A model generated the notes under the pieces. The model saw only the letters and a program-made list of their open reading frames with translations. It was not told where the DNA came from and searched no databases. 64,000 nucleotides of DNA from Mermis nigrescens. Taxonomy: Eukaryota; Nematoda; Enoplea; Mermithida; Mermithidae. This document shows, one piece after another, positions 1-64,000 of the stretch. Position 1 is the first letter of the stretch, and each line of letters starts with the position of its first letter. The stretch is from the NCBI GenBank assembly GCA_036768485.1, contig JAVLUZ010000154.1:41044206-41108205 (forward strand), read 5' to 3'. The position numbers and the translations under genes are program-made.

Positions 1-560
1 CTTCATTACCATAAAACGAAAAAATACATTGCGTAATAAAATCTTTTGATTGGTCGACTGGTGCACTTTATGACGGAATCCTTAAAACAAGCTTCGTAGT
101 CAAAAAATTCAATTGCCAAATAACTTTTATATCACGTTTTGTCACTTTTTAATGCTTCGAATTTCGATAAATTATTCCTCTCGCTTTGCTTTTTAAATGG
201 GTATGCCATCATTTCTCTTTTTTGATCCAGAGCGGCGTATATTTCAGTGACCTTGCTTGTAAAATATTTGTTTGCTCCTCTGGTTTTTTGGAATCAAAAT
301 GGAGTTACACTATGGAGCGCTATTCAATTCGATACAACATAAATTCTACGTTTTAATAAATTGTGAATAATACGGATGTCTACTTTATTCTGAGTCATAT
401 TGACATGGGCCATTGACTAGGAATTAGGATCACAGGCTCAGACGCTTGGTTTAAAAAGACACAATATGACCCAAAATTCAAAATGTCATCAGAAATGAAT
501 TTTTTGATTTTTTATTACTTGATTTATACATCAAATTTTTTGTGACTACGTTTTTTTGTC
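1..560. other. Intergenic, no gene recognised
   Basis: AT-rich DNA without a convincing reading frame, RNA gene or repeat structure that I can name. It ends at the target-site copy of the foldback element that follows. Confidence 0.5.
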
Positions 561-563
561 TTA

Positions 564-2231
564 GGGATCTTGTATTAATTTTTACTTCGGAAAGGAACTA
601 CACGAGCGCCAGTGTGCACTTCAGAAAAACGGTCACTGCGCTTCAGTGATATTTTGTTTACCATTCAGTAAAAATCGCTGAACAGGGTGACCATCTTTCT
701 GAAGTTCAAGAAGAGGTCACGGGAGTGCAGTGACCATTTTCTGAAGTTCAAAAAGAGAGGTCACGGGAATGCAGTGACCATTTTTCTGAAGTTCAAGAGG
801 TCTGGAAGTGCAGTGACACTTTTCTAAATTTCAGAAAAGGTCACGGAACTGCAGTGACCGCTTTTCTGAATTTCAAAAGGTCACCGGAACTGCAGTGATG
901 ACCGTTTTCTGAATTTTAACAAAAGGTCATGGAACTTCATTGACCATTTTCCTGAAATTCGAAACCAGGTCACAGAACTGCAGTAAACAACATGGGCAGC
1001 AGCAAAATCCTGGGGGGGTCTGCTGGGCCAAAATCGCCGAAAGTTCAATTCTGGATGGTCCGTTAAATTCTCGGGGGGAGGGGGTCTCACACTCCTCACG
1101 CCCATGCGTGGCAGTGAATGTTTTTCCTGAATTTCAGAAAAGTCGATGAAGTGCAATAAGTAACGTTATGAGCAAACATTGGCGCAGAAGGGGATTTGGG
1201 GAGTTTGTCTCGCCGGAAACTTAAAATACCGAAGATTAGTGTAGACCCGACCCCTAGGTTTTCCAAAAAGTGTTGGACAAACCATTTTTACCGTAACTGC
1301 TGTTTCTGAATAATGAATGCCTACCTTGCATACAGAAATTCGAATTAGGTAATAAGTTTTAGCACAGGTAATTTAATTATATACATGTGGCGCATGAAAC
1401 TACATAAATAAATAGGTAATATAATTGTACAAATGCGTAGGTGGGTACATTTCCGATTCATTAGGTGCAATCCACCCATTCTAGGCTTTAAGCAGAAGGC
1501 TGATTTTGATATTAGTCGGACGACACCACTCATGGGCGAGATTGGTCTGCATTTGCCGAGAATTCGATGGACTACCAAAAATCGATTGATCCTCATATTT
1601 GAATTTTTGGTGCTATGTTTAGCGAGTTTGCCTTATCGGACCCCCAGAATTTGGTCGCTGCTTAAAATTCCCGATTCAATTGAACAGACTAAAGCAAGCG
1701 AATAAGTATCTGATAACACTGTCAAAAATTTGACATTTTTGATGTTTAGCTAAAATAACATAATAACTTATTGCACTTCATCGACTTTGGAAATTCAGAG
1801 AAACAGTCACTGCCACGCATGGGCGTGAGGAGTGTGAACCCCTCCCCCGAGAATTTAACGGAGCATCCGAATTGAACTTCCGGCGATTTTGGCTCGGCAG
1901 ACCCCCAGGATTTTGCTGCTGCCCATGTTGTTCACTGCAGTTCTGTGACCTGGTTTCTGAATTTCAGAAAAATGGTCAATGAAGTTCCATGACCTTTTTG
2001 TTGAAATTCAGAAAAACGGTCACTGCAGTTCCCGTGACCTTTTTGAAATTCAGAAAAGCGGTCACTGCACTTCCGTGACCTCTCTTTTAAACTTCAGAAA
2101 AATGGTCACTCCTGTTCAGCGATTTTTTTACTGAATGGTAAACAAAGTATCACTGAACCGCAGTATTCATTTTCATGAAAGTACTGGCACCAGTGTAGTT
2201 CTTTCTCAAGTGGCAATTAATACAAGATCCC
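564..2231. mobile_element. Foldback (long-TIR) non-autonomous transposon, 1.67 kb, TTA target duplication
   Basis: Perfect 17 bp terminal inverted repeats GGGATCTTGTATTAATT lie at 564-580 and, inverted, at 2215-2231, flanked by TTA on both sides (561-563 and 2232-2234). The inverted arms extend inward to about 1172 on the left and 1757 on the right. For example, the end of the left arm (cgatgaagtgcaataa) reappears inverted at about 1767-1785. Each arm is a chain of ~50-60 bp direct repeats containing GGTCACGGAACTGCAGTGACC-like palindromes next to TTTCTGAAATTCAGAAAA-like palindromes. The spacer of ~585 bp has no recognisable transposase. A 3 bp TWA target duplication is typical of PIF/Harbinger, so a non-autonomous Harbinger relative is the likeliest class. 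That assignment is inference; the termini and duplication are seen. Confidence 0.85.
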
Positions 2232-2551
2232 TTAATTATTATAATCGAGCAACCAATTATTTTTCTTTTCATCATGGGATTTATCAGCATATGTTTCTTC
2301 GACATCTTTTGTTAAATATGTTTGTTCATCTTCTTGTTCTTTTGAAAATTTCAATGAAATTTAGCCGTGGGGTACTGAACATTTTAATCTGAATTGTAGA
2401 CAAAATTTTGCCAGCTTATGACAAGTTTAGTGATCATTTAGTCCAATAGCATCGAATTTTTTGACGCTTCGCGGCAAACAGTATTTTGCGTATCAAGCAG
2501 TTTCGTTGAATTTTTAGAAATTTGTTTTTAGGTCTTAAAGAAAGCGCTGAG

Positions 2552-2806
2552 CATAGGTGGGCAGCACCGAAATTGTGAGGGTGGGCAAGATTTTTCAAAG
2601 GTCAAAAAAGAGCCTTAAAAATTGTGATATGGCTAAAAACACTATTTTTAAACGTTTCTCATTGAGTTCTATCTATTGGCGTCAAAAAATGTAGATAAAA
2701 AGAAAAAAAATTCAAAAATTGAATTCTGGGGGTTATTTTGATTTCTAGGGGAGGTCTAGGGGTTGCATACCCCCACCAAATTTCCCTTACTCTCCGTCCA
2801 TGTGTG
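2552..2806 (+). mobile_element. hAT-type MITE, family A (CATAGGTGGGCAGCACC end), 8 bp TSD
   Basis: A 255 bp copy of the commonest dispersed repeat in the window. It begins CATAGGTGGGCAGCACC, passes through a conserved core (tttttcaaaggtcaaaaaa, aacgtttctcat, gaattctggggg), and ends near CTCCGTCCATGTGTG. It is flanked by a perfect 8 bp duplication GCGCTGAG (2544-2551 and 2807-2814). Short imperfect terminal repeats plus an 8 bp duplication indicate a hAT-mobilised MITE. It has no coding capacity. Confidence 0.85.
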
Positions 2807-2814
2807 GCGCTGAG

Positions 2815-4200
2815 TCAGAAGCGTGAAAAAATATATTTTCGACGTATGCATATCCATTTAGCTTCAACCTTAAAAAAGACATTCTAGTTAGAAATAATTC
2901 TCTACTTGATCCGTTTCGGAATCCCAATGTAGCACATGCCTGAATACAGCTTATTCCAATCTTTTATTTTTAGCCAATCGCTCCAGTTTCATATCTTAGA
3001 AACGAACCGAAATTGAAACTGTAACAAAGAGAGGTAGCGACATTTCCAATCATCTAATGCAAAAATCTCAAGGGAATAATCTTCTAATATGCGCGGGAAA
3101 TTCAAAAAAATATGTCGTATCGAAATTCTCTGCAGATTAAATACTGGATTGGATAAGCTCGTCTTACCCTTGCGTACACCGATCCTTATTCGACATTTTA
3201 ATTCAAATTCTCTCGTGGGGTTGTGGAAAATAAATTGATAGTGAACGTAGAGATGTTTTTTCCATCAAGCAATAGTTTCTAAAAAATGGTTTCTCGAAAG
3301 AAAAATACAATTTTGCGCACCTTAGTCATGATTGAGTGTATATGTATTCCTAAGATCGTTGATTGCTTAACATGGTCCTTTAATTAATGTGAAAAATTTC
3401 ATCCTACCCACATTTGCATTGATTTGTCTGACACAATTTTATATCGATAATACCTCTCTTTTTTGATAAAACCAACTCTTCAACACTAGTTAATTACCCC
3501 ATGGAACAATCATTTGATGAATTTGTTATCATCTGAATTGGCTAGCATTCTTTTACTTATTCTGCTTTGTGGCTTGCAGTACTGTATATATTCAGATTTC
3601 TTAACTAGTGTTGTTTATGTTTTTGTTTTTCTATGTCCTGGTTGTTTTTATCTGCATGTGGTCAACTATATATTTTAAGGTTTTTTGATAGGTACATGGA
3701 TGTTTCCACAGCAAGAATACTATTATTACAAAATCCGGACAATAGATCATAATAAATGTTTCTTTACATAAATACCTACGTAGACTGTATTCAATATGCC
3801 ATAGTATTTAATACATATTGCTTTTAATTTACAGTCTGACTGCTTCTTTACAATATACAGCAAAGCTTATTAGACTTTTTAATTGATAAATACGGCTATT
3901 AGTATTTTAAGTTTATCACAACTTTTACGGCGTAAAATTTCACGTGAATACTTTACAGTACATAATATGAAATTCAGAAACTAAGAGCGATCACCTCGCA
4001 GTATGGAAGCACTTTGAAAGCAGTGAAATAAGTTTCAATCTGGATTTCAGTAAACAGTCTCTGAATGCGTTGTAAACTTGCCACGATGTATTGTATTGTA
4101 AACTAAAGTGGTTCATGTGGCATTCAGCAGCATTTCCAGGTATAGAATGAACTGCGCTTTGTAATTTTTTTAAATTTGAAATATTTCATTTTGAAACGGT
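2815..4200. other. Intergenic, nothing recognised
   Basis: Low-complexity AT-rich DNA. No reading frame, RNA gene or ordered repeat that I can support. Confidence 0.4.
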
Positions 4201-4204
4201 TATT

Positions 4205-6060
4205 TTTAAATCAATAAATTCTTTGACGCTACTTAGAACATTTTTGAAAAAATTAAGGTTTTGCAACGCTCTGAAGCCAAAGGTAATTTTTACTGTAAAC
4301 TTTACACAACTACTGGATGTGAAGAGTCAGATTCGTAATCCTGGCCTTGCAGAACATGTTTTAAAGAAAATTCACCTTCTGCATTGCTCTGGACGTAAAA
4401 TAAACTTGTAGTGTAAAGTTTACTCATCAACAATAAATAAATAGTGTACACTTTACACAATTACTGAGTGTACAGAAAACTAACAGTCAGATTCGTAATT
4501 CTGATATTACTCACAACATTTTCAAAAGAAATTAAGCTTCCACAACGCTTTAGAACTAAACTTAATTTTTAGTGTTAATTTTACAAAACTACAGGGTTTA
4601 AAGAAGATTTTAGTCAGATTCGTAAGTTTGACAGTACTTCGATATCACGCTTATCATTTATGAAAAAATGAACTCTGCACAGTGGTCTGACAACCAATAA
4701 ATATTGGAAGTAAACCACTATATACCACTGTTGAGTGTTAATAAACGTGCCAAAGTGATGTATGACGTTAGACCCCATCTACAATTTTAGACTTGTGATT
4801 ATGTTTAGACTCATTAGCGGAGAAGTTGACAGTAAAAAGCTAAAGAGAAACACTTTTGATACCCCGATTTTTGAGTTTACATCTCCTAAAAGAGCTCAAT
4901 ATTGATGTAAATAAACACATTTGCTGTGACGTATACAACTCAGAAATTACTTTATTTTATTCTATTTTTCTTATCCCGACTTCTAAATGAAGAGAAAGCC
5001 GAACAAAAAAGAGACAAAAACGTATTGTTACACCATTCAATACATTGTAAACTTTAAACATCTGAACCTTACTCCCTATCAAGTTTGAATAAATTCAGTT
5101 CAGGTCAGTTTGTAGCATTTGACTCGTAATAATACATTTGCATATGAAGAACTTGTGTTCCAAATCCGATTTGAGATATTGGCTAATCAAAAAAGGGAAT
5201 TTCGCTCAATGTTACACTCCTGATTTAGAACTTTGCACTGCGATAAATAACTCAATTTTGTGCTTTTTTAAGCGTGTTTTGCTGCAACGTGTAGCGCTTA
5301 GAACGTACCTCATTTTTCTTCTATTCAATTTGTCCTGACTTATAACTGGTGAAAGCAGCGGAGATATCTGAAATAAAACCTGTTTTTCACATAATCTACC
5401 AGAGTGTAAGGTTTTAACCCCTATATCTGGCTTTGTAATGAGTGTACACAAATTTGCTGGTAAGCCGAAAGTATCCCTAAAGCCGTAGTACATTTATATC
5501 AGGAAAAATTTATTAGGACTCATAAGTGGACTTGTTGACAGACCAAAACGAGGTCAAAATATTTATTTTCATCCTCAGATTCTGTACACTCTTTACACTA
5601 CCCCTCTGGGAATAAACCACTTTTCAGAAATACAAAAAACTGACTTTGAGCTTGCTCAATTGTCTAATATACAGAACACGCGTTAATGCTAAAACAAACA
5701 TCAAGTGACAGATCCGAGTCCGGGTCACATAAAAATCTTTTTTACAGTCAAAACATGTACACCTCTAGAGATTTGTGTACACTGCATAAATCATTATTTT
5801 TAAATTTTTAAAATGTTTTTTAGTCTCGTTAATGAGTTCATGACAGAGAAAAATGTTAAATATATATATAAAACAGGCTAGAACAAATATCATGTGACAA
5901 ATCCCAGTCCGGTTTAGTATCCATTTCTTACAGTCAATAAAATGGACCCCTGGAGATTTGCATACGCATGCAATCTCAATGTAAACAAAAATCAGGGATA
6001 TCAATTGTATGCATGGCCGATAAGCTTCTCGTGTTACGTTTGTCCTGATTATTAGTTCTT
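4205..6060 (-). repeat. Diverged array of ~150-200 bp repeat units (reverse orientation)
   Basis: Successive degenerate units carry the words gtgtaaagtttacac, cagattcgtaat and ttgcaacgctctgaagt. The same words occur in the opposite orientation at about 10.06-10.2 kb, 11.4-12.6 kb and 13.6-14.75 kb, on the far side of ACE exon 2. A second sub-unit type, rich in gtttgtc/gacaaac and tccgatttgagat, occupies about 5.0-5.95 kb. No coding sequence is evident. It is either part of one very large element with inverted ends or an old satellite-like repeat; I cannot find clear termini. Confidence 0.55.
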
Positions 6061-6198
6061 CCGTTCATCAAATGCCTTTATATATTGCTTCATTCAGCTC
6101 CGTTTTCATTTTTGTATTGCAGAAATCTCGCAATTTTTGTCATACCTGACCTATTATCTGCATTTCAAATTAAGTGTCGTATCAGAATTAAGCTTGAA

Positions 6199-6300
6199 AT
6201 GTTAGAAATAGGCTGTTGTTCCGCTGTAAGCATTGTGAGCTTCTCAGCTGTTTTGATTCTGGCGGCTTCTTCGAATCGGTCGACCTTTGAGAGTGATGCG
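6199..6300 (+). CDS. ACE/ANCE-like peptidyl-dipeptidase (M2 family), exon 1: signal peptide
   Basis: The frame opens with ATG at 6199 and encodes 34 residues: a short N-terminus, a hydrophobic stretch (about residues 9-23, rich in V, I, S, A, L) ending in LAASSNRS, then an acidic FESDA. This is what a secretory signal peptide plus the start of a mature enzyme looks like. It ends GATGCG followed by GTAATT, a reasonable splice donor, in phase 0, which is exactly the phase in which exon 2 begins. Insect ANCE enzymes are secreted or membrane-anchored zinc dipeptidyl carboxypeptidases, so a signal exon here is expected. What I see is the frame, the hydrophobic core and the donor; assignment to the ACE gene rests on phase and order with exons 2 and 3. 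A transcript could show other 5' exons. Confidence 0.6.
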
Positions 6301-7477
6301 GTAATTCATTATATTCTGTAATCTATAACAGTTATTCTTAATTTGTGATTTCTGATATAAATTTAGAATTTTTGATATTTAATTTACAATATTTCATAAC
6401 ATAGATTATTTATAATATTTAATTTTCAATATTTTATAATATAGATAATTTATACTTTCGATTTAAATTTTTGAAAATATGCTCACGTTCTGATTCAAGC
6501 ATGGTGCTGGAAAGCTAAATTAATGAACACTCACTAAGACTTTTAGGGAGACCTTCGCATCATCTGTTAAAACATTCGCGTTTTTGTGTGTACATACCTA
6601 CTTTGCATAAAAGTCGAGCAAATTTCTTTTAGCCGAAAACTTTTCTACTTTTCGATTATTTAATTTGCTGCTAGTATTAGCAAAGGGATTTGTAATCTTT
6701 CGAAAGTAATAATCTCCTACAATATAATGAATTTGACAATAAGAAAAGGAAAAAAGTTTTAAGTTGTAAAATTTTATGCTTATATACTCGTACTTATAAG
6801 CAGAATATTTTCGTGGGTTCTAGACCCTCAAAATAGATAAATAGGAAATTTTCCGAGGAAAATGTGGAAAAAGGAAGGCTTAAAATGGGTGCAAGTTAAA
6901 AATGTTCTCCAAAAGTTCTCTGAATTGACCAGTAACTGTGGATTAACATAGTTTTGACGCTACTGTTACACTCATACCAGTTTTTGACGTCATTTCGACC
7001 CCAAAACTCTACCGGATCTCCATAGAACGGCTGACCCCTCAGATTGGCTATGCTGTGCGTCTCAGCATATGATTTCTGAATAAAGGACCCCAGAAACTAT
7101 TTGCATTAGTTTCATTTTTGGGAAAGATACGTGCGACAATTCCGTTTCGAAATAGAGCAATCAATTTTCTACTAAAAGCAAGATTTTAATGAAAATGTAC
7201 GTAATGAGTACAATTTACCTATAACGTCGTAACCAATTCAATATAAAATTTTGATCCTTTCTGACACATGGGAAACAATGCGCATTTTCCAAAAGTTTCT
7301 TTCTTGTTCTTTTCATTAAGAATGTTGTGTTCACAAATGCATTAACAAAAATCTCAAGCGATAACTTTGTAAAGCTTTGGACTGCTCTATAATCGATTAC
7401 AGCGAAGCATATTTTGCTCTTCTGAACCAAAAGAAACAAGAAGTTGCCGTATTTTTAGTAATCTTGTATATTTGCAG
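6301..7477 (+). other. Intron 1 of the ACE-like gene (predicted)
   Basis: It starts GTAATT and ends tgtatatttgCAG, a good acceptor. It is 1,177 bp, AT-rich and phase 0. The stretch 6.88-7.08 kb resembles 20.5-20.75 kb, so it contains part of a dispersed repeat. No gene was seen on the other strand. Confidence 0.55.
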
Positions 7478-7638
7478 CACGATCCAGAAGAGATAAAAAA
7501 ATTCGTAGAATCCGTTGACGAAACGAAGCGTGTGTTGTATCAGCAGATGGTCGAAGCATTGTGGAATTATAAAACAAATATGACGGATCAGGCTCTGAGA
7601 CTGAGTACCTCAGCCAGTGCTAGATATCATACGTTCAG
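7478..7638 (+). CDS. ACE/ANCE-like peptidyl-dipeptidase (M2 family), exon 2
   Basis: The exon is 161 bp (53 codons plus 2 nt) between the acceptor TTTGCAG|CAC and the donor TTCAG|GTACCT. The peptide starts HDPEEIKKFVESVDETKRV and continues with EALWNYKTNMTDQA. It matches the N-terminal helices of ACE-family catalytic domains, where the consensus is a helix followed by A-x-W-x-Y-x-(S/T)-N-(I/M)-T. The NxT sequon (NMT) is also a conserved glycosylation position in ACE. The exon ends in phase 2. Joining AG to the T that opens exon 3 keeps the frame and gives a continuous family-like sequence. The active-site residues lie much further downstream and are not in this exon. Confidence 0.8.
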
Positions 7639-9208
7639 GTACCTTCATAAAAAAGTTTTAAAAAACATGAAAACCTCCTTAATAAGTAATAAAAATCCTT
7701 TGGAGACCGATTTTATGCTTACATACATAAAGGTTCAAAGTTTGATAACTGAAAGTTTGCGGAAGTTGTCCGTTTACTTATTATTTATTATTATTATATT
7801 AGTTCCATTATTTATTCACTCGCAGAAGTTTCAACAGCTTGTTTGATTACTGTGTGAATACAAAGATGTGAATCCCACAAATGTAACAGCTGAAAGGTTT
7901 GAATGGTGTAAGTCGGTTATTTTCAATAGAAAGCAGGCTATAAATCTTCGCTTAAAAACATAAAATCATCTAAAAAGGCAACATGTTAGTTTTTGCCCAA
8001 GCTTTGGGATGGGTGGAATGAAAAATCTCGATTTTTAGTAGAAACAACGAGCTTTTTACTGAGTCTCTTCATGCTGTCTTAATATTATGCGCTACTGGCA
8101 TTCTGCCTATAGTTCCTTAGTAAATATTTCGAGATAGGGCGTACCTACCTAATCTGCTTGCTAGAAAATTCGCATCTTATTCGAGATAATTTATAAAAAA
8201 GCAAATACAAAAGATCTAGCGATATCAAAACAATAATGAATAAGTAAGGATAAACATAATTTAAGGACTCACAGTATGAAAAGTATGTTCATCGATATAG
8301 ATTATGACCAAAAGGAAAATAGTTTAAGTGAGTCGAAGCCAAACTACCTGAGCGATCGTACTTAAGTCTTGCGTGTCCTTTACCTTCGGGTTGCATTTTG
8401 AGGAATGCCATATTTCAGACTCTCAATTCTAAAATTTTATCATACTTGCAATATGTTGATGAGCTCGTATGAACTCCAGTTTGAAAATTTTATTAGGCTC
8501 AAGAACGGGCTCAAACCCAAACCTTATACACGAGTACATACTCTCATAATATACTTGGGTACCTCCAGAACTTAGTAGCACCCAACGGCTACCTGTAAGT
8601 TGTGCTTCTTTAAATTGTAGGTAATATGAAACTTATTGTTCATGTGTTTTTAATACTTTTTACACTCAAATTGTAGCCGGTAGTGTGTAAAGTTACTGAA
8701 CAACATCGTAACATTACTCGATTTTATTTCGCTCATGAACAACTTAGTGCGCACACGCTCTATAAAAAGTTAAATGTTAACAAGTTTAGAGCATAAAATT
8801 TTCAAGACTAGGTTATTTTATTTTTGAAAACTTGAATTAGTTTTCGAAGCATAATAACGTCGAAACGCAAAAATATGTGGATGAAACACGTTTTAGTCAT
8901 TGGTTTTCTTTCAACTTCTCCGTTTATTTTAAATTTGTTTTCAACGTCAAGGAACATACATTGCACTACTTAAGAGCATTTTTCTTACACTCAATCTTGA
9001 ACTCTTTGCGAAGGTGTTAATTTCACACCAAAAACATTTTCCTCCTGAAGCATTGCACAATGCTAATTATTTATAATGCTCTCCGTAAAATCGAAGTTAG
9101 GAACCGGACTCTACATTTTGTTTAGAGTAAGCTTTTGTTGACCTACAGAGAGACGTAGAGCGATTTTTATGCTTTTCATTAGCTTGCAAACAACTAAGCA
9201 TAAATACT

Positions 9209-9670
9209 CAGTGGCGGATCTAGGATTTTTTGACAGGGAGAAGGAGCAAAACTAAAATTTTCCTGAATGTCAAAAATTGTTTGAAAATATCCGTCCATTA
9301 TGCTCAAAGAATCGGTCGGTCGTCTTTTGATAGACAGAATCAAATGCTAGGAATTTTCGAAAGTTTTTTTCTAGAAACGCACAAACTTAGAGCGAGAATC
9401 GACGCAAAGCACCAAAAAGTACTGGAGAAATCATTGTAAGAACTGTACACAAAATACTCTTTTGACGTGAAAATAAAGTCTTTAGGGCGCCAGAGGATGA
9501 GTAAACGTAATTGCTGAGTACTAGTTCGGCGCGAACCACCGGAAAATTTGCAAAAACCATGATAAAGAATGACTAAATTTATCAAAAAATACAAATTATT
9601 CTCTATGGCACCCACACTATTTTTTTGACGACAGGGTGGCTGCCCCCCAGCCCCTCGAAATCCACGCCTG
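9209..9670 (+). mobile_element. hAT-like MITE with CAGTGGCGGATC end, near-perfect 8 bp TSD
   Basis: This 462 bp element begins CAGTGGCGGATCTAGG and ends with AATCCACGCCTG, an imperfect inverted match. The flanks are TAAATACT (9201-9208) and TAGATACT (9671-9678), identical at 7 of 8 positions. CAGTGGCGGAT-type ends with 8 bp duplications are characteristic of hAT elements. It has no transposase. Confidence 0.75.
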
Positions 9671-10059
9671 TAGATACTTTACGAAATTTAATTACGCGAA
9701 ATTGCTTGACATAAACTTAAAAAAATGCGTTTGTAATTGGACATTCTAACTTGCTCTGGATTTTAAGATGCAAAAGTCGAAGTGTAAAGGAGGCCGAAGG
9801 ATAAACTATAGTCAATTTTTTAACCTATTGCATAGATCAGCTCGACGAACCGACTTTCTTATTACTGTAACATCCGATTTTTTTCAATCGCTCGACCGGC
9901 AAAAAAATCGCTACCTACTACGGTGACCAAGAGAAATATCGAGTGCTGCAGTGATAAGGAAATTAGTTTTCCGAGCGTTCATGCACTAAGTTAAGAAAAT
10001 GACTATACATTTTCCTCTTTTTACTACTTCCTAACACTTACTATTGAGTTATTCATTAG

Positions 10060-13000
10060 GTTTATCGTTTACACTAAAAATCCACTTTAGTTCTAGAACG
10101 TTGCAGGAGGATTGTTAAAAAGCTTATTGTAAGATTAGGAATACGTACTTGACTTAAAATTTTCTTTACACTCATTGATTTTTAATACGCTTGTTAATAG
10201 CTCAGTATTAATGCATAAAAATTTAGTGGCATGGAATCGTACTGCATTAAATTTTCCGAAATTCTATTTTTTTTCAAATTGAAATTTGCAATACATCCCG
10301 AGTTACAGTATGCTAAACATAAAAAACTGGGGACTAAGAACCACATTCTCTTCTGCCTGATTCTCTGCTTAGTGGCCGGAGCATCCCGCTTACGCCGAAA
10401 AGGAGCCCTGCTTGTACATTTCACTTTACTGCGTTTTTTGCTTTAACTACTGATTTATTTGGGATGTCAGGTTTAAATTGAAGATCGGAAAGCTCTCCAG
10501 AGCGGAGACGAAAAAGTAAATTTGTCATATAATGCAATGTCCATAACTACAAATTTGACCTCAGGCTTAGACCCTATTGTTGAGCTGCAGAATGAACTAC
10601 GATTATGTTCACTCTATAGTTTAGTAACGATTTTTCATTTTTACGTGATGTTTGTTTTACTTTGTAGATTTTTAACTTATCTTTAATAAATGATCTTACT
10701 TTCAATATGTCACAATTTTCTCCATTTCCCTCTGTTCAGACTGGTCAAACTTGAATTTGTTTGCAATCCGGATGCTGATATTTAAAACAAGTTTGTTGTT
10801 AGCATTCTTGAACTGTAGTTTTCATTTCGGTACATTATTTTTTGTGCCTAATCATGATAGCGTTGTTAGTGCATACGTATAATATACGTAGGTACCCCAA
10901 ACACCTGCACACTTCACAGCGATAAAGGGACAGATCTGGGAGGTGCGCGCTTTTTTGAAAGATAGATAATAAACAAATTTCCGTTGCGCGTGTATTTGTT
11001 TTTCTTTATGCTCAATGTCCAGCTTGTTATGAGCGTGTAAGCACCGAAAATTCAAATTTATCTGTTGCTTACGAAGGACCAATTTTTTTACAAATCTTGC
11101 TCATGACCTGTAGGTCACGAATCAATACTTAAAATGTTTGCACACTGACTGGTTCAAGCCCAACAGTAAGACAAATGTCGAATTTAAAATTTTTTAGACC
11201 GCTGCCTGCAAATAATTATCTTCAAATTATTACGTAATGTAATGCATTTATAATGTATAGAAACTTGCTTTCGGTTCTTGTGCCAAAGTACGCTAAGTGA
11301 GGTTTGAAAAAACACCTTTTTGTCTTCTTGATGTCTACCAACACCTAATAAAGAGTCCACAAAAATTTGTCTTATCATCAAAGTACATGATCTTAAGGGC
11401 TACACGTTGAATTTGATTGCACATGCTGAGCCAATACAGAGTTAATGTAGAGGTTAGAAGCCACACTCGAGTAAAATGATGCATTTGTACCTCGTTTTCA
11501 GTTTGTCAGCTTCTCCGATTACTAATCAAATGGCTTCATCCTAAAAATGAGTACATGTCAGTGATTACATCGCCCTCGGTCGCGGTTCTTTACACTCGAT
11601 ATGGACTTACCCTGGCGGTGTAAAGCTCCGTGTTTTGGGTAAAAGAAGACGTTTTTTAGTTTCTGTCTGTCAACTTCCATCCGATATGATTTGGGATATG
11701 ATCCTACTATAAAAATGTTTTCAGTACCAATGATCCCGCATGAACGTAGGTGCGTTCAATTACACCAAGTATTGAATTATTGTAGAGGTGAAAGGTTTAC
11801 ACTAAAATCATTTTACTTCCAGAGCCTTGCAAAACGTAAATTTTGTTCCAAATGGTCACTGTAACGTAGAATAACGGATCTGACTCTTGATTTTTCTATA
11901 ACCAGCAGTTGTGTAGACTTTGCACTGTTGAGCTGTAGTAAAGGAGTAGAGTTTACACTTAAAAATTCATTTTACTTCCAGAGCGTTGCAAAACGAAAAT
12001 TTTTATTTAAAATGTTAATGCAAAATGAGGATTACGAACTAGACTTGCCAGATATCCTACAGTTGGTCATTCAGTAGCCTTTACACCGTTGACTTATTTT
12101 TGAAGGTTGTAGGTTTATTAATTCGAAGATTTTTTATTTTCAAAAGGATAACACGTGGATTTAAAATGTTCCCGCAAATTGTCAGATTACGAACTGGCCC
12201 GTATGTTTTTTTACGTTAGTACAGTGTTAACACTGAAAAAATTAGCTTCAATTTTAGAGTGTTAGCAGAAGCTAATTTATTTGAAAAATGTTCGTAACAT
12301 GCGAACATGAAATTTGGACTGTTGATTTTCTATTAATTTTAGTGGTTGTGTGAACTAGCAGCGTTCAGTAGCTTAATTTTCTTTTATGAACATTTTCCGT
12401 AATATCAGGATTTCGCTAAGTCTGATCGTAAGATTGTTTTGTAAATATACGCTTAAAATTAACCTTTTAATTCTAGAAAGGTACAGAGAGTAGAAGATAA
12501 TTTTTCAAAACGTTTTGTAAAATTTTGGATTATAAATTTTATGTAGGTTTTTACACATAGTTAGTAAAGTTTACAATGAAAACATCTAATCTGTTCAGAT
12601 AAGGAAAGGCCACCAGTTTAATACAGATAATGTTGATAATTAATAACAATCTTGTTTTACACGTTCTTTAACTGTTGTCATTATTTTGATATACATGGCA
12701 TGTGCTTCACTGGATATTTTGTTAAAACTTTATAATTAAAGTTGGTGGCAACTAGTAAATAGAAAGAAGTTCCATGAAAAATAAGATTTAACGTACGGAA
12801 TAACGCATTGGAGCCAAAGATAGATAAATGTGAGTGAGTAGAGAAAAAACTCATATATATAAATAAATAAATCTATATAAAATCTCGAGTTTGGCGGCGC
12901 TAAAAAAAAAATGTGTAAAAAACTCGAAGTATGAGCGGTGTTTTTGTACAAACGTGCCTTTACAAAACATAGTTCATTAGATGATAAAAGCGGTAATGAA

Positions 13001-14760
13001 GAAGCTTGATGTTTGTCAATAATTGGATTTTACTTTTTTTGTCAATATCAAATTTCTCCTTTGATATATAACTAATTTTTGGTTAATTAGCATGGGCTTG
13101 ATAAATGAATTATGATGAGCAGACCATGTTGCCCAATAGCAATGCATGCTGTGCTAGCGTAATGACGCTTTTTAATTTGTAGTCGCTCCTTTTCAAGGGA
13201 TAAAGCTCTGCATGTTATTTATGTTTATGATGGAGACGTAGCTCCCTTCTGCAGGCCGCAGAATATACCTAAAGCTCTTCTTACCATTTTTGAACAAGCC
13301 CAATTTACAGCCGATACTTACAATTTTCACAGGCATATGTGACTTTCCCTTACCCCTCCCTTTTATGGCCTTAATTATGCGTAAATCTAAGGTAGCGCGT
13401 TAGCGTGTACATATAATATGGTTTGATAACGTTTTAATTATCGCACCTATTGTTGTTATATGTGGACATATCAGGAGAAAAATAAGTTTTTATAGATAGA
13501 TACAAAAACTTTGATAGAGATTTTTTATTTTGTTTATATTTTTACTACACAGCTTGTGATGAGTGTGTAGTTTGAAAAATTTAAAAAATTTTTAAAAAAA
13601 ACTTATTGATGGATGGGTACTACGCTTAAAGAACTACATGAGAGATTTAACTGCATTTGTTTAAACTCAGTACGGAATTAGTTTTGGCGATTGAAAGCTT
13701 ACACTCAGTTGCTGGACAAAACCAGGTTTTACCTTTTTTCAGTTTGTCAACCGCTCAGATTATAAATTGAAAGCGCGAAGTAATATAAAAATAAAATACG
13801 TTTCATGGTTTACAGATTCTATTTGAACGCGTTCCCTTAAACTCAATACAGAGTTAATTCTAATAATGTAAAGTTTAAATTCCTTGAGTGAAAAAACACA
13901 TTTTTAACCTTTTGTCTGCCAAACTTCACTCCGGATTATGAATTGGATAAAGCTAACTATTCTAAAAAAACAAGGTTAATATCAATGGTTACACATCGCA
14001 TTTAGTCGCAATTTACACTGAATATTGAATGATTTTTGAAGCGTAGTTCAATTTTTTGTGTGAAAAAAGACGTTTTTGGCAGGTATGTGATCGTTACCTA
14101 ATCTCGGTATGAGATGGGACATGATATTTGATATAAAAATGTACTAAACGTCGAGGATCACACATGTACTGTTAGCGTGTTTAATCATGTCAAATATTGA
14201 GTTATCGTGGAGCTGTAAAGCTTACACTAAAATTGATTTACCTAGAGCGTTGCGAAACGTGAATTTGTTTTTCAAAATGTTCTCTGTAATGACAGGATTA
14301 CGAATCTGACTATTAGTTTCCTGCACTTATTAGGTTACAAAATTTTTCACTATTAGAGATGCAATGTTTACGCCAATTTACCATTTTCTTCCAGAGCATT
14401 GTAAAACGTTTGTTTTAAATCTTCCTGCAACGTCGAAATTGCAAATCTGACTATGTTTTCTTCATATTCAGCAGTTGTGCTGCTAATATTTTAAATAAAC
14501 TCTACTTTCAGAGTGCTGCAAAGTTTAATTTTTTTAAAATGTTCTACAAAAGTTCAGAACTACGAATCTGTTAAAAAATTTTTACACCAAACTTGTGTTA
14601 AATTTACACCGACAATCAACTTTGTCTCCAGAGCGTTGCATAAGTTATATTTTTTGAAAACGCCTCCGTAACGTCAGATTGCGAATCTAAGCTGAACGTT
14701 TCTTACACCCAATAGTTGCGTAAGTTTTGCATAATTCCAAATACATAATATCTGTCTAGA
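10060..14760 (+). repeat. Diverged tandem repeat array, at least two ~1.1 kb blocks
   Basis: Units of about 120-200 bp share tttacactaaaa, acttccagagcgttgcaaaacg, gattacgaatctgact and a recurring short cagttgtgtaaag word. One block runs from about 11.39 to 12.70 kb. A second homologous block with the same unit order runs from about 13.6 to 14.93 kb; both end in a shared tail (gataaggtaatg, aacaatcttgtttt). Isolated units occur near 8.65 kb and 10.06 kb. The array is oriented opposite to the copy at 4.2-6.0 kb. It looks like a ~2.2 kb tandem duplication carrying internal subrepeats. No coding sequence is supported. Confidence 0.6.
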
Positions 14761-16433
14761 TAAGGTAATGTTGTCTTATTTAAGAAAAATAATGCTGATG
14801 TTAAGAACAATCTTGTTTTCTACGTTCTTGGACTGCTGTCATTATTATGGCATGTTACCGCATGCATTTCGATTGACTGATTTACTAAAATCTTGCTAAT
14901 TAAGAGTAGGGTACTTGCTAAGAAATGTCTGATAGAACACAAAAGGACGAATGTAATTGAAATTTGCGTCATTAAGGCGTCTTTATTAATTCATGGTTCA
15001 TAAAGAACTTTCGAAGAAGTTCTATAGAAGTTCTATAGAAAGTTCGATAAAGAACTTCATAGAAGTTCGAAAAAGAACTTTGAAGATGTCTATAGAAGTT
15101 GATAAAGAACTTCGAAGAAGTCTCTGTAAAAGTTCTTTAGAAGACTGTTGAACTCCGAAGAAGTTCTTAGCCCAATAAAGAACTTCGAAGAAGTTCTTTA
15201 GAAGTTTGATAAATAACTTGATCGAAGTTCTATAGAAGACTGTCGTACTTCGATAACACGCTAATCGAAGTTCGATAAATCTTTAATAGAACTTCGATAG
15301 AATGCGCATCGAAGTTCGTCTAACTTTGAGACGAAGCGCTGCAAATCTTTAATAGAACTTTGATGCTGTGCAAATCGAAGTTCGCCTATGTTCGACAAAC
15401 CTTTTATAGAACTGATAGTGAGCAAATCGAAGTTCGACAGATATTTTATAGAACTTCAACAAACATACAAGTCGAAGTTCTAAGAGACCAAAAAATGAGG
15501 TCATAGAACTTTTAGTGAGCAAATAGCAAGGTCATTTAAATTTTAATAGGCAAATTCCAAGTACCTATAGCTCCTAATCATGCTTCCTTGTTGAATAATA
15601 ACCTTGAATTATATTGATTTTTGGTATCCTATCGAGTCATGTGAAACAGACTATAATTAATGCATGCGCCTACATAATTTATGCTCATCTTTATTGGCGA
15701 TATAGTATGACCTTGCACTCATCTGGTTAGCGACCCAAACACCTTTTTCTATAGGTACCTTCAAAAACGTTCTTGCTAGAAAAAGATCTACGACTTGACT
15801 TGATTGACATTTGGAAATCCAGAAAGATGTTTAATTGCAATAAATGGAATAAGCAAGCAAAGCTTTTGCAAGCATAAATCGATAAAATCAAAGCTCACGC
15901 ATATGTTTAATCAAGGATTTTGAATCTGAAATTTAATTTTGTCATTAGGTATAAACAAAAGCAGCACAATTTGCGATTTAAATTCTAAAATTAGATATGA
16001 GCGATATTTTTCCAATTTATAACGCTGGTTCGAATAAAGGAGCTATTTTCTAATATTTAGTCTTAGCTAATTTTTATGATCCTCAAAAATGTTTTAAGTT
16101 CAAAAAATTTTGAAATTTAACAAAAATTTTAATTTTAAAAAATTGTGTTTGTACGTATATTATAATATCAAAAATATAATAACTCTAAACTTCATTGCAA
16201 TTTTAATTTCAGACGCGTAAAATTTGAAAAATATTGTTTTTAAAAAGCTAACTTAAGCATTGTGAATTCATTAGTGCTGCCCGACTTCTGATATCAGATT
16301 AAAATCAATTTCTAAATGGTTGGTATTATAAATTCTAGATCACAATCGCGTTTTTGGAAGCTCTTGCTTTGATTGAAAATGTTTAGATTGAATGTCCATA
16401 TTAATTTTATTTTTTCGCTATGTGTGGCGTCCA

Positions 16434-17095
16434 CTATAGGTGGGCGCCCCAAAGTTCTGGGAGGGGGAAGAGGTGTAACATTTTTTTCAAAGGTCAAAAA
16501 ATGGCTTTAAAAATAGTGATATAAGGAAAACACCTTTAAACGTTTGCTCTATTGAGAACTATCCATTAACATAAAAACTTGTGAAAACGACAAAATTTCA
16601 AAAAATCAATCTGGAGAGGATATTTCGGTTTCGGGGTGCATACCTCCCAAACCCCCCTCCACTCCCAGGTATGGGCGGCACCAAAATTTGTGGGGGTTCA
16701 AGATTTTTCAGTCAAAAACGGGGGGTGCATGGGCGGCGAAAAACACATTCTCTCAACGTTTTTCATCAAGCACTATCCATTGCATCACAAAATAGCGTGA
16801 AAAAAAACAAAAAATTCAAACATTGAATTCTGGGGTACTTTGGGTTCCGGGGAGTGCATAAATTCCCCCCTTCCCTACCCCCGCCCCACACCTGCAGGTA
16901 TGGTGTTATGACAAAAACACGTTTCTCATCGAACACTATCCATTGGCCACAAAAATTGCGGGAAAAAACGAACAAACTCCCGTACCCTAATTCCTGGAGG
17001 TGGCCACAACTCCCAAATTTGCTTCTGGGGGTGCATAATGCATACTCCTCTGGGGGTGCATACGCATAATCCCATAATCCGCCATGCCTGTATGG
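16434..17095 (+). mobile_element. Cluster of family A MITE copies inside FB1
   Basis: Three consecutive head-to-tail or partial copies of the GTGGGCAGCACC repeat, restarting near 16,434 (TAGGTGGGCGCC), 16,670 (GGTATGGGCGGCACC) and about 16,865-17,095 (partial). The same cluster is present at the same place in FB2 (60.54-61.24 kb), so it predates the split of the two foldback copies. Confidence 0.65.
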
Positions 17096-17099
17096 CGAC

Positions 17100-18480
17100 A
17101 TCGTTCGCCAGCATTACACTGTATAGCAAATCATGAATGTGCGCTGGAGTTGATTTATGAGTTGAATCAAACAATGGCGAGTAGAAAGGACATCACGATA
17201 GGGTAGTCATTGGACATGTCAATGCGTGGGTAATGTGTAGGCAATGCTTATTTAAGGCAAGATGCAGTCCGTCCGACTTACGCCAAGCAGAACACACAGT
17301 CCGTCCGACTTAAAAGAGGTAATAATTTTCATATGAAAAAGGCAAAAACCGATATTTAGGAACCCAACCTAGCGAACGGGCATTTGTATTCGTAGTCAAG
17401 CCAATTAGCCGATGTTCTCATTCATTTAATGCATCCATGTCGACGTAATGTGTTTCATTGAACAATTTACTAATTGATAAGACTTTGAAAAATCATAAAG
17501 CAAACCATTAAAGGTTCAAAACACATGTTAAAACAGTGAGAATGGTTTGTTAATTGAATTTGATTGTAAAAAATTCAACATAATTCATTCTAAAGACATT
17601 TATTCTAAACTTGTTTTTAAATTGAGGACATTTGTCAATAAACTGAAAATCAGGCACCTACTTATATCGAAAAATTTCTAGCCTACACTTTCTTGGAGTG
17701 CTGATTTCTTTATTTTACTTACACTGCCTATCTACAAAAGAATGAAATGAAAATTTGATTTTTCCATCTGTTTTTGATTATCTCGTATATTTTATATCCA
17801 TCCTTTTTCTAATTCAGTCAATTAATTAAAATTGGCTACTTGGAATAAAGCTGCAATACTTCATTCCGGAACTCCGTTTTGTAGACTATACCTTTAGGCC
17901 CTGCCACCATACTACGTTATGAGGAAGAAAAACAGATTTTTCTCCACTAGATGAAACAATTTATGCCTTATTAGCGGCCTGTTTGTACGGAGTGCATACA
18001 TATGCACTCCTGCATGGAGTGTGTACATATGTATACTCGTACATGCATGTAAGTTTGTGATGTTGACCTCGTCCTCAAATACGTGGAACTACAGCAGGAT
18101 AGATTTCTGTCAAAGCAGCCAACCTCAACCTCATTATTGGGCACAAACGACTTAAGCGCTGGGAATGAGTATAGCATAATGCGTGCTCCCTACGCTGCTT
18201 GGTGTCGCATACACACAGTAGAGCCGAATTGCAAGTACACTTAATGCGAGCTCATTAATTACTAATACCTATGCATATTTACTGCATTGCGCATGTCAGC
18301 TTTGTAAACTATGCACTTGTAAGTTTGTGCATAAATTCTAAGAATTTTAACGACACAGCGCCGAGGTCTACGATAATTACACATCAGATCAGATAAATGC
18401 TTTAATCGCACTAAGAAAAGCGGAAATAGTTTTAAATGACTGAATCCCATCAAACCGACTATAGCTCTACACAGTTGTTT
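17100..18480. other. Central single-copy segment of FB1
   Basis: This stretch is collinear with 61.24-62.69 kb in FB2 at high identity with scattered indels, so it is an integral part of the foldback family. It contains short palindromic words around 17,985-18,045 (ggagtgcatacatatgcactcc). The longest frames are short, differ between FB1 and FB2, and match nothing I recognise. Confidence 0.55.
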
Positions 18481-19159
18481 TCATCTTCATTTAAAATTGT
18501 TAATAATTTAAAAGCATTAAATTAAAATATCAATACAAATTTCAGTTATTATTTTTTAAATATAATATAAAAGAAAAACAATTTCTAAAATTAAATGTAA
18601 AATTTTAAAATTGAAGTTTTCGAACTTCATTTTTTTAGGATAAAATTGCCAAGACTAAATATTAGAAAAGAGCTCCTTCATTCAAACCATGTTATAAATT
18701 GAAAAATATCGCTCATCTAATTTTAGAATTTAAATTGCAATTGTGCTGCTTTGTTTATAACTGTAAAGTTTGGTTGAAAATGACAAAATTGAATTTCAGA
18801 TTAAAAATCATCGATTAAACATTTGATTTTATCGATTTATGCTTGCAAAAAAGCTTTGCCTCTATTCCATTTCTGTAATTGCTATTTCTGATTTCCAAAT
18901 GTCAATCAAGTCAAGTCGTAGAACTTTTTCTAGCGAGAACGTTTTGAAGGTGCGTATAGAAACGTCTTTGGGTCGCTGAACAGATGAGTGCAAGGTCATG
19001 CTATCGCCAATAAAGATGAGCATAAATTATGTAGGCGCACGTATGTATTAATTATGGGTCTTTTCACATCGACTCGGAAATGGGCTACCGAAAATCAATA
19101 CAATTCAAGGTTATTATTCAACAAGGGAAGCACGTATCAGGAGCTATAGGTACAGGTAC

Positions 19160-19441
19160 ACAGATGGCGTAAAATTTGGGGTATGCACTTCCAGAAGTTG
19201 AAATGCAATTCTCCAGTTGAAATACCCCCCCCCAGAAATCAAAAATGCCCCCCCCAGAAAATTTTTTTTGCTTTTTTAGCAATTTTTTGATGCCATTGGA
19301 TAGTGCTCTCGATGAGAACGTCGAAAAATGGCGTTTTCTTCGCCATACAATCACTTTTAATACCATTTTACCTTTAAAAATTTTTTCACCCCCCCCAGAA
19401 ACTTTTCACCTCCCCAGAATTTTGGTGCTGCCCACCTATGC
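19160..19441 (-). mobile_element. Family A hAT MITE inserted in the right arm of FB1
   Basis: A reverse-oriented copy ending GGTGCTGCCCACCTATG, flanked by a perfect 8 bp duplication ACAGGTAC (19152-19159 and 19442-19449). The equivalent site in FB2 (about 63,380-63,412) has no insertion, so it entered after FB1 and FB2 separated. Confidence 0.8.
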
Positions 19442-20070
19442 ACAGGTACTTATTAAAATTTAAATGACCCTTGCTATTTGCTCCTCAAAATTTATGACCT
19501 CATTTTTGGTCTCTTAGAACTTCGACTTGTATGTATGTTTGTTGAAGTTACATAAAGATCTGTCGAACTTCGATTTGCTCACTATCAAAAATCAATAAAA
19601 GGCTTGTTGAACTTGGGCCGAACTTCGATTTGCACAATGATTGAAGTTCTATTAAAGAATTGCAGCATCATTCCCAAAGCGACGGAATCTCGATGCATTC
19701 TATTTAAGTTCTATTAAAAATTTACGGAATTTCGATTAACGTGTTATTGAAGTTCGATAGTCTTCATAGACTTCGATCAAACTTATTTATCGACTTCTAT
19801 AGAACTTCTTCGAAGTTCTTTATCGAACTTCTATGTACTCTTCAGTTCCTTATCGAACTTACAGAACTTCTTCGAAGTTCGACAGTCTTCCATAGAACTT
19901 CTGAGAACTCTTTCGAAGTTCTTTATCGAACTTCAATAGAACTTCTATGAAGTCTCTTTATCAAACTTCTATAGAACTTCTATGAAACTTCTTGAAGTTC
20001 TTGAACTTCTATAGAATTTCTATAGAACTCTTCGAAGTTCTTACTGAACCATGAATTAATACAAGACGTC

Positions 20071-20930
20071 ATATGATTACAAATGAGGATTAGGGAAAAG
20101 TCACATAGGCCAGTTAAAGTTTAAGAACTTCATGAAAATTAAAACTTCCGAAAAAACGCAAAAAATCGAAGTATATTTTGAGGCCTCAAAAATGGCCCTC
20201 ACGAAACATTGTTCACTGACTCAGAAAAAAGATTATGAAGAAGCAAGGTTTGCTCGCGTGTCAATAATCGTCCTCATCAAAATCAAATTTGTTTTTTTAA
20301 TATATAATCAATATTTACTCAATCGACAATGCATTCCATGCCTGCGTGAAAATGCACATTACGTCATCTTCAAGTTAGTAATAAGTTTTTTCGAGGAATA
20401 AGCTGTTAATATTATTTATTTTTACGACAGAAGCGCAACCAGACATGCAGACATGCACGTGGGGAATTTAGTGGTCTGTACTTCCACAGAATGGAAAAAT
20501 GGGAAATCTCGGTAAAATGAGGCAAAATGAAGGTCAAAATGCATGAAAATTAAAATTTCCTTCATTAGAGCTCTAAATTGACCATAAACTGAGTAATAAC
20601 GTAGTTTTAACGCTATCTATCGCTTGTACAAGTTTTGAGGTCATTTTAGTCCTAAAAAAGCTCAATTTTTAACCCCCAGACCGGCAAAACCTCTCCCCTT
20701 AAAGCGGCTATGTTGTGCATTTATCGGTGCTACTCTAGTCTGCAGGCCGCAGAATATACTACAATTTTTTGTGTTTTTTAGCGGAAGACAATTTCTATCA
20801 GATTCTTACAACATTCACTGACATAGGTGACTTTCCCTAGTCCCCTCCTTTTATGTCCTTTATGACAACACGCGGGCGGGGGGTGGTTTGGGGGAGTACA
20901 TTGCACTTGGGCGTGAAGGATGGCTTTGAG
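20071..20930. other. Intronic DNA with weak dispersed repeats
   Basis: No gene was recognised. 20.5-20.76 kb resembles 6.88-7.08 kb in layout, and 20.74-20.86 kb (ctgcaggccgcagaatatac through gtgactttccct) resembles 13.24-13.37 kb. This is an unnamed dispersed repeat present at least twice. Confidence 0.4.
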
Positions 20931-20936
20931 CGGGTA

Positions 20937-21600
20937 TGCACCATAATGGGCGACACTAAAGCTCTGGAGGATGCAAAATTTTTTCAAAGGTCAAAACATA
21001 GCCTTAGAAATAGTGGCTTGGCGAGAAAACATCGTTCTTCAACGTTTCTCATCAAGCACTATTGGCATCAAAAAATAAAATTGCGAAGAAAAGAAAATAA
21101 ATTAAAAAATTGAATTCCGGGTGGGGTTATTTTGGTTTTAGGGGGTTAAATATTTTGATTTCTGGTCTATGCACCTCCAGAAGACCGAGTACTCTCCATA
21201 AACCAAAATAGCCTCCCCCGAAATTCAAATTTTTAAAAGTTTTCCGTTTTTATGCAATTTTTTTGAAATAGTGTTATTTTAGCCATACCACCATTTATAG
21301 GGCCATTTTTTGACCCTTGGAAAATCTTGCACACTCTCATCTTTGAAATATAGTGCTTCCCACCTACACACCCCAGAAGGCCGAATACCCCCTCCCCGAA
21401 AAACCAAAATAGCACTCTCCAGAATAAAATTTTATAAATTTTTTGTCCTTTTTAGCAATTTTTTGATGACAATGGATATTGCTCGATTAGAAACGTTGGA
21501 AAAAGTGTTTTTCTCCATACTGCAATGTTAAGGACCGTTTTTTCACATCTGCAAAATGTTGAAATCCCCCAGAATTTAGGTGCTGCCCACCTATGTTACT
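20937..21600. mobile_element. Cluster of family A MITE copies, + then -
   Basis: A forward copy begins near 20,945 (ATGGGCGACACTAAAGC) and runs to about 21,190. It is followed by two reverse partial or full copies ending near 21,370 and at about 21,593 (GGTGCTGCCCACCTATG). Boundaries between the nested copies are uncertain and I could not read clear duplications. Confidence 0.6.
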
Positions 21601-22106
21601 GACGCGTAATTCCAAGTACATTCGTCCTTTTTTGTTCCATCGGAGCGTTTTTTTGCTAGTTCCAAGAATATTCGTCCTTATTTGTTACATCGGAGCACTT
21701 TTCTTCGCCAGTTTTCAATCATCTCAAACGTGCTGAAATAAATGAGGGTTATAGTGTGGATAAAAGCTCCGCTGGAGCTAAAAATATGGACATTTTTTGC
21801 AAGTATGCGTTATTAGAAATATGTATAAAAGAACTTAAATGAAAAACTTATTTATGCATGCGAAAGTCGTGAGAATCTAAAAAATTTGATTTTCTCTACA
21901 CAGCGCAACGCTCAAAGCACGTACAAACACTGTTTAGTGGTTAGCAGATAAGCTTATGAAGTAACTTTTCTACATACTTAAATTTAGATAAGCGTAGTCT
22001 TTAATCAGTATCGCAGTTTTTGCATAGTAGTTTTTCAATATTTATTTATAGTCAAGCATTTGCATCATAGTCCTGCGGTTACGCATGTCGACGTTACAGT
22101 CATGAT

Positions 22107-22352
22107 AACACGTGGGTGTAGGGGGTTTGGGGTATGCTATTCCCCCAGAAGGCCGAATACCCCCAAGAAACCAAATTACGCCCCTTAGAAATCAACTTTT
22201 GAAATTCTATCCCGCAGTTTTTGGTCCCAAGCTCGATGAGAAAGGTTGAAAAATGGTGTTTTTTTCGCCATACCCCCATTTTCAGGAACATTTTTTTACT
22301 TTTGAAAAATCTTGCACCCCATCCCCCAGAATTTTGGTGCTGCCCACCTATG
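22107..22352 (-). mobile_element. Family A hAT MITE with perfect TSD GTCATGAT
   Basis: A 246 bp reverse copy, AACACGTGGGTG...GCTGCCCACCTATG, flanked by GTCATGAT at 22099-22106 and 22353-22360. One of the cleanest copies for defining the family ends. Confidence 0.88.
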
Positions 22353-22489
22353 GTCATGATGATGTACTTATAGTTTATCCTATTTTAACGTCAACACCAA
22401 CGCAACTTACCATAGTAGACCGCGGCTAACATCCTGATTTTCGCTTTGCCTCAGAAAATCGGATCTTTTATCGGCTTAAGTTGATTTTA

Positions 22490-24480
22490 AGGGGAGGGGC
22501 ACGCCGCCTATCATAAAAGTGGTCCAATGAGAACAATAGCGAGCGCGGAATTAAGTACGTCGAGTCGGCCAACTATTTGACCACAGTGGCGCACGCATTG
22601 TTTACTAACGGTACGTTACAGTTACCGTTACAGTAACCTTGCCTACTACCTATCGAAATTTAAAATGCTAACTTTCAAGGACTGAATTTAATTGAGATAG
22701 TATTAAAATATTTGAACTCCTCGTGAAATTCTAAGCCAGAATAAATATAATTTGGTACAGGTTTCTTCAAGTTCTGAGCTCGCCTATTTCGACATCAAAA
22801 ATTAATGAGCTGAGAGATCATAGTTTAGAAACAAATGAAAGTAATTAATGCCTGTTGTACTGTTTAATGCCTGGTCACTTGACCCACACACAATAAGTGT
22901 ATGAGATGACGTTCAAAGTGCAAAGGTCACACAAACGCTTTATATTTGGTGTACCAATGTCTGTTACTTGACCCAAAATAAATAAATGGGGTTGCCTTTG
23001 AAGTGCAAAGGTCAAACAAACGCTGTATAATTAGCGTACTTGATGGAAATGTTCAGTTTATAAATACTTTCTGTGCGATGGATGATTTATTACGGAGAAT
23101 ATCGAATTTTCGATGGTTTTTGATGACGACGACCATACATCAGTTTTTATTTGACTACCGGCTGATAAACTCTGTTAAAATGTGTGAATTTTGTCAAAAA
23201 CCATGCCGAATCGAGAGCAAGGGTCGCCGAAATTCCGAAGCAACTTGGCGTGGTTCTGATTTGCAATGTCGGAAACGCTATTCGGTTCGATTCGGTTCCT
23301 TTTTCGCCTAATTTGGCGCTCCTCTTTGTAAAATTATTTAAGTTCTTGTTGACTGGAGTCTAAAATATACTACAAATTCGATCGTACGGGAAACGGGCCT
23401 GTACAAAAATACCATGTCATTAAAATTCTTCATGAAACTCGAGAATTATTTGGTGTGTGGCTGGAAGAAGACAGTGAATAAATCGGCTGCCGGGACATGT
23501 GGTCGAAATCGACGAATCGGCTTTTGGGAAGCGGAAATGCAATCGAGGACGTTTGAGAAAGACCATGTGGGTTGTTGGTGGAATTGATCGTCAAACCAAG
23601 CACAATTTTTCGTCCGTGAAGGCCAACCAAAACGCCCAAACACTTGGGCAAGTGATTATCAATATAGTTGAGCCCGGATCATCTATTGAAACGGATTTCT
23701 GTAAGGGTTACAATTTAAGAGGACTTAATTTCACCCATGATAAGATTAATCATTCTGTGAATTTCGTGGACCAGGCTAACCATAAGATTCATACTCAAAA
23801 TATTGAAGCTCAATGAACAAAAGCCAAACGCACGCGATTTACGCAGACGAGTTGACTGGATGAATACGAATACATATGAAAGTTATTTAGTGGAATGGGT
23901 CTGGTGCATTCGATTTCGCTCAGAGAATCAACTTTTAGAAGATTCCTGCCAAGCGGTTTTGTACATATATGTGCAATATTTGATGATTTATGTAATAAGG
24001 TGTGTTTTATTGACTAGGTTTTTCACGACCATTATGTTTATGTAGACAGTTCTTTAATCAGTTGACATTAAAACACTTTTTAGAATTCATGTTAAAATCA
24101 GCTTAAAGAATATAAGGTTTTAAAATTTATGAGAAAAATTAATTAGAAAATTAGAACTAGATTCCATTGTTTACAGATTATCTAGTTTCTTGTTGAAAAT
24201 TTCGGTATAAATATATTTAAAACAAATATATAAAGTTACATATATTCTAATTCGGAATTGCACGAGGAGTCCAAATAACACAAAATTATGTAAATCAAAT
24301 TAAACTGTTGGAAATTAACATTTTAAATTTCAATCGCTAGTAGGCAAGGTTACTGTAATGTACCGTTGGTCAACAATGCGTTACAGAGGTCAAATAGTTG
24401 GCCGACTCGAAGTATTTAATTCCGAGCTCGCTATTGTTCTCATTGGACCACTTTTATGATAGGCGGCGTGCCCATCCCCC
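22490..24480 (+). mobile_element. Merlin DNA transposon with ~150 bp inverted repeats (decayed)
   Basis: The left end (GGGGAGGGGCACGCCGCC at about 22,491) continues through ATCATAAAAGTGGTCCAATG to tagtaggcaaggttact-type sequence near 22,650. The right end carries the same sequence inverted from about 24,340 to 24,480, finishing GGCGGCGTGCCCATCCCCC. Weaker inverted similarity continues about 40 bp outward on both sides (ttgatttt / aaatcaac), so the true termini may lie slightly outside and I could not read a duplication. The interior encodes a broken ISXO2-like transposase. It lies within the ACE intron. Confidence 0.85.
23003..24045 (+). pseudogene. Merlin transposase pseudogene (ISXO2-like DDE family)
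   Basis: Three frames together cover a Merlin transposase. Frame one (23,003-23,311) contains a zinc-ribbon-like N-terminus (CEFCQKPC, then LQCRKRYSVRFGSFF), the usual start of ISXO2-like transposases. After a broken stretch, frame two (23,499-23,816) carries the catalytic core: EIDESAFGKRKCNRGR with the first Asp, IETDFCKGY with the second, and INHSVNFVD...IHTQNIE as the C-terminal family signature. A third frame (23,803-24,045) gives the C-terminal RDLRRRVDWM...YLVEWVWCIRF. At least two frameshifts and internal stops make it inactive. The family cuts and pastes DNA and usually makes 8-9 bp duplications. Confidence 0.88.
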
Positions 24481-24713
24481 AAATCAACATCAGCTTAAAC
24501 CCTTTTATCAAATCTAACGACTCTTGCGTGCACAGGTAACTCTTTCTTAACCTTTTTTATGTGTTTGTTAATATTTATGTTTCAACGTTGGCGTTTCGTT
24601 AAAGCCTAACTAAGAGCTGAGCGCCGGCTTATGCCAGACGCTGGTTTCGTACCTGTGACATTTGCTTCAGGCATAAGCCTAAAACCTTTTGAAATTGAAT
24701 CCAGAGTCATATC

Positions 24714-25009
24714 CACACATAGGCGTGGGAAGAAAGAGTTTGGGGGTATGCTCCCGTCCTAGAAAGCCGATAACCCCCAGACATCAAAATACCCATAGAA
24801 TTCAATTTTTTGAAATTTTTTTAATATTTTTTCACAATTTTTTGATGCTAATTAATATTTCTTGATGCCAATGGATAATTCTCGATGCCAATGGATGGTT
24901 ATTGATGAAACGTTGAAAAATGGTGGTTTTTTAGCCATACCACCATTTTTAAGACCATTTTTTGACCTTTGAAAAGCAACCCCCAGAATTTTGGTGCTGC
25001 CCACCTATG
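24714..25009 (-). mobile_element. Family A hAT MITE with perfect TSD GTCATATC, next to ACE exon 3
   Basis: A 296 bp reverse copy, flanked by GTCATATC at 24706-24713 and 25010-25017. It ends 45 bp upstream of exon 3. The frame running into exon 3 from 24,969 belongs to this MITE and the intron, not to the protein. Confidence 0.88.
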
Positions 25010-25054
25010 GTCATATCCCGTTGCGTTCAATTACTTTAATTTATTTATGGCTAG

Positions 25055-25620
25055 TAAACAAGCGGCAGCAAACGCAAGCTGGTTTGATGTCCGGTTGTCG
25101 GCAAATAACTCAAAGATTTTGATGCGTCGATTTGCTAAAATTAAAAACATTGGATTCAAACTAGATAAGAATGATACCGAGAAGCTGCATCGATTAATTA
25201 GCGACATGGGTCGCATTTACAGCGAAGCCACCATTTGCGCTATTCGAACAAATTTTTCGTTGCCCAAAAATCCACTGGAAGATTGCGATACGCGATGGAG
25301 CCTCGAACCGCAAGTTTATAATTTTATGGCCAAAAATCGGGATTTCGACCATCTGGCGCACGTGTTTAATGCCTGGCACCGGGCCACTGGTGATCCCGTC
25401 AAATTGCTTTTTCGGCAGTATGTTACGTTGAGTAACAAAGGCGCCAGGCAAGGCGGCTTCAATGATACGGGAGAGTTGTGGAGGTCGGTGTACGAAGAAG
25501 ACGATTTTGAGAAAGAGCTTGACAATCTATGGCATCAGGTCGTGTTATAGCTTAACACGCACATACGCGATATTGGAGGAGGTTATGCGGGAGGAGGGTC
25601 TCATCGCAAGCAGAAAGTTT
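25055..25620 (+). CDS. ACE/ANCE-like peptidyl-dipeptidase (M2 family), exon 3, with apparent frameshift
   Basis: After the acceptor ATGGCTAG|T, the frame (phase 2, continuous with exon 2) encodes KQAAANASWFDVRL..., then LHRLISDMGRIYSEATICAI, an acidic linker, LEPQVYNFMAKNRDFDHLAH and WRSVYEEDDFEKELDNLW. These correspond in order to the helices of the ACE domain: the L-x-x-M-x-x-x-Y/F...C segment, L-x-P-x-(I/L), the D-x-x-x-L...W segment, and the E-x-W-x-x-x-Y-E motif. At about 25,527-25,540 the frame hits V-V-L-stop, while the next frame carries IRSCYSLTRTYAILEEVMREEG, which fits the following R-P-L-Y...Y-V-R segment. This implies a 1-2 nt indel, or else a splice donor at CAG|GTCGTG. The 3' end is uncertain. 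The zinc site (HExxH) was not found in the window. Confidence 0.75.
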
Positions 25621-26187
25621 TTAACCGTCGGAAAAATTTTTTAACACCCAGATCCCAGAATTCAAATTTGCCAAAAAAATCGCACAAAACATCCTGGTTT
25701 ATTCGTTTTCAGCGATCTTTTAGTCACAAAGTGCAAAGTTGTTGGTTCTGCGCGCCCAACATGCTTGAGTACATTTTGTTGAATTTCTTCAAATCTTTCT
25801 GTTTATATTTTTATCGTCTTCAAAAAGTAAGCCTAAAAAAGGTCATTTTTGATGCATTTATGTCGTTTTAAAGCCCGAATATGTCGCTTTAGAGAACTTT
25901 TTTGGTACCCTATTAATCGTAAGCTGTGTATGAATGAGCATGTAGGTATCCGAAGTTTTAGGTTTAAATAAGCCGCACGTGTCAAACGAAAAAGTTCTTG
26001 GAGGAAATAAAGGCAATTATGAACAAAAATAAAGGAAAAATCAATATTTCTTTTCGCAAGCACCTAAAATTAATATGGTTGTTTGCACGCTATTGCAGCT
26101 GTCATTTTAAGGCTATTTTAGCTCATTGAAGGTCTTTGACTGACCCCCGCCCCTCAGAGTCAGACTGATTATTGTCCACTGTCAGGA
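25621..26187. other. AT-rich DNA after ACE exon 3, nothing recognised
   Basis: No further ACE-like peptide and no named repeat. A downstream exon may lie outside the window or be lost. Confidence 0.4.
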
Positions 26188-26195
26188 GTCGCAAT

Positions 26196-26459
26196 CACAC
26201 ATGGACGTGAGGGGAGGTCGGGGATATACATCTCCCAGAAGGCCAAATACCTCCCCCTAGAAACCAAAATACTCTTCTCCAGGATTCAATTTTTGAAGTT
26301 TATTTTGTTTTTTTTCGCAATTTTTTGATGTCAGTGGATAGTGCTCGATGTGAAACGTTGACCAATGGTGTTTTTTCGTCATACCACCATTTTTAAGACC
26401 ATTTTTTGACCTTAGAGAAACCCTGCACCCCTACAGAATTTAGGTGCTGCCCGCCTATA
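26196..26459 (-). mobile_element. Family A hAT MITE, TSD GTCGCAAT / GTCGTAAT
   Basis: A 264 bp reverse copy, CACACATGGACGTGAGG...GGTGCTGCCCGCCTATA. The flanks match at 7 of 8 positions (26188-26195 and 26460-26467). Confidence 0.82.
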
Positions 26460-26469
26460 GTCGTAATCA

Positions 26470-27050
26470 GAATTATTATCCGGGGGGGGGCGAAATTTTT
26501 GAAGTCATATATCTCTAGAACCATTAAAGGATACACAGAAATATTGGCATTTTTGTGCGTTTCTCGACGAAATCTACACCACGGTGAGAAGATAAATTTT
26601 ATAAGAAACAAACATTTTTTTGTTTGCTTAATATCAAACCAGGATATAAAAATTCTACCTTTAATGTATCTGCATGACTTATTTCTCAATATCAAGTCCA
26701 AGCTTGGCGCTAGAACATTTCGAAATTCTTGTATTTGCATTTAATTTTGCGGCTTCCCAAAGACAAATAATGTAGAAAAAAATAAATTGGCCCAAAGCGC
26801 TTTAAAATTTTGATCTTTTCACTATTTTAAGTCAAGTCAAGGCTTCTAAGGTAAGAATAATAACAGAAATAAGGCAAAAACTTTTTAGTCAAGTAGCGCA
26901 AAAGTGTGCTAAAAACCTATTTGGCAGTCTTTTTCGTAGCCTTCGTGAGTTTTTATTCCTATGAGGGACCCTTGTGAAAAAATGAGAACATTTCTTCATT
27001 TCGGGGAGTGGGGGCGCTCCCAGACTGGTTATGCCCCTTTCTATTGTTAG
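26470..27050. repeat. Possible MITE relative, G-rich start and GGGGGCGCTCCC end
   Basis: It opens with a run of G and gcgaaatttttgaagtcatatatctc and ends near ggggagtgggggcgctccc. A similar layout (ttttgaagtgaaatatctcaataact inside, G/C-rich ends) is seen at 55.34-56.12 kb, suggesting a shared family. I could not read terminal repeats or a duplication. Confidence 0.3.
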
Positions 27051-27235
27051 GCATCTGTGGTTATAACACTAAGAGCTTCAACTGTCTGTCAGAAAAAACT
27101 CAAATTCTCCTAGAATCTTTGGATAAAATAAAATTGATATACTTGTACATTTTTGTCTCTGTAAAACAAATATTAATTTATTGATTTACAGTAGTTAAGC
27201 ATGGGTCCTTAGGGTGCAACGTTATAACATAGCCT

Positions 27236-27414
27236 GTGTTATAGCATAGGCGGAGGGGCTCAGAATCTGCGCCCGGGCTTTTCTCAGAGCGCAAGAATTG
27301 GGCCTACATGGACCTGCCAGGGGAAGGAGCGCGCGCCAGCCAAGGGCCAGGGGCCCAGGACCAGGGAGTAGTTAAATTTCCACAGGGGAAATTTCCCCAG
27401 GGGAAAAATAGAAA
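27236..27414. other. GC-rich patch (possible element end)
   Basis: Unusually GC-rich for the region (ggaggggctcagaatctgcg through ggggaaatttccccagggg). A related GC-rich patch with ggcaggggcccagagtc and cagctcagggccccc lies at 27.87-28.0 kb. Together they bracket the tandem repeat and may be the two ends of one element. Confidence 0.3.
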
Positions 27415-27810
27415 TAACTATAACTCAAAAACCAGCGCTCGGATCGGGCTCAAATTTCTAGAGTATGTTGAGTATATAATAGGTATGCTATGTACAAAAT
27501 TTTAGCGCGCAGCCTACAGTATACCAGCATAGGTTTACACTTTTGCATAACTCAAGAACCAATAGCTGGATTTTGTTCAAATTTTCAGGGTATGATGTAT
27601 ATAGGCAAGACATGCTGCGCATAGAATATTAGCGCGCAGCCTACGGTATGCCAATTTACTTTACACTTTCTCATTTGGTACTATTACTTTAGAAATAGAT
27701 GGCGGATTGGGTTGAAATTTTAGGGGCAGGATACATAATCTATTAGAAAACTATTACAAAACTTTTATGGGAGTACCTACAGTATACCAATTTTTGTTCA
27801 CACTGCTTTG
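27415..27810 (+). repeat. Three diverged tandem units of ~125-130 bp
   Basis: Each unit follows the order taactcaagaacca, ggattttgttcaaattt, gggtat, a poorly conserved middle, agcgcgcagcctacagtata, then ttacactttt. Units start near 27,420, 27,548 and 27,680; the third is the most decayed. Confidence 0.6.
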
Positions 27811-28222
27811 TTTTTAGCAATTTTAAGGATTAATTTTGTCTCTAAAGAAAAATTGTGTGCACGCGCTTAGGCAGGGGCCCAGAGTCAGATAGGGGACTAC
27901 CAATGGGGTCACTACCGCTACTTTACACTGTATGATTTTTGCCAATACGGATGGATGACCACGCATGGGAGCGGCGCCAGCCCAGCTCAGGGCCCCCACA
28001 TCAAACAATCATCGATTGATCGCTCATGAAAGTATGCATAATATTCTTTCGCTTAATCGCTAAAATATTGCCACAGATTAGCTAGAATTAGGGCATTTTT
28101 TAAATCAAGTTATAGTGATTATTAGCAGTGTGCAAGAGAATCACCTTGGCAGCTTTGGGTCCTTCAAAAAACAAAACATTGCAATGATATAGTTTTATTT
28201 GGTACTCCAGCACCAAAGCATT
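27811..28222. other. Intergenic DNA between tandem repeat and Polinton debris
   Basis: It holds the second GC-rich patch (27.87-28.0 kb) and then AT-rich sequence. No gene seen. Confidence 0.35.
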
Positions 28223-28777
28223 TTAAATTTTCCCTACAGCTTTGAGCCCATCTTTATCTTCATTAATGCTAAGATTAGCTTTGTACATCAGTTCTAATGC
28301 TAGCTGCCTTTGTATGGTGTGCCGCATCTTGTCATCTTTTCTAATAGAATACCATTTTGGGCTCTTTTCTAGCTTTGCTATTCCTGTAACAACAGCTCGA
28401 GGAAGGGATAAATTATCATTCGAGGTGATTTCAATATATCCTCCTCCATTTTTACAAAACTCCCTCACATCAAGTTCAGGGCCAGTTCCGGTTTGTTGTT
28501 TTTTGACAACAATAACTATTTTGAAAGCTATGTCCTCGCTTAAGCAAAACTCGTTCTTAGACTGGGCTACATTTTCTATAATGCTCAAAACCTTGTCAGC
28601 ATTTATATACTCACGTTGAGTAAATGGAACTAATACAGGCGCATGAAGGCACAACTGTCTAATTATAATACCTAATAAAGAGTCAAGAGGACAGTTATGC
28701 AATATCTGCTTAATAGCTTCCTCAAAAATCTGTTCAAAGACCTCAAACAGATTAGGGCATTTCTTAAACCGCAGCAA
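28223..28777 (-). pseudogene. Polinton/Maverick-type protein-primed DNA polymerase B, N-terminal fragment
   Basis: An open frame of 184 codons without a convincing ATG at its 5' end. It contains, in order, a region with LCLHAPVLVPF, a helical stretch with LSIIENVAQSKNEFCLSED, and IVVKKQQTGTGPELDVREF. Its most telling part is GGGYIEITSNDNLSLPRAVV followed by GIAKLEKSPKW. The pattern I-x-I-x-N-x-D-N-L-x-x-x-R-A-(I/V)-V, followed by a Q-x-x-(L/A)-A-x-x-L helix, is typical of the region ahead of the exonuclease/polymerase domains of Polinton polB. The polymerase catalytic motifs (DxxSLYPS, YxDTDS) are absent, so this is a fragment. It lies head-to-head with the small zinc-ribbon gene. Assignment is from family memory, not a search. 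Confidence 0.7.
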
Positions 28778-28978
28778 GAATGCTCTTGCAGTTGTCCTAA
28801 ACCTACGAACAAAAATCTTTGGGAATTCATGTACTTAAAAGTATTTATTCAGATCCATTTCAAATATAAGAACTTTATGGAGTAATACTCTTCCATATTT
28901 ATAGACATACAATCAAAATCTATAAATACAAATAATGGTCTACTGTTTAACTACTTTTCTAACTACTTTAAAGAGAAA

Positions 28979-29289
28979 ATGGAAGAAATCAGAGAAATCC
29001 AAAAGCGTCTTTTTCTGGATGAGGAGAAGAAACCCTATGACCGGTCCATCAAACCGGCCATAGAGCCATGTAGGAGGAACTTGGATCGCCCCATGTATGC
29101 CTTAATGATCCAGCTTTGCTATTTTTGTCAGAAAAATAGTTCTGAAAGGGACTTTTTCGGAACAAATTCTGGCAGGTGGTACTTGAATATCCAGATGAGC
29201 CCAGGTGCAGCGAGTTTAATAGAGCCATGCAGGAAGCGGGCAAACGAGTGCTGAAGCGCTATTCTGATCAGCAGGCTGAGGAGGAATAG
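28979..29289 (+). pseudogene. Small zinc-ribbon protein of the Polinton debris, copy 1 (frameshifted)
   Basis: ATG at 28979 opens an acidic N-terminus (MEEIREIQKRLFLDEEKK). This is followed by MYALMIQLCYFCQ and, after a frameshift near 29,190-29,210, by a C-terminus ending GKRVLKRYSDQQAEEE at a TAG (29287-29289). About 100 residues in all. The second copy, at 58,430-58,825, aligns along the whole length and shows the ancestral arrangement: one CxxC early and a CPRC later, i.e. a four-cysteine zinc ribbon. In this copy the first Cys of the second pair has become Ser. It is divergent from the polB fragment, with ~200 bp between. I do not know its function. Two copies in similar settings suggest a real accessory gene of this element family. 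Confidence 0.6.
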
Positions 29290-29363
29290 GCCAAAACAGC
29301 TTACTAAGTCTATAAATAAGGGTGCGCATTAGGTATATTATATGCAGCCTATTTGAAAAAAGC

Positions 29364-29690
29364 ATGTCTTCACCCAGTGAACTAGCGTACCATCATTTTA
29401 TCCGAAAGCTTATTGAAAAAGCTAACAATCGCTACTTGAGCGTCAGAAATGTCCACAGTATAGGCTCCTGTTTCTAGGGTTGCATGAGCGAGGCGTTTAA
29501 AGAGGAACAGCGCGAAATTGATAAACGCGAAGCATTTTGGATTTTTGCATTGAGACTGAAAGCAGCCATCTTAGACAAAGATGTTGATTCTTTGTGTGGC
29601 TTAAAAGCGGCTTTTGATCAAAATGGAAAGAACATGTGGGAAATCATGTATGATGACTGTATTTTGCAACAAGTGAATTGTTTGTTGTGA
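29364..29690 (+). pseudogene. Small helical protein of the Polinton debris, one in-frame TAG
   Basis: From ATG 29364 a single frame runs 108 codons to TGA at 29690, interrupted once by TAG (29475-29477). It begins MSSPSELAYHHFIRKLIEKA and, after the stop, reads MSEAFKEEQREIDKREAFWI, then a Leu/Ala/Lys-rich helical region and a Cys near the end (CILQQVNCLL). Charged, probably all-helical, with no motif I recognise. It lies between the zinc-ribbon gene and the integrase on the same strand, with the tight spacing usual for Polinton genes, so it is likely another gene of that element. The alternative is a shorter real gene starting at ATG 29484. Confidence 0.45.
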
Positions 29691-29831
29691 ATTTACAGTA
29701 AAATGTGCGTTTTCTAAAAACGCAGGCTCCCGTTGCTCTTAACCTCCACTCAGTGGGAGCCGGAAACGATCCGTTTGATTGGCCAATAAGAGTATAAATT
29801 ATAATATTTAAAAAATATAATAAATGTAAAA

Positions 29832-30767
29832 ATGGATAAATTGTTGACAAAATTATATCATGACCCTCAAACTGGGTATACGGAGGCAAATCAACTTTTT
29901 GCTAGAGTAAAAAAGTAACGTCCAGCTACAAAATTTGAAAAGGTAAAAGCATGCTGGAAAAGCAACCCACATACACACTTTATAAACCTGCAAGGAAACA
30001 TTATTCGCGTAACAAGATAATACTTAGTGGGGTTGATGAGCAGTGGCAAGCAGATTTGGTAGATCTACAATCGTTGAGCAAATTCAATGATGGATACAAA
30101 TTTCTGCTGAACTGTATTGACATTTTCTCAAAGTATGCATGGTCAGTTCCGCTTAAATCAAAAACAGGTAAAGAAACTATCGCATCTTTTCAGAAAATTT
30201 TCATATCGTCAAGCCGTAAACCCTATAAAATGCAAACAGATCAGGGAACTGAGTTTACAAACAAAGTATTCCAGCAATTTTTGAAATCTTAACTTATTGA
30301 CTTTTTCACGACCAAAAGCGAAATGAAAGCTAGTATTTTTGAGCACTTTAATCATACGCTTAAGGAACGCATGTGGCAATATTTCACTAAGAAGAATACA
30401 TTCAAATATATTGACATTTTGCCCAATTTGCATGAAAGTTATAATAATTCTTTTCATAGGACCATTGGTACATCCCCCGCTAACTTTACCTGTAAAAACG
30501 AAAGAGGAAATTTAAACAGCATTCAGGATTGATAAATCAAACGTTCTTTTTAAATTTGATATTGGTGATAAAGTTCATATAAGTAAAGTGAAACGCACAT
30601 TCAAAAAAGGGTTCTGGCCTAATTGGACCGAAGAATATTTCATTGTTAAAGAGAGGTTTGCTCACACACCCCCTGTTTATACTCTCGAAGATCAAAAGGT
30701 GGAAAAACAAGAGGGTGTTTTCTATGAAACCGAGCTGGCATTAAGCTGGAATAATTCCAAAATGTAG
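29832..30767 (+). pseudogene. Polinton/Maverick retroviral-like integrase (broken)
   Basis: ATG 29832 begins MDKLLTKLYHDPQTGY, followed by a TAA at 29916-29918 and a frameshift near 29,945. The next frame carries the core domain: QWQADLVDLQSLSKFNDGYK (first Asp), then CIDIFSKYAWSVPLKSKTG, KMQTDQGTEFTN (second Asp), a TAA at 30290-30292, and SIFEHFNHTLKERMWQYF (catalytic Glu region). After another frameshift near 30,530 comes a C-terminal chromo-like/SH3-like part (FDIGDKVHISKVKRTFKKGF, NWTEEYFIV, YTLEDQ, FYETEL) ending TAG 30765-30767. The DDE core plus this C-terminus is the standard Polinton integrase plan, about 310 residues. Two nonsense and at least two frameshift mutations make it dead. 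Confidence 0.85.
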
Positions 30768-31968
30768 GAGGCATATCATGCTTCATCATTAAATATTGGG
30801 ACCTTAAAAATTGAAAAAAACATTTTAAGAAGATGTAATCAGCAAAAGCGGGGCTGTGCTCAGCCTTTATCTCACAAAGCTATCCACAATAAATGCAAAA
30901 GCGCATTGAAATCAGACACTGCAAAAAACTGAAAAAAACGAAGCCTTTTAAAGCTTATTAGCTAAGTTGAAACTCGAAACAATTTCGGCGCAAAGATGCA
31001 ATAAAAAGAACTACCTTGGCTTAGCTTTGATGGAAAGCAGGGCTGCGCCCTGCTTTTAATGGAAGCTACCAAGGAAAACTGGAAAAAAACGTAGCCAGAC
31101 CCTCACCATGCCAGGAAAATAAATATCAATGAGAATGAATAGCCAGAATATCGAAGAAATTCGAATATGGCTGACTTTACTTTATTTGGACACGTGGACC
31201 ATAACTCCAAAAAGTTCTACACAAGTAGGGGTACTGTAATAAGCAAAAATGACAACTCAAGAAGCTCTATCGATTGACATATTAAGTGTTGCTCTAGGGC
31301 CAATATTGGCAAAATTCCAGGGTACCCCCAATTTCTAGTGCTTAAGCATTACAAAAAAGTAAGTGGATTATATTTCCGGTTCTGGCACCCGGGGCATCGA
31401 GATAGAAGCTTGGTAGTCCTAAACTTATTGTGAATTATTGTCTCCTCTATCCGATGGTATGCTTTTGCAATATCATTGAGTGTAAACTCATAAAGTTATA
31501 TGGGTGTAAAGTTTGGCCTAAAAATTTACTTTACATAAATTAATCCTATGCTAGGAATAATTGTCATCGTTTTAAAAACAATGTGTTTGGGGGTGATTGA
31601 GGGCAAAAAATTTGAATCCGGAGTCAAAAAATACCTTAGGATACTGTAGCCTAAGATATAGCACTTCGTGGTACGAAAGTCACTTTAATCGCTTCTAAGC
31701 TTTACAAAGCTTTACATTAGAAGGGTACTGTAACAGGAAAAATGTAAAACTCAAAACGCTATATCGATCGATATATGATGTGCCGCTCTAGGTTTAAAAT
31801 TGGTTGAGATCCAGGGTACTCCCCATTTTTAGTGGTTAAGCATAAGGGAGAATCAAATATTGATTGATGCTGCATTGCACAACCACATCAGATTCCGCCA
31901 GCTAGACCCCCAGCCCCAGAAATTAATTTTTTTAAAAAATTTTCCGTTTTCGCTGTAATGTTTCGGGT
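30768..31968. repeat. Non-coding DNA with a ~130 bp direct repeat
   Basis: A block near 31,225-31,365 (ggggtactgtaataagcaaa, ctctatcgattgacatat, gggtacccccaatttctagt) recurs diverged at 31,717-31,850. Around 30.79-31.08 kb two ggctg(t/c)gc(t/c)cagcctttat-like patches recur. Probably the tail of the Polinton remnant. The last ~70 bp before FB3 is part of a family A MITE. Confidence 0.4.
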
Positions 31969-34269
31969 AGGGGACACTTGGCCAGCATATTCAGATGGCC
32001 AGCATATTCAGATGGCCAGCGTATTCAGATGGCCAGCCTACTTCAGATGGCCAGTATATTCAGATGGCCAGTGTATTTGGTTGGCCAGGGTATTCAGATG
32101 GCCAGCCTTCTAGTTCAGATGGCCAGCGTATTCAGATTGCCAGCATATTCAGATGCCCAGCATAAGGCCATGCTTAAGAAAAAAAGGTTAAATATTGAAT
32201 TTCCATCCAATGCTGACTATTACCAACACACCGAGGTGTGATTCTCGCTGATACTGCAAGGGGTCACGCACGACTCCCACGGCTTTAACCTTCGCCACAC
32301 AAGTGAAGCTTACCATTTATCAATCCCAGAGGAATGAGAGGCTGGTGCGCTATTGGATTTGAGAGCGCCAAGGTCCCTAAATAAAAATCACAGGCATCAT
32401 TTTAGTTACTTTCTGCCGGTCATTAGTACACATTCTATTGTACTTGTAAAACTATTTCAATGCATACATAAATATGGGTCGGTGCTAACTGCGCTTCCAA
32501 GTCCGAGAGCGCTGCCGAGGTCAAGTGAGCTACCATAGTCGAGCGCGCTGCCAAATAGATATAACCGCTTTGCGTGCACATTATTAACGCCAATTATTGA
32601 AAAACGGTGTTTCTCCTAGACTACTTATGCAAACAGTATTTAAGTACCTGCTACCGTAGGTGAATGGGAACAGTCGTTCTATGAGTGACTTGGAGACATC
32701 AATGTTCTAAATGGATGTTGATTGCTAGCTACACAAATGGAACAGGCTATCACAATTATTACATCTCAACTAAATGAAGCAATTCGACTTGCTGTATGGA
32801 GATTTTTTTACTGTCTTCAAAGCTCAAATCAAACTATTCGTACAAATGCAAAATATTTAAAGATTTGAGGTCAACAGTGCCTCTATATGGCAGAATAAAA
32901 GTGTAGTATTTTAGCTTGAGATGGATCGCGTTTATTTGAAGATCACAAGAATCACTCGTTAGCACGAATAATAGTCACATACTCGTACATTTGTCTGCAA
33001 ATACATACCTACTTATCTATGTTCACAAAAATTCTCAAACAAAAAAGTGTTGACGGAAAACGATAAGAGATATCTAAGCTAAATGCAGCATTGCAATAAC
33101 ATAAAAATACATACTACATACTAACAATCAGTTTAATATATAACTATTGTACATCTGCTAAGAGGCTGCCTAAAATAAGGTATTACTTTGTATGTAAAGC
33201 TTGGGAATTCCGGTGGGTCAGTCTGAAAAATCCTTTTTTGCTGGTCTCAGTAAGCCATTTTGGGGTCTTGATCTTCTTTAAATCTCCCTAAAAACACTTA
33301 TAGATTCCACTGTGATCAATCGTACCTACTCAGAGACAAAGCGGTAGGAAAAACATAATTGAACAGATCTACCTACTTACGTACTTGCGTAATAACATGC
33401 TGTTTATTTGGCAGCGCACTTGGCCCTGTAAGCGCACTCGACTATGGCAGCACACTCGGACCTTGCAGCGCACTCGGTCTTGGCAGCGCACTCGGACTAG
33501 GCAGCGCACCTGGCCCCCAATCCATAAATATCTATTCATCTGGCTTATTTACTCAAAGTGAATTAGCCTCTCCATCATCCATTTTAGAATAAAATGTTCA
33601 CTTCGTCTTACCTAACCTTTGTTGATGTAACTACTGTTAACTAGAAAAGCCCTTGCGTTCTTTATTCAATTATTATTGAGTTAACAATTGTTAATCTGGT
33701 CCTAATTGTGGACCTCAACATTGTAGTTTGACGTGGACAGTAACAGGTAAGTAGATAGGTAGGTAGGTGCCCATGTGGTTTGTAATCATATAATTCACCC
33801 AGTGTTCCTACGACCATACACAGGCAGCATTAGCATGCTCAGGGTCTAAATGGGGTAAAGTCGAAAACAATGCAAAAATTGCAATTCTGATGGTATTGTG
33901 CCAATTATCGATTTTGAGGGGTTTCCAATGTGTCCCTATAATGCTTTCCTATCAATTACTAAATTTATCTTAGTAACATGTAGGACTACTCATGTAAATG
34001 TGCCTCTAGTATCGCACTCAAACACGGTGGCGCAGTTGGCACCGACCCCCACTTACTCGCCAAGCCTTAAGCTGGCCATCCGACTATGCTGGTCATGTGA
34101 ATATGCTGGCCTTCTGATTTTGCTGGCCATCTGAATACGCTGGCCATCTGAATACGCTGGCCATGTTAACACAGTGGGCGTCGGAAATAGATCATTTTGG
34201 TTGGGCATCTGACTACGCTGGCCATCAGTATATGCTGGCCAAGTGAACGCGGCAGGCCATGTGACTCCT
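31969..34269. mobile_element. Foldback element FB3 (2.3 kb) with minisatellite arms
   Basis: The left end AGGGGACACTTGGCC (31969-31983) pairs with the right end GGCCATGTGACTCCT (34255-34269), 12 of 15 matching when inverted. The left arm is a ~15 bp minisatellite (GGCCAGCATATTCAGAT) to about 32,165. The right arm is its complement (ATCTGAATACGCTGGCC) from about 34,070. Inside is a second, nested inverted pair: CGCGCTGCC-type repeats at 32,490-32,555 and GGCAGCGCACTCGGAC-type repeats at 33,412-33,520. The interior shows no transposase. It sits inside a family A MITE, parts of which flank it (31.90-31.97 and 34.27-34.34 kb). Confidence 0.75.
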
Positions 34270-35750
34270 AATCAATTTTCCAATGCCAATGCATGAAGCT
34301 CATTGAGAAACGCTAAAAACATTGTTCATGCCCTACCATAAATTTGCCATCAGAGCTAGTTTGTAGGTAAGTGTTAGTGCAGGTAAGATAAAATATGAGA
34401 AAACTACCCAATTAGCAGCAGGCGAGGTGGATTTTGTAATTCGGAATTCAGAGGCATAACAAAGTCAAAAGCCGGAAAGCCCTTCCTCAAATCTTCTCAA
34501 ACTTAATTAAATCTTTTTCCACGTGATATCTTTATTATTGTCCCACAAAAGATTATTAATGTTTAATGCAGAATTGTTTCAAATTTCCAAAGCCTACTTA
34601 GTATAGGTAAGTATTGTTAAGTAACCTAAGGGGAATATAACCACAATGGTGGGAATCTTTTCGCAAAAGCATAGTACAAATTGAACAAAATAAGCTCAAA
34701 TGGCTAAACGATTGATTAAACAAAATAAAGAGCATCTCAGAAGAATGAGTATACACTGTTCCATTTAGCTTTAGAGTTTCTGAAAAAATTTAAAGTGATT
34801 ACAAAAGTGCTCTAAACAATGCCTTAAATATAATGTTCTACAGTATAATGTGTTATATGGAGACGTATGCCATTGCCAAGCCGCATTACTCCATCAACAT
34901 TTTAAACTACTTTTGTAGCCTGATTCTTGGGGAAGAATTTGAAAGAAAGCCGCAAACTTAAATGAAACAGACTATACATACTTAAGCAAAGCATACACAC
35001 AGCGCATCGGCTCAATTGACCACTGATGGAATGACAGGAAATTAATTCAAGTTCGTTTGGTTTACTTTTGGTTTACAACTCCCGCTAAGCAAGCTCATTT
35101 TTCAAAACTAATTCAAGTTGCTTTGCTTGAAGTCTTAAATACAGTAATGAAAAATTACTAGTTATAACCGCATGGATAAATAACTTACTCACCCTTTTTT
35201 AACTCTTTCTCAATTGGAAATCCAACGAGTTAGTGTTAAGCCACTACCAAAATAGGGTTAACTCTATTGAAAAAGCCAATTAGAGTTAACTCTGACAACA
35301 CTACTGTCGACTATAAATGCGATTTTACCCATCTAAAATGCCATTTGTAACTTTATTTAGCTTCTCTTACTCACACTTTCGGAAGGGAAAACGGATCAAA
35401 TTCCGTTTTAGTATTTTATGGAATTAATATATTTTTCTAGTGAAAAATGAAAAACGTGATTATCTTCAATATAGAGATGCACAAGATCAGGGTCGGCAGG
35501 GGCGGGTTAAGTCCCAGAAATCTAAACCAGTAAATTTAAAGTTCACAATTTTTTGCTATTCAAGCGATGAAAATCGTCAAAATAGCCAGTAAAAAGCAAA
35601 TAAAAGCATTATCCGACAAAATTTTGACATTTTTACTGCTTTTCTCCTCAAAAATGATGCAGAAAACACCCAGTCAGCTCAGAATCGTCAGAGAGTACCC
35701 GTATGGCTGACCCTTCAATGAGGGGGTATCAGTCCGCACTACACATAGGC
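34270..35750. other. Intergenic, nothing recognised beyond a MITE fragment
   Basis: The first ~70 bp continue the family A copy split by FB3 (gccaatgcatgaagctcatt). The rest is AT-rich DNA. 35.64-35.75 kb resembles the short non-coding repeat seen near 7.0 and 20.65 kb. Confidence 0.4.
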
Positions 35751-35764
35751 AAAAAGGTTGAGGT

Positions 35765-36690
35765 CATAAGTGGGCAGCACCAATATTCTAAGGCGGAGGT
35801 GCATGATTTTTCAAAGGTCTAAAAAGGCCTTTAAAATGGTGGTATGGCGAAAAAACACAATTTTTCAACGTTTCTCATCAAGCACTATCTATTGGCATCA
35901 AACAATCGCGAAAAACAAAAAAATTTAAAAATTGATTTCTGGTGGTATTCTGGTTTCTGGAGGGTGCATACCCCCAAACCCCCTATCTCCACCCAGGTAT
36001 GTAGGCACCTAGCTTGCCGTCTTGTTTTAAGGGGACCAAAACAACTTTCGGGGGGTCCGGGGACCAAAAAGGCCAAAATAGCACAACATAACGTTCAAAA
36101 AGTCATATTTTCCCGTTTTTTCTGATTTTGGGGGGTCCGGCCAAGGTGGGCAGCACCGAAATTCTGGAGGTAGTGAAAAAATTTGCAATGGTCAAAAAAT
36201 GGTCTTGAAAGTGCTTGTATGGCGAAAAAACACCATTTTTCACGTTTCTCATCGAGTACTACTTAATGGCATCAAAAAATCGCTAAAAAAACAAAAAACA
36301 TCAAAAATTGAATTCCGGGTAGGGGGTTATTTGATTTCTGGGAGAATATAAACTTCTGAGGGTGCATACCCTTAACCCCTCTCGCATACGTATGGTCCGG
36401 ACCATTCGTGAGCAGCTAGAAAATTCTGGGGGGAGTGCAAGATTTTTTGAAGGTCAGAAAATGGCCTTAAAAATCGTGATGTGGCGACAAAAACACCATT
36501 TTTCGACGTTTCTCATTGAGCACTATTCATTAGCATCAAAAAATCGCGAAAAAAACGAAAAATTTCAAAAATCAATTTCTGGGGGAGTTATTTTGGTTTC
36601 TGGGGAGGGGTATTTCGGATTCTGGGGAACATAACCCCCGAGCCCCCTCCCCACCCCCTCCACGCCTAAATGTGGTCCGGACGTCCATTC
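35765..36690 (+). mobile_element. Three forward family A MITE copies in series
   Basis: Copies begin near 35,769 (AGTGGGCAGCACCAATATTC), 36,146 (GGTGGGCAGCACCGAAATTC) and about 36,397 (gtccggaccattcgtgagcagc). Each runs through aacgtttctcat and aaattgaattctggg to a ccccaaaccccct tail. Between the first two (about 36,010-36,140) is a different repeat (ggggaccaaaac, gggggtccgg) that recurs inverted at about 40,060-40,210. Confidence 0.65.
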
Positions 36691-36728
36691 CCCCAGAGCT
36701 ACGTGCCTGCAAGTATAGTTGGGGGCCA

Positions 36729-37165
36729 CGGTTTTTTGTATTCAGCAAGGATCTTTGCCGATGTACAACAAGGACTTTTCAGGACCGTCTTTGTACATGT
36801 ACGAAGCTTTTGGGAAGACAAAAACGGTAAAAAAGTCTGAAATTCCTACAAATTTGTTACGCTTCGCGCCAGAATGAGTAATTGTTTGTTCTATATCTCT
36901 TTATATTGACAGAAATTACATTTAGAATGCGAAAATAATTATCTTTTTTGGCGCTTTGCACCGCTTTGAGACAATTTTAATTAATTTTTTAAGTCAGAAA
37001 CCCAGAAATTAGCAAAAATACACTACTAAAGGTCGAGAAATCCAGTTTTACCACACTAAAATTGCTACTGTACTACATTACACAAAAATTTGTAACTACA
37101 AAATGCATAAAGACTTGGGGACCATCTTTGTACATGTACAAAGGGACCTTGTACAAACAAATGTT
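36729..37165 (-). mobile_element. Repeat family C (TTTGTACATGTACAAAG ends), reverse copy
   Basis: The same unit occurs forward at 38.79-39.54 kb (twice) and as a clean element at 40,362-40,767. Shared landmarks are gaccgtctttgtacatgtac at one end, caaaaacggtaaaaaa, a middle with taccacactaaaattgctac, and ggggaccatctttgtacatg at the other end. No coding capacity. Confidence 0.6.
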
Positions 37166-37800
37166 AAGGGCGCACACGTGGGCGTGGCAGGGAGGGGTTC
37201 ATTCTGTACCACCCCAGAATTTTAAATACCCCCTGCAGATTATTGCAGACTCCCAGACTTCTATTTATTAACATTTTTGCTTTTTTGGCAATCTACCTCA
37301 TCCTGACCCTCCAGAATTTGGGTGCTGCTCACGTATTCTTATAGTCTGTCTGTACCCCCAGAATCTGGTAGACCCCCAAAAATAAATAGACTCCATAGAA
37401 TTAAATTTTTGCACATTTTTTGCCAGTTTTACACCACCCAGACCCCTTAGAATTTAGTCGCTACCCTTGCATGGTCCGCACCCTCTATGTGCATGCATGA
37501 ATAGTATACATGCACAGGTATCTTTAGCAACCGGTCAGTCCAGAATTTCAAGAGAGCTAAAACTTTGAAATAATGATTAACGGAAGTTTGTTTTCATGTT
37601 TTTCATCGATACCTACTCTAATCCGTGGCAACAAAACCACATCAAAATAACAAAAATCCTTAAAAATTCAGTTTTACGGGAATTTTCGCTTAGAAAAGTT
37701 AACATACCCTTAAATCCGCCATTTTTCGAAAACCTCAGAAAAATCTCTTGGGTTTAGCTTTAAACGCTTTCTAACAATGTCAGGCATATAGCTCTGGGGG
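37166..37800. repeat. Degenerate family A pieces
   Basis: Reverse fragments include cacacgtgggcgtggcaggg (37,173) to gaatttgggtgctgctcacg (about 37,335), followed by more decayed pieces (gaatctggtagacccccaaa, gaatttagtcgctacccttg) to about 37,470. No gene. Confidence 0.45.
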
Positions 37801-38495
37801 GAGAATGGGGAGGGGTCCAAACCACATGTGGGCGTGGACGGGGGGTTTGGGGATATGCAGGCTCTAGAAGTTGGAAACCCCCAGATATCGAAATACCCCC
37901 CCCCATAATTCAATTTTTAGAAATTTTTTTTCCTTTTTAGCGATTTTTTGATGCCATTGGATAGTTGCGTTTGTGCCGGGTACCCAGACCCGGACCTGAA
38001 TTGCCGGGTACCCGGCTAAAATTTTGGGCCCGAACCCGGACCCGACAATCCTAAATTTATGGACTAGGACCCGGCTGTATCCATAAACTTCGACCCGGAC
38101 CCGCCTTCAATATGGTGCTGGGTCCTGGTTCAAATATATAATGCATGCATATTGCATTGCAGTAATATTGTAAAACATCGAAAAATGACGTAGGCTTAAA
38201 CTGGCAACTGGATCATTCTCAACATTTTAATCAACTGAGCAACAAACTGATGGCCTCATCAAACATTAAAATAAGGTCATCATCAATCATATTGTATTTC
38301 ATTAAGCAACTATTTTTCTGCCGTTTCGCCTTTCAAATTTGATCGCAGCGAGTCGTAAATAATGCCCGCACCACTGAACAGTCGTTTTGACGAGCAATAT
38401 AAAGCATGATTAATGTTGTTTATAGCTGCACTTTTAGTAACGATACGAATCAGCATATTACAAGCGTTTATGGAGATCGTTCTTTTGGGGTTGTG

Positions 38496-38760
38496 CTCTG
38501 GGGAAGGGAGTTTCGGGGTATGCACCACTCTTAGAAACCAAAATACCTTCCCCAGAAACCAAAATACCTTTTCCTACAGAATTCAATTTCTCAATTTTTT
38601 TGTTTTTTTTCCCAATTTTTTTGATTAAAAAGGGATACAGCTCAAAGAGAAAGGTTGAAAAATGGTGTTTTTTCGCCATACAACCATTTTTAAGGCCATT
38701 TTTTGACCTATAAAAAATTTTGCATCCCCCCTCCTATAATTTTGGTGCCGCCCACCTATG
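38496..38760 (-). mobile_element. Family A MITE nested in the hAT-like element
   Basis: A reverse copy ending GGTGCCGCCCACCTATG, with possible flanks GTTGTGCT (about 38,488) and GTCGTGCT (38,761), identical at 7 of 8. If so, its other terminus has lost about 15 bp. Confidence 0.65.
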
Positions 38761-38790
38761 GTCGTGCTGCATACACAAACAGGCACCAGG

Positions 38791-39545
38791 CACCATGTTT
38801 TTTTTGTACAATGTTTGTTTGTACATGTACAAAGATGGTCCCCAAAAGTCTTTGTACATTTTAAACACGCAAAGTTTTGTGTTTTATAATATAGTATAGT
38901 GGCGATTTTAGTGTGGGTAAACAGGGTCTTCGATCTTTGGTACTGTATTTGAGCTAATTTCTGGGTTTCTGACGCCAAAATATTACTATATATTGTCTTA
39001 AAACGGCGTGAAGCTCGGAAAAATTTGATATTTTTCAATTCTAAATGCAAATTCTGCCATTTTAATGATATGTATAACAAGCAGTTACTCATGCGCCGGA
39101 AATTTTCAAGAATTTTACACCTTTTTACAGTTTTTGTCTTCCAAAAAATTGTTGTACACTTTGTACACCTAAATTTTTGGGTACTATAATATGGTACAAT
39201 AGCAATTTTAGTGTGGTAAAAACAGAGTTGTGCGACTTCTGGTAATGTATTTTAGCTGATTTTTAGGTCTCTTAGGTGAAAAAATCAGTAAGAATCGTCT
39301 TAAAACGGTGCAACGCGTCAAAAATTTCACATTTTTCCTTTTGAAATGCAATTTTTGACAGCCATTACTACTTATATAGAACACACAATTACTCATTTCG
39401 GCGTGAAGCGCCGAAAATTTTTGCTAATTTCATACCTTTTTTGTAATTTTTGTCTTCCCCAAAACTTTTGTACATGTACAAAGACGGTCCCAAAAAATCT
39501 TTTTTCATCGGTAAAAACTGTTGACGAGAACAAGAAAAAACACTG
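38791..39545 (+). repeat. Two family C units in tandem
   Basis: Unit 1 runs to about 39,150 and unit 2 to about 39,545. Both contain tttgtacatgtacaaagatgg or a variant, a tactataatatggt-like word, gattttagtgtgggtaaa, and gtcttaaaacggcg. Unit 2 ends gaacaagaaaaaacactg, matching the AAAAAGCACTG terminus of the clean copy at 40.4-40.8 kb. They lie inside the hAT-like element. Confidence 0.6.
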
Positions 39546-40361
39546 ATTAGACACACAGTCGCCACTGAGTGCACTGCTCCTTGTTGTTCCTTTGTTGCAC
39601 CATTCCTGAACTGAACCCATCCTGGAAAAAATAAACTACATAAATAAATGTGCAAGCATATGGACACATGGGAAAAATTGATAGGATATGGTGATTTGGT
39701 AGGTACAACACAAGGCTATGTTAACGGACCCGGACCCGCCGGGTCCGACTTTTTTGGACCCGGACCCGGACCCGACGTTGATAAAAATTTTGGATCCGGA
39801 CCCTAGGTTAATAAAAATTTTGGACCCGGACATGGACCCGACTTTCCAAAAATGTTGGACCTGGACCCGGACCCGAATTTTTCAAAAAAATGGACCTGGC
39901 ACAACCCTATTGGATAGTGCTCGATGAGAAATGTCAAAAAATGTTTTTTTGCCATACTACCACTTTTAAGACCATTTTTTGACCTTTGAAAATTTTTTCA
40001 CCCCTACCCTGAAATTTTTTTACCCCCTAGAATTTCGGTGCTGCCCACGTATAGTCCGGACCAGCCCTACCCCAAATTCAGAAAAATTAGAAAAATATGA
40101 CTTTTTAAACGTTATTTTGTACTATTTTTTGCCTTTTTTGGGCTTGGTTCCCCAAAAATTGATGTTGGTCCCCGAAATAGCACGGCCAGCTATGTGCCGG
40201 AACCATGTCAGTGTTGAGCACATTCAATATTTATGAGGACGTCGTCAATCAACAAAAACACCATTGAAGGTTAATTCACAAGTCAAATATCACCTCATTG
40301 CCTCTTCATTGAATATCCCTTCAATCTTTCATTCACTAAAAACATCCCCCGCTGTTGTCAG

Positions 40362-40767
40362 CAGTGTTTTTTTGTACAAGGTGCGTTTGCACATATAAAA
40401 AGATGGTTCCCAAAAGTCTTTGCATATTTTATGCACACACATTTTTAGGTACTATAATTTGGTAAAGTAGCGATTTCAGTGTGGTAAAAACACAGTTGTC
40501 CGACTTTTAGTATTGTATTTTAGCTAATTTCTGCGTCTCTAAGGGCAAAAATCACTAAGAATCGTCTTAAACCGGCGCAAAAGCACCGAAACATTTGACA
40601 TTCTCCCTTTTGAAATGCAATGTATGCTATTTGCCCAAAATTTTTGCAAATTATAGACCTTTTTTTGCACTTTTAGTCTTCCCAAAATTCTTTGTACAAG
40701 TACAAAAATGGTACCAAAAAGTCTTTGTACATTAGGAAAAATGTTTGCCAAGTACAAAAAAGCACTG
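40362..40767 (+). mobile_element. Family C hAT MITE, 406 bp, 7/8 TSD
   Basis: Its terminal inverted repeats are CAGTGTTTTTTTGTACAAGG and, inverted at the right, CAGTGCTTTTTTGTACTTGG (18 of 20). The flanks are GTTGTCAG (40354-40361) and ATTGTCAG (40768-40775). CAGTG ends with an 8 bp duplication indicate hAT. This copy defines the ends of family C. Confidence 0.82.
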
Positions 40768-40818
40768 ATTGTCAGTCAGCAGAATTAAATAAGGCTGGAC
40801 GTCAAAATCATTTGCAGT

Positions 40819-41871
40819 TGTAAATGTAGAGCCGCCTATGTCTACGAAATATCGGCACAGGGCGGATACATTTGCCTTCGAGATTTACCTAGGTACGTAG
40901 GTACTTAAGTCTACGCTTAGTGCTGGCCCCGATCGCGCGGCTCTGGATGGCTTTCGATCTTTGGACCCTTAGAGACCTTACGGCTTCGATCCCCTCAGCC
41001 CTAATATTGCTGGCTGCTTCTTGTCGGGTGATCTCAGCAGCTACGCCCTAAGACCTAAGGCTACCTACCTAGTCTCGGAATTGCCGCTGGAGGTCAGTTG
41101 ACCTATCTCAAGCTCAAGTTGTTTATTTAACTTATTTTCAATCAGTGCCTTGATCGAAATGTTTTTGGTTCCTAATTTGTGTAGCACGCTGAACAATGAA
41201 AACAACAACAACGAGCTCTGTGCTGATCAATCATCCTTAAGGATTTAATAATATTTTTGATCAATTTTTGGCTTGAGAAATAAATTATGATTTCCAAGTA
41301 AAATAAAATATCATACGGAATTTACCTATCAGTCCACTAGAATGGGTGGAAGTCCTCGACGTGGGAATGTGCCGACCTAACCCTCGGTATAGCCAAAAAC
41401 CACTGGGTAGGTTTTCTATATTTTATTTCGACGAAGAATTCACGGCCTGTAGCCGGACAACAAGCAAAAAGAAAAACGTAAACGTACGGAATATGTCAAC
41501 GTACAACTGGCAAACGAAAAACAAAAACGCCAGACTCCACTACAACGTTAAGTACACTGGCCTCAAGGACCATTACAGTAAAATAAAGAAAGATCAATTT
41601 AACGTAATACTGAATCACTTTTATCTCAGCTCGAAAGTTCTCGATTACACAAGCGGTATGCATGAAACAATTACTATTATCATACACTTAACTCTATGAT
41701 ACCGGACAAGTATCTAAATGTTTTTTATTATTGAAAATTTGGGGAAATAATGGGAAGACCGAAGGCATAGCCCACAGTGCACTATCATAGATAGTTACTA
41801 GTATTGGCTATGTGATGGCTATCGCGAACTGCTAACACAAGTTCGCCTAACGTGTAACTCTCGCAGTTACA
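40819..41871 (-). repeat. 3' LTR of the gypsy element
   Basis: 1,053 bp; on the minus strand it starts TGTAACTGCG and ends CATTTACA. Its beginning can fold: TGTAACT GCGAG AGTTACA, and just inside it GCGAACT...AAGTTCGC. It differs from the other LTR mainly by single substitutions, several of them CG-to-CA. Confidence 0.95.
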
Positions 41872-41880
41872 CTCCCCCAC
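41872..41880 (-). promoter_or_regulatory. Polypurine tract (plus-strand DNA primer)
   Basis: On the minus strand GTGGGGGAG lies directly before the 3' LTR start TGTAAC. This is the expected place and composition for the primer of second-strand DNA synthesis. Confidence 0.85.
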
Positions 41881-42674
41881 GTATAGAAAAAAATTTGACA
41901 CGAAGTGGAGAATTTTTTTGGGGGTACACCATCAACACTAGCGTCGGCGACGCTTCTACAACTCGGCTCTCTGGCGTTTGCAACGCCTCAACTCTGGCGT
42001 CCGCAACGCCTCATCCTGAGCAAACGTGAAAAACGAAAATAAAAAGAACAAAAAAATAACAAATAGCGATAACAGGTAACGGTCAACGCATGACCTCGTT
42101 CGCACTCAGGAAAACTCTCGAGCAACACTCTCAATGGCGCTAGGTAACTATATTGTTGCCCGAGTAATGATGAACTCCGGTCTTGGACAGCATAGCATAG
42201 TATTCGATTATGCCGTCCCATTAGCCTCCTTCAGTCCCCGGGTAATGAGAAAAATTTTGAATTGAAAAATTTGTAGATTGGGTATAAATTAACCCTTTGT
42301 CCGTTAAAGAGTTAAGGTACCATAATAGTAACACCGCTAATTGAGCAAAAGACAAATTAAAATACGGAATGATAAGGCAAGATTATGCTGAGCAAAAATT
42401 AAAGACACTGACGAGTTAAAACACGAGGTAATGATAAAAACAAGAAAAAATGGCAAATTATGCGAGATAACGGGGAAAAATACAAGCACCGTCAAAGAAA
42501 AATTTACAGCAAGAGAAAAAATGACAAGAGAAAAAATACACAGGAAATAAACGATACACGAAGTCCTGGAATCCACATCAGGACAAAAAACAAAAAAATG
42601 GACGAAAAGCTGCTGGTCAAATTCGACACCCTCGCAGAGTTCCAAAAAGTTCTGTACATAGAACTTGTAAATTA
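41881..42674 (-). other. 3' untranslated region of the gypsy element
   Basis: No supported coding sequence. It has short repeats of CTGGCGTYYGCAACGCCTCA around 41,970-42,012. Frames here are shadows. Confidence 0.5.
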
Positions 42675-43338
42675 TTAGCGATCCTGATAGTTGGCCTTCG
42701 AGCCATGCGATTTTCCGCGACGTCGTTGATGTTGAAAATATTCCTGATCCAATTCGGGTTCGCGACGCGTATTCGAACGCTCGCGATACTGATATGACGA
42801 TTGCCTACGCCCGTACATGTGTTGGCGACAGCGTCGATGTGGATCGACAGGTCGATCGTCGTCCTCAAAATTGTCGTCGTCCTCATAGTCATCCGCGTAA
42901 CGACGCGGTATAGGTGGCGTCGGAGTTGGCTGGTTGACTTTGTTCCAACGGTGAGCGATACGACTGGTCCCATTGTTGACGTTGATGGGATTGTGACCGG
43001 CCCCGATGCGTTCCGCGGTTTGACTGTGGCGGACGACAATATTTGTAAGGCTGCTGCCGTCGCGAGCACAACAGATGACCAGCATCGGCCTGTGAATACG
43101 CCTCGGAACACTCACGCGATTCCGTAAAATGCTGCTGTTGCCGCGGTTGGGTCTGCGGTCGTGTGTATTGCTGTGTATGCGGTTTTATTTGTGTTTGCTG
43201 CTGTACTTGTGATTGTGAACGATGATGCGTTTGAGCATAGCGTTGCCGGGATGATTGCGGTTCTTGCCGCCTCGATCCCTTTTGGCCTAAACGCGCTTTC
43301 AATTTAGCTGCAACTTCAGCTTGAACAAGTCTTCTGAC
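42675..43338 (-). CDS. Arg/Gln/Ser-rich basic tail ORF downstream of the exonuclease ORF (frameshifted)
   Basis: Directly after the TGA that ends the exonuclease ORF, the same frame stays open for about 150 codons (VRRLVQAEVAAK, then KARLGQKGSRRQEPQ... to 42,889). It is strongly basic and rich in Q, R, S and H, with few hydrophobic residues. An overlapping frame continues to 42,675 with an acidic patch (DDYEDDDNFEDDD) and again Arg/Gln-rich sequence (CRQHMYGRRQSSYQYRERSN). The simplest reading is one low-complexity C-terminal region of the large ORF, now split by a nonsense codon (43341-43339) and a frameshift near 42.9-43.0 kb. Composition suggests RNA or nucleic-acid binding, like the Gag tail, but there is no defined domain. 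It could instead be a separate small protein. Confidence 0.5.
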
Positions 43339-46300
43339 TCATTGCTTTTCCAAATTTTTTAACCAACGCAAAGCGTGCTCGGACTTAGTGTCATAAAATC
43401 GATTCAATTTGGCTTTATGTTTGTCTTCTGACATATGACAAATGTCTGAAGATTCAGCAAGAGAACCGGCGGCGCGTAATCTCGTTGCACGCCTTGGCAT
43501 TTCCATTGCCAAGTTGTCATGATCGCGTTTCTTGATCGTCATGCGTGTTCTATGCATTTCAATTTGTGCTTCCAAAGAAAGATCGACTTCTGGCATATCA
43601 AGGCTCGCTGCGGATCCGCTCGGGTCCTGCGAGGATGCCTGCCGCCTTTCTCTTCGAATTATCTCTAATTCGCCTTGAATGCGATGTTTGAGGTAAAATA
43701 CAGATTTTTGTTGACCTCGGAAACAATTGAATTGAACAGGAACTTCGAGTGGCAGGTCGGTTGCTAACCGAATTTGCCAAATCATGTTATGTAAGACATG
43801 AGGACTTTTGATTCGTGCCGTTAAGTCCGGGAATTCCGGGAAAGCTTCACTTGGCGAAGGTGTATAACATTCACCAAGGAACGCTACGCGTAACATACGA
43901 CGCAGCTGCTCCACCATGCGCCAGCCTATTCCGGCATTGCCGTAGGCGTACGCAAAGAAGTGGAACTTCCTATCCAAGAATTCCAAAAGCGCTGTAGCGC
44001 GCATGATGTCAATTGAAGAGAAAATTGTCATGTGTCGATACTCCGAATCATATAATGATTGAAATTCTCGGAAAGTATCGAAGATATCGACCATCTGACA
44101 CGTTGATATTAAAATGGGCGCTAAGTGATCTGGCGCTGGAGACATCCTGTGCGGATATAACTCCGGGCGAACCTGATGTGCAACGCCATCAATCACCTCA
44201 GTCGGCGCGTCAAGGTGCGGATGCACCACCAAATACTGTAGTGGAACCTCGTATAACATCATTCCGGTTGTAATAAAGAACCGTATGCGCACAAAGTATT
44301 GATCTGGGTAAAATAATTGGTTAAACACGCTCAATTCACTAATAAATCGAGGTGCGGGCGGACAATTGGCATCAGCCAAAGGCTGTGCAATTGAAGACCA
44401 CACTAATGGACGCGAGGGAGAGTCAGTCAAAGTCGCGTACTGCAAATGTATTGCGTAAACTCGGTCGAAGTACACTTGGGCAGCTTCAACCAGCTGATTG
44501 TACAGACGTGTTCCTTTGACCTCACCCAAATAAGAATGTAACTTGTGCAATACGACTGGCGCGATAGTGCACGGTGGTTCACGCGTCATATTTTCCATCA
44601 TGGTGAAAAAGTGCTGTACGTAGCGCGAGCGATTTTGCACTCTAGCGCTTTCGTTCGCGGACATACGTTCGCAAATGGCTTGAACGTGCGGAGGTATTGC
44701 GACTTCCATATTTGATGATTGACTTTGAGTAACCTGTGGTTGAATAATCGCCACAGTACTCGACACACCCGTCATGGCCATAGGAGCCATAAAATGAGCA
44801 TCCGGTGCCGACACGCCATGTGGGGTGGAATGAGTCGCGACTTGCGTGTACAAAGCTACTTGCGGTACGTCATGTGCGGATAATGTGCGTTGTGGTAGCG
44901 GCGGAAAACCAATAATCTCCGTCATAATCACGTCGGGCTCAGAATCACGCTCTACCCAACCCGGCTGCAAAGTCGGTAAAGGTGCGAGCAAACTGATGCC
45001 CAAGGGCGCTTGTTGGTCCGCCGCAAGCAATTGCGAGACAGTCGGTTGCGAAATGGTAACAGCCCCTTTTCTGGCCAATACCACGCGTGTTGAGCGTGGT
45101 GGCAACAAGTTAGCTTGTCTTTCCGCCTCGGTGTCAGATAACACCATCACTAAGCGTTTAGGAGATAAATTGTCATCCTCAGTGGAGATCGATGGTTCTA
45201 CATTGATTATAGGCGAATCATAAGGAATATTGGTTTGCGAAGAAAACACAGAGGCTGGTGTACTCGAACTGGTTGGTTTAGATTTTGGTTCGGTATCAGG
45301 TGCATGAGCTGGGCCCAAAACTGAGTCGGCAACGGCCTGCAAATTCTGAACTTGTAGGTCAGGATTGTCAAAAACATTAGCGTGAGCCAACGCTTCCGTT
45401 ACTGAGGCAACGGTGGTGGCTGCAGCTATGGCTGCTGGCAGTTGTGGAACTGGGCCATAAAAGACTTCAACTCTAATTAGCTCTTCGCCATTTGAATCAA
45501 CTTTGACTTCAGCAGCTGTGCTGGTCGACTGTCCTTGTGGTGGTTTACTAGTCGACAACGGTATACGCACTCTGGCTTTTGGGCCAGTAGCCTTAATGTG
45601 CAACTCATCGCCTATAAACGAAACCGACATAGGCTTTCTATCGTCAGTAATGCAATTATTTTGCGTGGTCCCTTCTATCAATATAAAAACATCAATACTT
45701 ATGAGGGCGTCCATTGCTAAATAATGCTGCATGTCCTGAGTTAACGGTAAGCTCCACGCCTGTCCGAAATTATCAGGCGCATTAGGGTCAATATACATGT
45801 CAAAAAGGAATTCCGCCAGGCGCTTTAACGTGTGCAAATGCGCTGTGATACAAAAACGACGAGTAAACTGTCTCGCCAGTGGCTGAATATCAATAAAATT
45901 TGCGATGAATGGATCCTTCCAGTGCAGTTTATTGCGAATCTCTGCATCCGGAATCGCCAAAATTTCCTCAAAAGTTGGCCCGTACACGTGAAAATACGCA
46001 AGTCGATCTTGCGTAGGGTCATAGCAAACCATGTATACATTTGGTAAGCGCGTTTTGAGCAACTGGTGAAGCCCGAACGGAGGTTGCGGGAACTTTGCCA
46101 GGTCCCAACAGAACACATGGCCGTTCGCGCTCGCAACTTGGACGTAGCGTACGAATGGGCCATGGAGGTCCTGGTAAGTGGGACATAATTGCTGAAAACG
46201 CAAGTCCCAGGTCTTATAATGCCTGCCTTTTCTGTCATTAACAAATTCAGAGTCGTAGCCTAAGAATAGTGTGCCATTTGTCAAATTCGTTGGATGAATC

Positions 46301-46692
46301 AACGCCAAAATGGCGCCAAACGACTTCTGGTCGTTGGAGATTATAACAGTGGGCAGAACTCTGTTCTTTGGTACACGAGGGGTTACCAAAGGAGATCTAC
46401 CAAGTCTGCTCTCCCACCAGAGTTGTTGGTCGTTAATACGCTTAGTGTGATTTTTGACTTTATGTGCTGCTTTATGTTTAATCCATTTTGCGGTGAGTGA
46501 CTCTAAACCGCCAACACGACTATCGTCGTTTTGCGGCAGCGGGTCTGGTATAACCAAGCCCCGCTCCAACGCCATACTGGTCAAAGCCGAACAAAACTCA
46601 TCTAGGGACGCGGGATCACGCCCCTCGTATTTGCATCAGCGACCAGCTGCCTCCAGCAATGCCTCTTTGCTTGGGGTACCCTGTGCAGCCAT
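43339..46692 (-). CDS. Large accessory ORF with DEDDy 3'-5' exonuclease domain (RNase D/WRN/EXD-like)
   Basis: This sits where gypsy elements sometimes carry env, but shows no signal peptide or membrane span. Counting from the codon at 46584, residues ~100-305 hold every DEDDy motif: Exo I LGYDSEF (D111, E113), Exo II VCYDPTQDRLAYF (D193), then NFIDIQPLARQF, a helix LHTLKRLAEFL, and Exo III WSLPLTQDMQHYLAMDAL (Y288, D292; Y-x3-D). This is the RNase D/WRN/EXD pattern, so a metal-dependent 3'-5' nuclease acting on RNA or DNA is predicted. Residues ~330-640 are Pro/Ser/Thr-rich and low-complexity. ~640-960 look folded and helical but are unknown to me; ~990-1080 are charged. The best start is ATG 46692 (CCATGG context), inside the integrase end, with one in-frame TGA at 46638-46636. 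Otherwise it is ATG 46575. GC content is visibly higher than in gag-pol. Confidence 0.85.
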
Positions 46693-47999
46693 GGGTCTGC
46701 AAAAGGAAAAACATTAGATAATGGTACGGCATGTGCTGTTTTAGAGCCATTTAATAAACGTATAGGCGCGCAGTCCTTAGCTTTTTGTTCCCTGCCCGGT
46801 AAATCCTCAAAACTTATGACTACTGCCGGGGCAAGAGGGCGATGTGGTAATTTTACCAACACAAAATTGCCAGGGACGTACGCGTGTTTTTCCACAATTA
46901 AGTCAGAATAAGGTAGTTTAGGCTCAGGCAGAAGTCTATTTTGGTGAACGAGATGAGTGATGAGAGGATTATAGACATATGCAATTTTTGCAGTTTCAGG
47001 CGTAGGTAAGTCAATAATTTGGTATGGACCCACACGCTTGGGTGATAGTTTACCGATTTCGGGTTGAATGACTGAAGTATTATTAAGATAGACTATATCC
47101 GAAAGAGAAAAATTTGTTTGCGTTACGGACTTGTCATATTGAGATTTTTGCTGCTTATGCGCTTGCGTTAAATTTTGAGATGCGATTTCATGCAGATCTT
47201 GCAAAGTCAGCTTTAAATCAATGACATATTTTTCCGCAACAGATGGTAAATTCGGATTTATCACGAAGTCATTTATAAGTAAAGTGTCAAGTGGAAATGC
47301 TGGTTCGCGACCATAAAGCATTTCAAAAGGAGATATATTAGTCGATGATTGCGGAGTCGCGCGGTATGCAAATAATGCAAAAGGTAGAAATTGCTCCCAA
47401 TCATACTGGGAACGCGCACTCAGCTTAGACAAACCATCAATCAAGGTTCGATTATAACGTTCCACCAACCCATCACACTGGGGGTGATATGGGGTTGTAA
47501 ATATTTTTTGAACGTTTAATGGTTTGCAAACTTCCGAAATAAGGGTAGATGTAAAGTTTGACCCCTGATCTGTCAAAAATTTCTTGGGAACTCCATAACG
47601 TGGTATAATTTCTCGTAATAATAAATTTGCGATAGTTGTTGCTTTTATGTCAGAAACAGCAAAAGCTTCCACGTATTTTGTAAAATAATCCATAAAAACT
47701 ACAATTTGGTCATTTCCAGAGGGGGATCGCAGCATATGCAAACAATCGCACGCAATGAGTTCAAAGGGCGCGGATACTTTGATTGGTTGCAATGGAACGG
47801 ATGTGGAATTTAATGCAACCTTACGTTGTAAGCACACATCACAATTCCGACACCACGCGATCACATCATTTTCCATGCGCGGCCACCAATAATGCAGTTG
47901 TATGGCGGGCAAAATTTTGCGCGATGAAAAATGAGCTCCGAAAATAGAGTCATGAAATTCCGTTAGTATGAAGCGACGCAAAGATTTGGGTATGACCAT
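46602..47999 (-). CDS. Integrase of the gypsy element
   Basis: The frame begins MVIPKSLRRFIL, continuing the polyprotein after RNase H. The N-terminal zinc-binding part is H-x6-H (FHDSIFGAH) with HYWWPRMENDV and CRNCDVC. The core is DD35E: D85 (IACDCLHML), D144 (LTDQGSNFT) and E180 (DGLVERYNR), with exactly 35 residues between the last two. The C-terminal region (QTNFSLSDIVYLNNTSV..., LSPKRVGPYQIIDLP) is the usual GPY/F-type domain. It is one frame back (-1) relative to RT-RNase H, overlapping it by 37 nt. Since other gypsy elements make RT and IN in one frame, a 1 nt indel near 47.96-48.0 kb is likelier than programmed shifting. Its 3' end overlaps the start of the exonuclease ORF. Confidence 0.95.
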   Translation of the reverse strand: MVIPKSLRRFILTEFHDSIFGAHFSSRKILPAIQLHYWWPRMENDVIAWCRNCDVCLQRKVALNSTSVPLQPIKVSAPFELIACDCLHMLRSPSGNDQIVVFMDYFTKYVEAFAVSDIKATTIANLLLREIIPRYGVPKKFLTDQGSNFTSTLISEVCKPLNVQKIFTTPYHPQCDGLVERYNRTLIDGLSKLSARSQYDWEQFLPFALFAYRATPQSSTNISPFEMLYGREPAFPLDTLLINDFVINPNLPSVAEKYVIDLKLTLQDLHEIASQNLTQAHKQQKSQYDKSVTQTNFSLSDIVYLNNTSVIQPEIGKLSPKRVGPYQIIDLPTPETAKIAYVYNPLITHLVHQNRLLPEPKLPYSDLIVEKHAYVPGNFVLVKLPHRPLAPAVVISFEDLPGREQKAKDCAPIRLLNGSKTAHAVPLSNVFPFADPWLHRVPQAKRHCWRQLVADANTRGVIPRP

Positions 48000-50203
48000 T
48001 TGATGAAGACAGTTGGTGAACGCTTAGGTTGGAAATGACGAAAAAGTACATCTTTTACGAGAAGAAATTCGTCACAATATTTTTTCGTTGTTAAGTCATT
48101 CAATGCGTTGCGAATTTTATGCAATTCGTCATCTGCACGTTGCTCAGCGAGTAAACGCGCAGGCGTTAGCATTTCAGCTTTTTCGGCATCGGTGAGTAAC
48201 AAGCGTTTGCAAAATGTAGGTGGTTTAGAATTGGTAGGATCGGTTTGCGCAGTACAATTGTTATTTTGCGCATTTGGATGATTAATTGGTGCACAAGGCG
48301 CATTATCGCGCGATCGGTCAGGTGAAACCGATTCATCATCTGACTCAGAATCTTCCGATTCTAAATTTGTGATGTTAACGACGTTTTTGCGCTTGACTTT
48401 ATATTTTCGTTCTGCGTGATCATATTTAGGATGTCGTGAAAGAAGATCAGCTGCGCAATTATATGCACCAGGAACGTATACAATATCATATTCATATTCC
48501 TGTAATTTGAGACCCCAACAGCGTAATCGACTCAATGGGTCTTTAACATTTACTAGCCAGGTTAGCGCTTGATGATCAGTTTCGACAATAAATTTTTTAC
48601 CGTAAAGATAATGTCGATAATGCTTGATGGCCCACACTACCGCTAATGCTTCTTTTTCCAAAGTAGCATAGTTACATTTGGCAGAATTTAGCACGCGACT
48701 AGCGTAGCTAAGAATAGAACGATTTTTGGATGGTAAATGTTTTTGCATTAAAATAGCACCTAACGCATAGTTACTCGCGTCAGTTGTTAAAATAAATTGG
48801 TGCTCATCATCAAATTTTGGTAGTTGCAAAATAGGTGGGGACGTAAATGCTTTCTTCAGAAGCTCAAAGGCGGTTTGGTGTTCAGCCTTCCAGCAAAATT
48901 CGACATCTTTACGAAGAAGATGGAATAGCGGTTTAGCAATTTTAGCGAGATCTTTAACGAATTTCTTAAACCATTGGACTAAGCCAAGGAATTTCTGCAA
49001 GGATTTTACGGTTTTTGGTACGGGAAACGAGATTAAATCCGCGACTTTGGACATGTCAGGAGCGATGCCCATTGCACTTATGTTGTGGCCAAGGAATTTT
49101 ACCTCTGCATGCGCAAGATGGCATTTATCAGGCTTTACGCGTATGTTTGCCTTTTTAAGAGCAATAAAGACATTCTCAAGATCTTTTAAATGTTCTTTGA
49201 AAGTGCGTGAAAAAATAATTATGTCATCGATATAAACGAGACAAGATTTCCAATTTAGACCTGCGAGCACAAGCTCCATTAGTCTTTGAAAATCTGCGGG
49301 CGCATTCTTTAAACCAAAAGGTAAAACTTCAAATTTGTAATGACCAACAGGACATATAAATGCTGTTTTTTCGCGAGATTTATTATCGAGTGGAATTTGC
49401 CAGTATCCAGATTTTAGATCTAGTAGGCTAAAATATGCAGCACTGCCTAAGGTGTCAAAATAATCGTCTAATTGTGGAAGAGGATAAACTTGCGTTTTAG
49501 TAACGTCATTTAACCGTCGATAATCGACGACTGGCCTAAGGGAACCGTCCTTTTTTCCAATGAGAAATAATGGACTTGCCCAAGGGTAAGTTGTAGGTCG
49601 AATAATTTTATCCGCAAGCATTTCATATATAATTTTCTGCATAGATTCTCTTCTAGAATGTTCAACACGATAAGTTTTTCCAACGACTGGTGGATTATCC
49701 CCTGTATCAATATGATGTTTCATCAAGGGGGTACGTCCGAGAGGTTCGTTTTTTAATGCAAAAATTGAGTCATACTTTAAGCGTAATTCACAAATTTGTT
49801 GCTGTTGTCTAGAATCAACGGCGGAGCCGTTTAAAGCTTTATTTATTGATGCAAAAAGTTCTGGTGTCCTATCATCAAAAGATGAAACGTGTGACACGAC
49901 TTCGGCATCAGAGGTTAAAGAAACTATTATTTCACCAGAGTCAATGCGAATTGGCGCTTTAGAGATGTTACAAACGCGAACAGGTATTAAAGGTTGTGAA
50001 GCATCGACTATAGACGGAGCAACAAAAAGTGACGTTTTTTCCATAAAATCGGGATTTGGTTCGAATAATGCGAAATCAAAATTGCAAGAACCGTGACTTA
50101 TATAGCCAGGTGTAATTAATTCATGCCTAGGTTGTATTATAACAGGCTCAGGCAACAAAACATGCACACACACAACACCAGAGGTAGTTGCGTTGGGTTT
50201 CAC
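47963..50203 (-). CDS. Reverse transcriptase - RNase H of the gypsy element
   Basis: 746 codons, opening without an ATG (GTG at 50203), so it is expressed from the upstream frame, probably by -1 frameshifting in the short overlap with the protease frame. RT motifs: KKDGSLRPVVDYRRLND, LLDLKSGYWQI (catalytic D262), VLPFGLKNAPADFQRLM, and CLVYIDDIIIFS (D326, D327). RNase H: TTDASNYALGAIL (D475), LEKEALAVVWAIKHYRHYL (E518) and VETDHQALTWL (D543). All catalytic residues are present. The last ~12 codons (KWSYPNLCVASY) are out of frame with the integrase that should follow, marking the frameshift. Confidence 0.95.
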   Translation of the reverse strand: MKPNATTSGVVCVHVLLPEPVIIQPRHELITPGYISHGSCNFDFALFEPNPDFMEKTSLFVAPSIVDASQPLIPVRVCNISKAPIRIDSGEIIVSLTSDAEVVSHVSSFDDRTPELFASINKALNGSAVDSRQQQQICELRLKYDSIFALKNEPLGRTPLMKHHIDTGDNPPVVGKTYRVEHSRRESMQKIIYEMLADKIIRPTTYPWASPLFLIGKKDGSLRPVVDYRRLNDVTKTQVYPLPQLDDYFDTLGSAAYFSLLDLKSGYWQIPLDNKSREKTAFICPVGHYKFEVLPFGLKNAPADFQRLMELVLAGLNWKSCLVYIDDIIIFSRTFKEHLKDLENVFIALKKANIRVKPDKCHLAHAEVKFLGHNISAMGIAPDMSKVADLISFPVPKTVKSLQKFLGLVQWFKKFVKDLAKIAKPLFHLLRKDVEFCWKAEHQTAFELLKKAFTSPPILQLPKFDDEHQFILTTDASNYALGAILMQKHLPSKNRSILSYASRVLNSAKCNYATLEKEALAVVWAIKHYRHYLYGKKFIVETDHQALTWLVNVKDPLSRLRCWGLKLQEYEYDIVYVPGAYNCAADLLSRHPKYDHAERKYKVKRKNVVNITNLESEDSESDDESVSPDRSRDNAPCAPINHPNAQNNNCTAQTDPTNSKPPTFCKRLLLTDAEKAEMLTPARLLAEQRADDELHKIRNALNDLTTKKYCDEFLLVKDVLFRHFQPKRSPTVFIKWSYPNLCVASY

Positions 50204-51024
50204 GCGAAATATTTCTCATGAGATGATAGTAAATTAATCTTTATGCCATTTATAAAAGCACAGCGCTCAATAGGATTAACCCACATGAGTGCGGATTTGC
50301 AAAAATCATATCCTAAGAGCATGTCTTCCGGCAAATGATCAATTATAGCTACGGAAGTAGAAATAGATTGTTCCGCAATGGTTAAGGTCATATTTACTTT
50401 ATAGCGAACGACTGCAGTGATTTCGCCTACACCATGTACGACTTGTGAAACTTGCTTAGGTGGTAAATTAAAACCAAGACGCAAGAATGCAGACGTGGTC
50501 ATCATGGTGACCTGTGAACCTGTATCTATGAGAGCAGGTACATCAATGCCATGAACTTTAACTAGGATGGTGGGTAAATTAGTCCCAGCATGGCTTACAA
50601 TAGGAATATTAGGATCTGACGTCTTAGATGGGGGTAGATTAATCTTTTCGTAAGTTGCGAGACGACGTTGTAAATGTTCGTACTCTTCGAGAAATTCTTG
50701 CGACGCGAATAAATTAGGACACGCGCTAGATTCTGGCCCTTTCGCAGTAACCGTGTTTACATCATGAGGAGATGTAAGGGTTGGCTGCGGTGGGGGCACA
50801 TTCATGGCGGGTTGGTTATCAGCCGTGTATGTGACATATGGGCGATTAAAATTATTTTCGTTGCGATAGTTCGAGTTATAATATGTCACACGCTGTTCAT
50901 TTGGGAACTGCACAAATGGTGTATTTTGACGCGATTGAGTATTATAACGATTATCGTAACGCGAATTTTGATAATTAGCACGCAAATTTTGGTAATAATC
51001 ATTACGATTTTGCCGAAGATTTGA
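50200..51024 (-). CDS. Aspartic protease region (Gag frame)
   Basis: In frame with gag and separated from it only by a TGA (51027-51025). The first part is an Asn/Tyr/Arg-rich linker (NYQNSRYDNRYNTQSRQN). The protease fold follows, with the active site VPALIDTGSQVTMM (D-T-G), a flexible VVHGVGEI segment and a second hydrophobic strand (MLLGYDFCKSALMWV), as in retropepsins. It is one domain, so it acts as a dimer to cut Gag and Pol. It ends TGA at 50200, overlapping the RT frame by a few bases. I see no canonical slippery heptamer there. No start codon is needed if it is made as Gag-Pro. Confidence 0.88.
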   Translation of the reverse strand, partial: SNLRQNRNDYYQNLRANYQNSRYDNRYNTQSRQNTPFVQFPNEQRVTYYNSNYRNENNFNRPYVTYTADNQPAMNVPPPQPTLTSPHDVNTVTAKGPESSACPNLFASQEFLEEYEHLQRRLATYEKINLPPSKTSDPNIPIVSHAGTNLPTILVKVHGIDVPALIDTGSQVTMMTTSAFLRLGFNLPPKQVSQVVHGVGEITAVVRYKVNMTLTIAEQSISTSVAIIDHLPEDMLLGYDFCKSALMWVNPIERCAFINGIKINLLSSHEKYFA

Positions 51025-53415
51025 TCATGATTGCTTTGATTCAAAGCGATTATCATTATTCGCATAGTTAAATGAACGATGTTGACTAGGGTTACGATAT
51101 TGTGATTGAGATCGATGTCTATTTTGCGAATTTGAACGCGATGGTGAACGATTTTGACGCGAAAAAGAACGCAATTGGCTGCAATTGCGAGCCATAGAAT
51201 TATTACTTCGATCAGTTTGGGTATTCTGATTAGTATTATTAGACGTTTCTTGCCTCTGCTGCGTGAAACATTCCTCATAAATGTGACCTATGCGCTTGCA
51301 AAAGGTGCAATATTTACGAGAAGAACTTTCTGGTTTCTCAGCACGCGATGAGCGATGAAACGTTTTATGACGTGAACGATTTGAATCATTTTGGTTAGAT
51401 GCGTGAGGAGTATCTTTAGGTACTGCGCTGCCTACGGGAGCAGCTGTTACCAATACATAAGGCATTACTGCCTTTTTATCCTCAAATTCTTTATTAACAA
51501 ATTCAGCGCTTAGCGTATTGTCCAAAAATTCAGCTAATGATGCTCTAGGTTTTTTGTGATATGCCTCTTTTGAAATGTGTGGTAATAAGCCTTGTTTTAG
51601 TTGATGTCGCATTAAATTATTGAAATGTGGCGAGTCAACTACAAGGTAAGGATCAGATTTAATTAACTCTTCGCGAAGCGAGAGATAATAAGCTTTAACC
51701 GATTCATTAGGCTGCTGTTTGTGTGACAAAAAACGATTAAAGAGCGCACTGGTGTCCATTGGACAAAATTCGGTTATTAGCGCTTGTTTCGTTTTTGAAT
51801 ACGATTGTTGTATATCAGCAGGTAACGAACGGTATAAACGCAAAACATAAGGGTCAAGAAATCCAGTAGCAAATTTAAAACGATCAGCTTTGTCAATATC
51901 ATAGGTATTGGCAAGCGATTCAAATTCTGCAAAATATGCTTTTATGTCCGATTTATCGCCATCAAAAAATTTTTTATTAGCAATTGCAAATTGCATTTGT
52001 GTCAAAAATGGTCCGCGATTCAAGGAATCAGCAAGACGCGAGTCACCACGAGAGCTTTCAGATGAAGAACCTGAACTATGCCGATGACGTCATCTGCGCG
52101 ATCGACTTTTGCAACGCGAGTGACGGCTGCGCGGGCGATCATAACTATTAGATGAACTTTCGTCAGAAAATTTGACATGTCTTCTCCTACTAGATGATTC
52201 AGAGAGAGGCGCAGATTCGTTTTGCAAATTTGCAGATTCGTTGTTAATGCCAGATAAGTTTATTTTGACAGGTTGCGTTTCGATATTAGAAGAATGCAAA
52301 ATAGGGTTATTAGGTGGTATTTCCACATTTATCGGATTAGGTACATAATTATTTGGTAAAATTTCGCCTTGAGGTGGAAAATATTGCAGCGGTGGTGGAT
52401 TCAATTGCTGCTGTGAGTTTGCAGTAGATGGATTAGGTACGAAAGAAGGCGCATTACGATTTAAGGGCAGCTACGGCCGAGATCGCGATGTCTGCAAAAT
52501 TGGTACCGATGGCTGCGAAATCATAGGTAAGTTTTCCGAAAAACCCGAGTTTTGCACTGATTGCAAACCCGTGTTTATAGGATTCTGTGACAAATTAGAT
52601 ATCTCAGGCGCGCAATTCGTACAACTTTGGATTGTATTTTCAGGAACAGTTACCGAAGGTGAGCGTGAATTTGACGCTCTGTTGCCAGTAGACAACAGTG
52701 AAGATGCACGATGCGTACTTTGCGCACGATTTGCACTTTGCGCATTAAATTCAGAAAAATTTGCGCTATCAATTGAGTGGTTAACGCGCTGAGATGAATT
52801 ATTCTCTATGCGATTCAAAACTGGTTGGGGTTTAAGCATAGTGCTTAGCTCCAGACGCAGTTTACGCATTTCATCCGCATTTTCCTTTTTATCTTGCTCA
52901 ATGCGCGTAGAAAGGTTCAAAAATTGCAAATGAATAGCTTGTAACGCTTTCAAAAGAAGATCATTAGTCACATTAGCATTAGCACGCTCTCTGTCGGCAT
53001 TTGTGCTGTGACTATGATTACTTTCTACGTCAGAATCGGGATTTTCGCGCTCCGAACTTGTTTCAGGGTTATTCGCCGTGTTAATGGTACTTGTATTATC
53101 AATCATTGTATGACTTGATGAATTATCGATATTAGGGTCCGATCTAGTTATCGAAGTTTGATTAATGCGAGATTGCACAGTAGTCAATAACAGTTCATCT
53201 TCAGACTGTGTATTACTCGCGGCATTTAGTGACGCGGGTAATTTATCATTATTCACCTTATTGGTTATGTTTTTCATAATTGTGTCATTGCTCGCAGAAT
53301 TACTCACGCTATTAGAGTCAACAGGCGTGGTAGGTAATTGGCGAGTTGAAGTAGGTGGCGTAGAAGGTTTTTTCAATTTAGCGGGCGGTATCCGCAAAAC
53401 CTTTTTTCCTGTCAT
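51025..53415 (-). CDS. Gag of the gypsy element (two internal stops)
   Basis: ATG 53415 opens a frame of about 797 codons, interrupted by TAG (52473-52471) and TGA (52092-52090) and ending at TGA (51027-51025). The N-terminal ~310 residues are Ser/Asn/Thr-rich with a predicted helical stretch near residues 165-200. A basic SR patch (RPRSRHSRCKSRSRR) follows. The capsid-like retrotransposon-gag domain is FLTQMQFAIANKKFFDGDKS, then WxxD-type helices ending around SAEFVNKEFE. The nucleocapsid has one CCHC knuckle, CTFCKRIGHIYEEC (C-x2-C-x4-H-x4-C), and a basic SR/QN-rich tail. The three stops fall in Arg/Ser/Gln-rich stretches where single C-to-T changes (CGA to TGA, CAG to TAG) would explain them. 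Order and motifs are seen; that the stops are decay is inference. Confidence 0.9.
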
Positions 53416-53998
53416 TTTTAGGTGTCAAAAATGTCGGAAAATGTGACCTTAGGTAAAATAAATTTCAGTACGTCTAAATTTTTCCCAAAATAAATAATTC
53501 GAATTTGGCCTTTGTCGATCCGAAAAACAGGTTTTTCCACGTAAATAGTACTTCCTTACGTGAAGTAAGATATACCTGACGTGAAATGATTGAAAGCAGT
53601 TAGGACTAAGCCTAAAGCGCAAGAACGTGTACGTGGTTAGAAAAACAGGTAGGTAAAAACCTAAATGACGGAATTTCGTCATCAGTTGAGAAAAATAATA
53701 AATCGTCGCCTGAGGGCCGATGTTTATAGAAAAATGCGAGCGTGAAAGCTGCCTTCGTTGATGAGAGTTTGACGGAAATAGAAAAATAACGATGGCTTTA
53801 CCACGATACACAAAATCTTTACCACGGACGCTTACTTAAATTGCGCACTGCCACAATCGCAGTCGATACAACAACAAAGGTGAACAAAATGTTACACATT
53901 TTTAGATGGCCAAAATTGTGATTTTTGGATCAAAAAATAATTTTACGATGATTGATCAGCTCGGCTGTAGCTAGCAGCCTAAAGGAGGGAACGTCCAA
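53416..53998 (-). other. Leader (5' UTR) of the gypsy element with candidate primer-binding site
   Basis: On the minus strand the LTR end CATTTACA is followed by T and then TGGACGTTCCCTCC, a TGG-initial site in the right place for tRNA priming; I cannot assign the tRNA. The remaining ~560 bp up to the gag ATG holds no supported gene. Confidence 0.65.
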
Positions 53999-55051
53999 TG
54001 TAAATGTAGAGCCGCCTATGCCTACAAAATATCGGCACAGGGCGGATACATTTGCCTTCGAGATTTACCTAGGTACGTAGGTACTTAAGTCTACGCTTAG
54101 TGCTGGCCCCAATCGCGCGGCTCTGGATGGCTTTCGATCTTTGGACCCTTAGAGGCCTTACGGCTTCGATCCCCTCAGCCCTAATATTGCTGGCTGCTTC
54201 TTGTCGGGTGATCTCAGCAGCTACGCCCTAAGACCTAAGGCTACCTACCTAGTCTCGGAATTGCCGCGGAGGACAGTTGACCTATCTCAAGCTCAAGTTG
54301 TTTATTTAACTTATTTTCAATCAGTGCCTTGATCGAAATGTTTTTGGTTCCTAATTTGTGTAGCACGCTGAACAATGAAAACAACAACAACGAGCTCTGT
54401 GCTGATCAATCATCCTTAAGGATTAAATAATATTTTTGATCAATTTTTGGCTTGAGGAATAAATTATGATTTCCAAATAAAATAAAATATCATCTGGAAT
54501 TTACCTATCAGTCCACTAGAATGGGTGGAAGTCCTCGACGTGGGAATGTGCCGACCTAACCCTCGGTATAGCCAAAAACCACTGGGTAGTTTTTCTATAT
54601 TTTAATTTGACGAAGAATTCACGGCCTGTAGCCGGACAACAAGCAAAAAGAAAAACGTAAACGTACGGAATATGTCAACGTCACGACTGGCAAACGAAAA
54701 ACAAAAACGCCAGACTCCACTACAACGTTAAGTACACTGGCCTCAAGGACCATTACAGTAAAATAAAGAAAGATCAATTTAACGTAATACTGAATCACTT
54801 TTATCTCAGCTCGAAAGTTCTCGATTACACAAGCGGTATGCATGAAACAATTACTATTATCATACACTTAACTCTATGATACCGGACAAGTATCTAAATG
54901 TTTTTTATTATTGAAAATTTGGGGAAATAATGGGAAGACCGAAGGCATAGCCCACAGTGCACTATCATAGATAGCTACTAGTATTGGCTATGTGATGGCT
55001 ATCGCGAACTGCTAACACAAGTTCGCCTAACGTGTAACTCTCGCAGTTACA
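53999..55051 (-). repeat. 5' LTR of the gypsy element
   Basis: 1,053 bp, near-identical to the left LTR. The element's transcript should start here and run leftward. The right edge abuts target duplication CAGT. Confidence 0.95.
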
Positions 55052-55055
55052 CAGT

Positions 55056-57190
55056 GACGCAATGAACAGTTAATGGGTTTATGCTTTTGCCAATTTTATC
55101 AGTAATAACTAGTTACATCCTGAGAAGCAACTTGCTTCTGAAGCTCGGGCGGGACTGATTGCTACATAGTACAAAAAGTTTAGGTTCAAAGTTCCTGTCT
55201 AAGAGACTTGAGGTCTTTTACTGGCAATATGACGAAGCTAACATCAAAGTCCAATAAAGTTCAGCGTACTCCTAACTGAATTAAACAGATTAAAACAAGA
55301 TGTGCAATAATTATGAAGCATGTATTTATTTGGCCAAGGGCGTACGCGTGGGTGACAGACGCCCCCCTTAGCCTAAAAAATTTTGGGAAAGAACAATGAA
55401 AATTGACATCTTTTTATCGAAAAATCCTAAAAAATTTTGGTGATTAGTGTGCAGGATCGTTATTTTCCATGTTTGGCTCACGCATGGTCAAAAAAGGTCG
55501 TTTTTCATAGTCAGTTGATAAAAATAAATGTTTTAAGAAAATAAATATATGAGCATAATACATAGAATGAGGCCGGAATGTCAAAGATGCACTTTACTTT
55601 GTAAACACATCCCAAAATACAGGGTCACCAATTTTTGTACCCCCTTCAAAATACTGCATTCACAAGCACTCATACAGAGCTAGCCTTCTTAATTTGTGGA
55701 AGGGGCTAAAATTTTGAAGTGAAATATCTCAATAACTAGTTGTAGACTGGCAGAAGTGATTTCGTTTTGAGCATTTGTCACCAAGCTATACAAACTGGAG
55801 AAGAAAAAATTTTTTGGAAAATTTGATATTCAGAAATTTATAGCATAAAAATGTCATGCAAATGATATTTAAATGTTTGACACACAAAAAATTGCTTAAC
55901 TTGTTTTGTAATCAATTCTGGTAAATTGCAAATAAAAGCGATATTAACAAATAATTCTGCGCAATGCGTCAGAAATTTTTTACATGTTCATGATGTCTTA
56001 CTCAAACTTAAGCTCTTCAGAAGACATAAAAAATATTCGTAGCTCCAACTTTTGGAGGGACTAGTCACCCCCATTCCGCCCCTCCAGCTACATGCCTTTG
56101 TGTACGCTCCTGCATCTGGATTTATAAATCAATTTAACGAGCACGAGTGGACATGAAAAAAATCGTTTTTAAAAACAGCGGAATTTTGGCACTTTCAGAA
56201 TGACTATTGACTGTCAACACCCTGCAAAATAGCTGCGACCTCCGTGAATTGTCGATTTATTAAAAAAAATCGTAGGAAGTTTACTCTGTTCATACAACTA
56301 AAAGAAATTCGGGAATCTCCCACCTAAAGTTGGTCATCCCCTCAAAGTCAGAAAATTCTTTAAACTCGAAGAATATTGGAGAAAAATTCAATTTTTGGGC
56401 CATTTTTAAGTGTTTTTTCGCCGCTTTCAAGCAAAATTGGAGGTCATTAACCCCTTCCCTAAAAATCACAGGGAACCCAACCCATCAAAATTTTGTGCCT
56501 TTGCAAACAGAGCTCTATTGACCGTTTTTCATTGATTTTTGCTCAAGTGTTTTGCATCATAGACATGCTTATTTTTCTGGCTATTCTGTATAATTTATTC
56601 AATTTTTTTTAATTTCTTCGAAAAAATGCGGCTGTTACGAGCTATGCTGACGAATTTTCTGCGATACAGACCAATTAATGTTTAATCCCCCTTACCGAAT
56701 CCTGGGAATAGAGTATGTGTATAGTCGTTAAAACTAATGACCTAGTGCTGCACCGCATTTAGAGAAGAGTGCTTCAGAAGGTACGAGGGGCATTGGCTAG
56801 AAACAACTATGAAATATTTCAAAACTAATATCAAATAAAATCTGATGCAAATATACCTAATTAATAATGTACCCGAAAAATGTTAATATGACCATAAGTA
56901 ATTACTTATTCACTTGAAACATTTTCGAAATATTTAATATAACACAGCAAAAATGCAAAAAATAAAGTTCTAACGACAAGGTTTTTGTTGACTGAACTGC
57001 ACTTTGGTGAGCTGGAAACGATTCTTGACGATTGCAATCCATTTATGTTAATTTTGCTGCAAGCACTTTTTCGCCATCAACTCGCAGGTTATTAAAAATT
57101 CAAAAGAAAAAGAATAATGCACCTCCATATTCAAATCGAGAGTAAAAGCCGCTTTCCAAAATTGGAAAAGTTACAGGATTAAATTATTAG
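55056..57190. repeat. Intergenic DNA with a possible 0.78 kb MITE at about 55,338-56,117
   Basis: AAGGGCGTACGCGTGGG at 55,337 and GCCTTTGTGTACGCTCCTGC at about 56,093-56,115 form an imperfect inverted pair around AT-rich sequence resembling 26.47-27.05 kb. No duplication was readable. The rest (56.12-57.19 kb) is AT-rich without recognisable genes. Confidence 0.35.
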
Positions 57191-57199
57191 TACCATTAC

Positions 57200-58100
57200 T
57201 GTATCTTTATGTATGATTACTACATTAGTAGTTAAGGGTGGCAGCCTGGGGGGTATGGTTAAGGATAGGCAGTGCTTAAGCATTGGCGAAGTGGGTGGAG
57301 TTTGCTCAATGGCTTTGAGAGCAGATTGGCATACCAATGTATTAGTATACTAAAAAAGTAAAAAGTAGCCTGGGAGAGGTTGAATTGGTGTACTATTTAA
57401 GTCTGAGTGTAAAGTACGTCCAACCCCACTGAGTTGGAAGGGGTCTAACACCCTAAGTGTAAAGCGGTAAATGAACAAGAATACACCGGTTTGGACTCTA
57501 ATTTTTATTTTTCAGGTGCGAAGGAGTGTAAAGCGGCCTGTTGTATGTGTTGTTGTTTTCTATGTAACAAAAAACCAATTTAGAATCTGGATCTGATGTA
57601 TAAGCATAGACCGTGTGTATGAGTATATCTATTTGGTTTTTCAGGTTGACGAAGGGCGGATTCAGCCCAAAATGATATAGCTAGTGTATTCTGTTGTGAA
57701 TTTTTTATGTATGGAAATGTAAGAATTCAAAATTGGTATTCCAATTAACACCAGACTGAACGAGTTAGGGGTATCCCAACCCTTCTAAGCTGAGCGTAAA
57801 GTAAACCTAAGCTAAGTCTATAAGTTTAAGCTGAGCTTATTAGAGACTTAAATCTAAGCTAACGTAAGGAGGAAAGAGAATACACCGCTTTGTAAGCCTA
57901 AGTGTAAAACAGGGTCTCAGTGGGGAGCCGAACCCGAGTTGGACCAAGATTAAACTAATATTAATTGTATCTACATACAACTCGCAACTTGCTAAAGTGA
58001 ATTGTTGAGTGTGAAACAGACTAGAACCTTTATCCTAGCAGAATTTAATACATGATATGGTCACTAATACATTTTTCGAAAAAGTTTTCATAAAATTCCT
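57200..58100. repeat. Non-coding region with recurring gtgtaaagcggcc words
   Basis: Short motifs (ctaagtgtaaagcgg, gaatacaccgg, gtaaagt, aagctgagcttat) recur at irregular spacing between 57.4 and 57.95 kb. No frame or terminal repeat supports a gene. It may be the end region of the Polinton-like remnant whose genes follow. Confidence 0.3.
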
Positions 58101-58122
58101 TCGTTTTATCGCTAAATTCATG

Positions 58123-58344
58123 TTAAAACTGGCACAACGATTCAAAATCCCCCATTTTAAGTAATTTTCCAATTTGTTTATAAACGACCATTTCTCTCGC
58201 CTTTACCTTAACTCGTGTTTCATTTTCAACCAAAAGTACTTGCCTAAGTTTCCTTCTTCCGTATATCCGTACTTTTAAATGTGTAAAACGATGTGTTTGT
58301 AGATACATTCTCCTTTTGACGCCATTTTGATGCATTTCTATCAT
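58123..58344 (-). CDS. Small basic ORF, divergent from the zinc-ribbon gene
   Basis: 73 codons from ATG 58344. Very basic (RRMYLQTHRFTHLKVRIYGR and RRKLRQVL) with no Cys/His metal pattern apart from one Cys near the end. Its position mirrors that of the polB fragment relative to zinc-ribbon copy 1: both are head-to-head with the zinc-ribbon gene. A TATATAA word lies ~20 bp upstream. I do not recognise it. It is short, so it could be chance or a fragment of a longer Polinton gene. Confidence 0.35.
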   Translation of the reverse strand: MIEMHQNGVKRRMYLQTHRFTHLKVRIYGRRKLRQVLLVENETRVKVKAREMVVYKQIGKLLKMGDFESLCQF

Positions 58345-58429
58345 GGTTACCCACGTATATAAACAAAGTCCTCAAATATTAGTGAATTCTCGGTAGGTAC
58401 ATACGTACGTACGTATCTTAAAAGAAAAA

Positions 58430-58825
58430 ATGGAGGCAGTAATCGAAGAAATTCAGAAGCAGGAAGAGGAGGCTATAGCGAAAATGGAGGAAGTAATACC
58501 GAAAAGGGAAGAAGTAAACACCACGGAAAAAAGACCTGAAAAAGAAATAAAAGCGGAGGAGAAGCTTTAAGTTCTAGACGAGGATGTAAAACGCTATAAG
58601 AGAGCGATTCGGCTCCCTCTTAAGCTGTGAGGCGGAAATCTGAATAGTCTTCTGTATATGCTAATGATTCACTTGTGTGAATATTGTCAGAATAAAAGGT
58701 CAACAAAATTTTTTCGAAACAAATTCAGACGTGTGGTACATACATATAGAAATGTGTCCGAGGTGTGCAGAATTTAATCGCGCTAGTCAGGAAATAGGAA
58801 AAAGAGTCTTAAAACATTATCCTTA
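58430..58825 (+). pseudogene. Small zinc-ribbon protein, copy 2 (two stops, one frameshift)
   Basis: ATG 58430 begins a Glu/Lys-rich N-terminus (MEAVIEEIQKQEEEAIAKM), with TAA at 58568-58570 and TGA near 58,628, then LYMLMIHLCEYCQNK. After a frameshift near 58,705 it reads WYIHIEMCPRCAEFNRASQE and GKRVLKHYP, ending TAA at 58823-58825. CEYC and CPRC give a four-cysteine zinc ribbon, intact in this copy. It aligns end to end with 28,979-29,289. Only the cysteine pairs, the aromatic WY and the C-terminal helix are well kept between copies, which argues that these were selected. The foldback FB2 is inserted directly after its stop codon. Function unknown; zinc ribbons of this size are common in nucleic-acid or transcription factors. 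Confidence 0.6.
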
Positions 58826-60539
58826 AGGCGTCTTGTATTAATTCATGGTTCAGTAAAGAACTTAAAAGAAGTTCTATAGAAGTTCTATAGAATTTCGATA
58901 AAGAACTTCGAAGAAGTTCCATAGAAGTTCTATAGAAGTTCGATAAAGAACTTCGAAGAAGTTCTATAGAAGTTCTGGAAGACTGTCGAACTTCGAAGAA
59001 GTTCTATAGACGTTCGATAAAGAACTTCAAATGATTTTAAATATGTTAATAATTATTATATTAAAAATTTAGAAGTTCTATGGAAGACTGTCGAACTTCG
59101 AAGAAGTTCTATAGACGTTCGATAAAGAACTTCAAATAAGTTCTATAGAAGCTCGACAAAGAACTTCAAAGAAGTTCTATAGAAGTTCTATGGAAGACTG
59201 TCGAACTTCGAAGAAGTTCTATAGACATTCGATAAAGAACTTCAAATAAGTTCTATAGAAGCTCGACAAAGAACTTCAAAGAAGTTATATAGAAGTTCGA
59301 TAAATAACTTTGATCGAAGTTCTATAGAAGACTGTCGAACATCGATAAGACGCTAATCGAAGTTCGATAAATTTTTAATAGAACTTCGATAGAATGCACA
59401 TCAAAGTTCGTCTAACTTCGAGACGAAGTGCTGCAAATCTTCAATAGAACTTCGATGTTGTGCAAATCGAAGTTCGGCCTAAGTTCGACAAACCTTTTAT
59501 AGAACTTCGATAGTGAGCAAATCGAAGTTCGACAGATCTTTTATAGAACTTCAAGTCGAAGTTCAAAGAGACCAAAAAATGAGGTCATAGAACTTTGAGT
59601 GAGCAAATAGCAAGGGTCATTTAAATTTTAATAGGTACCTAAGTACCTATACATAGCTCCTAATACATGCTTCCTTGTTTGAATAATAACCTTGAATTGT
59701 ATTGATTTTCGGTATCCCATTTCCGAGTCATAGGAAACAGACTATAATTAATGCATGCGTTTACATAATTTATGCTCATCTTTATTGGCGATAGCATGAC
59801 CTTGCACTCATCTCTTCAGCGACCCAAAGACGTTTTTCTATAGGCACCTTCAAAACGTTCTCGCTAGAAAAAGATCTACGACTTGACTTGATTGACATTT
59901 GGAAATCCAGAAAGATGTTTAATTGCAAGAAATGGAATAAGGCAAAGCTTTTTTGCAAGCATAAATCGATAAAATCAAAGCTCACGCTTATGTTTAATCG
60001 AGGATTTTTAATGTGAAATTTAATTTTGTCATTTTCAACCAAACTTTACAGCTATAAACAAAGCAGTACAATTGCGATTTAAATTCTAAAATTAGATGAG
60101 CGATATTTTTCCAATTTATAACGCTGGTTCGAATGAAGGAGCTATTTTCTAATATTTAGTCTTAGCTTAATTTTATGATCCCTCAAAAAATGTTTTGAGT
60201 TACAAAAAATTTTGAAATTTTACAAAATTTTAATTTTAAAAAATTGTTTTTGTACGTATATTATATTATCAAAAATGTAATAACTCTAAACTTCATATTG
60301 AAATTTTAATTTTAGACGCGTAAAATTTGAAAAAATATTGTTTTTAAAAGCTAACTTAAGTATTTAGTTCATTAGTGTTAAGTCTGGACTTCTGATATCA
60401 GATTAAAATCAATTTCTAAATGTGTGGTTGGAATTATAAATTCTAGATCACAATCGCGTTTTGAAGCTCTTGCATCTGATTGAAAATGTTTAGACTTGAA
60501 TGTCCATATTAATTTTATTTTTCGTTATGTGTGGCGACC

Positions 60540-61240
60540 ACCATAGGTGGGCGCCACCAAAGTTCTGGGAGGGGGTGGGGTGCAAGATTTTTCAAAGGTC
60601 AAAAAATGGCCTTGAAAATAGTGATATGGCGGAAAAAACAATTTTTCAACGTTTCTTATCGAGAACTATCCATTAACATCAAAAACTTGTGAAAAAGACA
60701 AAAAAAATTTCAAAAATCGAATTCGGGAGAGGTGTTTTGGTTTCTCGGGGGTGCATACCTCCCAAATCCCCCTCCACTCCCAGGTATGGGCGGCACCAAA
60801 GTTCTTGTGGGGGATGCAAGATTTTTTCAAAGGTCAAAAAATCTGGGGGTGCATGGTATTGCGAAAAAACACCATTTTTCAACGTTTCTCATCAAGTACT
60901 ATCCATTGGCATCACAAAATAGCGAAAAAAAACAAAAAAAATCAAAAATTGAATTCTGGGGGTGCTTTGGTTTCTGGGGGAGTGCATACCACCCTTCCCT
61001 ACCCACCGCCCCACGCCCAGGTATGGTGTTATGACGAAAAAAACACGTTTCTCATCGAGCACTATCCATTGGCCACAAAAAAATTGCGGAAAAAAACGAA
61101 AAAAATTTTCAAAAATTGAATTCTGGAGGTGGCCACATACCGTGCACCCCCCAGATTTGGTTTCTGAGGGGTGCATACGCATACCTTCTGAGGGTGCATA
61201 CGCATACCCCAAAACCCGCCATGCTCCAGGTATGGCGACA
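60540..61240 (+). mobile_element. Cluster of family A MITE copies inside FB2
   Basis: Copies restart near 60,545 (AGGTGGGCGCCACC), 60,783 (GGTATGGGCGGCACC) and about 61,020 (partial), ending ccaggtatggcg near 61,236. Collinear with 16,434-17,095 in FB1. The short frames here are products of the repeat. Confidence 0.65.
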
Positions 61241-62690
61241 TCTCGTTCGCTAGTATTACACTGTATAGCAAATCATGAATGTGCGCTTGAGTTGATTTAT
61301 GAGTTGAATCAAACAATGGCGAGTAGAAAGGAACATCACGATAGGGCAGGGGTCATTGGACATGTCATCGTGGCATGTGTAGGCAATGCTTATTTAAGGC
61401 AAGATGCTATACTGATGGTCAAACGGACAGAACACACAGTCCGTCCGACTTACGCGCAGGTAAAAATTTTCATATGAAAGGCAAGAATCGATATTTTCTA
61501 GGAACCCAATCTAACGAACGGGCATTTGTATTCGTAGTCAAGCCAATTAGCCGATGTCCTCATTCATTTAATGCATCTCATGTCGACGTAATGTGTTTAA
61601 TTGAACAATTTTTACTAATTGATAAGACTCGGAAAATCATAAAGCAAACCATTAAAGGTTCAAAATACATGTTAAAACAGTGAAAATGGTTTGTTAATTG
61701 AATTTGATTGTAAAAAACTCAACATAATTATTCTGTAAAGACATATTTATTCTAAAGTTGTTTTTAAATTGAGGACATTTGTCAAAAAACCGAAAATCAG
61801 GCACCTACGTATATCGAAAAATTTTCAGCCTACACTTTCTTGAGTGCTGACTTTCTTTTATTTCAATTTAATTTCGCCTAGTTCACGAAACAATGAAATA
61901 AAAATTTGATTTTTCCATCTTGTTTTTGATTATCTCGCATATTGTATACCCATCCTTTTTCTAATTCAGTCAATTAATTAAAATTGGCTACCTGAATAAA
62001 GTTTCCCAATTTCATTCCGGAACTCCGTTTTGTAGACTTTACCTTTAGGCCCTGCCACCATACTACGTTATGAGGAAGAAAAACAGATTTTTTTCTCCAC
62101 TCAGGATGAAACAATTCTATGCCTTATTAGCGGCCTGCCTGCACGGAGTGCGTACATACGCACTCCTGCATGGAGTGCGTACATATACTCGTACATGTAT
62201 GTAGGTTTGTGATGTTGACCTCGTCCTCAAATACGTGGAACTACAGTAGGATAGATTTCTGTCAAAGCAGCCAACCTCAACCCCATTATTAGGCACGAAC
62301 GACTTTAAGCACTGGGAATGATATATAGCATAATGTGCGCTCCCTACATGCTGCTTTTAGCGTCGCATACACACAGTAAAGAGCCGAATTACATAGGTTA
62401 CTTAATGTGCAAAAAAGCTGTGCTCATTAATTATCTATACCTATGCATATTTCTTACTGCATAGCGCATGTCAGCTTCGTAAACTATGTAGGTACCTAAT
62501 CTGTTTCACTTAATAACTTCGTGCATAAATTCTAAGAATTTTAATCGACACTAAGCCGAGGTTCACGATAATTATACATCAGATCAGATAAATGCTATAA
62601 TCGCAATCTGCCAGTGCCGGAAATAGTTTTAAAACGACCGAACTTGCATCAAACCGACTATACCTACACAGTTGTTTTCATCTTCATTTA
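61241..62690. other. Central single-copy segment of FB2
   Basis: Collinear with 17.1-18.48 kb. It contains cactcctgcatggagtgcgt palindromic words near 62,160. No conserved protein frame between the two copies, so I call no gene. Confidence 0.5.
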
Positions 62691-64000
62691 AAAAATTGTT
62701 AATATTTTAAAAGGCATTTAAAATTAAAATTTCAATACTAATTTCAAAGTTATTACATTTTTTAAATATAATATGCCGTGCAAAAACAATTTTTTAAAAT
62801 TAAAATTGCCGTAAAATTTTAAAATTGAAGTTTTCGAACTTAAAACATTTTTTGAGGGATCATAAAATTAAGCTAAGACTAAATATTAGAAAAGAGCTCC
62901 TTCATTCGAACCAGCGTTATAAATTGGAAAAATATCGCTCATCTAATTTTAGAATTTAAATCGCAATTGTGCTGCTTTGTTTATAGCTGTAAAGTTTGGT
63001 TGAAAATGACAAAATTAAATTTCAGATTAAAAATCCTCGATTAAACATAAGCGTGAGCTTTGATTTTATCGATTTATGCTTGCAAAAAAGCTTTGCCTTA
63101 TTCCATTTCTTGCAATTAAACATCTTTCTGGATTTCCAAATGTCAATCAAGTCAAGTCGTAGATCTTTTTCTAGCGAGAACGTTTTGAAGGTGCGTATAG
63201 AAAAACGTCTTTGGGTCGCTAAACAGATGAGTGCAAGGTCATGCTATCGCCAATAAAGATGAGCATAAATTATGTAGGCGCATTGCATGTAATTATAGTC
63301 TGTTTCACATGACTCGGAAATGGGATACCGAAAATCAATGCAATTCAAAGGTTATTATTCAACAAGGAAGCATGTATTAGGAGCTATGTATAGGTACTTA
63401 GGTACCTATTAAAATTTAAATGACCCTTGCTATTTACTCACCCAAAGTTCTATGACCTCATTTTTGGTCTCTTAGAACTTCGACTTGAAGTTCTATAAAA
63501 GATCTGTCGAACTTCGATTTGCTCACTATCGAAGTTCTATAAAAGGTTTGTCGAACTTAGGCCGAACCTCGATTTGCACAACATCAAAGTTCTATTAAAA
63601 AATTTATCGAACTTCGATTAGCGTCTTATCGAAGTTCGACAGTCTTCTATAGAACTTCGATCAAAGTAATTTATCGAACTTCTATAGAACTTCTTCATTC
63701 GAAGTCCTTTATCGAACTTCTTCGAAGTCCTTTATTGAACTTCATTAGAACTTCTTCGAAGTTCTTTATCGAACTTCTATAGAACTTCTTCGAAGTTCGA
63801 CAGTCTTCCATAGAACTTCTATAGAACTTCTTGGAAGTTCTTTATCGAACTTCTATAGAACTTCTATAGAACTTCTTCGAAGTTCTTTATCGAACTTCAA
63901 TAGAACTTCTATAGAACTTCTTCGCGAAGTTCTTTATCGAACTTCTATAGAACTTCTGCGAAGTTCTTTACTGAACTCATGAATTAATACAAGACGCCTA

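What the first reader, a model, noticed from the sequence alone, without database searches (positions are those of the whole stretch)
43339..46692. A gypsy retrotransposon carrying its own DEDDy 3'-5' exonuclease
Seen: an ORF of ~1,100 codons lies between integrase and the 3' LTR, with LGYDSEF, VCYDPTQDRLAYF, FIDIQPLAR and WSLPLTQ...YLAMDA in the right order and spacing for an RNase D/WRN/EXD exonuclease, and all five catalytic residues present. Known: standard Ty3/gypsy gene sets are gag, pro, RT, RH, IN, sometimes env, a chromodomain or an extra RNase H; this exonuclease is not among those I know. Inference: the element captured a host-type exonuclease, perhaps to proofread or trim cDNA or template ends, degrade host or competitor RNA, or counter small-RNA silencing. 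Interest rises because the catalytic set is intact while the rest of the element has begun to decay.
Basis: partly seen in the sequence, partly recalled or inferred. Interest (0 to 1): 0.92.

Follow-up and report, generated by a model that had tools for sequence, protein, structure and literature searches.

The report
Retrotransposon carrying its own exonuclease gene
Several families of jumping genes in this likely nematode genome carry, behind their integrase, an extra gene predicted to make an enzyme that trims nucleic-acid ends; such genes were reported before in rotifer jumping genes, so the kind is known, but here the gene sits in many copies and is likely kept by selection.

The parts
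53999..55051 (-). 5' LTR (1,053 bp)
   Evidence: exact ends found by script; 98.6% identical to 3' LTR
40819..41871 (-). 3' LTR (1,053 bp)
   Evidence: LTR also follows ORF3 in 20 of 20 other loci fetched with 3 kb of 3' flank
55052..55055 (.). target-site duplication ACTG, before the 5' LTR
40815..40818 (.). target-site duplication ACTG, after the 3' LTR
51025..53424 (-). gag region, interrupted by in-frame stops in this copy
   Evidence: Pfam Retrotrans_gag E 3e-05 in 51028-52089; ORFs; stop count of the gag-protease frame
50200..51024 (-). aspartic protease
   Evidence: Pfam Asp_protease_2 E 3.1e-12
47963..50215 (-). reverse transcriptase and RNase H
   Evidence: Pfam RVT_1 E 2.2e-35, RT_RNaseH E 1.3e-34
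46602..48023 (-). integrase
   Evidence: Pfam Integrase_H2C2 E 4e-19, rve E 1.7e-11
43339..46692 (-). ORF3 from its ATG to the TGA; overlaps the integrase end by about 90 nt in another frame; interrupted in this copy by an in-frame stop near its start and by the TGA
   Evidence: in 27 of 27 other copies the ATG lies 90 nt before the last base of the integrase stop
45673..46419 (-). DEDDy 3'-5' exonuclease domain (residues 73-321 numbered from 46635); catalytic D128, E130, D210, Y305, D309
43666..44715 (-). second conserved part of ORF3, residues 641-990; fold not predicted
   Evidence: dN/dS 0.12 to 0.13; no Pfam match in the stretches covering it
42675..43338 (-). Arg/Gln-rich basic tail of ORF3, after the TGA and partly in another frame in this copy
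   Evidence: ORFs; open in full-length copies, net basic in the one copy measured

Best explanation
A high-copy Ty3/gypsy LTR retrotransposon in this likely nematode genome carries, between integrase and 3' LTR, a third gene with the motifs and predicted fold of a WRN/EXD2-type DEDDy 3'-5' exonuclease, which would likely act as a separate enzyme that shortens RNA 3' ends, probably host small RNAs or transcripts that would silence the element. Shown: the element, the position of the gene in many copies, the catalytic set, low dN/dS, and exonuclease ORFs right behind integrase in other gypsy families of this genome. Predicted: the fold, the enzymatic activity (I give 0.85), and a separate protein started at its own ATG inside the integrase end, from a spliced or downstream-initiated message. 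Inferred, untested: the basic Arg/Gln-rich tail holds the protein on nucleic acid while the N-terminal domain trims 3' ends. Substrate: silencing RNAs of the host 0.35; 3' ends of the element's own RNA or cDNA 0.30; RNA carriage without cleavage 0.15; something else 0.20.
Against: No activity has been measured. The window copy is broken and scores nothing in Pfam. The model is only moderately confident and its alignment has 22 rows; the joint profile's PDB matches may be carried mainly by the other families. dN/dS was taken on copies chosen for open frames, which lowers it. The substrate guess has no direct evidence: position and rate of change fit a host-directed accessory protein, but would also fit a replication aid. 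Most of ORF3 (residues 346-1390) has no assigned fold, so the exonuclease may not be its main function.
Confidence: 0.6

Rival explanations
1. Replication aid: the exonuclease trims or proofreads the 3' ends of the element's own RNA or cDNA, which its reverse transcriptase cannot do.
For: WRN, RNase D and Rrp6 class enzymes act on 3' ends (fold matches); 3'-end processing of retrotransposon RNAs was a suggestion made for the rotifer ORF3s (PMC5408684, passages). Selection on the exonuclease (0.083) is not far above integrase (0.032).
Against: It is a separate downstream ORF, not part of the pol frame, evolves faster than integrase, and gypsy elements in general manage without it (recalled).
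Confidence: 0.3
2. RNA carrier: as in Egalitarian, the DEDD fold is used to bind and localise element RNA rather than cut it.
For: Egalitarian is among the sequence and fold matches, and one solved Egalitarian complex holds a localisation signal of the I factor (title; that the I factor is a retrotransposon is recalled); the tail is basic in the copy measured.
Against: All five catalytic residues are kept in 20 of 20 copies and in 12 of 14 other-family rows; a pure binder need not keep them.
Confidence: 0.15
3. A single copy of a host exonuclease gene was inserted into one element by chance.
For: None beyond the unusual combination.
Against: At least 42 copies, all 28 read having the same arrangement upstream, low dN/dS, and exonuclease ORFs behind integrase in other families.
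Confidence: 0.01
4. An env-like membrane protein gene in the env position, with the exonuclease-like motifs by coincidence.
For: ORF3 is in the env position.
Against: Sequence profile and fold; a simple hydropathy scan of one full-length copy (L005) finds only a marginal stretch, inside the exonuclease domain.
Confidence: 0.02

Closest known systems
DEDDy-exonuclease ORF3 of bdelloid rotifer LTR retrotransposons Juno and Vesta (2017, PMC5408684)
   Same: LTR retrotransposon; non-env third ORF downstream of pol; RNase D/WRN-like DEDDy domain; present in more than one LTR lineage of the same genome; ORFs of different elements resemble each other more than cellular enzymes (paper passages; here with few cellular comparators).
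   Different: Different host phylum (nematode by cuticle collagens). ORF3 here is about 1,390 codons with a long second conserved part and a basic tail; the passages I saw give no length for the rotifer DEDDy ORFs. The paper reports DEDD changed to DEED and calls full-length copies scarce; here the set is D-E-D-Y-D and at least 42 copies match. [quoted passage not shown] here the domain has dN/dS about 0.08. Direct sequence comparison could not be made, as the rotifer sequences are not held.
Terminons (Athena Penelope-like elements) with DEDDy ORFs (PMC6431247, passages)
   Same: Retroelement with an accessory DEDDy exonuclease.
   Different: Penelope-like reverse transcriptase, telomeric, up to 40 kb; not LTR elements.
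WRN and EXD2 exonuclease domains
   Same: Best sequence matches of the joint profile and, for WRN, best fold match.
   Different: Cellular proteins; no retroelement; 13-21% identity in the structural alignments shown.
Mut-7 / Nibbler
   Same: DEDD exonuclease with a significant profile match and fold match; involved in small-RNA pathways (recalled).
   Different: Cellular genes.

Membership tests
Ty3/gypsy LTR retrotransposon | pair of LTRs with target-site duplication | tested here: met
   1,053-bp LTRs, 98.6% identical, ACTG on both sides
Ty3/gypsy LTR retrotransposon | order gag, protease, RT, RNase H, integrase | tested here: met
   Pfam matches in that order
DEDDy 3'-5' exonuclease (RNase D/WRN class) | D-x-E, D and Y-x3-D motifs in order | tested here: met
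   20 of 20 copies of this family; 20 of 22 rows across families, L034 and L047 lacking one residue each
DEDDy 3'-5' exonuclease (RNase D/WRN class) | RNase H-like exonuclease fold | tested here: met
DEDDy 3'-5' exonuclease (RNase D/WRN class) | Pfam PF01612 over its curated cut-off | tested here: inconclusive
   window copy no match; 20 of 25 copies of this family match weakly, best E 0.0069; of five other-family ORFs four exceed the cut-off and one (20.8 against 23.6 bits) does not
DEDDy 3'-5' exonuclease (RNase D/WRN class) | metal-dependent 3'-5' nuclease activity | not testable with these tools
   needs a purified protein
Bdelloid-type DEDDy ORF3 of LTR retrotransposons | DEDDy ORF downstream of pol inside the LTRs | tested here: met
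   28 of 28 loci with IN upstream, 20 of 20 with LTR downstream
Bdelloid-type DEDDy ORF3 of LTR retrotransposons | common descent with the rotifer ORF3s | not testable with these tools
   rotifer sequences not held; no relative of any kind found by the protein searches
Retroviral or errantivirus-type env | membrane-spanning fusion glycoprotein | tested here: inconclusive
   one copy scanned by hydropathy only: a marginal stretch within the exonuclease domain

The most novel reading that the evidence does not exclude
DEDDy exonuclease ORF3s are a standing accessory gene class of gypsy elements across animal phyla, held as regularly as env is in others, and in this nematode they serve as element-encoded antagonists of small-RNA silencing by shortening the 3' ends of host small RNAs.
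Probability: 0.2. Interest if true: 0.85.

Novelty: new variant of a known kind. Interest (0 to 1): 0.52.

Why it matters
LTR retrotransposons are known to add env, a chromodomain or an extra RNase H. An exonuclease gene kept in many copies and in several families shows that a non-env enzyme can be a lasting part of gypsy elements outside rotifers. It makes the question left open for the rotifer elements, whether the gene does anything for the element, testable by selection analysis and simple enzymology, and it could reveal a transposon answer to small-RNA silencing. That it is a variant and not just a new member rests on the long composite ORF3 and the host; the rotifer ORFs could not be compared directly.

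Tried and rejected
Chance insertion of host sequence: rejected. Direct database routes for the window copy gave no exonuclease: Pfam, NCBIfam, PDB by sequence and two protein-database searches; a PDB search with the 25-row family alignment also gave nothing; viral contigs by ORF3, by pol and by alignment A4 gave no confirmed relative. A first structure from 25 near-identical copies failed (pLDDT 34) and was not used. The third protein search, with RT/RNase H, gave 4,124 hits, of which the listed 120 look like general Ty3/gypsy pol; the best is 58% identical over 56% of the query, in one metagenome protein. Single origin versus exchange of the exonuclease between gypsy lineages: integrase and exonuclease trees of ten rows recover the same four groups, but the deep order is unsupported in the exonuclease tree, so no verdict. 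Shared C-terminal part between families: profile comparison of this family with four others found none. No Rfam match at the gathering score and no tRNA in the window. Paper searches for earlier reports: (listings; passages opened in PMC5408684, PMC6338049, PMC6431247, PMC5718144). In what I opened, DEDDy ORFs in retrotransposons are reported for rotifers only; most listed papers were not opened, and subscription papers and preprints are not held, so 'first outside rotifers' is no stronger than that. Host identity: only one animal-group marker (PF01484) was run; an arthropod marker was planned and not run.

Full report
What was checked. The finding places an exonuclease ORF between integrase and 3' LTR of a gypsy element. 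On the minus strand the window holds LTRs at 55051-53999 and 41871-40819, 1,053 bp each, with 15 mismatches in 1,052 aligned columns and ACTG on both sides. [quoted passage not shown] The element is 14,233 bp from LTR end to LTR end. This copy is decayed: stops interrupt gag, RT/RNase H and integrase are in different frames, and ORF3 has a stop near its start, a TGA at 43341-43339 and a frame change in its tail.

Is it part of the element? A search of the own genome scored 42 of 3,247 first-look candidates. All 42 match the whole ORF or all but its first residue, the 41 others at 85-89% identity; 33 of 42 have no stop in the matched range and 25 of 42 rows list an open frame of 1,390-1,398 codons. 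I read 28 of the 42 (L001-L028; L001 is the window copy). Integrase lies upstream in 28 of 28; LTR lies downstream in 20 of 20 that had 3 kb of 3' flank, the other eight having too little. In 27 of 27 copies other than the window's, the ORF3 ATG lies 90 nt before the last base of the integrase stop, in another frame.

Is it kept? In 19 copies with a frame of at least 1,300 codons plus the window copy, D128, E130, D210, Y305 and D309 are present in 20 of 20. In the 19, dN/dS is 0.083 (bootstrap 0.050-0.128) for the exonuclease, 0.202 for the linker, 0.130 for the second conserved part, 0.198 for the tail and 0.155 for ORF3 from residue 40 on; integrase before the overlap, in the 16 of those 19 with an open frame, gives 0.032. 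Choosing open frames biases these values down somewhat, for ORF3 and integrase alike, and the 42 copies are those that scored best against the query.

Other families. Five other-family ORFs were tested in full: four pass the PF01612 cut-off and one does not (20.8 against 23.6 bits). For seven other-family loci I had upstream DNA; all seven have gypsy integrase within 1 kb upstream (L029-L033; L057 and L058, which lie before L045 and L035). LTRs of these families were not looked for. RT/RNase H stretches of L057 and L058 are 51-56% identical to the window's and of L033 40%; integrase of L033, L057 and L058 is 39-43% and of the L029 group 33-37% identical. Exonuclease identity to the window's is 21-26%. 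Trees of integrase and exonuclease show the same four groups without a supported deep order for the exonuclease, so a single old gain and repeated exchange both remain open. All five catalytic residues are present in 20 of 22 rows of A4; L034 and L047 lack one each.

Origin. On the HMM of other-family ORFs the window ORF3 scores 72.9 bits, E. coli RNase D 13.7 and four exon pieces of the host Rrp6-like gene 4.5. L055, a fragment that could be a host exon or a relic, scores 63.5 bits on it and 11.2 on the window-family HMM. The host's WRN, EXD2 and mut-7 type genes were not obtained. A host source is therefore neither shown nor excluded.

Host. The genome has at least 45 matches, all over the cut-off, to the cuticle collagen N-terminal domain, a family that I recall as nematode-specific; no other animal marker was run. 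Its size, 523,963,438 bases in 860 contigs, is close to the published Mermis nigrescens assembly, 524,220,005 bases in 867 scaffolds with 83.98% repeats (PMC10989877, passages read). That the host is this mermithid is an inference.

What is known. The 2017 rotifer paper (PMC5408684; passages read) described DEDDy-type exonuclease ORF3s in bdelloid Juno and Vesta LTR retrotransposons and in Athena elements, and suggested RNA 3'-end processing. Later texts repeat it (PMC5718144; PMC6431247; PMC6338049; passages). The kind is therefore known. Apparently new here, as far as my paper searches reach: a nematode host, a composite ORF3 of about 1,390 codons with a second conserved part (the other-family ORFs read in this genome have 489-547 codons; rotifer lengths not seen), at least 42 copies, and low dN/dS in the domain.

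How it probably works. The separate ORF in env position, its faster change compared with integrase, the intact catalytic set and the basic tail (net charge +18 and +11 in the last two segments of one full-length copy) fit an accessory enzyme that is held on nucleic acid and shortens 3' ends. I favour host silencing RNAs as substrate at 0.35, the element's own RNA or cDNA ends at 0.30, RNA carriage as by Egalitarian at 0.15. None of these is tested. Roles of Mut-7, Nibbler and Egalitarian are recalled; their matches are.

Noticed in passing
window 7373-7846 and 24966-25550, + strand: Two pieces match Peptidase_M2 (angiotensin-converting enzyme), profile positions 3-74 and 54-205, possibly exons of one host gene with a very long intron.
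   Followed up: partly
window 23478-23816, + strand: ISXO2/IS1595-like transposase domain (PF12762, E 4.1e-08), apparently a DNA transposon remnant between those two pieces.
   Followed up: partly
window 29939-30292, + strand: Integrase core (PF00665, E 3.2e-12); looked Maverick/Polinton-like by eye, not tested further.
   Followed up: partly
L055 (G000:C147:10700-11400): An exonuclease-like exon or fragment that scores 63.5 bits with the retroelement HMM, followed by a simple repeat; host gene or relic not decided.
   Followed up: partly
L034 and L047: Other-family exonuclease ORFs that have each lost one catalytic residue, either decayed or turned into non-enzymatic forms.
   Followed up: no
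L054 (G000:C728:216500-221400): Host Rrp6-like exosome gene in at least four exons, holding the best PF01612 match of the genome search.
   Followed up: partly
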